From assembly GCF_036711975.1 (NCBI RefSeq), contig NC_091973.1, positions 4,960,001-5,024,000 of the forward strand: a stretch of DNA of 64,000 bases, read 5' to 3'. The notes under the pieces were generated by a model. The model made no database searches, was not told the origin of the DNA, and worked only from the letters and a program-made list of their open reading frames with translations. Origin of the DNA: Onthophagus taurus (lineage: Eukaryota; Arthropoda; Insecta; Coleoptera; Scarabaeidae). Shown piece after piece: positions 1 through 64,000 of the stretch; positions within the stretch are counted from its first letter, which is position 1; each line of letters begins with the position of its first letter. The translations under genes and the position numbers were made by a program.

Positions 1-177
1 TTGTCCCGTTCAGTAATTACCGCCTGAAGTATTGCCAGCAATTAGCGATTTTCCAGTTCTAATTGAGCGCCTCCTTTAAATTTTAAATCCCAAGCTCGTT
101 TTCCCTAAATACCGCGCTCCTTTGCATGCAAATTGTTTGCCTAAACAAGAAGTTAACGAAAGATAAGATTAGAAGTA

Positions 178-340
178 CAGTGTGTTAATTAATTATCGTA
201 CCCGCAAGTATGCAACCACTATCACAGTGCAATACGCATCATACGCAAATCGCGTATTGCAATAAAAATACTGTGGTATTGGTTGCATACTTGCAATGAC
301 GACGTCGGGTATGATTATTATATGATTAATTAACACACTG
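178..340. mobile_element. Short Tc1/mariner-type MITE
   Basis: A 163-bp element has inverted ends beginning CAGTGTGTTAATTAAT, and the dinucleotide TA flanks each end (176-177 and 341-342). Internally there is a second imperfect inverted pair around tgcaatacgc and gcgtattgca. It has no coding capacity. The TA flanks fit Tc1/mariner-type transposition; the parent element is not identified. Confidence 0.75.
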
Positions 341-344
341 TACA

Positions 345-1530
345 TATTAGATCATGCTCTTGTTTAAGTTAATTTTATGATGTTCATTTAAATTTTTTAC
401 CATCTGTTAAAAACTTAATTGAAGTCGTAATTTTAGTTCGCTCGAAAAAGTACAACGTTGGATAAAAAGGGAAAAAGAACAAAATTAAATATTGTGTTAA
501 CTCCAATGAAATAGCGGTTTATTTAATTTTAGTTTTTTAGTTGAAACATGATGATTCGATTCACACTGCGTTGATTTAATATAAATCTCACCTGTTCGAA
601 TCGCGTGTTTACTTTAATCAGTAAATCTCGTCACGAAATTGGTATTAAACGGATCGTGGTGCGATGGACTTAAATGGAATTTTAAAATATTCGTAGGCAC
701 ACGACGGTGGCGCGTCGAACCGCGAGGAATCCGCTTTTCGTCGGCTCGTTTTCATCCCGGTATTGATCCCGGCGTGCGTGACATATGCCCGTAGACGGGA
801 AAGATGAGAAAAAATTCCAGGATAAGAATTGCGTAAAACATTCATGCCTGCGCAATAACGAGTTTGAACCAATCTGTCCTCGTTTGAAAAATTACCCCCT
901 CGCATTTTCAGAGGCGCCCTCATCGATTTTTCATCAAAACACGATGCCGTCGCGTAAAGAAACTCTACGACGGTTCGTTAGCGTTCCCAGGACTTGATAC
1001 TTCGTAGGACGAGATGCAACCGAAAGCCCCGCGAGGACTTGAAGTACGACCGACCTAATAAAAACGGCCCGTTACCGAGTCGTTACCAACTGAAGGGAGT
1101 CGTTACCGAGTTACGTCCCTAATTAGTTTGAAACCACCGGATCGGACGCCTTAAAAGAGAGTGTCTGAGAAAACTAAAAACTCCCTAATTGCGTTGATAC
1201 TAACTTTGTCTTTGTCTTTTGGTATTTATAACGCACGATTTCGCTCGTTGGTCTATCGATTTTCAGGGTCCGCACTTTGAGTTTACTTCCTTATCGCTCT
1301 CTGTGACGCCCCCATAAGGACCCTCAACCAGATGCTTTAATCACCACTTGTTCTGATCGAACGATATCACTTACACTTAACGAAAACTCATTTTCTTCAA
1401 GCATCCAATTTTTTACCTAACCAACATTAATTAACCTAATTGTGTTAATCCTTATATTGTATTATCAATTGTCCTAAATGATAAATGGCCCAACACGCCA
1501 GTCACAAACCATCAGCGAGACAATTAAGAT
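345..1530. other. Non-coding stretch, probable intron 3' of receptor exon 5
   Basis: I see no exon here that continues the acetylcholine-receptor reading frame, and the small open frames at 645-997 show no family motif. By gene structure it should be the intron after exon 5, with the remaining exons to the left of the window. Confidence 0.4.
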
Positions 1531-1532
1531 AC

Positions 1533-4500
1533 CTGTAATCCATCATAGGTCCAACTGCCGAACTTCATCTCACATCTCTGGTCGTCGAAAGGAAACCACG
1601 TGATGTCAATCTTGCAGGTGCTTTTGAATATCCCAGGAGGAACATACATGCAGCTTCCGTTGTTCCTAACGACGACGTTGGTGGGATACGTACCATCAAA
1701 TCCCTCGTCGGCACTGTAAAAAAAGAAAAAAAAACGAAAGAAATAGAAAATAAGGAGATAAATAAAACAAATAAAAAAAAACAAAGAGAAAATAAACAGA
1801 AAAGGGATAACCGAAGAGAAATATCGTTTGAAATAGGAAGGAAATTCGTGTGAAATTCGGGCGATTCGTCTTACCTGTTGTACATGAGGACGTCGGGTTT
1901 CCAAAGACGATGGGGAGGGATCCTCAAGTCTTTCACGCCACCGTATTCGGACGAATTCCACCGTAGGTTCATGTCGTTCCATTCCTGCAGAGGCGACAAA
2001 ATGCCGATACCTTATGTCTTGTCGAGGGGACTTGGAGGGATCAAGCTACGTGCCAAACCAAAACTAGGTTACGCGCTAAATTCCCGAGAAAGATTCTTCC
2101 CAAGATTCCGAATTTTAGTTTGGCAAATGCGACTTTTCAATATTAAACTTCACGAAAAGGAGCGTTGCACCGGAAGGACTATGACTTTAAAACTTTCTTA
2201 CCAATTTCAACCATATGTTCGTGATGAGTAGTTGATTTTTCTCGTCCTGAAACAAACACAAATTATATTTATATTATAAATTCTCTTTCAACCTTATCAA
2301 TTTATGTTATTGCCATTCTGTCTTAACTTGCCCAAAAAGTTACCTTTATTAAAGCTAAGGGATTCATTGCAGCAAGCAGTTTATTTCCATAGAAACTACT
2401 TACTTTGCACCACATAAAATGCAACATGTCTGAATGTTCAGTCATGAATGCAGTAACCATAGTTACGAAACTACTATGTACTTGCACTGTTTCACATAAA
2501 ATGCAACATAGCTTAATAGTACTAGCTGGTTTTGAAAAGGAAAAGTTTTGTTTGGAAAAAGGTGACGTGCTTATGATGACCCGAATGTTTCTGGTTCTAG
2601 GTCTAGTGTTAGTTCTAGTTTTACACTAGCACTATCACTAGAACTAACACAAGACCTAGAACTAGAATCATTCGGGTTTAGCCGTCTTGAGAGACGTGCG
2701 GCTAAACCCGAATGCTTCTAGTTCTAAGTCTAGTGTTAGTTTCAGTTTTAATTGCAGAACTAACACTAAACCTAGAACCATAGTTACGAAACTACTATGT
2801 ACTTGCACTGTTTCACATAAAATGCAACATAGCTTAATAGTACTAGGTAGTTTTGCAAAGGAAAAGTTTTGTTTGGAAAAAGGTGACGTGCTTATGATGA
2901 CCCGAATGTTTCTGGTTCTAGGTCTAGTGTTAGTTCTAGTTTTACACTAGCACTATCACTAGAACTAACACAAGACCTAGAACTAGAATCATTCGGGTTT
3001 AGCCGTCTTGAGAGACGTGCGGCTAAACCCGAATGCTTCTAGTTCTAAGTCTAGTGTTAGTTCTAGTTTTAATTACAGAACTAACACTAAACCTAGAACC
3101 AGAAACATTCGGGTCATCATAAGCACGTCACCTTTTTCCAAGCAAAACTTTTCCTTTGCAAAACTACCCAATGCCTGTACTATTCAGTTATGTTGCATTT
3201 TATGTGAGACAGTGCAAATACATAGTAGTTTCGTAAGTATGGTTACTGCATTCATATATTATTACATGTTATATGAAATTTCCGTTATTTTGTAGGTATT
3301 AAAAAGGATTAAAACGAAAAATCTAAAAGAACCTACTAAAAAAGGAAAAGTGAATGAAAAAGAACTTTCATATACCATCTATGATGACATGTCCAAGTGA
3401 AGTTGACCTGAACGAGGTTCAATGTTTGTCTGGGATGTGGGTTAAAACGGAAGTGAATAAGAGTGAGTGAGAGAGAGAGAGATTGGGGCGTGAGTTACAG
3501 AGATGAAATGAGGAAACGATTTGGCCGGAAAGCGGGATTCCCGAAGGTGCATTGCTCGTTATGACAATCGAACTCGAATTACGGACGCCGAAGTGGCAAC
3601 GTTCGGAATAAATTCGGACGTCCTATTTAATGAATTATGCACGTGCACTTCAGATGCCGGGCACATTCGCCGGTGAATAATACACGGGGCTATCGATTGG
3701 CGGAGCCGGCAGCTGCTGGACGGTTGCCTAAACTGGCCAAATTTATTCTGGTTCCGTTTTTGTAGGATGAAAGTTTCGGAGAAATAAAAAAAAAGTCCGC
3801 CCACCTACCACCAGGATCAAAGGATAGCCAAGAGTAACTCTCCAGATTTCAATACGTGACTCAACACGTATACAATAAAAATTGTGTATGGTTTTACCTT
3901 TGGTGGAATATTTTATTAAATTGAATGTAGACGTTGGAGATGGTTCGTGAATTATTGCAATAAAATATTGAAATATGAAAACATTCAATTGTACAAATTA
4001 ATAAAATTAATAAAAAGTATCAAATAACATTCTGCATTCGAACCTTGAACTGTTTCCAATAACAAATAAAACAATCATCGGTATTAATGTATAAAATGAC
4101 CGGTTTCGCGCGATGGTCCATCATCAGCCGATTTTTGCTTTTCATAAAAATGTTTGTTGATACAATAAAATTATATTAAAAATAATAAAATAAAATATGG
4201 GATAAACGCGAAAAACACAATCCAAAATCTTTTCATGAACGGTGTTGAATAAACTATAACACAAATTACAAATTAATATATATATTTCAGTAAAGCATAT
4301 ATAGATGTAATACTTGCGGTTGCCTAAACTGGCCAAATTTGTTCTGAGGAGAAATAAAAAAAAATGTCCGCCCACCTACCACCAGGATCAAAGGATAGCC
4401 AAGAGTAACTCTCCAGATTTCAATACATGACTCAACGTATACAATAAAAATTATGTATTGTTTTACCTTTGGTGGAATATTTTATTAAATTGAATGTAGA

Positions 4501-7500
4501 TGTTGGATATGGTTCGTGAATTATTGCAGTAAAATATTGAAATATGAAAACATTGCGCGATTTAATTTATAAATTTAATTGATTTGCTCTTTTATTGTTT
4601 TAATTTAATAAATAATACATCAAATATTTCATTCCATTTAATTAAAGTAAATATTAAATATAAAGAAAAACTGTTTACAAATAATAATAAAAATATTAAC
4701 ATAATGAGTGGGTCGAGTGTTGTTTAAATAAAACTAAACATAAATTGGTCCAAAACAATTCGCGGTCCGCCGGACACATTTACCGTTTTAGCACTCCCAA
4801 TCGACAATGGATTCCATTCCGGTGAGCTTTTTATATGTATAAAGCTCCAACATAAAGCGTATTGTTTTTGCACTCGCGCTTCGACCGGCGACTTGTACAA
4901 TGTATAATTTTCGAAATAAAATGCCCCAATAAAGGAATCGTCGGTTTTTTCTCTAGGAAATATTTGTTTCGGTATTCGATAAAACCGAGTTTAGATGTCC
5001 GAAGCGCTAATTCCGGATTCCCAGATTCCCTTATACGAGAATTTATACCGCCCGTACCCTCGGGAATGCTTACATTAGCCTCGGCGCAGAACTAATTTTC
5101 ACAATTTGCTGGCATAACTAAAATTAATGGCCGCTTTTAAAACTTCTAGTCTGCGATTTCACTCGGCTTTTTTAAACCAGACGTCGCCAGAGAATTTTAA
5201 CATTACATCGTCACCTTTTTTATGTTTTCAAAAAACATTCTCATGTTGTTTCACTTAAAACTCCCACGCCAAATATGTCATATACGAATAAACAGTATCA
5301 AATAAAATTCTGAATTCGAATCTTGAACCGTTTCCAACTAACAAATAAAACGATCATCGGTATTAATGTATAAAATAACCGGTTTCGCGCGGTGGTCCAT
5401 CATCAGCCGATTTTTGCTTTTAATAAAAATGTTTGTTAATACAATAAAATTATGTTAAAAATAATAAAATAAAATGAGAGATAAACGCGAAAAACACATT
5501 CCAAAGTCCTTTGATGAACTGTGTTGAATAAAATATAAAAAAATTACATTTTTTTATATATGAGAACAAGAAGTACAAATTAATAAAATTCATAAAATTC
5601 TGCATTCGAATCTTGAACTGTTTTCAACTAACAAATAAAACAATGATCGGTATTAATGTATAAAATAACCGATTTCGCGCGATGGTCCATCATCAGCCGA
5701 TTTTTGCTTTTAATAAAAATGTTTGTTAATACAATAAAATTATATTAAAAATAATAAAATAAAATACGAGATAAACGCGAAAAAACACAATCCAAAGTCC
5801 TTTGATGAACTGTGTTGAATAAAATATAAAAAAATTACATTTTTTTATATATGAGAACAAGAAGTACAAATTAATAAAATTAATAAAATTCTGCATTCGA
5901 ATCTTGAACTGTTTTCAACTAACAAATAAAACAATGATCGGTATTAATGTATAAAATAACCGATTTCGCGCGATGGTCCATCATCAGCCGATTTTTGCTT
6001 TTAATAAAAAGTTTGTTAATACAATAAAATGATATTAAAAATAATAAAATAAAAAACAACAAATTAATATATATATTCCAGTAAAGCATATACATATATA
6101 GAGGTAATAGTTGCAATTATAAACTGACGTGGTATTAATATGTAGACCATTGTTGGATCATCTTCTATTGAAGATGTTAATTAGATTTAATAGTATCTAT
6201 TAGATACTTTGTAAAATATTAATTGACTTACCACGTCGATGATTTGCATGAGGGTGAGTCCAAAGCTAAGTTGCAGCGGGTCGGATTCATTGGCAACCGG
6301 TCGTTCGAGGACATTGTAGTGATCGAGTAGCTTGTGCAGGAGCTTTTTTTCGTTGTACCCAGCCGCGGATTCTGCAACAAAAGAAAGAAAAGTTGTTCCA
6401 AAAAATCGTCGATCTGCGGCTGACGCAAAAGCTCGCAGTTAGGGTGGGCATAATGGGGCATTAATTAACATCGACAATCGGCGTTAATTGCCGTTTGAAC
6501 GGACCGGATCGCGATTATTCGGTCACGCACGCAGGTGGCGCTTAATTGCGTCGTTTAAATCGGGTCGTTTTTTAAGTTGAATTATTATTACATTAAAGCG
6601 ACGGTGATTTATAAGCGCCGGGAGCCCTTAAGCGTTCGGACAAAGGAAACTTGGAGGACGACATCTGCACGGAGCGTTTTAGTTCGATATAGTTTCTCGA
6701 GCGCAGCTGGTATAAATTCGGTTCGATGGTACAATATATATTTTTTTCTGTTGTTTGTGTTTTCGACTTTTTGTTCTCGTACGATCGTATAAAGAAAGGG
6801 TTCTTGACTACTTTGTTCGCGCCGCAATACTAATTTTTAGAAAAATCGAACCCTTGACACTCCACCGTGCTCTTTTCGCCTCATCAGAATGGGTCATTAA
6901 TTTATGTCCATTGTGCTGCTTTCCCCACAAAGCTTTGTTTAATTCGATTAAACTCTCTCGTACCGCGTTTTCAAGTGCACTAGCGTTGTTTAACCAATTT
7001 CCATTCAAAACAATTTCCATTCGCTTTCGAATAAAGATACACGTTTGAAGTTTTATTAAATTTTCTTTACATCTCAATTAATTCCGTTCATTAATTAGCG
7101 AATTTTTGTTTGTTATTATCATAATAAAATTTTAATGATTTCACTCATAAATTCAACTCATAAAAAATTATTAGCTTCTGGCGTTAACTACTTCCCTATT
7201 GTTAGGAGGAGTTTTAAAAAGCTTGCCGGAAAAACGATCAAAACATCTTAACATAATTAAACTGAATTTGAATAATAAAGTAGCATTTTTTAATTTCCTT
7301 GAAATTCATGCTAAACGTGTTTGGTAACTTTTTAGATTTGTTATTCATGAAAAAATCAATATAAAACCGATTGAACATTGTGATGAATTCGTTAGCTTTA
7401 ATCAAACAATCGATCAATCTGTGTCAATCCATCAAAAAGCACATACATTGTTTGTTTGATTTTATGAATGAAATAACATGGTTAATAATTAATAAATCAA

Positions 7501-7551
7501 GTTAGTTTTATTTATTTAATTTTTTTTAATTCTAAGTGTATTAATATATCG

Positions 7552-7605
<54 letters not shown>

Positions 7606-8038
7606 ATATATATATGTAAAGGTCCATTCAATTGACGGGCGAAAACAGCTGATCAAACGTGTTCGATTGATGTAGAAATGAATGATATGACGACGCGATA
7701 CAAAGATTCAAAAATAGGTGTAAAGTAAAAGTGTTTGAACGTACCTAAATTTATGGTCGAGTTATTGCAGCGTGTTTAAATGGATTTAGTAAAAATGGTG
7801 GATGCGCCGGTATTATTTGCGAAAAACAATCGGTGTTTGAATAAAAAGAATTGTAATAGGACTTGAAAAAAGTGTTTTGAGTAGACTTTGAATTATAGTG
7901 TCGGAAAAAAAAGAAATAAACAAACAAAAATGTGAATATCATACCGTCCGGTAGTGTGCAGATGATGTTCAAGAGTATAAGAAACGTCAAAGCTCGCGGA
8001 CCGTGGTGGAAGTGGCATTGTCGCATGGCACTGTCCAT
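1533..8038 (-). CDS. Nicotinic acetylcholine receptor alpha subunit (alpha5/6/7 group), exons 1-5, 3' part outside window
   Basis: Ligand-gated cation channel subunit of neuronal membranes. Five coding exons read leftwards: 7945-8038, 6232-6371, 2202-2246, 1875-1984 and 1533-1713, all with GT/AG borders and matching phases (94, 140, 45, 110 and 181 nt; 190 codons). Exon 1 starts MDSAMRQ and has a signal-peptide core [15 protein letters not shown]. Exon 2 carries [11 protein letters not shown] and [12 protein letters not shown]; exon 3 [15 protein letters not shown]; exon 4 [17 protein letters not shown] and WKPDVLMYN (loop A); exon 5 the 13-residue Cys-loop [15 protein letters not shown] and SWTYDG (loop B). 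The 140/45/110-nt exon pattern is the conserved one of this family. The vicinal CC pair, the four membrane segments and the stop lie beyond the left edge. From memory the sequence is closest to insect alpha5 or alpha7; I cannot choose without a search. Confidence 0.93.
2445..3254. mobile_element. Foldback element with duplicated core, in receptor intron 2
   Basis: The left end starts tgaatgcagtaaccat and the right end is its inverse, atggttactgcattca. Arms of roughly 150-170 bp are imperfect inverted copies. Between them a 321-bp block is repeated directly (starting near 2457 and 2778), and each copy contains its own inverted ctagttctaggtctagtg tracts around a palindromic stretch with cgggtttagccg. 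Open frames of 74-95 aa follow these repeats and have no domain. It looks like a non-autonomous foldback transposon. Confidence 0.6.
3720..4560. repeat. Duplicated 240-265-bp block flanking one ribozyme-like unit
   Basis: The block at about 3720-3983 (ggttgcctaaactggcc onward) recurs in the same direction at about 4315-4553 with few changes. Between them (about 3984-4314) sits a single copy of the unit that is tandemly repeated at 5290-6110. Apparent reading frames here are by-products of the repeat. Confidence 0.7.
4560..5289. other. Receptor intron sequence, nothing recognised
   Basis: This is part of intron 2 of the receptor gene. It contains a moderately GC-rich block at about 4750-5150 with a 77-codon open frame but no motif or good splice pair. 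I cannot assign a function. Confidence 0.4.
5290..6110 (-). repeat. Tandem ~291-bp units with hammerhead-ribozyme-like core
   Basis: Three head-to-tail units start near 5307, 5597 and 5888, so the period is 290-291 bp; a fourth lies alone at about 4005-4314. On the minus strand every unit has CUGAUGA, a short spacer, then GAAA. In the units at 5646-5697 and 5937-5987 the GAAA is followed by a 6-bp helix (AUCGGU with ACCGAU) ending in AUC, as expected for hammerhead stem III and its cleavage site. The units at 4104 and 5383 have a mismatch there and a G at the cleavage position. Stem II pairs poorly and the closing pair of stem I is missing, so activity is uncertain. The arrangement resembles animal retrozymes or Penelope-like element ends. 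Confidence 0.6.
6480..7944. other. Receptor intron 1, no other gene seen
   Basis: This lies between exon 2 and exon 1 of the receptor gene. It includes a moderately GC-rich stretch with a tataaatt near 6710 and the TA microsatellite at 7552. The open frames at 6577-7077 overlap on both strands and have no family signature. Confidence 0.4.
7552..7615. repeat. (TA)n microsatellite
   Basis: This is an almost pure run of TA dinucleotides with one TTTA interruption, inside receptor intron 1. Confidence 0.95.
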
Positions 8039-9394
8039 TTGGGGATGTACTGCCCAGACTCTCCTTCAAGTCGATCCCGTGAAACCTCGGGCTTTAGCTC
8101 ATGGCTGGGCTCGGATTCAGCTTTGCACTCTCTTAACCAGCAGTGTTTCTCGGTCGGTCGGCTTGTTTACTCCTGCATACATATATACTTATGTATATCG
8201 TCGTCGCGCATACACACGTATATACATATGGGTTTAGTTTATGTTGTGAAACGGGTTTCGGTTAAAAATTTTTTTAGTTATGTTTCGTTTTAAATTCTAT
8301 TCTGCCGTTACTTCATGTTTACGACCTCGTGCCTACTCTCGATCGCTATTGCCATCGCCGGTCGGCTCTGAATCTCGTTCGCTACTGCGCTGCCATGTAC
8401 AGAGTGTTGAGGATCGCTTGACGAACATTGCGGCGCATGCGTGCAGCCTCCGGTTACACGCACGTTGCAGCGCCGATCCCGGCCTTCTAGATCAATGAGG
8501 GTGCGCGCACGCGCAATAATGGTACCGCAGCGTGACCTCACTGACTGATTCAATGCGTACTTATAACTAATAACTGATTTCGAAGTCGCACGCGGCCGTT
8601 ACGCCCCCATACCCGCGGCAAAACACCATCCCCTCCGCCACTGAATCCGTTCCTAGAAGATCTTTCTGAAACCCTGGATCCTCTCTAGCCCGTCTTCCCG
8701 TAGTCCCGGAACTTCTTTGCATCTAAGTTCATTGAACGACTCTTGCCGGAAGCAAAATTCAATCCCGACAAGTCGCCGAATTAACTCTATTACGAACCGC
8801 GCTAACTTCCGCCATCACCAATACACTCCATCTAATTGTCTCCACTTCAACTCGATCCCCTCAGAAAACATCCCCCCGCTTCTACTAGTTGAGGTTACGA
8901 AGTTACCGTTTTTTTGCACCATCCGAGTTCCGGCTTATCGAAAACTTTGTCGACGATCGATCTCCTCTTTATCTCTTCTCTATCACCATCCAAAACCATT
9001 ACCACTACCTTTTTACACCATCAATACTTTTACTTTTTTTTCCAATCCTATTTTTCTCGCTTTACCGAACGTAATCTTTTCTATACGTGACCTGTAATAG
9101 TATTACGAACATTCACGGAAACCTTTCATTACTACTTTTTTTTCTATAATCAATACATTTTTATATTTATTTTTATAAATAAAATTCTAATAAAACTATT
9201 AAGTCTTAACTCAATACAACAAAATATACCATTAATCAGAAGTGTAACAATAAAATTAGTTTTAATAGATTTCAATAGATGGCGTTAATCGACTTATAAA
9301 ACGTTTCCACATCCTTTAAGAGAAATATCTGAATCATTTCATGATTTCACAATTAAAATTTTTACAAATTTGTTATTATATTACATAGGCTATA
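8039..9394 (-). promoter_or_regulatory. Probable 5' leader and promoter region of the receptor gene
   Basis: The region upstream of the receptor start codon is clearly more GC-rich than its surroundings up to about 8700, with runs such as gcgcacgcgc. No spliced coding exon is visible. I infer 5' leader and promoter from position only; the start site is not located. Open frames at 8003-9097 overlap on both strands and are not credible genes. Confidence 0.35.
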
Positions 9395-9815
9395 CAGCGT
9401 GTCCCGTATCTTCCGCATCAGAGCATTATACGGTTGTAGAATACATTATTCTGAAGCGATCTTTCTAATAAAATTTTTTCGAAATATTTATAATAACCGC
9501 ACGGGAACTGTTTAACGACGACCAATAACGGACGACTTTGATTCATCGAAAAAGTTTATTTCTCTTTCCATGACGAATCTATTGGTGAGTACACGTGGGA
9601 AACGAGTTATCATCGGCGTAGCGAACCGGCCGAGGGTGGCACCGATTACCTGAGTCTGATTTGCGATCTGCTGATTGGACGAAAAACAGTTCCTTTAAAC
9701 AGTTCCCGTGCGGTTATTATAAACATTTCGAAAAAATTTTATTAGAAAGATCGCTTCAGAATAATGTATCCTACAACCGTATAATGCTCTGATGCGGAAG
9801 ATACGGGACACGCTG
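9395..9815. mobile_element. Tc1/mariner-type MITE with long inverted repeats
   Basis: The 421-bp element starts CAGCGTGTCCCGTATCTTCC and ends with the inverse; TA flanks both ends (9393-9394, 9816-9817). The arms are about 125 bp and nearly identical, and the centre has no open frame. A related copy lies in the Rap1 intron at 26988-27395. Confidence 0.8.
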
Positions 9816-9879
9816 TATATCTATTGTACCTCGATAGATATCGTTATCAATCCAATGCTCTTAACGAATATTAATACCT

Positions 9880-10295
9880 TGCTCGGTGAAAAGTCATTCA
9901 GATCCTTTGAGGAGAATCTGATACGGTGAACAGCAGGGCAGTGGCATAAAACATGCTCAACCGTCTCTGCTTCCTCCGCACATTAAAGACACCCATTAGA
10001 ACTTTTATGCTGCTACGAGCAAGTCCTAAAATGTTCCCGGGTTTGACAGTCACCTTAGCATGTCTCATTCCAGGAGAACTGGTCCACAGTAGGCGAAGTC
10101 TCTCTTCAGCCCACAGCCCAATCCTATATTTGGCCATCGCAAATGATACACCAATACTGGTTCCGGTCCCACAAACGCCTTAACGCTGCCCTCTCGTGCT
10201 AGCTCATCTGCCGCTTCATTGCCAGCAACCCCAGAGTGACCCGGGACCCAGATTAGAGAAACTCTGTTATCACAACTCAGTGATATCAATATCAT
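9880..10295 (-). pseudogene. LINE fragment, RNase H region
   Basis: Minus-strand frames include [20 protein letters not shown], the typical end of the RNase H domain of Jockey/I/R1-type non-LTR retrotransposons, followed after a frame change by VKPGNILGLARSSIKVLMG from the C-terminal region. No intact protein is possible. A 27-nt perfect palindrome lies just outside it at 10315-10341. Confidence 0.75.
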
Positions 10296-10348
10296 TAACT
10301 AAATTTTAGAACTAAACTATGTCTAAATTTTAGACATAGTTGGCAAAA

Positions 10349-11150
10349 TACTGATCGGACGCAAATCTCCATAATCAACTGGATTCTTTTTTTTTGGTAA
10401 TGGAAGCACAACAGCCCATTTTCATTGATCAGGAAAAATATTTTCAACCAAACAAGTATTTAAAATGTGTGTCAAATACGGCAAAATAATAGGGCAACAC
10501 ATCCGAAGCATACCAACCAAGTCAGTCCCCATTGAAGAAGAGCTTATCACTGAAATAACTTCCATAACCTCAGACGTGGTAAACGTACGAAATGAAAATA
10601 CATTGGAAGTGAAAGCTGAAAAACTCTTTATAGCAATTATCAGTCTCGTAATATAGTCTAGGATATCTTGAACGCTATAAACAAAAAAACTATTTATGCC
10701 ATCAGGATTCTGCAACTGTATGGGTAATTGACTGTTATTATGAGTCATAGAATTAATTTGCAAATGTTTCAAACCAACCCCATCTCTGCTTAGAATCGCG
10801 TTTGGTCGAAATGTATTTGAAATAAGCTCTCTTTTCATTTTTAATGGCATTAGTGGTAAAGTTTCGCAAGTCCTTGTAATAGTTCCAATGTGAGGCATTG
10901 AATGTCCTTCTGAATTTTGACTTTGCTCTGTCTCTTAGGCGCATCATAAACGTAATATTATCCGTTAGCCAAGGAGCACTAGGCTTTGTGATCTTGTGGA
11001 TATCTGCCTGAACCAGAGAATTTTCGTTTTCGATCCAGGACTGCCGCTCAGGCAGTACAATCTGGTATCGAGCATTAATCACTGATAGTGATCCCGGCAA
11101 ATGTGACAGCATTGATATCAGTGCTTATAATGTCTTCCGCAGCCCATTGG
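10349..11150 (-). pseudogene. LINE fragment, region before and at start of reverse transcriptase
   Basis: Frames on the minus strand contain KPSAPWLTDNITFMMRLRDR and a basic linker (HWNYYKDLRNFTTNAIKNEK), then a frame-broken continuation with ENIFPDQ, VLPLPKKK and LRPI, the N-terminal signature of a non-LTR reverse transcriptase. Frameshifts and the missing catalytic half show that it is dead. It is similar in layout to the LINE at 19848-21904. Confidence 0.75.
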
Positions 11151-11363
11151 CAGGACATGCCGGCACAGTTTTGAGCATATTGCTTAAATCTGTAAATGGT
11201 TGTTCTAGCCACTTTCTCTATATGCAAATGCAGAGGAGATAGGCCAAGCAGCTACCCGTTGAATTCGTGAAAGTTTACTGATAACTGAAGTCTGTCGGAC
11301 TTTCCTATACCAGGCTTGGGTTCAGGGGTTTCTTTAAGTGAATAATTGTTAAAATCTATATAG

Positions 11364-11397
11364 TACCGGTTTCGGAAATATACTTTACCATCTTCAG
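11364..11397 (-). repeat. Penelope-like/hammerhead-related hairpin motif
   Basis: The minus strand reads CUGAAGAUGG, a short hairpin, then CCGAAACCGGU. This is the pattern I associate with ends of arthropod Penelope-like elements and resembles the core at 5290-6110, but it has CUGAAGA instead of CUGAUGA, so it should not cleave. No element body is visible around it. Confidence 0.35.
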
Positions 11398-11399
11398 GC

Positions 11400-13437
11400 G
11401 ATGCAAAATTGACAGAAAACGTTTCGTTTGTTTCCCATCATTTTAAATCATTAAATTATTTTTTTTTAAATAAAAAATTTTATAATAATAAATAAAAAGA
11501 TTGAAATTGAAGAATATTACTTGAATTTCAACTAAAAATTTATAGTGCCATGAAGGTAAAGTTCTAAAAACTTAATATTTCATTCATTTTGAGTGGTTTA
11601 TAAAATCAAGTAATGGTATGGACCATAAGGTTTTATATAGATCCATCTTGTCGGTGAAGATGTTATTTTCATGTGTTTGAATTCGAGAACGACAAAAATA
11701 ATGAGCGTATGAATTTGACCGTTATATATAAAACAATGGTCGATTGATAAATGGACAAGGTATCTAATAATTAATGGAACAACACTGGAATTTCAAAGTA
11801 GTGCATGAAATAATTGAAATTGAAATTCCGATAATTGCAAATTTATTGGTTTAATCGACAAATTGCGTTCCATCTGTGGTAAACCAAAATGGCACTCGAT
11901 ATTATAAATATGTCACCAAAATCAGATTTTCGTTCATATTTCAAGGTTAATATATTTTTTTAAAACAATAATGTAATAAATATTCAGCTAAAAATCAATA
12001 ACTTGGTTTTAAATGAATTATGGGCTAAAATATCTTTCAGCGAAGCATGAAATATTCATAGAGTCACCTGCAGCTTATGGCTTTATAAGGATCGGCAATG
12101 AAATAATTCTCTAATGCCTAAAGCTTTCAACCCTTGTTTACTACTCCAAATTTAATGATCTATCGCAGGCGACTGTAAGGATAGAAACGAAAACCGACAA
12201 CGTCAACAAACGCCTTCGTCTATTAATCAAACTTTCAAAAACCAGGAATTACAGAAAAATCTCTCTCGTTAAAACTTCGCTTCTGGGAGATGGCGAAGGC
12301 GTTTTCTTTTTCGCCCTCGATGGACTTTTTTTGTTTTGTTTCTCCTGCGTCGTAATCATCTCGAGAAACGCTTGGAATCATATGGCGAGGAAATTTTTCC
12401 CTCGTTCTCCAGCGGAATTAACGGTTGTGATATGAAAGATTTCATACAAATTCAACACATTTCACAATTATTTAATTTGAATGGCTTTTAAAGATAAATA
12501 TATATTTGGTGTAATTGAAATCATAAACCTAATAATCACGTTGAAATAAAATCGTTGTTCTGTAGCGTTATCGACCAATTATTCTTGGAATACAATTTTA
12601 AATCAGTGCAGTTGAATGGGAAATGGCATACCAGGAATTGAGTTTCAATAGTTAATTTACTTGTTTGTAAAATAACAGGTGTTGAATTTGTATCAAATAT
12701 TTGTTTGAAAATGTTTGGAGAGTTCCCCGAAAACGAATAAAAATGATAAACCCTTTCTATTCGTCGGAGCTTTATTGGAGATCTCGGGCAGTAAATATCG
12801 GAAGCAAGGCGCTGAAATGGTCTCGCCGAGAGTTATTGGCAACGGAAACAACCGTTTGCGGCAAATTGTTCTCGAACTACAATATCTCCTGTACGTGATC
12901 CTCCTTATTGAATGAGGACTCGAACGTTTTCAACGCCATCCACCTCTCTAACAACCTCCACAACCTCCCTAGAGGTTGAGATCGCATTAAATTTTGGTTC
13001 CGGAGGCGTTTACAACAACCATCCGCAAACCGTCGTCCGCACAAATTAATTAAATTTGATTTCCACCCAAAACTAACTATTTTAAACATATATATTAACT
13101 TCATCTCCACACCATTAAATTTAATTAAACAAACAAATTAATTTAATTTTTCATTTTTTACACTTCCACAAAGGGAATTTCTCAAAGACATTCTTTTGAT
13201 CTCTGGAATTCAGTTCGAAAATTCGCAGGGCTACGTTGCCTTCGAGTTATAATTAGTTTTCTATTGACAGGCCCTTTTCTATCGCCGAAAGCACGCTTTA
13301 CTCACAAGTTTTTCCGACCAAACTAACTCGATCCGGCTTATTTTACCACGTTCAATGTTAAAGTTTCGTATTACTTAACTTTTTAATTCATTTTATTTAC
13401 ATAAAAAGTATCATTAATTAAAAAACTTTTATATATA
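11400..13437. other. Intergenic region, no gene recognised
   Basis: AT-rich sequence with a slightly GC-richer part at about 12150-12420 and 12700-13080. The open frames at 12701-12915 and 12877-13110 are short, overlap on opposite strands and have no recognisable domain. I see no repeat of note. Confidence 0.4.
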
Positions 13438-16400
13438 TAACGATATCATTTTTTTTTATTAACAAAAACATTTTAGAATTCAATGTAGAACAACTTTTGT
13501 GAACGCGCAGTATAAGAAAAGAACTGGGTTTAATAAAACGGTGCTGGTTCAGAGATATAAACAATAAAATTAAAGCGTAAAAAAAAATGTAGGAAAAGTA
13601 GAATAAATAAAAGAAGATGATTAAATTACGATTCTTACGTTTAATTTTCACTGCACTAGAGTAATAATTTTAAACGACTTTTTTGATGCGCACAATACTG
13701 TAGTCGCGTTAAAAGGCGAGTGTACTCGGTCTCTGAACCAGCACCGTTTTATTAAACCCAGTTCTTTTCTTATACTGCGCGTTCATTTTGTATAAAACTT
13801 TTTTTGATCCGATAATTTTTTTAGAATTAAGCCCGATTCACATAAATCGATTTATACATATACACAACCTTAAATATGGGAGATATCAATTTTTTTTATT
13901 AAGAAAAACATTTTAGAATTTAATGTATAACAACTTTTGTATAAAATTTTTTTTGATCCGATAATTTTTTTAGGATTAAGCTCGATTCACATAAATCGAT
14001 TTATACATATACACAACCTTAAATATTGGAGATATCAATTTCTTTTATTAAGAAAATCTTTTTAGAATTGAATGTAGAACAACTTTTGTATAAAGCTTTT
14101 TTTGATCCAATATTTTTTTTAGAATTAAGCCCGATTCACATAAATCGATTTATACATATACACAGCCTTAAATATTGGAGATATCAAATTTTTTCATTAA
14201 GAAAATCTTTTTAGAATTTAATGTAGAACAACTTTTGTATAAAACTTTTTTTGATCCGATAATTTTTTTAGAATTAAGCCCGATTCACATAAATCGATTT
14301 ATACATATACACAACCTTAAATATTGGAGATATCAAATTTTTTCATTAGGAAAATCTTTTTAAAATTTAATTTAGAACAACTTTTGTATAAAACTTTTTT
14401 TGATCCAATAATTTTTTATACTTATGCCGGATTCATTGGTGATATCATTTTCTTTTATTAACAAAATCATTTTAGAATTCAATGTAGAACAACTTTTGTA
14501 TAAAACTTTTTTCGATCCGATAATTTTTTTAGAATTAAGCTCGATTCACATAAATCGATTTATACATATACACAACCTTAAATATTGGTGATATCAATTT
14601 TTTTTATTAACAAAATCATTTTAGAATTTAATGTAGAACAACTTTTGTATAAAACTTTTTTTGATCCGATAATTTTTTTAGAATTAAGCCCGATTCACAT
14701 AAATCGATTTATACATATATACAACCTTACATATGGGAGATATCAATTTTTTTTATTAAGAAAAACATTTTAGAATTTAATGTAGAACAACTTTTGTATA
14801 AAACTTTTTTTGATCCGATAATTTTTTTAGAATTAAGCCCGATTCACATAAATCGATTTATACATATACACAGCCTTAAATATTGGAGATATCAATTTCT
14901 TTTATTAAGAAAATCTTTTTAGAATTGAATGTAGAACAACTTTTGTATAAAACTTTTTTTGATCCAATAATTTTTTTAGAATTAAGCCCGATTCACATAA
15001 ATCGATTTATACATATACACAACCTTAAATATTGGAGATATCAAATTTTTTCATTAGGAAAATCTTTTTAAAATTTAATTTAGAACAACCTTTGTATAAA
15101 ACTTTTTTTGATCCAATAATTTTTTATAATTATGTCGGATTCATTGGTGATATCATTTTTTTTATTAACAAAATCATTTTAAAATTCAATGTAGAACAAC
15201 TTTTGTATAAAACTTTTTTTGATCCGATAATTTTTTTAGAATTAAGCCCGATTCACATAAATCGATTTATACATATACACAACCTTAAATATTGGAGATA
15301 TCAAATTTTTTCATTAAGAAAATCTTTTTAGAATTGAATGTAGAACAACTTTTGTATAAAACTTTTTTTGATCCAATAATTTTTTTAGAATTAAGCTCGA
15401 TTCACATAAATCGATTTATACATATACACAACCTTAAATATTGGAGATATCAATTTTTTTTATTAAGAAAATCATTTTAGAATTCAATGTAGAACAACTT
15501 TTGTATAAAACTTTTTTTGATCCAATAATTTTTTTAGAATTAAGCCCGATTCACATAAATCGATTTATACATATACACAACCTTAAATATTGGAGATATC
15601 AATTTTTTTCATTAGGAAAATCTTTTTAAAATTTTATTTAGAACAACCTTTGTATAAAACTTTTTTTGATCCAATAATTTTTTATAATTATGCCGGATTC
15701 ATTGGTGATATCATTTTTTTTATTAACAAAATCATTTTAAAATTCAATGTAGAACAACTTTTGTATAAAACTTTTTTTGATCCGATAATTTTTTTAGAAT
15801 TAAGCCCGATTCACATAAATCGATTTATACATATACACAACCTTAAATATTGGAGATATCAAATTTTTTCATTAAGAAAATCTTTTTAGAATTGAATGTA
15901 GAACAACTTTTGTATAAAACTTTTTTTGATCCAATAATTTTTTTAGAATTAAGCTCGATTCACATAAATCGATTTATACATATACACAACCTTAAATATT
16001 GGAGATATCAATTTTTTTTATTAAGAAAATCATTTTAGAATTCAATGTAGAACAACTTTTGTATAAAACTTTTTTTGATCCGATAATTTTTTTAGAATTA
16101 AGCCCGATTCACATAAATCGATTTATACATATACACAACCTTAAATATTGGAGATATCAAATTTTTTCATTAAGAAAATCTTTTTAGAATTGAATGTAGA
16201 ACAACTTTTGTATAAAACTTTTTTTGATCCAATAATTTTTTTAGAATTAAGCTCGATTCACATAAATCGATTTATACATATACATAACCTTAAACATTGG
16301 AGATATCAAATTTTTTCATTAGGAAAATCTTTTTAAAATTTAATTTAGAACAACTTTTGTATAAAACTTTTTTTGATCCAATAATTTTTTATAATTATGC

Positions 16401-16905
16401 CGGATTCATTGGTAATATCATTTTTTTTATTAACAAAATCATTTTAGAATTCAATGTAGAACAACTTTTGTATAAAACTTTTTTTGATCCGATAATTTTT
16501 TTAGAATAAAGCTCGATTCACATAAATCGATTATTTATACAACCTAAATACATATACACAACCTTAAATATTGGAGATATCAATTTCTTTTATTAAGAAA
16601 ATCTTTTTAGAATTGAATGTAGAACAACTTTTGTATAAAACTTTTTTTGATCCAATAATTTTTTTAGAATTAAGCCCGATTCACATAAATCGATTTATAC
16701 ATATACACAACCTTAAATATTGGAGATATCAAATTTTTTCATTAAGAAAATCTTTTTAAAATTTAATTTAGAACAACTTTTGTATAAAACTTTTTTTGAT
16801 CCAATAATTTTCTATAATTAAGCCGGATTCAGATAATTCGATTTATACATATATGTTTTAGATATCATTTCTTTTTATTACAAAAATCGTTTTAGAATTC
16901 TAAAT
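13438..16905. repeat. 149-bp satellite array with higher-order organisation
   Basis: About 22 head-to-tail monomers share gatatca, gtagaacaacttttgtataa, tttttttgatcc and a palindromic aaatcgattt. Full monomers are 149 bp (starts at 13877, 14026, 14175, 14585, 14734, 14883, 15143, 15292, 15441 and so on). Shortened 111-bp monomers that lack the aaatcgattt part start at about 14324, 15032, 15590 and 16297. The spacings 15032-15590 (558 = 111 + 3x149) and 15590-16297 (707 = 111 + 4x149) show multi-monomer units. One monomer near 16408 is extended to about 163 bp. Each monomer has a 62-aa frame, but 149 is not a multiple of three, so these are by-products of the repeat. Confidence 0.93.
13501..13785. 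mobile_element. MITE inserted in the satellite
   Basis: The 285-bp insert has inverted ends of about 54 bp beginning GAACGCGCAGTATAAG and is flanked by a direct repeat ttttgt (13495-13500 and 13786-13791). The satellite monomer resumes on the other side where it was broken. It has no coding frame. The superfamily is not clear to me. Confidence 0.75.
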
Positions 16906-17152
16906 TCTTCACATTTAAAAATAATCGATTTAAAATTAATAATTTCCAATAAAATTTGCTGATTAAAGCCGTAAAAATTAATCGCAGGAAATTTTTTGGT
17001 TATTAGAAAGCACTCGCGATAACTTTTATCACACTCCAAAGTTAGTCAAAAAGATTCCAATTAAATTACGATAGTCGAAAAATTCCAAATTCGTGGTTGG
17101 TACAAGTTGGTACGAAGTTGATAACGAGGGAAATTCTTTCGCGAAAAAATCG

Positions 17153-17187
17153 TATAAATACTGCAGAAAAGGGCGTTTAAAATCAGA
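17153..17187 (+). promoter_or_regulatory. TATA box and initiator of the GH1 gene
   Basis: TATAAATA at 17153-17160 is followed by an initiator-like TCAGAA; its A at 17185 is 32 bp after the first T of the TATA box. That would give a short leader of about 20 nt before the ATG at 17206. This is inferred from spacing, not proven. Confidence 0.5.
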
Positions 17188-17205
17188 AGTAGTTTCGACT
17201 TCACG

Positions 17206-18951
17206 ATGGTTATGAAGAATCATCTTGGTATTATGAGTTATATTCTACTCATGTGGTAAGTTAATCTTTACTTTTGCTTTAATAGTACTTTAATTTTTTT
17301 TGGCATAGTATTTGTATGTCTTATGCTAAACCAAGCATTCCCGATACATTACAATTTGGAGTTGCAACTTCGGCCTATCAAGTTGAAGGAGCATGGAATG
17401 AAGGCGAAAAAGGTGAAAATCAATGGGACAGGCTTACTCACGGGAAACCTCAGAAAATTAAAGACAAATCTAATGCTGATATTACCTGCGATAGTTACCA
17501 TAAATTTATGGATGATGTGCAACTATTGAAAGCAATGAACGTCGATTTTTACAAGTTTTCAATATCTTGGTCGAGAATTTTTCCAACTGGCTACACCAAC
17601 TCGATCAACGCTGATGGAATTCGCTACTATAACGATTTAATTGATGAGCTTATAGTGAATGGTATTAAACCGGTTGCGACAATGTTTCACTGGGACCTTC
17701 CCCAAGCACTACAAGAAAAAGGAGGCTGGATGAACGAACAATTAATTGATGTCTTTGAAACCTATGCTAATTTATTATTTTCAATATACGGAAATAAAGT
17801 CAGAGATTGGATTACTTTTGATGACCCGAACAGATTTTGCTTTGACAACTATTACCAAGAGGTGACCTTCGCGGACGGATTAATACATGAAGGTAATAGC
17901 GGGTACCTTTGTGCACACACCGTCCTAAGATCTCACGGACGAGTTTATAAAATATACAACACCCGCTATAGAACAAGACAGCGAGGTCGCATTGGGATCT
18001 CATTGGGCGCAACGTGGATGGAACGAGGCCTAAAATCTGAATCCGATGTTGAGTTAAGTCGACTAGCAATGGAAATTGAGGTAATAATTTATTCAAATTA
18101 CTATTATTTATTACTAATTTAATTTGTTAGTTGGGATGGTTTGCTCACCCAATCTTTTCAAAAGAAGGTGATTATCCACCAGAACTTGCAAAGCAGTTGG
18201 AAATGTTCGCTCAACGACAACAAATGACTACCTTCAAACTTCCTGATTTTCCAAAAGATGAAGTAGAACTTATAAGAGGGAGCGCTGATTTCATAGGATT
18301 GTCTCACTTTATTTCCAAAATTTGCGACGGTAGTCGTCCTAATATAAATCAGGAAGGTAATCATTTGTTTGGAATTGATTTCTGTACTGAACATAGAACA
18401 CCGCGGCCAACCGGTGTCTCATGGGTTAATCCTGTTCCATGGGGAATTAAAAATTTGTTGAAGTGGGTTAAAGAAGAATATAACAGTCCGGAAATCTTTA
18501 TCACAGCAAATGGATATCCCGATTCTGGGAACGAACACGATTGTCGAAGAGTCCATTACATGAACGTAAGCTCCGTTTATTTCATAACGAGATCATTCTC
18601 ATTATTATTTTATTCAGGTTTACTTGGAACACGTTGCCGCAGCCATAGAAGAGGATGGGTGCAATGTTACTGCTTATACAGTTTGGAGCCTTTTAGACAA
18701 TTTCAATTGGTACAAAGGATACACGTAATAAACTTAATAATTAGATTACTTAAAGATTTATTCGTTATTATTTCAGTGAAAAGTACGGTCTTTACAGAGT
18801 AGATTTTACCAACCCAGAAAGGCCTAGGAAACCTAAATTATCTTCGGTAACATATGCCAATATTATAAAAACTAGAAAAATTGATTGGGGATTCTCTCCG
18901 GAACACTATCGTGAGTGTAGATGGAACAGACTCAACGAGACTGAGGATTAA
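17206..18951 (+). CDS. Family 1 glycoside hydrolase (myrosinase/beta-glucosidase-like), catalytic residues replaced
   Basis: Exons 17206-17255, 17309-18080, 18131-18565, 18618-18724 and 18777-18951 join with GT/AG borders into 512 codons without a break. A secretion signal MVMKNHLGIMSYILLM precedes a full-length GH1 barrel: QFGVATSAYQVEGAWNEG, FSISWSRIFPTG, FHWDLPQAL and WSLLDNFNW are visible. GH1 enzymes cleave beta-glycosides using two glutamates. Here the acid/base motif TFNEP reads TFDDP (residue 189 is Asp), the nucleophile motif TENG reads TANG (residue 400 is Ala), and the sugar-binding Glu of DNFEW is Asn (449). The protein should therefore be secreted but not hydrolytic. Intact splicing and frame argue against a decayed pseudogene. 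Binding or carrier roles are only speculation. Confidence 0.92.
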
Positions 18952-19240
18952 TTCGAAAATAATGAGCATAATCAATATTTTGCATTTTATATATTTATTG
19001 TTTCAAATATTAAATTATTATATTAACTAACATTCAATCTTGTGTTTTATTGCAATTTTTAACTGTTTCGATTTTCTGCACGGAATCCGATTAATACATT
19101 AACAAGTTGTAAAACTCGGCAAATTTTCTTACTTTTTTCAATATTTGTGCATCTGAGAGCAAAAGTGATGCAAAATTGTTAAAAATAAAATTTGCTACAA
19201 CTTTTGTTCTAAAAGTTTTTGTAGTATGCAGGAATGTATA
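18952..19240. other. GH1 3' flank
   Basis: Non-coding AT-rich sequence between the GH1 stop codon and the first recognisable LINE codons. No clean AATAAA lies close to the stop. Confidence 0.4.
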
Positions 19241-19248
19241 CTACATGC

Positions 19249-19847
19249 AAGGAATTTTTCCGGAAGATACGAAAATCGCAAAGGTGCTGCTATTGCATAA
19301 AAAGGAGATATAAACGAATGCGAAAACTATAGACCAATATCTATTCTGCCCATAGTCTCGAAGGTTTTTGAAAAATTAATAGCTAAAAAGTTAGCTAGAT
19401 CGCTTTGACCTTCTAAACAACAGGCGGCATGGTTATCGTAGTGGTAGGTAAAATATTACGGCAATAATGGATGTTATAGATTTTGCGTTTGATATGGTGA
19501 GTCATGATATAATATTGAGAAAATTATACTTTTATGGTATAAGAGGCCAAGAACTAAATCTCCTTAGCTCATATCTTGTGGGTAGGCAGCAATATGTTTT
19601 TTGGGAAAATAATACGTCTGGAACATCTAAACTAACAAGTGGAGTACCACAGGGATCAATACTGGGTTCTTTGTTATTCGTAACATACATTAATGATTTA
19701 CCGTTTAATGTCCGTGAGGATATGTGTATTTCCGCAGATGATACTTCTGTATTAATAAAAGATTCTGATCAGCAATTACCACCTTTAAAGTCCTCCGCTG
19801 CTTCAACTCAGTCAAAGGAGTGGTTCCCGAACAACTGCCTGAAATTA
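19249..19847 (+). pseudogene. LINE A, left half (reverse transcriptase remnant)
   Basis: Plus-strand codons give QGIFPEDTKIAKV, ENYRPISILPIVSKVFEKL, then LYFYGIRGQELNLLSSYLVG, TSGVPQGSILGSLLF and ADDTSVLIKDS, which are the ordered motifs of a non-LTR reverse transcriptase. Frame changes and a shortened DxxxAFD region show decay. The frame stops at CLKL, where LINE B is inserted, and continues at 21905. The same family is present at 38890-40735. Confidence 0.85.
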
Positions 19848-21904
19848 TTTATTTATCATTTATTGCCACCGACAAAAATACAAAATTACATAAGATACAC
19901 TTAACTTAAACAGTATCAGCAAATGGATCATTTTATCGCACAAGCGATCTCTGCCAAATGACCCAACAGAACAAACAAAAATAAAAATAGTATTTGCTGA
20001 ATATGGCAAGTAGTGACAATTAGATATTATTAACATCACCAAATAAGATTAAGCAAGAAAAGAAAAACAAAGAGAAAAATAAAGAAAAGACACAAAAAGA
20101 GAGAGAGAGAGCGACTAAAAGAAACTAAAAGAATCTGCCGGATATCAGTTGCCAACAACTGAGAGCAGTTGAAGAGAGGAAAAAAAGAGAAAGACAAAGA
20201 ACAAAGAATCAGGAAACAGCCAGTTGAAGGGCAAGCAAGTGGCTCTTTAAAATATGTCTAAAATTAGTAATTCTAGAAATATTACGAATTTCAGAAGGCA
20301 GTCCATTCCACAGCGCAATCGACTGTACTGTAAATGATCTATGATAAATTTCAGTGCTATGAACGGGAAATGTAAGAATAGTATCAGAACGTGAACGAGT
20401 AGCAAGCTCATGAGTTGATAATTGCTGGAACCTATCTGATAAGTACTTTGGGTTGCAGTTATGAAGGATTTTAAATAAAATGGTTAATAAACGAAAGGAT
20501 CTACGTCTCTCACAGGTTAACATCTGAATGTAATTGCGATACGGCGTTACATGCTCAAATCTATTTAGGTCAAATATGAACCGGATACAATTATTTTGTA
20601 GCCGCTGCAATTTACTCAGAAGAGTCACCGAGAGATCGGGATAAACCGCGTCCGCATAGTCAAAGTGAGGAAATATAAGAGAGTAACAAAGATTACGACG
20701 CACCACAGGAGGAAGAGAGCAGCGAAGTCTTTTTAAAGAGTGGAAGCAAGCATAGACTTTTCTGTAAACATGTTGAATTTGCGGTTTGCAAGACAGTGCA
20801 GAATCCATAAGGACTCCAAGATTTTTAACTGTGTTAGAAAACCGTATGACATTACCATCCAGCATCAGATCACTGCAGGCAGATGGATTAATCTTACCAA
20901 GTAATTGACGAGTTCCAAACACAATAGCTTGCGTTTTAACTGAGTTCAACTTAAGTCCGTATCTCCGAGACCAGTTCAAGACGTTTGATAGATCGTTATT
21001 AAGTCGCACAATAGCTGCCGGAAATTCAGCAACAGTAGTAGTAGTATATATCTGCAGGTCGTCGGCATACAAATGATAATTACACGAGATATAATTAGTA
21101 ACACTATTAACGAACAAAGAAAAAAGTAACGGACCCAATACACTGCCCTGAGGAACACCACATTTGATTGCACAAGCAGAAGAAATTGAAGAGTTACCGC
21201 GTACGCACAAGGAGCGATGGGAAAGGTAGGATTGAAACCAAGAAACACAGGGGGGAGTGAATCCGTAGGCAGAAAGAGACGCTAAAAGAAGGCTGTGGTC
21301 GATAGAATCAAAAGCCTTGCTGAAATCGAGCAGTACCAACACAGTAACACATCTGTTGTCGCAGGCATACCTAATATCATCAGTAACTTTAATGAGAGCA
21401 GTAGTTGTACTATGCCCACTGCGAAAACCCGATTGCAACTCATTGTGTAAATTAAACCTCTCTAGAAATCCTTGGACTTGTAAATAAACTAAGCGTTCAA
21501 GAGCTTTTGATAGTACGGATAAAATTGAAATCGGACGGAAATCAGTGTTACATGAAGAGGACTTGGATTTGGGTATGGGAACGACATGAGCAACCTTCCA
21601 GACAGAGGGAAATAAAGACCGCTCAAAAGAAAAGTTGAAGATATGAGTTAAGGGAGGAAGCACTATATCCAGGATAGGAAGAAGAAGGTTGAGACCGATA
21701 CCATCAGAACCCACGCAAGGGGACTTCGAATAAGTCAAAGCATCGCCTACTTCGATCGCGGTCACAAGCGTAAGAGAGAAGGAGCAAGATTTAAGAGAAG
21801 TAAGAATTTCATTAATTGTAGCCGCCTTAGTTACGTCATCGATGATCAGGGGAGGCTCTGCAAAAAAGTTTGCCATCGACTCACAATCAAGATCCATCCA
21901 TTAA
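19848..21904 (-). mobile_element. LINE B, 5'-truncated non-LTR retrotransposon inserted in LINE A
   Basis: This 2057-bp insert is flanked by the direct repeat GAAATTA (19841-19847, 21905-21911). Its 3' end is at the left, ending on the minus strand in a run of AAATAAATAAAT. The non-coding 3' part (19848-20208) includes a GA-rich tract. The 5' end is cut within the pre-reverse-transcriptase region. Confidence 0.9.
20209..21897 (-). CDS. Reverse transcriptase of LINE B
   Basis: A 562-aa open frame without interruptions copies RNA into DNA during target-primed insertion. Visible in order: a linker with SPCVGSDGIGLNLLLP, FRPISILSVLSKALERLVY, the catalytic LLDFSKAFDSIDH, GVPQGSVLGPLLFSLFVN, the active-site YADDLQIY, and a C-terminal thumb with LKLNSVKTQAIVFG and FDYADAVYPDLS. 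The endonuclease domain is missing because of 5' truncation, so it cannot move alone. It belongs to the Jockey/CR1-like group by motif; the clade needs a tree. The fragment at 44516-45849 has the same GHSTTTALIK stretch. Confidence 0.9.
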   Translation of the reverse strand: MDLDCESMANFFAEPPLIIDDVTKAATINEILTSLKSCSFSLTLVTAIEVGDALTYSKSPCVGSDGIGLNLLLPILDIVLPPLTHIFNFSFERSLFPSVWKVAHVVPIPKSKSSSCNTDFRPISILSVLSKALERLVYLQVQGFLERFNLHNELQSGFRSGHSTTTALIKVTDDIRYACDNRCVTVLVLLDFSKAFDSIDHSLLLASLSAYGFTPPCVSWFQSYLSHRSLCVRGNSSISSACAIKCGVPQGSVLGPLLFSLFVNSVTNYISCNYHLYADDLQIYTTTTVAEFPAAIVRLNNDLSNVLNWSRRYGLKLNSVKTQAIVFGTRQLLGKINPSACSDLMLDGNVIRFSNTVKNLGVLMDSALSCKPQIQHVYRKVYACFHSLKRLRCSLPPVVRRNLCYSLIFPHFDYADAVYPDLSVTLLSKLQRLQNNCIRFIFDLNRFEHVTPYRNYIQMLTCERRRSFRLLTILFKILHNCNPKYLSDRFQQLSTHELATRSRSDTILTFPVHSTEIYHRSFTVQSIALWNGLPSEIRNISRITNFRHILKSHLLALQLAVS

Positions 21905-22552
21905 GAAATTAAATGAAAATAAAGCAGAATCAATTGTCATTGATATGAAATTACCCTCAAACTTACCCGCGGTGAAGTTCTTGGGTGTATCTCTTATTCC
22001 TAAGTTAACATGGAATCCACATATTGATATCATAAGAGAAAAATTAAAGTCAGCAATTTTTACAAGTTAGCCAAAATAGCCTATTTTGCAAATTTTCATG
22101 CTGTTGCAACATATGGCATAGTTGTTTGGGGTCATTCACCTGGCTTAAGAAGAATTTTTGGTTTGCAGAAGAAGGCGGTGAGAGCTTTATGCAATCTTAA
22201 AACTACTGACAGCTGCAAAGATGTATTTAAAACAGAATGTATACTTACCGTACCAAGTGCATAAATTTTGGCTACCTTGATGTATGTTTATGACAATAGA
22301 AGTGAATTTAATGCGAATGCAAACTTTCACACACACGACACAAGAGGCAAAAATGAACTAAGATTACCGTTACATAGGATAGAAGCAACTAAAAGATGTG
22401 CTGATTTCTGGGGAGTTACATTTTTTAACAAGTTGCCAAAAGAAATCATAACTATGGAACGAGGACACTTCAAAAAATGTGTGAAGTCAAATCTGGTCAA
22501 GAAAGCCTACTATGTATGGTCAGATTATATGCAGGATCAATTTGTGGAGTAA
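21905..22552 (+). pseudogene. LINE A, right half (reverse transcriptase C-terminus)
   Basis: After the LINE B insertion the reading continues with KLNENKAES, AVKFLGVSLIPKLTWNPHID, then AVATYGIVVWGHSP and GLQKKAVRALC in another frame, and ends with DFWGVTFFNKLPKEI. The order matches the thumb and tail of the same protein as 19249-19847, with at least two frame breaks. Confidence 0.85.
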
Positions 22553-22872
22553 CAAAGTTAATTTGTTTTATTACTATGTTTATACATTTATTTTAGTATT
22601 TGCTATTGACTTTTCAATGTGATACTATATTACTTACGTGAGTAAACACTAGTATAAAATTATGGTAGTATTTTGGAGCAAGATGTTAGAAATCATAGAT
22701 AAAATTAATACATGACTTCAAAAAGTTGATATTACAAGCTATTTTTGTTCTCTTTTTTGCAATTAAATGTAATACATGCTTTGTTTTTGTTCATTATATT
22801 GACTTTGTTTAGTGCAATGAAAATATATTGACTTCTTGAGGTTGAACCTGAATTTTACCCTTGTTTATAGAC
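22553..22872. other. LINE A 3' flank
   Basis: About 320 bp between the end of LINE A coding and the hAT element. AT-rich, possibly 3' untranslated LINE sequence. The last eight bases are the left copy of the hAT target duplication. Confidence 0.4.
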
Positions 22873-24252
22873 CAGCCCCGGATCTTGAATTTTTTTAGGC
22901 GGGGCAAAAACTGAAAAATGCCGCCCTCGCCCACTTATATTTATTTTTACCTTTATCATTTATCATCTATATAATTTCAGCTATCAGATGTCTACTAATT
23001 GATTGACATTTGGACATAGCCTACATAGGCCTTCCGGAAAGAATGCATCCATCGCTGTTCTTTCTGTGTTAAGCCTATTTATTTACAGATATATAGACAT
23101 GAACGTGTAGGATATATATTTTATACACAGCACAAGATAGGATTTAAAATAAAAATATGTATAATAAAAATAAAAATCAAATATATTATTGCATTTGTGA
23201 ATTGAAATTAAAATTTTACTCTTCGAGCTTTTTGTTCAGCAAATAAATCTATGGCCTTGTCATAATTTATCTCGTGTGCAATTCGATTTTCTATCGCTAA
23301 GATTGCAAGACTCGATAAGCGTTCCTGGCACATAGAAGATTAAAGCAAAATTCAAATTCAGCATGGTAGCACAATTAAACCTCTTTTTAATTTCTGATAT
23401 GATTCGATCAAATACCATCATTATTACTTTAGAAAATAGTTGAACAGGTTGGAATGTTTGTAATTCGTCTTCACACATCCCATCGAAATGTTTTTTACGT
23501 TTTGGAATTCGTTAGTTTTGCAAAATAGGGTCAACACCACTCTTTTAAGCAACTTCTTCAGCCTCTTTTATCCAATATTCCATTGGATTTTGTCTCATTT
23601 CAAAGTTTTGAGCAGACTATCTATTAGTGCGACGGAACGGGCAAGGATAATATCTTCGGGAAGCAAGGATAATTATTCGCCCAAATAGTTAAATTAAGAA
23701 TAAATTTAAAATCCGTTATAGCAGTTAAGAGATAACCTGCATCGTATTTAGCTTCTGGAGCATGAGAAGTTTGCTTTTAATTTTTTCTAAGGCTTCCGCT
23801 ATTTCTGGCAAATTATGTAATTCACAGCAACATATTTCGCCGACCATCTCGTCTGACTACTTCCTTTTAAATTTGTTTTAACGTATTTTTTCATAATGTC
23901 CCACCTAGTAGTGGAGCCAACAAAAAAGCAATATACTTTTTGAATCAGTCCAAATAAGTTAATACCTTCCTGGCATGATGAGGCAGAACGAACACCTACA
24001 AGATTTAAGGAGTAAGCCAAGCACGGTACGAACTCGGCCAGCTCATTCCTTTCTGCAATCTTGGCTTGTACCCTTTCGCAATTAGCCAACGTCCTGTACC
24101 ACATAGAACATACTTCTACTATTATTTATTCCGTGGTCAAAGTTAAGTAAATGATGAATTGTCTATTCGTCTGTAAAGTGTGAATTTGGCCGCCCTCTGA
24201 ACTTGCCGCCCAGGGCGTATACCCCGGCTTGCCCCCCCTAGATCCGGGGCTG
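22873..24252 (-). mobile_element. Defective hAT element (ZMYM1-like transposase remnant)
   Basis: The ends are inverted: CAGCCCCGGATCT on the left and AGATCCGGGGCTG on the right. The element is bordered by the exact 8-bp repeat TTATAGAC (22865-22872, 24253-24260), which is the hAT target size. Minus-strand remnants at 23799-24104 contain FVPCLAYSLNLVG and TRWSAKY, typical of hAT transposases related to zinc-finger MYM-type protein 1; another piece is at 23260-23478. The 1380-bp element lacks most of a transposase and several frames are broken. Confidence 0.9.
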
Positions 24253-24723
24253 TTATAGACATATAGTTATTCACCCGGTCGAGTTGGGTTACTCCCGCTC
24301 GTGCTGCTTCTAGCGGCAAACAAGAAAAACATCATTTTATGAATGAATTTAAACCTTGTGCTAACTAACCTTCTGCTAACTAACCCTCTGCTAGTTATAG
24401 TAAAATTTAATTTTAAGAATACATAAATCACTCTGCCATCTAGGCATCACGATCACAAATCGTAAACAAGGATATTATTTGGCGAACATTGATATAAACG
24501 AAATAATAAAAACAGAAATCTTTTCAAATAATAATCAAATGTTTCAATTAATGTAGTATTCTGTATTATCGATATTTTGTGCTTGGTGACAAAATGTATT
24601 TAAATCAATACGAAAGGTAAAAGAATTTGGATATAATATGAAACTATTGAATTGAATGGATTTTCCAATGTAATTAATTTTAGGTTAAGTTGTTTTTAAA
24701 TGCGTTTGTTGTGCCATCTTTGG

Positions 24724-24910
24724 TATAAAAGTGTAAGTAAAGGGCATTTATCGGTTGAGACGGGCGCGGCACACCACGACCAACTCCATCAGGCAACGGG
24801 CAACGGCATGCGCTGAAAGGAGTTAGTAAAGTGCAGCTATACGACAACCAACAAGCCATCGCCCGAAAACCAAGAGAAATAACGGTGTTAAATCCAACGG
24901 TGAACGTACG
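24724..24910 (+). promoter_or_regulatory. Possible Rap1 promoter and untranslated first exon
   Basis: TATAAAAG at 24724-24731 precedes a GC-richer tract that ends in a good splice donor (CGTACG then GTAAGT, exon end 24910). A matching acceptor TTTCCTTTCAG ends at 25941, 43 bp before the Rap1 ATG. I infer a spliced leader; transcript data would be needed to support it. Confidence 0.35.
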
Positions 24911-25969
24911 GTAAGTTGAAACTTTTTCCTGTTTTGCCTCAAGCCAGCCTCCTTCCCCTCTGGAGCCGGCACATAAACGAGTACGATTATAAACGAATAA
25001 AATCGCAAGTGCCGCAAAAGCGATGGATATTCTACATCTAAGTGGGGATTTGTTCATCATCAAGCCTTGAGCCATGACAGTGAACTAAAACATACACAGT
25101 GCGGAGTTAAATTTAAAAGTACCCGTGGAGAAGATATCCAAGTGCCCCCCAAAAACCCGAGCCCCCGAAGTACTCACAGCTCGAGTATACCAGTTGCTCC
25201 TACCGGAAGAAATCGACTCTGCCCCCACGGACACTCTTGGATTTCGGCCGATTTGGGCATTTGTTTTGGATACGACGTACGTATCTTCTAAATTCCTTTT
25301 TGTTAGACGGCAGAGGGGCATATCTTTTTAGATTTTTTCAACAACGATCTCAAAAAAAATCTTTCTAAAAAAATAGTATTTTCATAATCTTCATATATTT
25401 TTTTAAAACCTCCTTTTCCTCTAGATGTTTCAAGAAACAACCAAACAAATTTCCGCTAATTCTATTTTCTAGCTTTTTTATTTCAATATTCTTCTTTTTA
25501 ACACGCTTTTTGCTGTGATAAAAAAATTATTAAGTGCTTGTAATTAATATCCAATTAAAATTTTCCTACTTTGGGTAGACTCCTGATGATTGTGATTACG
25601 CACTGAAATTGGTAAAGTCGACATTTCAAAAATGATATCCTATCTACTTTTGTTTCAACCTAAATTCCATTTGGTTAGATAGCAGAGTTGCATATCTTTT
25701 TGTATATTTTTGTTCCAAATTCTTTATTTATTTTCCTGCCTTTTTTATTTGAGTTTTCTTGTCTCAGTCTTTTTTATTTTTTTTTAACAAATTTCCTGTT
25801 GTGGTCTCTGTTGTTACCGCGATGAATCAGCCTTTGCTTTTTGTAGAATATTTGGCGGTGGTTTGCAAACTATAAAAAAAAGTTGGCTAAATTTTGTCCT
25901 GAGAAGAAAAACTTTTAAAAATCCCCGTTTTTTCCTTTCAGGGTAAATAGGATTGGTGATTGATCTTAA

Positions 25970-29873
<3,904 letters not shown>

Positions 29874-32800
29874 GAAAAGGTATAAAAGAACCAAAATGAT
29901 CAATATCGTTTATTAGACTATCTTTATTATAAATATATACATATATATATATTTCTATAAATATATGTGTGTATATTCATCTAATATGTATATTAGGACA
30001 AAGTGAGTAAGACGTGAAGGCAAGTGCGGATATGGGAGCATCGCCCCCCACTCACCGTCTCGGGCACGGCGCGCGTCGCTATTTTATTTAAAACTATTTC
30101 ATCAATATTTGTATTTGTAATCTAACCGTAACAATATATGTGAGTTAAAAATTTTTCGAAAAAAATAAAATCAAAGTTATTGCATTTTTAGAAATATCGT
30201 CAATAACTAAATAGTAATTAACTCTATCGCTCTACGTTAGTGAGAAAACAAAAACATAACAAAAAAAATAATAAATAAATAACGCGGAGAGATGATAATA
30301 GAATTTCATATAAATCTACTGCCAATGAAAAAGTGGTGTGTCAAAACGCGTAGGTAGTTTTTAGTTATTTTTTGTCATATTTCTTTACTTATTACAATTT
30401 TTCTTTTCTTTTTATTATCAATTTTTTTTTAAATAAATTTGTTTCGGATCTAAAGACTATCCAAAACGGACAATATATTTAATAATTTTTTTTCGACCGG
30501 GAGTGTGTTTTTTCCCTTTCGTTGTTTTAATTCCCGTAGCGAGTAAGCGTTGTAGGGTGTAGCACCAGTGCATATCTAAGAAAAAAACTAATAAAAACAT
30601 TTAAAAAAAACAAATAAATCGTTTTCCAAAAATAACTTTTTTAAATTTTAAAGATGTTCGTTTTCACCTTAATATTATCGAGTAAGCATTACACCGAGTC
30701 CGTTTTGATCCCGATTAATTAATAATTGTGCTATCAAGTAACTTGTATACCAAATATATGTAGGGTTAAAAATTCATTTATCTCGTATAGATTCTTCGAC
30801 AATGTGCTTACTCCACAATAGTAAAAGGTCGAGCAAAGATCAATATTTATAAATAAAAACTCACTGTTCATTTCGAAACAGTTACCAGGTCCAAAAAGAT
30901 GCAAAAAATAAGACATAAACGAAGTTAAAACAAGCTCGAATATATAGGTACTTGTGATATAATTAAAGATAAAAAAAATGACACTACGAGCACTCGATTT
31001 GTGTCCCATTTGCCAAATTTCATCTACTTAAGTAAGAAAAAATGTATTGGTAATTTTTAATAACAAAAAAATAAACAAATAAGTTGTTAAAAATTATTAA
31101 AAATCATTAAAGTGTTATAGTTACGTAAATTTTAGGATTAAAAAGTCATTTCATACAATCAACTTAGCGGTAAGTCTTAAAATTAAATTAAATAATATAA
31201 GGTATGTTCTAGCAACTTTAGAAAAGGTTGGAATTACTTTAAATTTCCAACTGTTTACAAACACTGCTAAAACAAACCTATTAAAAAATAGAATAAAAAA
31301 GACTAATTCTTTAACTTAATTTTTGTGTACCGCCCTAGAAGCAATAACGTATGCCTTTCGCGTTGAGTTGACTCTTACAGACTCGTTTTGGGACCATAGT
31401 TTCGATTTCGTTTTCCGGAATCCCCCGTAAAGGTGCTTCCAGCGTAGGCGTTCCGTTTAACAATTAAATAAAACGAAATAGTAAAGAAATAAAAATAGTC
31501 GTCTTAAAAAAAATAACGATGAATTACGTGATATATAAACGTTATAGACTTATGTGTGTTTTTATAATATGTATGTTTCATTAAGTAGCTGTTAACGGGG
31601 GAAATGAACAGTGAGTTGCGTCGAGTTTGGATTAGTGTGCGTTAAAAAAAAGAAAATAAAAAGACTTTTGTGATAAGGGGACACCGAGCTTTTTTTCGTG
31701 TACGTGGGTATAGCCGCTCTATTCTTCGCACCTGCCTATTGCACAAGTGAAGTCGCGGATTCAAATTGAAGTTAAAAAAAAATAAAAAATATATATATAA
31801 AAATCGAAAAAACAAGTTGAAGCATTGAGATATATCCAGACGCAGACTTTTGTCACACATACCGCTCGCCAAAAAAAAGAAAAAAAAGATAAAGAAAAAA
31901 AATCTTTTCGAAATTCCGTTATACATAGTTAATATATACATATATATATACATCTATATATATATAATATATTTTTCACAGGATACTTTTTCTAGATTCG
32001 AATCACAAATATATGTATCGGTTGAAAGAATCATTTTTTCCATTGAGATCAATTTGACGAAAAATTGTATAAATCGATCTTGTTGTTTTTTAATATAAAT
32101 GTATGTTAATGTATTCTAATGAGATAAATATAAATGAGAAACTGAAATATTTTATCAGCTTTTAATTTTTGTACGTATTAAGTCTTCCGAAACATTTAAA
32201 ATACACTTTTAATTTTAAAAAAATTATCTTTTTTTTTAATTTAACTTTAATAACTGCTTTTTCGATGTACAAGATTTTGAATAAAAGTGCCTAAAGTGGA
32301 ACGAATTATTAAGATACACTATTTTTGGAATCATATTTCTACATTCTGGGTAAGTATCGACTAAATTGTCGTTGGATATCATTTTACTAAACGTTATAGT
32401 GCAAAGGGAGAGGAGATCCTGAAGGCAAAGTGGTAAGTAGAAACGTACTTTAAAGTGAAGTGGCAAATTTAGGAATTTATGATTTGTAACTAAATCTATG
32501 TTAAGATGTGTTATGGATTATGTTATTATTAATAGATATGAACAATTTTTATTAACAAATTTTCATCCTATCAATCTTATTTTTAGAGTAACAAATATTT
32601 TATCTCCAAAACGGTACTTTTTAAAGATAAAAAGTTTTAATTAAGAAATGGAACTGTTTATGGATTATGTTTTAATGATTCATTATGAACAATTTTTATT
32701 AATAAAATTTTCCCCTGTCGTTTATAATTTTTGAATTACGTTTAATTTTAATAACTACAAAATTTAGGGGTTATGAATTCTAACTAAACAACAACCATTG

Positions 32801-33384
32801 TTAGGTTGAAATGGGTTATGGATTATGTTGTTATTAATATATATCAACAATTCTAATTAATACATTTTCTCTACATCGATCTTACTTTAAGAATAACTCT
32901 CAAAAAGGTGCATATTAAGTATAAATAGAAATATTTAATGTTAAATTATTTATGGATTATGTTTTAATGATTCATTATGAACAATTTTTATTAATAAAAT
33001 TATATACTATGGTATATAATTTTTGAATTATATTTGAGTTATTTTTTATATTTTGTTAGATATGATGAGCATCATAGTTTCTTTCTTACCTTAATATGCT
33101 AAAGCTTTATCCAAACTAATAAAAGCAACTTTTTATTTATTTCATTTTGTTTTATTAAATAATGATAGTGTGCTATAACAAAGTCATGCGCCTATACATA
33201 TACATTTTCTTATAAATTAAGTAACATCTTTATTTATTTTTTTTTTCATAATGATAGTGTGCTATAACAAAGTCATGCACCTATACAAATACATTTTTTT
33301 TAATTAAAGAACATTTAAATAAACAAATAAACAGAAATATCTTAACTAAACGAAACAATTTGATTTTTTGTGATTCTTTTTAAG
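29874..33384. other. Rap1 3' region and intergenic sequence
   Basis: Very AT-rich. The first part probably holds the Rap1 3' untranslated region (a GC-rich island at about 30030-30085; many AATAAA-like sites; TA tracts at 29938-29960 and 31929-31970). At 32500-33060 an imperfect repeat with ttatggattatgtt and gaacaatttttatta recurs about four times. At 33163 and 33253 the phrase atgatagtgtgctataacaa recurs about 90 bp apart. No gene is visible. Confidence 0.45.
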
Positions 33385-34686
33385 TTACATGTTAGGGCGG
33401 TCAACATAAAAAGCTAAAATCATGGAGTGACGTACACCTCCACTCATTTGAACAATTCTCTTATTCTCCAAGGCTCTTGAGCTGACTGCGAATGGATTGA
33501 GACGATCAGCAATGTCTCCGGTTCCTAATTCTCCACTTGATCCGGTGCCCCAAACGATTAGGCCCATTTCATCGGTTGCAGCGAATGAGCAATCAGCTCC
33601 AATTCCAATTTCTGATACTCCCAAGCCTTCAAGGCACGGAATCGAAGTCAACATTGGTGTGCTTCTTATGTTATAACCTAAGCCTAATCGCCCCCCTTCT
33701 TGGCGTCCCAAAACGTACACTTTCTTGTTTATGTCCAAGCCAATGGAACGTTCGAGGGTGCAGCGAATGTTTTTCCAGGAGTATTGTGAGAAATCAGGCG
33801 ATACAGTTGGCATATAAATCTTTTGAGGGTCTGCAATTCCCAACTGACGGAATTGATTGTATCCCCACGCGTATACATCGTTGGAATCTTTTACTTTCGC
33901 GAGTGTGGTGTCTCCCCCTGCCCAGATATTTTCAAATTTGAGATCGTTGTCGATTTTGATCGGGTACAAAGCCAAGTGTTTCTCCATTGAGTTTTGGCAG
34001 TATCTAGTAGCGCTATGATCGGGAATACGACCTAATTGGCCATATTCCGAGCATCCTATGGTGCAAACAACACCAGATTTTGTTAAAGCAACAAAATGAT
34101 TAAAACCGGAAGCGATCTTGACAACCGGCTCTTTAGAAAACATTAAGACGGGCAGTGCTTGTTGGCCCCCCAACGTTAAACCAATTGTACCATACGAATC
34201 TTTGAAATCTCCCCAAGCGTACACGTGACCATTATCTAATAAAGCTACTGTGTGGCACTCACCAGCTGTAACCTGGATCGCTTTTCCTGGAAGCTGAACA
34301 ACCCCAGGACTAAATTTTGTGTTGTCAGCATCAAGAAGTCGACCCAATTGACCAAAACCATTGTGTCCGAACGTGAGCACAACCCCTTTATCAGAAACGC
34401 ATACCGAATGGTTAAGTCCTGCGTGTATTCCAATAATTTCGTGGTCCATTTTCACCCACATCGGGTATTTCGTCTCCAAATAGTGTACTCCCAATCCCAA
34501 TTGGCCCATTTCTCCATTTCCAGTTGTAAATAGGAACGATTTCGGTATTGGTTGATACGAGGTGGATGCCTGGCTGATAGTAAACTTTGAGCGTTCACGT
34601 CCTTTTTTCGGAGGTTGCGATTCCGCTGCTTCCTCTACTGCCTCACATAATTGTTCCAGCGGTGGTAAATTATCACGTTGAGCCAT
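33385..34686 (-). CDS. RCC1-like protein, intronless and divergent
   Basis: A single 433-aa frame has a basic N-terminus (PPKKGRERSK, nuclear-signal-like) and a seven-bladed propeller of RCC1 repeats: MGQLGLG, HNGFGQLGR, VYAWGDFKDSYGTIGL, GCSEYGQLGR, YAWGYNQFRQLGI, GRQEGGRLGLG and GTGSSGELGTG. True RCC1 is the chromatin-bound exchange factor for Ran. Acidic and histidine residues that active RCC1 keeps differ here: GDVGQLG reads GEMGQLG (Glu59), GDSH reads GECH (Glu143), the Asp-His pair reads GFNH (Asn196), GGQHH reads TLERS (310-314), and the last GGQH reads GGVRH. The start codon has an AAAAATGG context. Absence of introns suggests a retrocopy that kept its frame. Confidence 0.85.
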   Translation of the reverse strand: MAQRDNLPPLEQLCEAVEEAAESQPPKKGRERSKFTISQASTSYQPIPKSFLFTTGNGEMGQLGLGVHYLETKYPMWVKMDHEIIGIHAGLNHSVCVSDKGVVLTFGHNGFGQLGRLLDADNTKFSPGVVQLPGKAIQVTAGECHTVALLDNGHVYAWGDFKDSYGTIGLTLGGQQALPVLMFSKEPVVKIASGFNHFVALTKSGVVCTIGCSEYGQLGRIPDHSATRYCQNSMEKHLALYPIKIDNDLKFENIWAGGDTTLAKVKDSNDVYAWGYNQFRQLGIADPQKIYMPTVSPDFSQYSWKNIRCTLERSIGLDINKKVYVLGRQEGGRLGLGYNIRSTPMLTSIPCLEGLGVSEIGIGADCSFAATDEMGLIVWGTGSSGELGTGDIADRLNPFAVSSRALENKRIVQMSGGVRHSMILAFYVDRPNM

Positions 34687-35905
34687 TTTTCTTAAGAATT
34701 ATTAGGATTTTCCTCAAACAAAAAGGTTTTTGCTTCCACACAAAAAACGCCGTGTAAACTAAATGTCGGTTAAAAATTCGACTGTCTTTTGTTTTAACAG
34801 TTTGACGCAAATTTTCAAAAAGTTCTCGAACAATTTTTAAAACTAATTTATTTTTTTAAATATTGATGCTTATTAATCGTATTTATTAATAGTGAGTTAA
34901 TAAAACTGAATTTAAAGTAAATTTAAAGTTAGGATAACGTTTTTGGTAACAACGATCTACTACGCATGACGAGACATGCGCACTAAATTTAAATGTTTTA
35001 ATTATCTTTTTAGTATTAATTTGTAGGTTTTAATATAAATGTTACGTTTTAATGTACCGAAATATAGTTTAAAAGTGCATTAACAAACCGAACTTAAAAC
35101 ACTACTGAATGTAGACACAACTAATCGTGATTTAATCGCTAACGTTACGCCACCTATCGGTTGATTCGTGAAGTATTAAACTAAGTACGTTAATAACCTA
35201 AAATAATTTTTTTTACGCAATAAATTGATAAACTGCCTTATTTTAATATGTTTAGAATAAGAAATTTGGGAATGTGACTTATTCCTGATGTTTTTTATAG
35301 TTTAAATTTGACGTTTTTAGGTTATTTTGGCTATGAAGATAAGTTTTTAGTAAATTTCTTTCATAAATAATTAATTCATTCGTTTTCTGGTTGATTCTTG
35401 CAGAAGCTTTAGTTCAAAAATATCCTGAGATGTTTCAAACTTTCTTTCAATAATGCTGTGCATTGAATCCCTTTGTTTGTTTATAACCACGTTCCAAGAA
35501 ATGATGACGAATCATGAGTTGATTGTATAAAATAAACATTCTTATTTCTATTTTGGCCTCAACAAGTGTTAGAGAATTTTTATGAAAAGGAGTTGATTTT
35601 ATTTGAAATGCGTTAAAATAAGTTAAAAAAATTAAATTAAATAGCACAGAGATCTTTTTTTTTTAGTTATTTGAGTTATAAACTAAGAATTGGTGTTAGG
35701 AATTCAAAAAAAAGGTTCATATAGGTTTATCCACGCCACCTACCGTTATAAATGTGCAACTTTAAATTTAAACACTCTCAAAAAGATGTCACTCAAACGT
35801 AAGTATCAAAATACTTTATTTAAAATATGAAATTATAAAATATTCTATAAAAACTATATAAACATTACAAAGTGTAATAATTATAAAAAATTTTTTTTTA
35901 ACAAT
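34687..35905. other. Intergenic region
   Basis: AT-rich sequence upstream of the RCC1-like gene; nothing coding is recognised. The 66-codon minus-strand frame at 35447-35647 has no motif. Confidence 0.4.
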
Positions 35906-36313
35906 TTAACCTCGACGATATGTTAAAAATAATTTAAAGCATCCATTAAAACAAGTGGAACAATTTTCGTTCTCATATAAATCTTTAGGAAGTTGCTTCT
36001 CAAATTCCTCTTCGTGCGCTTCTAACCAATAAAATACCTTATTTTTCGGTGCTAATGGTATTGCCGAAACTTTGTATCTTGAAAGGTCAATCGGGTAATA
36101 TTCCTCATTAACCGAAATTGACTTTGCTGATCCAACGAGTGGCAAAAGATCAAACGATTCAACGGTGTATTCTGAGCTGTTTGATGATGAATCGCTGCTC
36201 GATGAATCTAATCCTTGAAACGTGACCTTTTTAGCACAACAACGCCGACTGTAATCTTTTTTGGCACGATTGTGACGTTTCTTGAGTATTAAAGGTGGCG
36301 GATAACGATTCAT
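35906..36313 (-). CDS. Hypothetical 135-aa basic/serine-rich protein
   Basis: I do not recognise a family. I start it at the ATG at 36311-36313 (MNRYPPP); the frame extends seven codons upstream only to a GTG. The N-terminus is strongly basic (KKRHNRAKKDYSRR), followed by a serine/acidic tract (SSSSDSSSNSSE), a region with PLVGSAKSISVNEEYYPIDL, an acidic helix EAHEEEFEKQL and a cysteine-containing tail CSTCFNGCFKLF. The basic and serine blocks suggest a nuclear protein. It has the same strand and similar size as the next gene upstream, and they may be related in function. Confidence 0.5.
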   Translation of the reverse strand: MNRYPPPLILKKRHNRAKKDYSRRCCAKKVTFQGLDSSSSDSSSNSSEYTVESFDLLPLVGSAKSISVNEEYYPIDLSRYKVSAIPLAPKNKVFYWLEAHEEEFEKQLPKDLYENENCSTCFNGCFKLFLTYRRG

Positions 36314-36489
36314 AATTATTTTTCTAATACTCACTAAGATATAGGTAATAATAAATATAAAATAAAAAATCTTTTTGTATATGTTGATCGCACAGCGTAT
36401 TTAAACGAATTGAATTCAAAAACTTGGGTGCGATTAATAATTAGAGATTAATACGTTTTTCAAAGAAGAGGAATTTGATTGGAAGGAAT

Positions 36490-37051
36490 TCAACAATTGG
36501 CTTGTTGATTAGACATTTCATCAGAAGTTTCGGTCAACCATTTTAACATTTCTTCGCAGCAATTGCGATTAAAAACGCGTTGAAGTGCAATACCTTTTTT
36601 CTTATCGATCCTATGGCGCCTCTTTGGTCGTTTCCTCATCTCCGATACCTTAGAAAAATTGTGTTAAATGGTGTTAACTTTAAAATTGAGTTTAACATAC
36701 CCTATTTTTGATCCCAATTCTAAATGTTTCGATAGTAGCTCTAAGTTCTTTTAAATGGATTCCCCATTCCGCTTTTCTCTGCAACGCTTTAAGAAGAATG
36801 CCATGCGAAGAACAGTCATCAGAATCGTATTCATCCTCGTTATTTGACCATTCCCGCTTTGGCTTGCAATCTTCGTAATTGTAAGGAACTTCGGTTTTGA
36901 CATGCTAAAGTGAAAAATTTTTGTTATTAATTTATTAATAATGATTTTTCTTTGCTCACTTTAGTTTTTTTGGTCTTTCTAGCAACTTTCTTGAGGAACA
37001 ACCAATCGTAAATGGTTGCTTGAGGATCTGGAGGGAGTCGAACAGATTTGC
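36490..37051 (-). CDS. Hypothetical multi-exon gene, last three exons
   Basis: Exons 36960-37051, 36701-36904 and 36490-36648 (92, 204 and 159 nt) join with GT/AG borders and two short introns (55 and 52 bp) into one frame of about 150 codons ending in TGA. The protein reads KSVRLPPDPQATIYDWLFLK, a lysine cluster, KREWSNNEDEYDSDDCSS, a helical AEWGIHLKELRATIETFRIG, a basic RKRPKRRHRIDKKKG and NRNCCEEMLKWLTE. The phase of the first listed exon shows that at least one 5' exon is missing; I did not find it. No family recognised; the basic block looks like a nuclear signal. Confidence 0.6.
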
Positions 37052-38264
37052 CTAAAAAATAGAAAATGTTATGATTTAAAGTTTTAAGTGTTTTAATTGT
37101 GAGAATGTCGTTTTGTTTGAAAAGACGGATTCACGGTGAATCTGAGGGTGTACGAGTTTGAATAGTGTGCCGCGAGTTTGCAGTTCTGCATAAACAGAAA
37201 TTTAGGAATGTGGGCAGATCTTATTTGCTTAACTGGAACGGTAAAGATCAGCAACTTTGAAGCGTCGGCTCTCAAACTCCAGAGAGCTCCGACGATGTGA
37301 TTTTAGTATATTATCGGGACGAGCGTACCAAAGCGACGCTGTCCCGAATGAAATTTCGCTTAGAAATAAGAAAATGTTCTCGAACGTGCGAATTTAACCC
37401 TTAGGGACGTTTGAAATCAGTAGGGAGCATGCGCCAAAACGGGACAACGTTCTGGACGATTAGGGGGTTACTGATGTTGATCTAGCGACCCCAACCTCAA
37501 TTAAGCGGCCCGTAAACGAAATTAAATATCACCCCCCAGCTCTTTTGTCGTTTATAATTAAGCCCTTTGTAATGCATTTTTATTATTGTTTTTTTCTGCA
37601 GAACTTTTTTCGGTCGAACGTATGAATCACGTGCGTGAGGGCGAAAGGACAGCTTTGTATGCCTCGAATCCAAGAAACTGCACCCGAGGGATAGCTATAG
37701 GCACTTCCCGTGCGACAAGAAACGGCACGAATGTGCGCATGTCCTTTCACAACCACCAGCGCTCTGCACTGCGGTCCCGGCGCGCTTTCAATATTATCTC
37801 CCGCTGGAGTCAACCCTATCACCTCGCGTTTTCCATGAATCTTATCCCAAAACATCGCTCCTATTTATGTACGATATTCATCACATTTTTTAATTTAAAT
37901 TTATTATCAAAAATTTAATAAGCCAAAATTAGCATTAATTATAATCGTAACTTCCTGACATCTATTGGTGAGTAGGTGCTCAACTTCCTTATTGTAGCTA
38001 ATAACCATAATGTGACGATAGTTATCACTCACCGTCTGCAGTAGAAATTTTCACGTTCTAAATTGAATGTATTGCTCGGATTACTTAGATTACTACGAAT
38101 ACTTATTTCGCATTAAATCGCGTGAACTATAAATAGTGCTATTTAAACCGCTTTAGAGTAATAAATTTTTTTACTGTGCATTGTTAAAATTAAAAAAAAA
38201 ATTTACAAAAGCCTCCAAGGCGAAAACAGTTTCGATTTAATATTTTATTGTATTATTTGGAATA
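37052..38264. other. Intergenic region with a GC-richer block
   Basis: It should contain the missing 5' exon(s) of the gene at 36490-37051. The block 37600-37820 is GC-rich and open on both strands (frames of 90-110 aa) but has no domain or paired splice sites. Function unknown. Confidence 0.4.
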
Positions 38265-40457
38265 GAAGCTGTAATTTTAGTGATTAATTATGATCTATTT
38301 CCTAGGTTTATGTCAAATACTTGAAAATTTTCTAGAAATTGTTGGAAATACTACAAAACTCTTCAATTAATTTCCAACCAGCTTCCTAAGTAATATTCCT
38401 TATAAGTAATAATCTCCAATAAAATCCAGAAACACTTCGATGGACTTTGGATATCTTGTAAAATGCTTCAAAATTGTTTGAATTTGCAGGAAAACTCAGC
38501 AGTAAATTGGAAATATTGCTAGAATCTTTGGAATCGATTCTAAGTCTTGAAAATCCCCAGGGAATCCATACAAAGTTTTTTAGAAATTCTTGGGAATATT
38601 TCGTAAGTTGTTTTAATACTAGAAGTATCAGCAATAAATTCCAGAAATACTTGAAGAGACTTTAAAAACTTTTTAAATCCTCAAAAAATGCTAACAAATC
38701 TTTTGGTGATTATCTAAAAATTTTTGGAAATTGTCTAAATATTTTTGGTATTCAATAAATCACAGAAAATCCTTGAATATCTTTAAAAATCGTTAAGAAT
38801 TCATCGAAACACCTTTCAGAATATGTTGGAAATACTTTCGAAATCAATAAAAATTTTCATTGAATACATAAGAAATAAACTGAAATATCAAGAATACAAA
38901 TATACATTTCATGGCAATTACACACTACACATTAAATAATAGAAAACGTTCTCCATCAAATATTTTTTTATTTTCCTCTTAAATCGTTGCCTAGATAGCG
39001 CAGTCAGCTGCGGTGGTAGTTCGTTGTAGAGTTTTGGACCCCAGTAATCCATATACTTTTGCGTTGATGCAGTTCTGTGGTACGGTACCTGGTATTGGTG
39101 TCGTGATCTTGTCAGATAGTTATGGGTACCACCATTGGAGGGAAAACTGTCTCTGTTATCATGAACATGCAGCAATGCCGTAAGTATATATATGCTTGGA
39201 AAGGTAGCAGCCCACACAGCACCCGTACCGCCCTCTTTGTAGTAGGAAGATCCTCAGGAAATCTCACCTGCCAGGTGACTGGCTACTTGTTTTAGTCTTC
39301 GTATAGTAAAGAGAGCAGAAGTCAGCCTAATCCTCAGATGTTTCAAATGCACTTCCCACGTCATTCCGCTGTCTAGATGCATACGCAGAAATTTTGCAGT
39401 TGCTGATTCCCTCCCAAGTCTGTTTTTTCACTGTTTAGTTTGAGCAGATTATTACTGAACCATTCTTGAGTGGACAATATAGCTTCTTGTGATTTAGCCA
39501 TCAAGTTATCCTTTGTAGTGTCCTTTAATACGATGTTTTTGTTTGTCCATCAAATACGATCTTATTAAATTTAGTTGTAGACCTCTAATACCATAAAACT
39601 GAAGTTTACTCAGGTCGATCTGAACTACATTTTGCTCATCGTGTGCTTTGAAGCTGTAATTTTAGTGATTAATTATGATCAATTCCCTAGGTTTATGTCA
39701 AATACTTGAAAATTTTCTAGAAATTTTTGGAAATACTACAAAACTCTCAAATTCGTTTCCAACCAGCTTCCTAAGTAATATTCCTTATAAGTAATAATCT
39801 CCAATAAAATCCAGAAACACTTCGATGGACTTTGGATATCTTGTAAAATGCTTCAAAATTGCTTGAATTTGCAGGAAAACTCAGCAGTAAATTGGAAATA
39901 TTGCTAGAATCTTTGGAATCGATTCTAAGTCTTGAAAATCCCCAGGGAATCCATACAAAGTTTTTTAGAAATTCTTGGGAATATTTCGTAAGTATATATA
40001 TGCTTGGAAAGGTAGCAGCCCACACAGCACCCGTACCGCCCTCTTTTGTAGTAGGAAGATCCTCAGGAAATCTCACCTGCCAGGTGACTGGCTACTTGTT
40101 TTAGTCTTCGTATAGTAAAGAGAGCAGAAGTCAGCCTAATCCTCAGATGTTTCAAATGCACTTCCCACGTCATTCCGCTGTCTAGATGCATACGCAGAAA
40201 TTTTGCAGTTGCTGATTCCCTCCCAAGTCTGTTTTTTCACTGTTTAGTTTGAGCAGATTATTACTGAACCATTCTTGAGTGGACAATATAGCTTCTTGTG
40301 ATTTAGCCATCAAGTTATCCTTGTAGTGTCCTTTAATACGATGTTTTTGTTTGTCCATCAAATAAGATCTTATTAAATTTAGTTGTAGACCTCTAATACC
40401 ATAAAGCTGAAGTTTACTCAGGTCGATCTGAACTACATTTTGCTCATCGTGTGCTTT
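38265..40457. repeat. 1385-bp tandem duplication with internal deletion
   Basis: The block starting gaagctgtaattttag at 38265 starts again at 39650, 1385 bp later. The first copy runs to 39649. The second copy keeps the first ~340 bp and the last ~470 bp but lacks about 577 bp in the middle: near 39988 the sequence jumps directly to what lies at 39181 in copy one. The two copies differ at few positions, so the duplication is young. Confidence 0.85.
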
Positions 40458-40735
40458 CGTTATAAAGGCAATTACTTCAGAAACAGCCGTCATTACCGAT
40501 CTGCCTGGTTGGTACCCGTGCTGATTGGTCACAAAATATTTATTGGTTTTAATGTATTCCACTAATCTTCTTGCTATTAATCTTTCAAATATCTTGGAGA
40601 TAACAGGCAAAATTGATATAGGTCTATAATTGTTATAGTCTTTTTTATCATACTTCTTATGTAATGGCAGGAGTTTCGCTGTCTTGAACTCTGAAGGAAA
40701 AATTCCATCGCTGACACATTTATTGAACATAATAT
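38890..40735 (-). pseudogene. LINE remnant, same family as LINE A, partly duplicated
   Basis: Reading leftwards: GIFPSEFKTAKLLPLHKK, NYRPISILPVISKIFERL, NQHGYQPGRSVMTAVSEVI, then a join QIDLSKLQLYGIRGLQL that lacks the usual AFDTVNH stretch, later HLDSGMTWEVHLKHLRIRL, and at 38918-39217 DYWGPKLYNELPPQL. The YADD box is also missing. The same deletions occur in both tandem copies, so the element was already defective before duplication. Confidence 0.8.
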
Positions 40736-41214
40736 TAAGATTAGAGACCGCACACTGTTCTATTACTGACTTTTTGCTATAACTGTTGTTATTATTTCTG
40801 TTGTTGTTATTGGTCTGAAGAAAAAAGAATTTATATTTGTCACATTTAAGTTTTTGAGGTAGCGATCAAGATTCTCTCAACCACCTCTACAAAGTATTTG
40901 TTGATGTCCTCAATGTCGAGAGGTACAGGACCACTATTTGAGCCACTCTTGGTATCCTGATATTGCACGTTGTTTGTTGCCAGCATTATTTATAAAGGTT
41001 TCATTTGTTGTCTATTATAATCATGTAATGCCTCATGATACTGTTTCTTATATTTTATGTACAGCTGATAACATTCCTGGGATTTGGAAACTCTCATAAC
41101 TGTAAATAAAACCTCCAACGTTCTTTCCATGGTCATCAATTCAGTGTTCTTGAACTGTTTCATTTTTGTTGTGCTTGACTTTATCTTTTTCTTTACATCG
41201 TCAAAACCTACAGA
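40736..41214 (-). pseudogene. Probable continuation of the LINE (linker region)
   Basis: The sequence upstream of the reverse transcriptase continues on the minus strand with short broken frames, for example FKNTELMTMERTLEVLFTVM followed by YQLYIKYKKQYHEALHDYNR at 40990-41223. It resembles a LINE linker between endonuclease and reverse transcriptase. It merges on its right into the 290-bp satellite. Confidence 0.45.
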
Positions 41215-42245
41215 AGATGTCAAAAATACTTCGAAGTATCAGAAAATGCGTTCAAGAAATCTTCTAGAAATCTTGGAAATATTTGAGAAGTCTCTGTAAA
41301 ACCAGACCTATATTTAATAAATCCTAGGGAGTTTGGAAATTGTCTAAAAATTTTTGGTTTTCAATAAATCACAGAAAATCTTTGATATCCTTAAAAATCG
41401 TTAAGAAACCATCGAAAATGCTTGAACATCTTTCAGAATATGTTGGCAATACTTTGGAAATCATTGAATATTCAGATTGATCATCAAAACCTACAGGAGA
41501 TGTCAAAAAATACTTTGAAGTATCAGAAAATGCGTGGAAATTCTAGAATTTCAAGAAATCTTCTAGAAATCTTGGAAATATTTGAGAAGTCTCTGTAAAA
41601 CCAGACCTATATTTAATAAATCATAGAGAGCTTGGAAATTGTCTAAAAATTTGTGGTATTCAATAAATCACAGAAAATCCTTAAAAATCGTTAAGAACCC
41701 ATCGAAAATGCTTGAACATCTTTCAGAATATGTTGGAAATACTTTGGAAATCATTAAAAATTCAGATTCATCATCAAAACCTACAGGAGATGTCAAAAAA
41801 TATTTTGAAGTATCAGAAAATGCGTGGAAATTCTAGAATTTCAAGAAATCTTCTAGAAATCTTGGAAATATTTGAGAAGTCTCTGTAAAACCAGACCTAT
41901 ATTTAATAAATCCTAGAGAGCTTGGAAATTGTTTAAAAATTTTTGGTATTCAATAAATCACAGAAAATCCTTAAAAATCGTTAAGAACCCATCGAAAATG
42001 CTTGAACACCTTTCAGAATATGTTGGAAATACTTTGGAAATCATTGAAAATTCAGATTCATCATCAAAACCTACAGGAGATGTCAAAAAATACTTTGAAG
42101 TATCAGAACATGCGTGGAAATTCTAGAATTTCCAGAAATCTTGGAAATACTTGGGAAGTCTCTGTAAAACCAGATCTCTCTCCAATAATTTTTAGAGAGC
42201 TTGGAAATTTCGACATTTTTCTAAAAATTCTTGGAAATAGATAAC
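41215..42245. repeat. 290-bp satellite, array 1
   Basis: About three and a half direct units of 290 bp (for example 41639 and 41929) contain ggtattcaataaatcacag, cagaatatgttggaaatac and acctacaggagatgtcaaa. Each carries a 65-aa frame, a by-product of the repeat. Related sequence is found at 38640-38880, 44260-44515 and 45850-47400. Confidence 0.9.
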
Positions 42246-44255
42246 CAAGTAAATAACTCAATCAAATAAAGGCAAAAAAAAGTGTATATTAGCTTTTTTA
42301 TTCTATTTCATAGGAGAAAGTAATATTAAATAGTGTTATAGGCGAATTTGAAGCTGTTATAAAAGAAAATAAATAAAATAATATTTAGTTATGCTTGATA
42401 AAGGAGAACAAAACAATCAAGTCGCTAATATAAACAGTTTACTTTTAATTTCTATTTTTCATAATATTAGAGATTACAATTTTAATCGTTGATAATTTAA
42501 TAACAATTATAGAACTGTTGGAATTTTTATTAATCTAAACATTTTTGAGTAATGATTAAGAATTAAATAAGAAATAAATGGAGTTCATAGTTGATTAAGA
42601 ATAGAAAAATTTTAGATTATAATTTTTATTTTAAAATCCTATCGCGTTAGTTTATTTAATAATTTGAAAGTAATTTTGTTGTTATTTTTAATAATATGTT
42701 AAAAATGAAAACTTACCAGGTAGGATGTGAGTAAAATAATAAGTTCTAACTAAACATCCTCCGTTATAATGGTGTTCGTCGAAAATGTTAATGTCAAGAG
42801 AAGACATGCAGGTTGCCATAGCAAAATTAATTTAAATTATAACCGGAGTGAGGTGGTAAGCAGTACCATAGCACAACTGGAATTGTGGCACCTACACCAT
42901 CGAGTAAATTAGCAAAAGCAATTGGACTCTGTTTGGAAAAGTCTCAGACGATAAACAAGAGGCAATATGATACCGTTCTGCAATACAATCTTATCTTGTT
43001 AAAGGATATACCATTCTATACGATTTGGATAAGGTATTTTGGTGATAAACGAATACCGAGGAGCTATCGAGCGATAGCTTTCTTGAAACCGTTCGCAAAC
43101 TTGTGTCAACATCATTAAAAAAAGCCCTCTCAACTTTTTTCCGAAGACCCGCGCCCTCGCCTTAAATTATTCAACGTAATGCCCGGCTATTTAGGTCAAC
43201 CTTTTCAGTAAAAAAAAAAGAAAAAGTAGAAGAAGAGAAAAAAATACCGTTTCCTTGTCGTGCGTCGAAATATGTACGGTTAAAATCGGCACATATCCGC
43301 CGGATAGTACATGAAATGTTGCATTGCAAAATCGATATTATAGTGGCCGCTACAGAGAATTGATGGCATCTGAATGGAATCTCGAACACCCATATTTATG
43401 GCATCAACTCTCTCTCTAAATCATTGAAAAATTAATAACCATCCATGCTACGATAAAACTTCAAACAATAATCATTTCCTAATAAACCCTCATTTGCGCC
43501 TTCATTACATTTAATTAACCGTGCAGCATTCCGCTGAACACTCCAGATCAAAGCCACGTTTCGAAATTGCCATTTCCCTTTGTGAAGATGCACCACTTTT
43601 GGTGGTCGCGCCAGGTGTCACTTTTGCGGTACGAAATGGATTCCGTTCCCTTTACATCATCTTCTCTTAGTTCGTACCGGACCCTCAAGATTCTAACCAA
43701 GACGTTGAAGACCGTTTTGCGGCCAACACATCAAAGGAACTTTACTTAATCAATTCCCACCTTTAATTAACAAACTAACTTAATTAAACGAATTTGGAGT
43801 ATCAATTACAATAATTATATATATAAATTGTATCGAATTTAACTCCGTATGCGCAAAACAAATCCGTTTAAGTCTACGGTGTTGAAAATGTACTTGTGTG
43901 CTAAATTAGGTCATAAATAAAGTAATAAATAGTTAAACGGGATGTTCCCGGATTCAAGCTGTGCGAGGTCAAGAACTCCACTTTCCTATTTACCGATTGA
44001 TTTCCGAGGAATAAAAATTCAATGGGCTGTGGAAATTACCCCATGGTGCGGGTACGATTTGTTTGCGTAGTTTCGTAGATTTCGATGCTATACTATTAAA
44101 TTAATTGCAATTCCAACCCCGCAGAGAATTTATGTCTGGTTAAGTCTAGAATGATATTTTAGTCATGCTTTGCGGAATTCTCGCAGATTTACGATCCATA
44201 TGGACTATAAGTGAGACCTTAAGACTATTCTTTATTTATTTTTAATGAAATTATT
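42246..44255. other. Intergenic region, no gene recognised
   Basis: AT-rich at 42250-42720, then mixed composition to 44200. Open frames at 42885-43118, 43171-43389 and 43567-43749 have no motif and no credible splice partners. Confidence 0.4.
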
Positions 44256-44515
44256 TTATGAAATATTAGAAAATTCTAGAATTTTCAGAAATCTGTAAAA
44301 CCAGATCTATCTCCAATAAATTCTAGAGAGCTTGGAAATTGTCTAAACATTTTTGGCATTTAATAAATCACAGAAAATCCTGGAATATCCTTAAGAACCC
44401 ATCGAAAATGCTTGAAATACTTCGAAGTATCAAAAAATGCGTGGAAATTCTAGAATTTTCACAAATCTTCTAGAAATCTTGGAAATACTTGGGAAGTCTC
44501 TGTAAAACCAGATCT
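44256..44515. repeat. 290-bp satellite, single unit (array 2)
   Basis: This is a unit of the same satellite as 41215-42245. It is interrupted at 44515 by a LINE fragment and resumes at 45850. Confidence 0.8.
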
Positions 44516-45849
44516 TATATCATCAGTAATCTTGATCAGTGCAGTTGTAGTACTGTGACCTGGCCAGAAACCAGATTGCAAATACTTGATTATATACAAT
44601 ACGCTCAAATGCCTTTGACAGGATAGAGAGAATTGATATAGGACGAAAGTCACAAGAGGAAACTGGAGTTTTTAACTTAGGAATAGGCATAACATGCGCC
44701 AGCTTCTAAGAAAACAAAAGTTAAGTTAAGTTTCTAAGAAAAGTTATAGATAATAATATAAATTGATAAATAATAATAATTGATATCAATCACAGTGAGC
44801 GACAAGCTAGAAGAAATAAGATTAGATGCCTCAATACAACACCTTGTGTAGGAGCAAAATCAATGACACCAAGAAACCTTAGAAGTTTTCCAGAACGTCT
44901 TAGGAGTAGTCCCAGTCAATTTCTGGTAAAAATATGCTTTCTTCGCATTTTTACATCTATGATCTACGCAGTACACGATACCTTTCATAGTTAATATTTG
45001 ATGAATTGCGTTTAAGAAGCATTTTAGCTCTGTTTCGTGCAAGCATAAGGTCTCTAATCTCATCATTTAGCTAGGGGGCACCAAAATACTTTACTTTTCT
45101 TTGCTTAAGCGGGGCATGTTTATTATACAAACATGTAATTTTATCATTAAAAGGCTGTGTCATGGCTGCCAATCAATCAGCAATGCATCAGATTTGAGGT
45201 GTTCATAATCAATGTGCCTAAAATCACGGTGAGTGAACATGCGATGAGAAGAGACAGGCTGCCGAACTTGAACAGCACAATAAATCAGATCATGACAAGA
45301 AAACTGTTCAACAAGTTATTGGCCATGTGTTAAAATTTTATCTGGACAGGACGTAATGATGAGATCAAGAAGAGATTGTGATGATGGCATTAACAGGAGG
45401 TCTTCAAAATGGTCGAAATAATTCACTCCTAGGGGACAATACAACACATTTAGTAGTAACCTCTCACAACGACACTTAACCTCAATCAATAAGAATTCCA
45501 TTTCGTTTTGAAATCCATCAGTTAATTCCACCAGTTTAGTTTGAAAATGATTCCTGATAAAAATCCCAACCTCACCACCCCGGGAATATTCACGATCATT
45601 TCTTAGTAAACAATAACTTGGTAAGACAAACATGGAAGAGGGCCTAAACCAAGTTTCGCTAACCAAGATTACATCAAATATGTTTGACTCAAAAGTATAT
45701 AAGAAGTCATCAAAATGAGCATAAAAACTTTGGGCATTAATATGACATACTGCTATGATATAATACCTCATCCACATTACTCATATTCCCAGAGGAAAAA
45801 TGTAGGGTATTCCCAAAAGAGGATTCCAGGAAAGGGGTAGAGGAAGAAT
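44516..45849 (-). pseudogene. LINE fragment (endonuclease and start of reverse transcriptase) inside the satellite
   Basis: Reading leftwards: an endonuclease-domain frame at 45316-45777 with CHINAQSFYAHFDDF, DVILVSETWFRPSS, RGGEVGIFIRN and LLDLIITSCPD; a linker piece at 44860-45066; and SGFWPGHSTTTALIKITDDI at the left end. The order is that of the LINE B family. The satellite bases CAGATCT occur on both sides (44509-44515, 45850-45856). The element lacks its 3' end, so this may be microhomology and not a true target duplication. Confidence 0.8.
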
Positions 45850-47400
45850 CAGATCTATTTCCAATAAATTCTAGAGAGCTTGGAAATTGTCTAAAAATTG
45901 TTGATATTTAATAAATTACAGAAAATTCTTGCATATCCTTAAAAATCGTTAAGAACCCATCGAAAATGCTTGAACACCTTTCAGAATATGTTGGAAGTAT
46001 TTTGGAAATCATTAAAAATTTAGATTCATCATCACAACCTATAGGAGATGTCAAAAAATACTTCGAAGTATCAGAAAATGCGTGGAAATTCTAGAATTTT
46101 CAGAAATCTTTTAGAAATCTTGGAAATACTTGGGAAGTCTCTGTAAAACCAGATTTATCTTTAATAAATTTTAGAGAGTTTGGAAATTGTCTAAAAATTT
46201 TTGGTATTCAATAAATCACAGAAAATCCTTGATATCCTTAAAAATCATTAAGAGCTCATCGAAAATGTTTGAACACCTTTTAGAATATGTTGGAAGTATT
46301 TTGGAAATCATTAAAAATTCAGATTCATCATCAAAACCTACAAGAGATGTCAAAAAATACTTCGAAGTATCAGAAAATGTGTGGAAATTCTAGAATTTTC
46401 ATAAATCTTCTTGAAATCTTGGAAATACTTGGGAAATCTCTGTAAAACCTGATTTATCTTTAATAAATTTTAGAGAGTTTGGAAATTGTCTAAAAATTTT
46501 TGGTATTCAATAAATCACAGAAAATCCTTGATATCCTTAAAAATCGTTAAGAACCCATCGAAAATGCTTGAACACCTTTCAAGATATGTTGGAAGTATTT
46601 TGGAAATCATTAAAAATTCAGATTCATCATCAAAACCTACAAGAGATGTCAAAAAATACTTCGAAGTAACAGAAAATGCGTGGAAATTCTAGAATTTTCA
46701 GAAATCTTCTAGAAATCTTGGAAATACTTAGCAAGTCGCTGTAAAACCAGATCTATCTCCAATAAATTCTAGAAAGGTTGGAAATTGTCTAAACATTTTT
46801 GGTATTTAATAAATCACAGAAAATCCATGAATATCCTTAAAAATCGTTAAGAATCCATCGAAAGTGCTTGAATTCCTTTCAGAATATGTTGGAAATACTT
46901 TGGAAATCATTGAAAATTCAGATTCGTCATCAAAACCTACAGGAGATGTCAAAAAATACTTCGAAGTATCAGAAAATGCGTGGAAATTCTAGAATTTTCA
47001 TAAATCTTCTAGAAATCTTGGAAATACTTGGGAAGTCTCTGTAAAACCAGATTTATCTTTAATAAATTTTAGAGTTTGGAAATTGTCTAAAAAATTTTGG
47101 TATTCAATAAATTACAGAAAATCCTTGATATCCTTAAAAATCATTAAGAGCTCATCGAAAATGTTTGAACACCTTTTAGAATATGTTGGAAGTATTTTGG
47201 AAATCATTCAGATTCATCATCAAAACCTACAGGAGATGTCAAAAAATACTTCGAAGTATCAGAAAATTCTAGAATTTCCAGAAATTTTGGAAATACTTGG
47301 GAAATCTCTGTAAAATCAGATCTATCTTTAATAAATTTTAGCGAGCTTGAAAATTTTTCTAGAAATTCTTGGAAATTGTCTAAAAATAGATAACCAAGTA
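45850..47400. repeat. 290-299-bp satellite, array 3
   Basis: About five direct units (for example frames starting 46187, 46486 and 47083, spacing 299 and 2x298.5 bp). They are slightly longer than those of array 1 because a gatatcc-type insert follows aaaatccttg. The last unit is shortened and ends gataaccaagtaaataa, exactly like the end of array 1, so both arrays share the same terminus. Confidence 0.9.
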
Positions 47401-48184
47401 AATAATTCAATCAAATAAAGGCACAAATATTTCAAGAACAACACGTCAGATACTTGGACTTAGGTTGTAATCAATTAAAGTATATATTATTTAAATAAAG
47501 GAATAAAAAAATAAAAGTATTCTTTATTTTTTTTAATACAATTTTTGCATATATATTTTTTTAAGAAAAAAGTATTTTTTGATAAGGTTTCCGGTGTTCA
47601 GTTGGCACAAGTCTATATATCACGGAGATGGTACGTGCCTTGAAATTTCATATGACATCGTCGAGTGGTAAAAAATAATGAGAAAAAGAAATGGTTTTGG
47701 GGTGAGTTCGTCGGCAATTACTTAGTTTTTAATCTGGTGTAATTGTGGCGGCGAGCTGACGGTAGTAAGTAAAAATCGATTGATGAAATTGAATCATCGG
47801 GCCGGATTAGATAAATCCTCGTGAAACCGAGAAGTAAACGAATTAAATATAGCCCCGGGGCGGCAAGCAATACCATCCCCCGCTTGCGTACCCACCACAT
47901 TTAATCCCTTCAACTTCACCGAACTTTCGATGGTGACACTCGCGGACCAGAAAGAGGAGACAAATCGTCGACAAACCGAAATCTTTTCTCGCGCGCACTC
48001 AAAAGTTCGCCCAGATCGCAATTTACGAAACAAATTGAAACTAAAACTTATTTAACGGGTTGGTTACCTTTAATCCATCTTTCCAAACTTTTACAAGAAA
48101 CCGATAAACAACCCCAATCTTTAAAATCACTTCTTACAAACTTTTTTACTACAATTGACACTTAACTTAATTAAATGTACTTAC
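47401..48184. other. Intergenic or intron sequence with a GC-rich block
   Basis: The part 47700-48030 is GC-rich (cccggggcggcaagc) compared with its surroundings. Frames of 60-79 aa on the minus strand have no domain. It lies downstream of the exon at 48185-48451, so it is probably intron. Confidence 0.35.
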
Positions 48185-48451
48185 CAGCAATGAAAACACC
48201 GTTGATGATGTTAATAGAATGACTTAAATACAGCAAACATTCCCGTTTTGGCGGTTGATACACTTTGACACCTGGATTACGATATCCTTCCTCCACTCTC
48301 TTAATTGTCTTTTGAAAGTATTGAAACGCACGCGTAAACGCACTACTGGGACGTAGTCCTTTTTTTATATCATCCATTTTCTTGTTAATATTTACGCAAA
48401 TTTGTAGTTTGGAACGTTGTTCTGTTGACAAAATTCGCTGTGAACTAACGC
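48185..48451 (-). CDS. Exon of an unrecognised gene
   Basis: A 267-nt open exon with a good acceptor (TTTTTTATAG) and donor (G then GTAAGT) encodes an uninterrupted stretch containing RILSTEQRSKLQICVNINKK, MDDIKKGLRPSSAFTRAFQY, KTIKRVEEGYRNPGVKVYQP and LLYLSHSINIINGVFIA. An internal ATG (MDDIKKG) has a good AAGAAAATGG context and may be the real start, because a likely upstream exon ending at a GTAAGT near 48611 does not stay open in the matching frame. The protein continues to the left in an exon I did not find. I do not recognise the family. Confidence 0.5.
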
Positions 48452-48889
48452 CTATAAAAAATGTACAATGAATGTTAAAATTGCCAATAATTAACAGTTC
48501 TATAATTTTCAATGTTGATAAGAAAATTGATAAATGTAAAGCGATTTTGATTATCATTTTGGATATCGTGTAAATTATTCAAAGACTTCCTTTGATTCAT
48601 TTTAACACTTACCTTTTCCCCTCCTTCAACTCAATCCTTCTCATTATCACCGATAAATTAATAATATGAATAAGTAAAGGAAAAATCAAGTAGAGAATGT
48701 GAGATTTTGGATACGAAAAATTTCTTTGATTGCATTGTAATAAATTTTTTGCATTGTTGATTAATTTTAATCTACAACAAAGTTATTACGAAAATATGTT
48801 CACCAAATAATCTCTAAACCAGGATTTGGGGGTCACGCAGAAAAATTTTATGCAAATTTCCTACAAAAAAATTATTTCTTAACATAAGT

Positions 48890-49255
48890 TTATGATATGG
48901 AGGCATTTCTTTTCAGGAATCCAAGAATCAAGAAAGGTGAACAGAAGAAGAAATACGAGATTTTTGCTCAAGTACATATTAGTCATGGCAACTATTAATA
49001 ATATAGAAATCGAAAGAGAAGATCCATAAACTAAGGCAGGAGGAAGAAAGACTAAAACACCAAGAAAAACAACAAAGTTCAAAAACTAGAACAAAGCTAA
49101 TAGCTAATAGCCAAATAAAGTTATGGAGGTGTGTGGAATGAGAAAATATAATAATCAGACAAAGAGAACACACTGCTGGAATGAAGAGATCCGACAGGCA
49201 ATCAAGAAGAAGAAAGAGTCATGGAAGAAATACATTTAGAACGAATTCAGAAGAA
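48890..49255 (+). pseudogene. RTE-like LINE fragment (linker)
   Basis: Broken plus-strand frames include HCWNEEIRQAIKKKKESWKK, the typical basic segment between endonuclease and reverse transcriptase of RTE/CR1-like elements. It stops at about 49240; the reverse-transcriptase part of a similar element is at 50581. Confidence 0.55.
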
Positions 49256-49264
49256 GATAGAGCA

Positions 49265-50530
49265 CAAGCTTAAGTGAAACAAACTTAACATAACGGGTGC
49301 AATGAGATCCTGTCCGACGGCTGCTTTGGAAGCCCTACTCGGTCTCACACCACTCCACATATATATACAAAAGGAGGCAGCCTTAAGTGCCTTATCACTG
49401 AAAACAGTTTCTTCACTCAAGTTGATGCAGGGTAATCTCAGAGGACACCTCGAGATCCTCAAAGACCCATGTCTAAATCACCTGATTGAAATTGAAACGG
49501 ACCTTATACCGACGGAATACAATTTCAACCAAGCGTATAAGGTCATATTTAGTAGCAGGGATGATTGGGCGAAAGGAGGGCCTCAACTAAAAGGAGGAGC
49601 CCTAGCCTGGTACACCGATGCTTCAAAGACAGTAAGATCTGGAGTAGGCATGGGCATCAGTGGACCAAACAGCCACATCAAATTGCCCCTCAGCTCGGAC
49701 TTAACAATTTTCCAAGCAGAAGTTCTTGCTATAAACTTCTGCACCGCTTTGAACCTACAGAAGGGACAAAAAGGTGCATCCATAAACATTTTCACAGACA
49801 GTCGGGCCGCCTTAAAGGCAATTCAGGCCTACACGTGTAGCTCCGCACTGATCAGAGAGTGCACCAACAACCTGAGAGAACTCGCTAGGGGCAATGATGT
49901 TACCCTATGGTGGGTTCCAGGTCACAGCAACATTGAGGGCAATGAGAAGGCCGACAAGCTGGCCAAAGAGGCAGCAAACACGCCCTTCATTGGACCCCAA
50001 CCTGGATGTGGACTACAAAAAAGCCACCTAAAACAAATAATCAACAACTGGGAGGCTTCAAAGATAGCCTTACGCTGGAAAGAACTTCCAGGTCACAGAC
50101 AAGCGAAGAGTATGATAACTCCGTCGCAAAACAAAACCAAAGAGGTTTTATGCCTCAGCAAAGGGGATCTAAGAACGCTCTCAGGCTACCTAACTGGCCA
50201 TGTGCCCCTAAAATACCACCTCTTCCACATTGGACAAGCTGAGGATCAAACTTGTCGACTATGCAACGACGAGTCAGAAACTGCTGAACATATACTGTGC
50301 AATTGCGTCGCCAGAGGACGTCTAAGGCACAACGTCTTCGGTAAAACTACCCTGTTACCTACCGACATAAAGGTTCAAGACCTCAGGACAATACTAAGGT
50401 TCATTAAGGACCTACATTTGCCCTAAACCTTTGGAGGGCTAAAGTTACAATAGATCTTATAGGTCGCGGTAACGAGAGGGGCCGCCCTCCTCAGCCCGAC
50501 AGCAATAATAATAATAATAATAATAAGGAG
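49265..50530 (+). mobile_element. LINE 3' end with RNase H domain and (AAT)n tail
   Basis: This is a 5'-truncated non-LTR retrotransposon. An intact 374-aa frame (49302-50426) has ALEALLGLTPLHIYI, an RNase H domain with AWYTDASKT, FQAEVLAINF, NIFTDSRAALKAI and WWVPGHSNIEGNEKADKLA, and a C-terminal CRLCNDESETAEHILCNC cysteine/histidine cluster. The 3' end has a GC-rich leader and a run of AAT triplets at 50505-50526. It separates two pieces of an RTE-like LINE, consistent with nested insertion. Confidence 0.85.
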
Positions 50531-50580
50531 TAACTTCTAGGTATATATAAAACCGCATGGGAGTATAAAACCTAATATTC

Positions 50581-51410
50581 TTGGATCTAAAAGCAGCGTT
50601 TGACACGGTTAACCATAGTATGATATGGAAGTGTCTAGAACAACTAATGGTATGGCAAAAATTAACAAAAATAATTGAAAACCTGTACAAGAAAGTCAAG
50701 GGCATAGCACAAATGAAGGGAGACACATCAAAAACTTTTGAAATGAGCAAGAGAATAAAACAAGGCGGTAGCCTATTTATAATATTAACGGACGGAGTGA
50801 TAAAAAATAAAGAAACAAGAGCAAATAAATATCAAACAGTAGCTAATTTACTATATGCTGCCGACATAGTGTTGATAGCAGAGAACCACAGAAAGGCAAA
50901 GAAGTTGGTTGAAGTATGGACAGAAGAAATTGAAAAGATGCGCCTAGAATTGAATGTAAATAAATACAAAATCGTGATAATAACTAAAAAGGAAATAAGG
51001 AATAACCCGAAAGAATTGTTTATTAAGGAACAAAAGATAGAGGAAGATGAGTACTTCGGCAGTATAATATCACAAGATGGAATGATAGATTTAGACATAA
51101 ATGCAAGAAAAACAGAACAATTTTTAGGAAGAAGTACAATTCAGTGGCAGTCTCAATATCAACATATTTCAGTGAATCATGGACACTCCAAGATAAACAA
51201 GAAGGAAAGATCACAGCAATGGGAATGAAATTTTTACAGATAATAGTGGGGAAGACGAAGTGGGGTAGGATAAGGAATGAGGAAATAAGACTGGGAGTGG
51301 ATCAGGAGGAGATAATCAGCAAAATAGAGAGAAAGCAACTAAACTGGTACGCCCACATAATTAGAATGGAACATAACACAATAGCAAAAAAGATATTTGA
51401 AGAATAAGGA
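50581..51410 (+). pseudogene. RTE-like LINE fragment (reverse transcriptase)
   Basis: Frames contain LDLKAAFDTVNHSMIW, a damaged active site YAADIVLIAEN (usually YADD), LELNVNKYKIVI, then in another frame the C-terminal MGMKFLQIIVGKTKWGRIRN and RKQLNWYAHIIRME typical of this group. The GVPQGxxL box is degenerate (IKQGGSLF). Several frame shifts are present. Confidence 0.85.
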
Positions 51411-53031
51411 TAAGAAAAAGCTGAAGTTGGGAAGAAGAGAGGGAAGACTCTAGCAGATATAAAGGAATTAGCCAGGAACCGGAGGGAGTGGAAAAAGTGG
51501 ATGGAGGAATAAGAAAAAGATTTATCCGACGCCATCAGGCATAAGGATCAGGAGAAGAAGAGATATGATAGAGAATCAAGAATATATTGATAAAAGTTCA
51601 AACGTAGGTTCAATAGAATACAAATGGCTATAGATGAAGAATCATTTTTTAATGATAACTTCGATGAAGCTGAAGGATGGGCCAGAATAGCTGACTGTCC
51701 TAAAAGTGATTTATCAGACAAAAATGAATGCTCATGTTCTTCTGATCAATTATCTATTTGTTTTTGACCACTTTTGTGTAAAGAATTTGAAAGAGTATAC
51801 AAAAAACCAAGAGTCTTTGTAATTCTTTAAAACTTTTTGGTCTTGGGAAATCATTGATCGATTTTATTCCACTTAGTGAAGGACAAATTCCTTCTGATGA
51901 AATATTGTGACTCAAGAAGTTAATTTGATGTTTATGCCGAAATTGTTTAACATTTCGAAAAGTTACAACAACTTTGTGTGCAACAATGTGTATCTTTATA
52001 TAAAAAAAAATAAAAAGAAATAATCTAGGCGGACATCTTCGAAGTCAGCCATTATAAGTATTGTTCGTGATACTTGGAAAACTTTGAAGATGTCAGCTGC
52101 CATAAGTATTGTAAGTGATACTTGAGATTATTTCTATTGATGTAAGAAATAATCTCGGTTGACGTCTTCGAAGTCAGCCGTCATAACAATTGGTCGTGAT
52201 ACTTGGGGCGGCCGACTTCGATGACGTCAGGCGCCTCAAATATCACGTCTGTTTATATAAAAAGTAATTTCGACGAAATAATCTAAAAAATGTTCCCATC
52301 TTACCTATTTACGTAGTTGGATCGATATCATCTACAGCTTTCCAATGATATATCGGGCGTGCTTACTCAGCTTTTTCCCAACTTCTTAATAACCTCAATT
52401 TTTTCGAAATATATTATTTCTAAACCTAATTATTGTACTTTACGATCTTTTATTGTACATTAATCACCTAAAATACTACAAATGTATATTAATAAGATAT
52501 TTATTTATTAAAATTAATTAATTCTTACCTTGATATGACAGAAGGGATTTTTTGGTTTGACACAAAGTATCATAACCTAATAATTTGAATTTTAACGAAT
52601 TTATAAACTAAAAATGTATTGCCAACTAAAAAAAAATTATTTTTTTGAATTAAATATAACTTATTTAATGTTTTTTGGTTTGTTATTTTATTATTTTATT
52701 AATAATTATGCTTAGTTAATAAAATGTAAAGTGTGTAAATCACGTAAATAGTTTTTTTTGGGTAAATTATACTGTTTACCCTGACATCTAGTGGTCATAT
52801 TCGCGAATTATTACCTTCCAGTACCGACCTTGAACAACGAAACTTGTCATTCGTAAACGATACGATGAATATTATCCTAATTCGTAATATAACCGGCATT
52901 TTATTGGTAAAACAACTTATTTTTGTATTTATCTTTCAGTTTGTGTAATTATAAGTCTCTGGTTGACATATATCCTTGATTACCCGGTGTTTGTTTACTT
53001 AAACGTCATCATTTCACCAACGAGAAGTTTG
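51411..53031. other. Intergenic region with a short acidic frame and a GAAGTC repeat
   Basis: At 51624-51767 a 47-codon acidic frame (MAIDEESFFNDNFDEAEGWA) ends in a cysteine/serine run; it may be a remnant. At about 52018-52250 three imperfect units contain catcttcgaagtcagcc and cgtgatacttgg; the last holds gatgacgtcag, a CRE-like palindrome. From 52260 the sequence is AT-rich and unrecognised. Confidence 0.4.
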
Positions 53032-53133
53032 ATGGATGTTTTTAAGAGTATCTTAGAAACGTTGATGGTTGAACTTTACGATTTATTATTGATTGCGTTC
53101 GAGCAATTCGCTGAATATTTAATAAATTATTAG
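53032..53133 (+). CDS. Possible upstream small ORF, 33 aa
   Basis: ATG to TAG gives MDVFKSILETLMVELYDLLL and an acidic/aromatic tail. It precedes the spliced small ORF at 53244 by 110 bp. It is a hydrophobic/acidic helix candidate. At this length an open frame may be chance, so it is listed only for its position. Confidence 0.2.
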   Translation: MDVFKSILETLMVELYDLLLIAFEQFAEYLINY

Positions 53134-53243
53134 AAAAGGTTTAAATTTAAGTCTAAAAGAAATCGTTTTAATTCCAATATGGCGTCTTTTTAGTACCAAC
53201 AGAAATTCCATAAAATTACGTTATTAAGATTAAGTTAGAAATC

Positions 53244-53465
53244 ATGTTTGAAGAATTGGAATATTGGCTTATGTATGCCTTTAGTAAGTTAATACTTTAA
53301 TTTTTATGACTAAAATCTTGAAATATTTCTTAAATTTTAGAATTTATCCTCATCAATATTTTGATAGTAATTTTTTTGCTGATTGCTATGTTTATAAGTC
53401 TTAGCAATTTTTTCCTACAATTATTCCGAAGAATTGGTCTATGGTTAAGAAGATTTGAACGTTAA
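53244..53465 (+). CDS. Spliced small ORF, 54-aa single-pass membrane peptide
   Basis: Exons 53244-53283 and 53341-53465 join across a 57-bp intron (donor A then GTAAGTTA; acceptor TTAAATTTTAG) into 55 codons. The N-terminus is acidic (MFEELEYWLMYAF), then comes a 20-residue hydrophobic helix (FILINILIVIFLLIAMFISL), then an amphipathic basic tail with FRRIGLWLRRFER. This layout resembles membrane micropeptides such as the SERCA regulators, but the sequence does not match sarcolamban as I remember it. A taataaaa site about 25 bp after the stop could serve for polyadenylation. No family recognised. Confidence 0.45.
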
Positions 53466-56225
53466 AATGTATATAGAATTAAAATGATTTCTAATAAAAA
53501 CTAATTGTTTGTGTAATACTTCTTGAAACAGTAAATATTACCTTGGGAATGATAAAAATGAAGCTAATTGCTGTATTGCATGTTTTATAAAGACCGGGGG
53601 TGACATATTCAGCTGTGATACTAAGAGTTGATAAATATAAGTCAATAATTTAATTAAAAAGTATCCATTAATTAACGAAATCCAATAGAAGATGTCTAAA
53701 ACTAGGGCTAGTGTTAAAACAAAAAGAGGAAAATGATAAAGTGGGTAAGAGAGGTCCTTTATAAGTTTGTCAGATTTAATATTAGCCACATGGGACGGTA
53801 AGAAGTTTGGAGTAACGAAAGTTCTCTCGCTACTCTCAAGATGTTTTCCTTTTGGTGCTCAAAATAGTTCCAAAACATCGGTCATAATTACTTCCTCTTC
53901 TTATTTTTAACGGTGAGAGGTTAAGTTGTTTAAAAAGCTTTAAAAATTAACGATTGTTTTTTGAAAGTGCTCAAACGAGGAATTTAAAAGTGAATTTCCC
54001 TGCTGAGGTTTCCCAAACCCATTCGTCTAAGCGCCGTGAAATATTGTTATGTTAAAAATACATTTTTCACCCGCCCTTGATGTACCTTGCGGCACAAAAA
54101 AATACAATTTTCGCGCATGATTTATCTCCCACCGTGGGAGAGGACATTTTCCGGGAGATTAAGGGTATTATTATCCTTTATTGAAGGATAAAACATTTTT
54201 TACTCTTGTCTTTTTAAACATTTAGAAAATTTAAACATAAAAAAATAAATCAAATGAATATATTTCGTGATTGCCAATGTTTGTTTGAAAGGGATGATGA
54301 CCCGTGAGAAGGGAATTTGGGTTTTTCCTTCGGCGAAAGCAATCTCGTAGGTAAAACAATGGCCTTGTTTCGTATTTGTATTCGAGGTACAGCGGCCGGT
54401 ATGTGATATTGATTTGGAAGATGTGTATATACTTCCAATTTAAATCGCACATTGTTTACTCGGCCCCCGTAGCAAAAATAAATTCCCCAAGCTTTAGGAA
54501 CGAGGTGCGTCCCCATCAAAAGTTGTACTACAGATAGCGACGTTGTACTGTTCCAGTTGTATTGTTTAATATAAATTGCCGACGGTCGAATACGAGTTCA
54601 GTTTGTTAGTTTTTAATTATAAACTGTTTATCGTTCGATATTTCGATATCTGGTCATAGCCGGCCCGAATAAAACTTTTTAGTTTGTGTACTCGATGTAT
54701 ATTATTGACGAATGTATTGTGAGAACACGCAACGCCAATTTAAATGATTAATGATAATTTTAATTTGATGAAAAAAGCGTTACTTTTTAATATTTGTCAA
54801 TTTAAAAAGTTTTACTAATTCAATTTAATTCAAATATTTAGTTCCAATTAATACCCTTTTGTTTCCAGTACATAAAACTAGCTTCCCGGAAATAATTGTC
54901 TTGACATTTTATTACAGAAAAATCCCCCTGGATATAATTGGAGGGACTACTCTCATTCGGGGATAAACCTAGTTTTATGCTAGGCCATAAGGGCTTAGAC
55001 GAATCCGACGAATCCGCCGAATCCGCGGACTTTCGTTCGTCGCGCGAATTGATTAATTTTTTACGAAGAGCTTATTGAATATAACGAACGATTCGTAAAG
55101 AGGGCGCTGCATTGCGGATTTGGGGAGAATTTTTGCGTCGCTAATTCATTACGCCAACGAAAACAGTTTGTCTCGCCTGTCACGACGACCGCTTGGTTAG
55201 CTTACGGGAGCTTTAAGAATTAAATTAAAATGACCTAGTGGGGTTAAAAGAAGACCGAAAATTACTCGTGTGCGCAAACAACTCCTTAGAGATTTTGGAA
55301 AGCCGAAAACTCTGCGGGTTTATATGCGAAAGATAACTGGGGTGGAAAATTGGGGGAAACGAAATATTCTTGTCAGTGGAAATGACGAATTACAAATCAA
55401 TTTTCAAGTTGTAGTGTTTTTAATCTTAAGTACTTCGAAGGGGTTAAATTGATTAAAAGTAAACAAGTTGGGGGTGAGATCGATATGGAAAAGAGGTTTT
55501 GACTTTCATTTTCGGTTTCCCTTTCGCACCCTGAAAATTGAAAACTACGGGTCGTGACGTTTTAGCGTCCGCCGTTCGTATCGATTCTTCGGACGCAGTT
55601 CGCGGAGTAAGATTTCCTGCAGCCGCAGTAATTAATAGATCGATCGCCATGTACCCGGAAGCTGTTTGATAATTGACATCGTAAGTGAGGCGATGAGCAC
55701 TGAATTTACGAGCGAGCCTGCTTCCAAGATAATCCTAGATAACGTCGCCGATGTATAAATACTACAACCAACGGTTTGTACTATTACAATTAAATTAATT
55801 ACAACTAAACTCAGTAAACTCGTAGCAATATATCTTCGGTTACCTGCGTTACACAGTCACCGCTTTCCCACAATTTTAATTGGCGTTACTCATACAAACA
55901 TGACCTAGTAATTGAAACTGTGTGGATCGTGGTATTAAGCGCATGTGCGAACATGCGCACCATCGATAATTCTCGACAGTTAATCTTAATGAACAAGCGT
56001 GCCGTAAAATTCGACGAAGCTGTCTCAATTTTCGTTAAAACAACCATGAAATTACTACTTAACCACGGCAATTATTCCTTCTACACATAAATATATATAA
56101 AAATTAATTAATTTTTATTTTAACATTTTCTTATCATTCTCGTTATATAACTTATTAAAAAGACTAGAAACACCCACTTAAAGAATGGAGAGAGGTGAAA
56201 AAAACTGAGGGATAGGGACACTATA
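53466..56225. other. Intergenic region
   Basis: No gene recognised. GC-richer blocks occur at 54990-55260 (gacgaatccg repeats) and 55480-55760. Open frames at 53538-53789, 54231-54519, 55270-55452 and 55453-55650 have no motif. A possible orphan core promoter at 54570 is listed separately. Confidence 0.4.
54570..54602 (+). promoter_or_regulatory. Candidate core promoter (TATA + initiator)
   Basis: TATAAATT at 54570-54577 and the insect initiator TCAGT at 54598-54602 are 30 bp apart (first T to initiator A), the canonical spacing. No coding exon is recognised downstream within 1.6 kb, so the transcript is unknown. Confidence 0.35.
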
Positions 56226-57822
56226 CAGGGTGATTCATTAGCCCTATGACAAACTTTGGCAGATGAAAGGTGATGCGATTCTAAGGAAAAAATGTTATAT
56301 GAATATGGGTCCGATTCATTTTGGTTAAAGAGTTACAAGCCTCTGAAAATTGTACACAGTTTAATAGGCAATGACAATGTAACATAAAAAATAAGTTTAA
56401 AAATTACAAAAATTGTTCGAAATGTCCGCCTTCAGCTTGAATGCACGCTTCACATCGACGAAGTAAAGATTTGCAACAATCGCAACAATAATTATGAAAC
56501 ACAAATACAGAGTTGGCTGTGATAACAAAACTGAGTTCTTTATGTCAAACATTTCAATTTACTCTATTCTGTGTGTTTCAAAGTTGAACAACTGAAGAAT
56601 ATGCAGATATTATTTGTGTATACGGGCTTTGTAACGGAAACGCTCAGCAAGCAGCAAGAGAATACCTTCGTAGGTTTCCAAATAGACATCAACCTGCCCA
56701 TACAGTGTTTAGTGCATCATTTCGCAGACTGAGAGAAACAGGTAACCCCGCTCCACTACATTCCGTTCGTCCCCATGATGTGAATGTACAAAATGAAGAA
56801 CGTGTTATTGATTTAGTACTTGACGACCCTTCAATTAGTACTCGGCGTATAGCGAAGATGTTACAAATATCCCAAAGTTTTGTATGGCGTGTATTGAATC
56901 GAGAAATGTTACATCCGTTTCATCGCCAAAATGTTCAAGCATTACATCCTGGAGATACTGAGCAACACTTAGCATTTTGCCACTGGATTATTCAGCAACA
57001 TGCTCAAAATAATAACTTCATTTCCCAAGTTCTGTGGTCTGATGAAGCGTGTTTCACTAGGGACGGCATAAATAATTATCATAACGAACATGTGTGGTCC
57101 TTGCAAAATCCACATGCAATTAGACCAGGAAGATTTCAGCAACGGTTTAGTGTAAACGTTTGGGGTGGCATTTTTAACAATTCTTTGCTACCTGTATGGG
57201 TGATAAATGAACGTTTAAATGCAAATATGTACAGAAATTTCTTTCGACATAACCTTTTCGATTTTATCGACGACGTACCACTTAACATCGTTCAAAATAT
57301 GTGGTATCAGCACGATGATGCACCACCACATCGAGGAAGAGAAGTCATCGCTTGGTTACATGAACATTTTCCAAACAAATGGATTGGCAATGGAGGTCCA
57401 GTAGTCTGGCCACCACGATCCCCAGATCTAAATCCGCTGGATTATTATTTCTGGGGACACATGAAGCAGCTTGTGTACCATGTAGAAATTACTACCCGTC
57501 AGCAACTACTGGACAGAATTCAAGATGCAGCTAATAGCATACGGAATGATCCAAATATCATACGTCGTGTGATAGAATCTTTACTTCGTCGATGTGAGGC
57601 GTGCATTCAAGCTGAAGGCGGACATTTCGAACAATTTTTGTAATTTTTAAACTTATTTTTTATGTTACATTTTCATTTGCCTATTAAACTATGTATAATT
57701 TTCAAAGGCTTGTAACTCTTTAACCAAAATGAATCGGACCCATATTCATATAACATTTTTTCCTTAGAATCGCATCACCTTTCATCTGCCAAAGTTTGTT
57801 ATAGAGCTAATGAATCACCCTG
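56226..57822 (+). mobile_element. DD41D-type mariner-like element with ~244-bp inverted ends
   Basis: The 1597-bp element starts CAGGGTGATTCATTAG and ends with the inverse, flanked by TA on both sides (56224-56225, 57823-57824). The arms (about 56226-56469 and 57579-57822) are nearly identical inverted copies, much longer than usual for mariner. The right arm includes the last 21 codons of the transposase, so the left arm holds an inverted copy of those codons. Confidence 0.9.
56588..57643 (+). CDS. Mariner-type transposase (DD41D), start codon apparently lost
   Basis: Cut-and-paste transposase of the IS630-Tc1-mariner group. The frame is open from the TGA at 56585 to the stop, about 351 codons: EEYADIICVYGLCNGNAQQA at the N-terminus, helix-turn-helix ISTRRIAKMLQISQSFVWRV, first Asp in WSDEACF, second in YQHDDAPPHRG, third in LNPLDYYFWG, with 41 residues between the last two, hence DD41D. 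No ATG occurs in the N-terminal part of the frame; its only possible early start is a GTG at 56705. The protein is therefore probably not made in full, although the catalytic core is intact. The rosa/visitor group is the likely relative. Confidence 0.8.
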   Translation, partial: TTEEYADIICVYGLCNGNAQQAAREYLRRFPNRHQPAHTVFSASFRRLRETGNPAPLHSVRPHDVNVQNEERVIDLVLDDPSISTRRIAKMLQISQSFVWRVLNREMLHPFHRQNVQALHPGDTEQHLAFCHWIIQQHAQNNNFISQVLWSDEACFTRDGINNYHNEHVWSLQNPHAIRPGRFQQRFSVNVWGGIFNNSLLPVWVINERLNANMYRNFFRHNLFDFIDDVPLNIVQNMWYQHDDAPPHRGREVIAWLHEHFPNKWIGNGGPVVWPPRSPDLNPLDYYFWGHMKQLVYHVEITTRQQLLDRIQDAANSIRNDPNIIRRVIESLLRRCEACIQAEGGHFEQFL

Positions 57823-57824
57823 TA

Positions 57825-58244
57825 TATCGTTTAAAGATAAATTAATAAAAATTAAATCTTAAGGTGCTCCACCAAAAGGTACTACACCTATACATTTACC
57901 AAGAACAAACTTCATTCAATAAAAATTTAATCTAAATGATTAATTGATAAATACAATTTACCAACGACTTTCTCTATCTCCCCTTTCCCTCCCATAAGTG
58001 TTGATTTTAAAGTAATTAAAATACTCAAAATAAAATTATTAAACTAAGCAACGCTTTAAATACTCTAAAAATCAATTAGCAAACTAATAAATTAATATTT
58101 TTGTGTTTTTATTTTTATTGTTTTTTTTTTATTATTTTTTATAATTATTTATTTAACTATTACACATTAATTTCATTTATTTTTTATCAATAAAACACAC
58201 AGCACATTCATTTAAAATTTTCCACCACAGTATATATTTATATA
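57825..58244. other. AT-rich spacer between two mariner-type elements
   Basis: No feature beyond homopolymer T tracts. It ends at the TA flanking the next element. Confidence 0.4.
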
Positions 58245-58717
58245 CAGGGTGATTTATAACATACGGAGGAGACTAAATGAAGAGATTTTCTTAATAATGT
58301 TTTGTTAAAATCTTAATAGTTACAAAGATATCGCATGTTAATTTTTTAAATAAGTTAGCGTCAACTTTTGAGAACCGCTGATATTCACTAAAGAACAATT
58401 AAAATACTTGTCAACGCCATCCTCATTTTTGAAGGAGCTGTCAAAGTAGACAATTTAATTGTTTAGTTTTAATACGTAATTTATGAAAAGAAATAATAGA
58501 TGTTAATTTATGTTTTAAATGCAAAATTACAAAATCTCTAAAACAAGAAAATAACAATAATAATAATCTCTTTATAACATATGTTCAAAGTGCTGTCCTT
58601 GCATTTCGACGCACAACTGCGCACGACGAATCCAATTTAACGATAATCGTGGAAATCGTGGACGTATGTCCTCTGTAGCGGCAGTGATGCGATGTCGTAG
58701 TTCGTCGATTGTATTAA

Positions 58718-58748
58718 CCTCGGTGGCATAGAGTATATGCCACCGAGG
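58718..58748. repeat. Perfect 13-bp hairpin
   Basis: CCTCGGTGGCATA, loop GAGTA, TATGCCACCGAGG. It sits exactly at the break in the damaged transposase, and a 14-bp inverted pair (tcgattgtattaac at 58706 and gttaatacaatcga at 60137) flanks the inserted DNA. Confidence 0.8.
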
Positions 58749-58825
58749 TACCTTGAAATTAAGCAGGGGTCGTTTGCGTGCGAGGCTATACAACGAAAAC
58801 GATATGAACCAAATATTGGTCAATA

Positions 58826-59911
58826 CAGGTGTTTTTTAAAAATGACATGCTTATATCTCGAAAACCAAAACTTTACACATGAGCAGATTTTTTTTCAGGG
58901 TTGCCTAAAGGCCCTTCTGACGTCATTTTAATTTTTTCAAATCACACATACACCTTTTTCTTTCAACGTCTTGAACAACTTGACAAACTAAGTATTTTTA
59001 ACTTAAAAATTTTTTTTTCTTAAATTCTGCGTTATGTGCACATTGCCAAGCATTTCTTTAGTTATTGATTCGCAAGCTGCTCTGATACGGTTTTTCATAT
59101 CCTTTGGTGTTGTTTGAACCTGGTTGTAGTTTCTCTTTGAGGTAACCCCAAAGAAAGAAATCGGGAGAAGTCGGGTGATCTAGCTGGCCAATTCACCGGT
59201 CCATTACGTCCTATCCATTTTTCAGGAAACATTTCGTCTAAAACTTCTCTTGCGGCTATTGCATAATGAGATGGACATCCATCATACTGATACCATAGCG
59301 CAAGTCTTCGCTCCAGAGTAAGGTCTTCCAACAAAATCGGTAAATCGTTCAACAAAAAATTCCGATACTTTCTGCCATTCAAATTGCAATCAATAAAAAA
59401 AGGTCCAATTATTTTATTGCCAACAATGCCGCACCAGACATTAACTGACCAAGGTTTTTGATGCCAACGAGGATTTTCATGTGACCAGTAGTGCATGTTA
59501 TGACGATTTACTTGGCCGTGATTGGTGAAAGAGGATTCGTCGGACAGTAGTACATTGAAGAAAAAAATTTCTCTTAATCTCAATTTTTCTGCAATTGTTC
59601 TTCGAACCAGTTTCTGAAGAAGGTTGCAACATGGCATCCGTAATGTCAAACCTTTTATTAAAAGACGCACGGCAAAACCCGAAAGTTTCTAGTGTTAGTT
59701 CTAATTTTAGTTTAAAAAGTAATCAGTTTGTCAAGTTGTTTAAGACTTTGAAAGAAAAAAGTATATGTGCCATTTGAAAAAATAAAAATGACGTCAGAAG
59801 GGCCTTTAGGCAACCCTTCTTACCAAAAAATGTTTACTTGAAACTTTTTTTTGCATTCGAGTTTTTGTTTTTGAGATATAAGCATATGTTATTTTAAATG
59901 AAACACCCGGT
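58826..59911 (-). mobile_element. Nested mariner-like element with broken DD41D transposase
   Basis: The 1086-bp element is flanked by TA; its inverted ends (CAGGTGTTTTTTA and the inverse of CCGGGTGTTTCATTT) continue for about 200 bp with shared blocks such as gcttatatctc and gcctaaaggcccttctgacg. The minus-strand frame 59095-59670 has LLSDESSFTNHG, SVNVWCGIVGNKIIGPFF, YQYDGCPSHYA and RSPDFSRF; a frameshift just before the third Asp (the other frame reads DFFLWGYLKE) kills it. The N-terminus is also missing. Confidence 0.8.
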
Positions 59912-60139
59912 ATATTATAGCGCCTCGGCCGTAAGTGACCTTGGCTAAAGTGAGGATGTAAGAAACAGATTTTTTTGATTAATCCGAAATCGCTTGCGGC
60001 TCAGACTACATAATTCTTCGGCTTTGGCTGAGCTTAATGTGTCTAAGCTAAATTTTCTGAGATTAATTCCATAATTTAATTATATTGCAGAGCCTTAAGC
60101 TTAATTAATGTATTTTGAATCTTCTCAGATTACAATGTT
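59912..60139. other. Unassigned insert between transposase halves
   Basis: About 230 bp that belong neither to the nested element nor to the transposase frame. It contains gcttgcggctcagactac and several gct/agc inverted words. Source unknown. Confidence 0.35.
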
Positions 60140-61253
60140 AATACAATCGAATCCTTCATGAATCCCCATAAAGAAAAGTCCAATGGGTTAAGATTGGAAC
60201 TACGTGGTGGCTATGGAATAGGTCCACCTCGACCAATCCATTTTTGCCGAAAGCATTATCGAGGAAATCTCGTACATTACGACTAAAATGTGCGGAATAT
60301 CTTCCAGGAGTACTGGCAGATTTTCTTGTAAAAACTGAATCGTTGTTGAAAAGAGCCTTGACGAATAACGTGTGGATTTTCGTCCGACCACACATGGGAA
60401 TTGTGAACATTTAGAACACCATTTCTGGTAAAACAGCATTCATCCGTTACCAGTATACTGTCCGCAAAATCTGCTTCTCTGTTGGTACGATTTAGTGGCC
60501 ACTCGCAAAATTGCAACCGCAAAGGATAGTCAGCGGGAGTCAGTCCTTGCACTTTTTGAAAATGATAGGGGTGTAAACCATTACTTTTCAACGTACGCCA
60601 AACAAAATTCTGGGATACCTCGAGTTGGTGAGAAATTTGACGAGTACTCGTGCTTCGATCCGCTTCCACAATTTCTAGAATTTCTTCTTCCACATTCACT
60701 CCATGTCTGTTTAGTCTACCGCCACCAAGACCTTTCTTAGGTTGCAAATTTCCTGTCTCTCTTCCCCGCTGGATTAACCGAAGAAAAGTGTTTTCAGAAG
60801 GGATCTGTCGATTTGGATATCGTTCTAAATACAGACGTCTTGCGTGTGCTGCGTTTTCTCCAGCAGCTCCATAAATAATAAGCATATCTACGTATTCTTC
60901 GTTACTGTACATTACCATTGTATTTTTTGATTAGTAAAAATTCTAATTTTGACGTTAAATGACATTGATTATTAAAATTAAATGACATGTCCGTTGCTAG
61001 GTAACCAAGTCAACTGGATTGACAGCAATAAAAACATGGTATCAGCGGTTCTCAAAAAACAAACACCAGTTTTTGAGTGATTTAACAAATTTTTAAATAG
61101 CCGTAACTGCCATATTACAAAGATTTTATTATTTGTGCTAATCAGGCATTGCTTAAGTAACCCCGAAATATTCGCAGTTTGAATTTAAACGTAGTGTAAT
61201 ACCGTATATCGTAAGAAATGCTGGGCAATTAATTCAACTTTAATGCTCTATAT

Positions 61254-64000
61254 CAGTGTTTCTCAAAGTTTTTTCTCTCGCGGCACATTTTCGAAAAAAA
61301 TGTTTATTGAGGGCACACCAACTTTAAAAAAATTACTTTTAACTATAAATAAATAAATAGAAAAGAATTTAAAAGAAAGATTTATTATAATATGAATATA
61401 AGAACAATATAGAAACATTTCCTATAATAAAATAAAAAATGAGTAATAATTAATAGTATAAATACAAAATAAAGAAACCTGTAATAAACATGTATTTTAG
61501 TGAGAAATATGTGATTGACGATGTTTTGTTATCTCTTCTATATTTGGTTTTATTGTTGAGAGAGCAACTCTCAATTCGTCCTCAACATTTTTCAATTGTG
61601 ATCGTTTATTATTTTTTATGGTTGTTAATGTTGAAAATCCTAATTCGCACAAATAGGATGTTGAAAACTGGAAAATACTTATTGCTCTTTTAAATAATTT
61701 TGGATATTCATCATGAATTGATATCCAAAATGTATTGAGTGGAAGTTCTGAATATTTTAATTTTAATGTTCGGTCAGAAGAGAGGGAGATTAGTTCTTCC
61801 TCCTCTTCAAGACAAAGATTGCTGTATGACGTATTACCAGTAAAAGGGTTTCGAATCCAGTCATGTTTTTCTATATGGATGGATGGAAAATATTTGGCAA
61901 CTGCTTGCTGAAGAGTGTCTAAATGACTTTTCACCAAGGAATTTCCGTCAGGAATTTTGGCAAACATCTCTAAATTGTTCTCGCCGACTTTTTTTGACCA
62001 TAAACATAACTTATTACTAAATGCAGTTAATTTGTCCGTTGATGTTAAAATATTTTCGTGTCGTCCTTGCAAACTTGAATTTAAATGGTTAAGATGTGAA
62101 AAGGTATGTTCTAGGTAAGCCAGCTTTGCACACCACAATTCATTGCTCAAACAGTCATAAAATTGTTGTGTTTTCAAAATTCTTCTTTTCTCCTTTTCTC
62201 CCATAGTCGTTTCTTCTTTAAAGAATACACAAAGTTCTTCTCTTAACTCATACGCACGAGCTAAAACTCGTCCTCTAGAAAGCCATCGAACTTCACTATG
62301 CAATAATAAGCAATTGTAATTAGCTTCCATGCTGTCACATAATTCTTTGAATAATCGTGATTTTAATGGTCTGCTTTTAATATAATTGACTATTTTTATC
62401 ACATCTTCCAAAACAGATATTAGTTCCGTAGGGAGAGTTTTGGCTACTAAAGCTTCTCGATGTATAATATGAGTAGTAATAATATCAGCATTTTTTTGTT
62501 TCGCGTACGTCCAGAACCCTTTCTCATTACCGACCATTGCAGGAGCACCGTCTGTACAAATTCCTGTACAAAAGTTCCAGGAGAGATTGGAATTTTTGAA
62601 AAAATTGTCGACGCAATCAAATATTTCTTTACCCGTTGTCCTCCCCGACAATTCTTGACAAAATAAAAATTGATTTATAATTGAATCCCCGTTAATTAAG
62701 CGTACAAATCCCATTAATTGTGCTTTTCCGCTAATGTCTGTTGATTCATCTATTTGTAGGGCAAATATTTTATTGTTAAGTTTTTGGTGAACATTTTTTG
62801 CTATGTTTTCCGACATATCAGCAATTCGTCGACTAATGGTGTCGTTGGAGAGAGGGATTTTGTTTATTTCAGTTTCTGCTTCTTTCCCTAACATACATTT
62901 CACCATTATTCGACAAGCAGGGCCAATTAACGTTTCCCCAATTGAATGAGGTTTCATCTTCTGTGCAATAAGTTCGGCTATCTCGTAAGACGCAATTTGT
63001 GCTTTATCTGACACCCTTACTGCTTTTTCGAATTTTTGGGATTGTTTGGCACTATTAGTTATTAATCGTTCAAAATAATTTTTGCATTTGGACACCAAAC
63101 TTGGGTGAACTTTTTCCAAATGCCGTTTTAGTTTGCTAGGAACCATTGCTCCGTTTGTTTTTGTATTCCCACAAACAACACATAAAGGCAATGGGGTATC
63201 TACGCTTCCTGTCCATGTAAAACCATAATTAAGGTAATCTTCACTATACTTTCTTGAATTAATTTTCGCCTTTTTTGCCGGAGGTTCATCCATGCTGGAA
63301 CTACTACTAAAATTAGCCTCATCAGCAGCTGTAGTGGATGCACTATTAACAGTTAAAAATTTTCTTAAATCCATTTTTGATAAGCTAAAAAGAATATGTT
63401 AAAATTTATTAATTCTAATTATTATTATTTCATTAATTTTAAAATTTTATTATAAATTTTTGCTTATTGACTATTAGTACAAGATTCCGATATAAATCCG
63501 ATACCCCTCATCTGTTTTCGTGATAAAATATATATATTTTTTTACAATAAAATGTATAAATAAAGGAAACCTAGACTATATTAATTTTTTAAGTAAATTG
63601 GATAATTACATTATTTGTCAAAAATCTGCAAACTCTATAACAGTTCTAAGTTATAAAACATGTAAATTTCGTTAAGATCGCATTTATGTTATTAATATAA
63701 ACAATTAAGTAAATAAATAATCTTACCTTATTTTTCCTGAGAAATCCTAATTATTCAATAAATAGCACGAAAACACAATAACAATTGAATAACATAAAGA
63801 AAAGCCCAAAACGTTTTACAGTCCTAGAGGACCTAACCTAGAGAGGATATACAGTATTTTCGGGGAATAACCTAATACGCTTTACCGATGGTTTTTCGGA
63901 AACTTCCTCTTTAGTCAAGGCTTTACGAGAGTACGGCGCACAGTAGAAATTTACTAGTACTAGTACTTGCTCTTTTAATCTGCTCCGTATGTTATAAATC
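61254..64000 (-). mobile_element. hAT element, left end to window edge
   Basis: The terminal inverted repeat begins CAGTGTTTCTCAAAGTTTTT and is followed by gcggcacattttcg, the usual form for hAT elements of the Charlie/ZBED type. The preceding eight bases CTCTATAT (61246-61253) would be the target copy; the matching right end is not in the window. The non-coding part at 63375-64000 shows no other feature. Confidence 0.75.
61497..63374 (-). CDS. hAT transposase with BED-type zinc finger (ZBED5/GTF2IRD2-like), intact
   Basis: An uninterrupted 625-aa frame with ATG start. Layout: a serine-rich N-terminus with a KKAK basic signal, a BED-like zinc finger (Cys65, Cys68, His85, His90 in CVVCGNTK...RHLEKVH), the catalytic core with ALQIDESTDISG (Asp209) and CTDGAPAMVGNEKG (Asp275), the helical insertion, and the C-terminal hATC dimerisation region with YLCELGFSTLTTIKNN (Glu577). 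All three catalytic acidic residues are present. It lies behind a hAT terminal repeat, so it is an element gene and not a domesticated one, unless the right end is missing. Confidence 0.92.
   Translation of the reverse strand: MDLRKFLTVNSASTTAADEANFSSSSSMDEPPAKKAKINSRKYSEDYLNYGFTWTGSVDTPLPLCVVCGNTKTNGAMVPSKLKRHLEKVHPSLVSKCKNYFERLITNSAKQSQKFEKAVRVSDKAQIASYEIAELIAQKMKPHSIGETLIGPACRIMVKCMLGKEAETEINKIPLSNDTISRRIADMSENIAKNVHQKLNNKIFALQIDESTDISGKAQLMGFVRLINGDSIINQFLFCQELSGRTTGKEIFDCVDNFFKNSNLSWNFCTGICTDGAPAMVGNEKGFWTYAKQKNADIITTHIIHREALVAKTLPTELISVLEDVIKIVNYIKSRPLKSRLFKELCDSMEANYNCLLLHSEVRWLSRGRVLARAYELREELCVFFKEETTMGEKEKRRILKTQQFYDCLSNELWCAKLAYLEHTFSHLNHLNSSLQGRHENILTSTDKLTAFSNKLCLWSKKVGENNLEMFAKIPDGNSLVKSHLDTLQQAVAKYFPSIHIEKHDWIRNPFTGNTSYSNLCLEEEEELISLSSDRTLKLKYSELPLNTFWISIHDEYPKLFKRAISIFQFSTSYLCELGFSTLTTIKNNKRSQLKNVEDELRVALSTIKPNIEEITKHRQSHISH

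What the first reader, a model, noticed from the sequence alone, without database searches (positions are those of the whole stretch)
17206..18951. Full-length secreted GH1 protein with both catalytic glutamates replaced
The five-exon frame is intact over 512 codons and keeps the fold motifs. But the acid/base motif reads DDP, the nucleophile motif reads TANG, and the substrate-binding Glu of DNFEW is Asn. In GH1 both glutamates are needed for retaining hydrolysis. Three active-site losses with no frame damage suggest a pseudoenzyme under selection, perhaps a glycoside or glucosinolate binder. The core promoter and splice sites also look functional.
Basis: partly seen in the sequence, partly recalled or inferred. 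Interest (0 to 1): 0.7.

Follow-up and report, generated by a model that had tools for sequence, protein, structure and literature searches.

The report
Five dead-site β-glucosidase relatives
This gene, probably of an insect, encodes a secreted-looking β-glucosidase relative that has lost its catalytic residues, and it is one of five such genes in its genome that selection has kept intact, so it probably does a non-enzymatic job such as binding something.

Summary
Window 17206-18951 encodes an intact five-exon, 512-aa GH1 protein with Asp189 for the acid/base Glu, Ala400 for the nucleophile Glu and Asn449 for the sugar-binding Glu. It is not alone. Of 15 GH1 gene models built from the same 290.8-Mb genome, five (two on C8, three on C5) share these losses and form one clade with 100/100 support; the other ten keep the nucleophile. 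The four relatives are 57-64% identical to the window protein and fourfold sites are far diverged, so the loss is old. Codon models give dN/dS 0.12 within the clade and 0.15 on the window branch; both reject 1. Two broken copies on C1 show about six-fold higher dN/dS over 171 codons, though still below 1. All five share a TATA/Inr-like core promoter whose 22-position motif was found nowhere else in the genome. This is an expanded pseudoenzyme lineage under selection. The best mechanism, inferred, is non-catalytic binding of a ligand or protein at a remodelled pocket mouth. Expression, ligand, insect order and occurrence in other species were not established.

The parts
17147..17168 (+). core promoter motif AAATCGTATAAATA..G.A.AA with a TATA box at 17153-17160
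   Evidence: aligned in all five clade genes; five exact matches in 290.8 Mb, one at each gene
17183..17187 (+). initiator-like TCAGA; its A (17185) lies 32 bases from the first T of the TATA box
   Evidence: sequence, alignment of five promoters; that it is the start site is inferred
17206..17255 (+). exon 1: start codon and signal-peptide-like segment (by eye)
   Evidence: phase-2 intron at codon 17 in all five clade genes
17309..18080 (+). exon 2: N-terminal part of the GH1 barrel
17814..17828 (+). TFDDP, degenerate acid/base motif (Asn188Asp, Glu189Asp)
18131..18565 (+). exon 3
18503..18514 (+). TANG, degenerate nucleophile motif (Glu400Ala)
18618..18724 (+). exon 4
18696..18710 (+). DNFNW, sugar-binding Glu449 replaced by Asn (Asp or Gln in the four relatives)
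18777..18951 (+). exon 5 and stop codon
19009..19014 (+). ATTAAA polyadenylation-like signal

Best explanation
The gene is one of five paralogous, secreted-looking, catalytically dead GH1 proteins. One ancestral duplicate of a β-glucosidase lost its nucleophile (Glu to Ala) and its acid/base (Glu to Asp), and had its sugar-binding Glu449 replaced, before the five copies split. Shown from sequence: intact genes, one clade, conserved fold and cysteines, conserved promoter, purifying selection. Inferred: the protein is made and secreted, cannot carry out retaining hydrolysis, and works by binding. The kept aromatic and Gln/His floor of the pocket and the residues fixed around its mouth hold a ligand or a partner protein (for example a plant glycoside, or an inhibitor that would otherwise hit the active paralogues) without cleaving it, comparable to what has been proposed for dead GH28 proteins of leaf beetles and is known of dead GH16 β-glucan recognition proteins. 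My split: non-catalytic and selected 0.9; works through the pocket mouth 0.5; decoy or sequestering role in gut or haemolymph 0.3.
For: Active-site table for 15 genome GH1 models plus a termite enzyme: Ala400 in 5 of 5 clade genes, Glu in 10 of 10 others; Asp189 in 5 of 5, Glu in 8 of 10 others; Glu449 replaced in 5 of 5, kept in 10 of 10. Clade support 100/100. dN/dS 0.12 in the crown (2dlnL 664 against 1), 0.148 on the window tip (2dlnL 21; p 4.5e-6); 14.6 and 13.3 for the window tip on two other topologies. Broken C1 copies: tip omega 0.37 against 0.063-0.065 for the intact clade genes over the same 171 codons. Of columns invariant in the ten other genes, 61 are kept in all five and 7 are lost in all five, among them Asn188, Glu400 and Glu449. 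18 residues are fixed in the five and absent from the ten, several of them (195, 196, 213, 215, 337, 451) shortly after barrel strands 4, 6 and 8 (placement recalled from GH1 topology). Core promoter kept. Precedents: silencing dead GH28 genes lowers beetle performance (PMC6549527, abstract and Discussion); a dead GH28 interacts with plant PGIP-like proteins (PMC8213348, abstract).
Against: No transcript, protein or ligand data. Exons 3-5 are looser in the clade than in the active paralogues (omega 0.185 and 0.231 against 0.056 and 0.038); that part holds positions 400 and 449, so conservation does not single out the pocket. Asn332 and Tyr334 of the sugar site vary within the clade, and 449 is Asn, Asp or Gln. 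A further 13 columns invariant in the ten others are lost in some of the five. The window branch does not differ significantly from the one-ratio omega (p 0.09). Several branches are long, so the stem omega (0.35 overall; 0.007 to 7.4 by region) is not usable. The broken-copy yardstick gave 0.37, not 1, and 1 was rejected for it too (p 3e-4).
Confidence: 0.6

Rival explanations
1. Partner or chaperone: the dead protein pairs with active GH1 paralogues and helps their folding, stability or regulation, as suggested for the dead first GH1 domain of the sea hare β-glucosidase akuBGL.
For: akuBGL GH1D1 has Asp for the acid/base Glu, showed no activity on the substrate tried, and was proposed as a chaperone (PMC10619976, passages). 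The PDB entry with the highest summed score, 8in1, is a 994-aa two-domain enzyme that I take to be akuBGL by length and motifs; the best single stretch is the termite enzyme 3ai0. The N-terminal part of the clade is about as constrained as the active enzymes.
Against: The clade genes lie on C8 and C5 while 9 of the 10 other models lie on C7 and one on C3. The promoter motif was found at no other place in the genome, nor its core in the stretches held around the other models, so shared regulation is not suggested. Separate chain, not a fused domain.
Confidence: 0.15
2. Signalling or recognition protein: a soluble extracellular receptor, co-receptor or pattern-recognition factor, comparable to Klotho (GH1), β-glucan recognition proteins (GH16) or IDGFs (GH18).
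For: β-Klotho and Klotho are among the top PDB rows (summed over three stretches). Insect βGRP/GNBP are glucanase homologues without catalysis (PMC6403176, passages). Signal-peptide-like N-termini and no obvious C-terminal anchor in the five models (by eye).
Against: Five copies with loose exons 3-5 look more like variable targets than a conserved hormone co-receptor (judgement). One GH1 match in 512 aa, no doubled domain.
Confidence: 0.15
3. Residual or altered catalysis: Asp189 and/or the acid at 188 supports hydrolysis or glycosyl transfer without an enzymatic nucleophile, for example with an external nucleophile.
For: Position 188 is Asp in four and Glu in one, 189 is Asp in 5 of 5. Glu-to-Ala nucleophile mutants of GH1 enzymes act as glycosynthases with activated donors (recalled). 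Ascorbate replaces the catalytic base in plant myrosinase (title in the reference list of PMC9632345).
Against: Plant myrosinases keep the nucleophile (recalled); here it is Ala in 5 of 5. Glu449 is replaced too. No natural glycosyl-fluoride-like donor is known to me.
Confidence: 0.06
4. Dead duplicates on the way to pseudogenes, still intact by chance.
For: Two broken relatives and three repeat-borne fragment loci exist in the genome, so some copies do decay.
Against: Five intact frames although fourfold-site identity between them is 0.38-0.59; crown omega 0.12; promoter kept.
Confidence: 0.04

Closest known systems
GH1 β-glucosidases and myrosinases of insects (termite β-glucosidase 3ai0, aphid thioglucosidase 1wcg; species recalled)
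   Same: Fold family and length; 43.9% identity to 3ai0 over 467 positions; strong PDB matches
   Different: No nucleophile, Asp for the acid/base, sugar-binding Glu replaced
Klotho / β-Klotho
   Same: GH1-fold proteins with degenerate active sites (recalled); PDB hits
   Different: Klothos are vertebrate, doubled and membrane-anchored (recalled); this is a single GH1 domain
akuBGL GH1D1 and other dead GH1 domains of molluscs
   Same: Inactive GH1 domain with Asp for the acid/base Glu (PMC10619976 passages)
   Different: Domain fused to an active one, and akuBGL GH1D1 keeps the nucleophile; here separate genes without it
GH28 pseudoenzymes of leaf beetles (Phaedon)
   Same: Catalytically dead copies within an expanded digestive glycosidase family
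   Different: Different fold and family; GH48, a Phytophaga beetle marker (PMC3981738 passages), was not found here, in a search whose controls were also empty
β-glucan recognition proteins (GH16)
   Same: Insect glycosidase relatives lacking the catalytic Glu, used for binding (PMC6403176 passages)
   Different: Different family; no immune role shown here

Membership tests
Glycoside hydrolase family 1 (sequence family) | Match to the GH1 profile over the whole barrel | tested here: met
   PF00232 441 bits, residues 26-489, profile 4-452 of 453
GH1 retaining β-glycosidase (enzyme) | Nucleophile Glu in I/V-T-E-N-G | tested here: not met
   Ala400
GH1 retaining β-glycosidase (enzyme) | Acid/base Glu in N-E-P | tested here: not met
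   Asp189
GH1 retaining β-glycosidase (enzyme) | Hydrolytic activity | not testable with these tools
   needs protein
Plant-type myrosinase | Nucleophile kept with Gln at the acid/base (recalled) | tested here: not met
   Ala400 and Asp189
Insect-type myrosinase | Both catalytic Glu present | tested here: not met
   criterion from PMC9632345 passages
Klotho | Two GH1-like domains and a membrane anchor (recalled) | tested here: not met
   one GH1 match in 512 aa; C-terminus RWNRLNETED is not hydrophobic (by eye)
Pseudoenzyme (catalytically dead, selected) | Catalytic residues lost | tested here: met
Pseudoenzyme (catalytically dead, selected) | Purifying selection after the loss | tested here: met
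   crown omega 0.12, 2dlnL 664 against 1
Pseudoenzyme (catalytically dead, selected) | Expressed, with a biological effect | not testable with these tools
   no RNA or protein data

The most novel reading that the evidence does not exclude
An insect lineage turned a digestive β-glucosidase into a small family of soluble non-catalytic receptors or recognition proteins with their own shared promoter: a GH1 counterpart, independent of vertebrate Klotho, of the GH16 recognition proteins and GH18 growth factors.
Probability: 0.15. Interest if true: 0.75.

Novelty: new variant of a known kind. Interest (0 to 1): 0.52.

Why it matters
[quoted passage not shown] A five-gene clade kept under selection without the nucleophile shows that some GH1 genes do something else, and it gives a defined set of natural Glu-to-Ala GH1 proteins for binding assays. 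The listings that I saw of my paper searches named no insect GH1 pseudoenzyme clade; they cover an open-licence library, several were cut lists, and supplements such as the GH1 alignment of PMC3981738 were not seen. Since the clade looks old, homologues very likely sit in public protein databases under enzyme names (inference).

Tried and rejected
Organism: that it is an insect is not shown by name; the mitochondrial copy has, by eye, the ancestral insect gene order. Telomere repeats gave no answer: TTAGG 3 overlapping matches inside C3, with 11 matches of the backward control; TCAGG 0. GH48 gave no match, but its control rang nowhere. Searches with PF06286, PF00104 and PF00295 did not complete. 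Order left open.

Stem-branch omega was estimated overall and by region, is unstable, and was not used. Relationships within the clade are unresolved: the protein tree puts C8_5147 outside with 65.7/69 support, while the codon likelihood is higher with the two C8 genes as sisters (-9990.89 against -9996.14). The clade's place among the other GH1 genes is weakly supported (91.2/76). PMC8504966 was looked at (passages) and had nothing on dead GH1 copies in what I saw.

Rows dropped: C1_36389, C1_36390 and the fragment model C7_23781 were left out of the tree, residue table and main codon set; the two C1 fragments were used only. The codon set used 9 of 15 models (five clade genes and the four C7_237xx genes), 450 gap-free codons from residue 50 on. 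Counts of GH1 genes are lower bounds, as the search tool states. Several of the ten other models are imperfect: first exons of C7_23767 and C7_23777 are wrong (column 41 reads G and S), C7_11236 starts at query residue 26, C7_23799 has a frameshift in its first exon, and C7_8873 holds two stops in what looks like unspliced intron. Asp in the termite 3ai0 row is, as I recall, an engineered change and was not counted as natural. The set of active-site positions was chosen after seeing the data. L030 and L031 were fetched and not analysed.

Full report
What was checked. The window is bases 4960001-5024000 of contig C8 in a 290.8-Mb, 33-contig genome. The gene at 17206-18951 splices through four short GT-AG introns into 512 codons and a stop. 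It matches GH1 over the whole barrel (441 bits).

It is one of five. A PF00232 search of the genome gave 52 exon-level matches and a search with the window protein 61. A spliced-alignment program written here gave 14 further gene models and three fragments out of 17 regions tried. Four models share the degenerate site: C8:5146882-5148638, C5:5377445-5379183 (minus strand), C5:5634596-5636340 and C5:5839488-5841210; these ends are those of the alignment, and an in-frame stop follows 2 to 8 codons later. They are 56.7-63.7% identical to the window protein; the other ten are 38.6-48.1%. In the five, position 400 is Ala in 5 of 5, 189 is Asp in 5 of 5, 188 is Asp in four and Glu in one, and 449 is Asn, Asp, Gln, Gln, Gln. 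In the other ten, 400 is Glu in 10 of 10, 449 is Glu in 10 of 10, 188 is Asn in 10 of 10, and 189 is Glu in 8 of 10 (Asp in C7_8869 and C7_11236). The five form one clade with SH-aLRT/bootstrap 100/100. They share a phase-2 intron at codon 17 and lack the phase-1 intron at codon 49 or 50 that 9 of the 10 other models have.

Selection. On 450 codons of nine genes, the one-ratio omega is 0.097. With the clade crown apart from everything else the values are 0.12 for the crown and 0.059 for the rest; setting the crown to 1 costs 2dlnL 664. The window branch alone is 0.148, not significantly above the rest (p 0.09), and setting it to 1 costs 2dlnL 21, or 14.6 and 13.3 on two other topologies. Fitted apart, the five give 0.126 and the four active genes 0.047. 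So constraint is about half as tight as in the active paralogues, and far from neutral. By region, the N-terminal parts match the active genes (0.048 against 0.037; 0.104 against 0.106), while exon 3 (0.185 against 0.056) and exons 4-5 (0.231 against 0.038) are looser. As a yardstick, two broken relatives on C1 give a tip omega of 0.37 against 0.063-0.065 for the intact clade genes over the same 171 codons, a clear difference (p 5e-9 and 9e-9 on two placements); but 1 was rejected for them too (p 3e-4), so the yardstick is not a fully neutral one. The codon program was written here and is not a published package.

Age and promoter. Fourfold sites, counted where the first two codon bases agree, are 39-48% identical between the window gene and its four relatives and 38-59% over all ten pairs. 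The 85 bases before the start codon are 60-89% identical over the ten pairs (60-63% for the window gene) while the 75 bases further up are 24-60% (24-50% for the window gene). The near part holds a TATA box and an initiator-like TCAG 32-33 bases downstream (spacing counted by eye). The motif AAATCGTATAAATANNGNANAA, derived from these five genes, has five exact matches in the genome, one per gene, and 0 for the backward control; the core TCGTATAAATA was not found in the stretches held around the other models. That no sixth match exists is informative; the five are by construction.

What was lost and kept. Of columns invariant in the ten other genes (at least nine present), 61 are kept in all five clade members, 13 are lost in some, and 7 are lost in all five: 94, 177, 182, 188, 206, 400 and 449. 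Three of the 7 are active-site positions. With the termite row added, 5 active-site columns among 77 invariant ones give a chance of 0.004, but the list of active-site positions is recalled and was chosen after seeing the data. Gln41, His144, Trp442 and Trp450 are kept in 5 of 5. Cysteines 77, 194, 218, 339, 359, 412 and 502 are kept in 5 of 5 and 434 in 4 of 5. Eighteen residues are fixed in the five and absent from the ten.

Reading. The nucleophile and acid/base were replaced before the five copies split (simplest reading of the tree), the fold was kept, and the genes were retained with their own promoter type. That is a pseudoenzyme lineage. Without Glu400 the usual covalent glycosyl intermediate cannot form, so retaining hydrolysis should be absent (established GH1 mechanism). 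What it does instead is inferred: binding without cleavage, most likely of a ligand or protein at the remodelled pocket mouth. Published parallels are dead GH28 proteins in leaf beetles, whose silencing costs performance (PMC6549527, abstract and Discussion; its one mention of GH1 is a figure legend) and one of which interacts with plant PGIP-like proteins (PMC8213348, abstract); GH16 recognition proteins (PMC6403176, passages); and a dead GH1 domain in a sea hare enzyme (PMC10619976, passages). What I say of IDGFs (GH18) and of Klotho is recalled, apart from search listings and the Klotho PDB matches.

Limits. No transcript, protein or ligand evidence; insect order unknown; no other insect genome was searched. 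The finding rises from one odd gene to a selected five-gene clade, but its function remains a hypothesis.

Noticed in passing
L027:1433-2740, L028:800-2107, L029:1290-2476 (C15 near 5,408 kb; C14 near 283 kb; C3 near 11,593 kb): A repeat of about 1.2-1.3 kb, 90-97% identical between three copies, carries two inverted fragments of a dead-clade GH1 exon 2 (residues about 202-274): a captured gene piece that might form a hairpin RNA resembling these genes (the hairpin role is speculation).
   Followed up: partly
C1:36389074-36389816 (+) and C1:36390071-36390909 (-): Two broken, inverted copies of the dead GH1 lineage with stops and frameshifts; one still reads FDDP.
   Followed up: yes
L032 from 4350 to L033 about 8923 (C1:21.443-21.458 Mb): A near-complete mitochondrial genome copy inside a 44-Mb contig, in ancestral insect gene order, with nad2 split by a segment carrying a reverse-transcriptase-like frame: probably a nuclear mitochondrial insertion (gene names by eye).
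   Followed up: partly
window 13786-16853: A tandem array with a 149-base period and 111/112-base variants ends about 350 bases upstream of the gene.
   Followed up: no
C7:8868228-8872916 and C7:11235656-11237750: Two other GH1 models have Asp at the acid/base position but keep the nucleophile, so Glu-to-Asp there appears more than once in this genome.
   Followed up: no
window 56588-57643 (+) and 61497-63398 (-): Open frames of 351 and 633 aa that look like a mariner-type and a hAT-type transposase (family names by eye, not searched).
   Followed up: no
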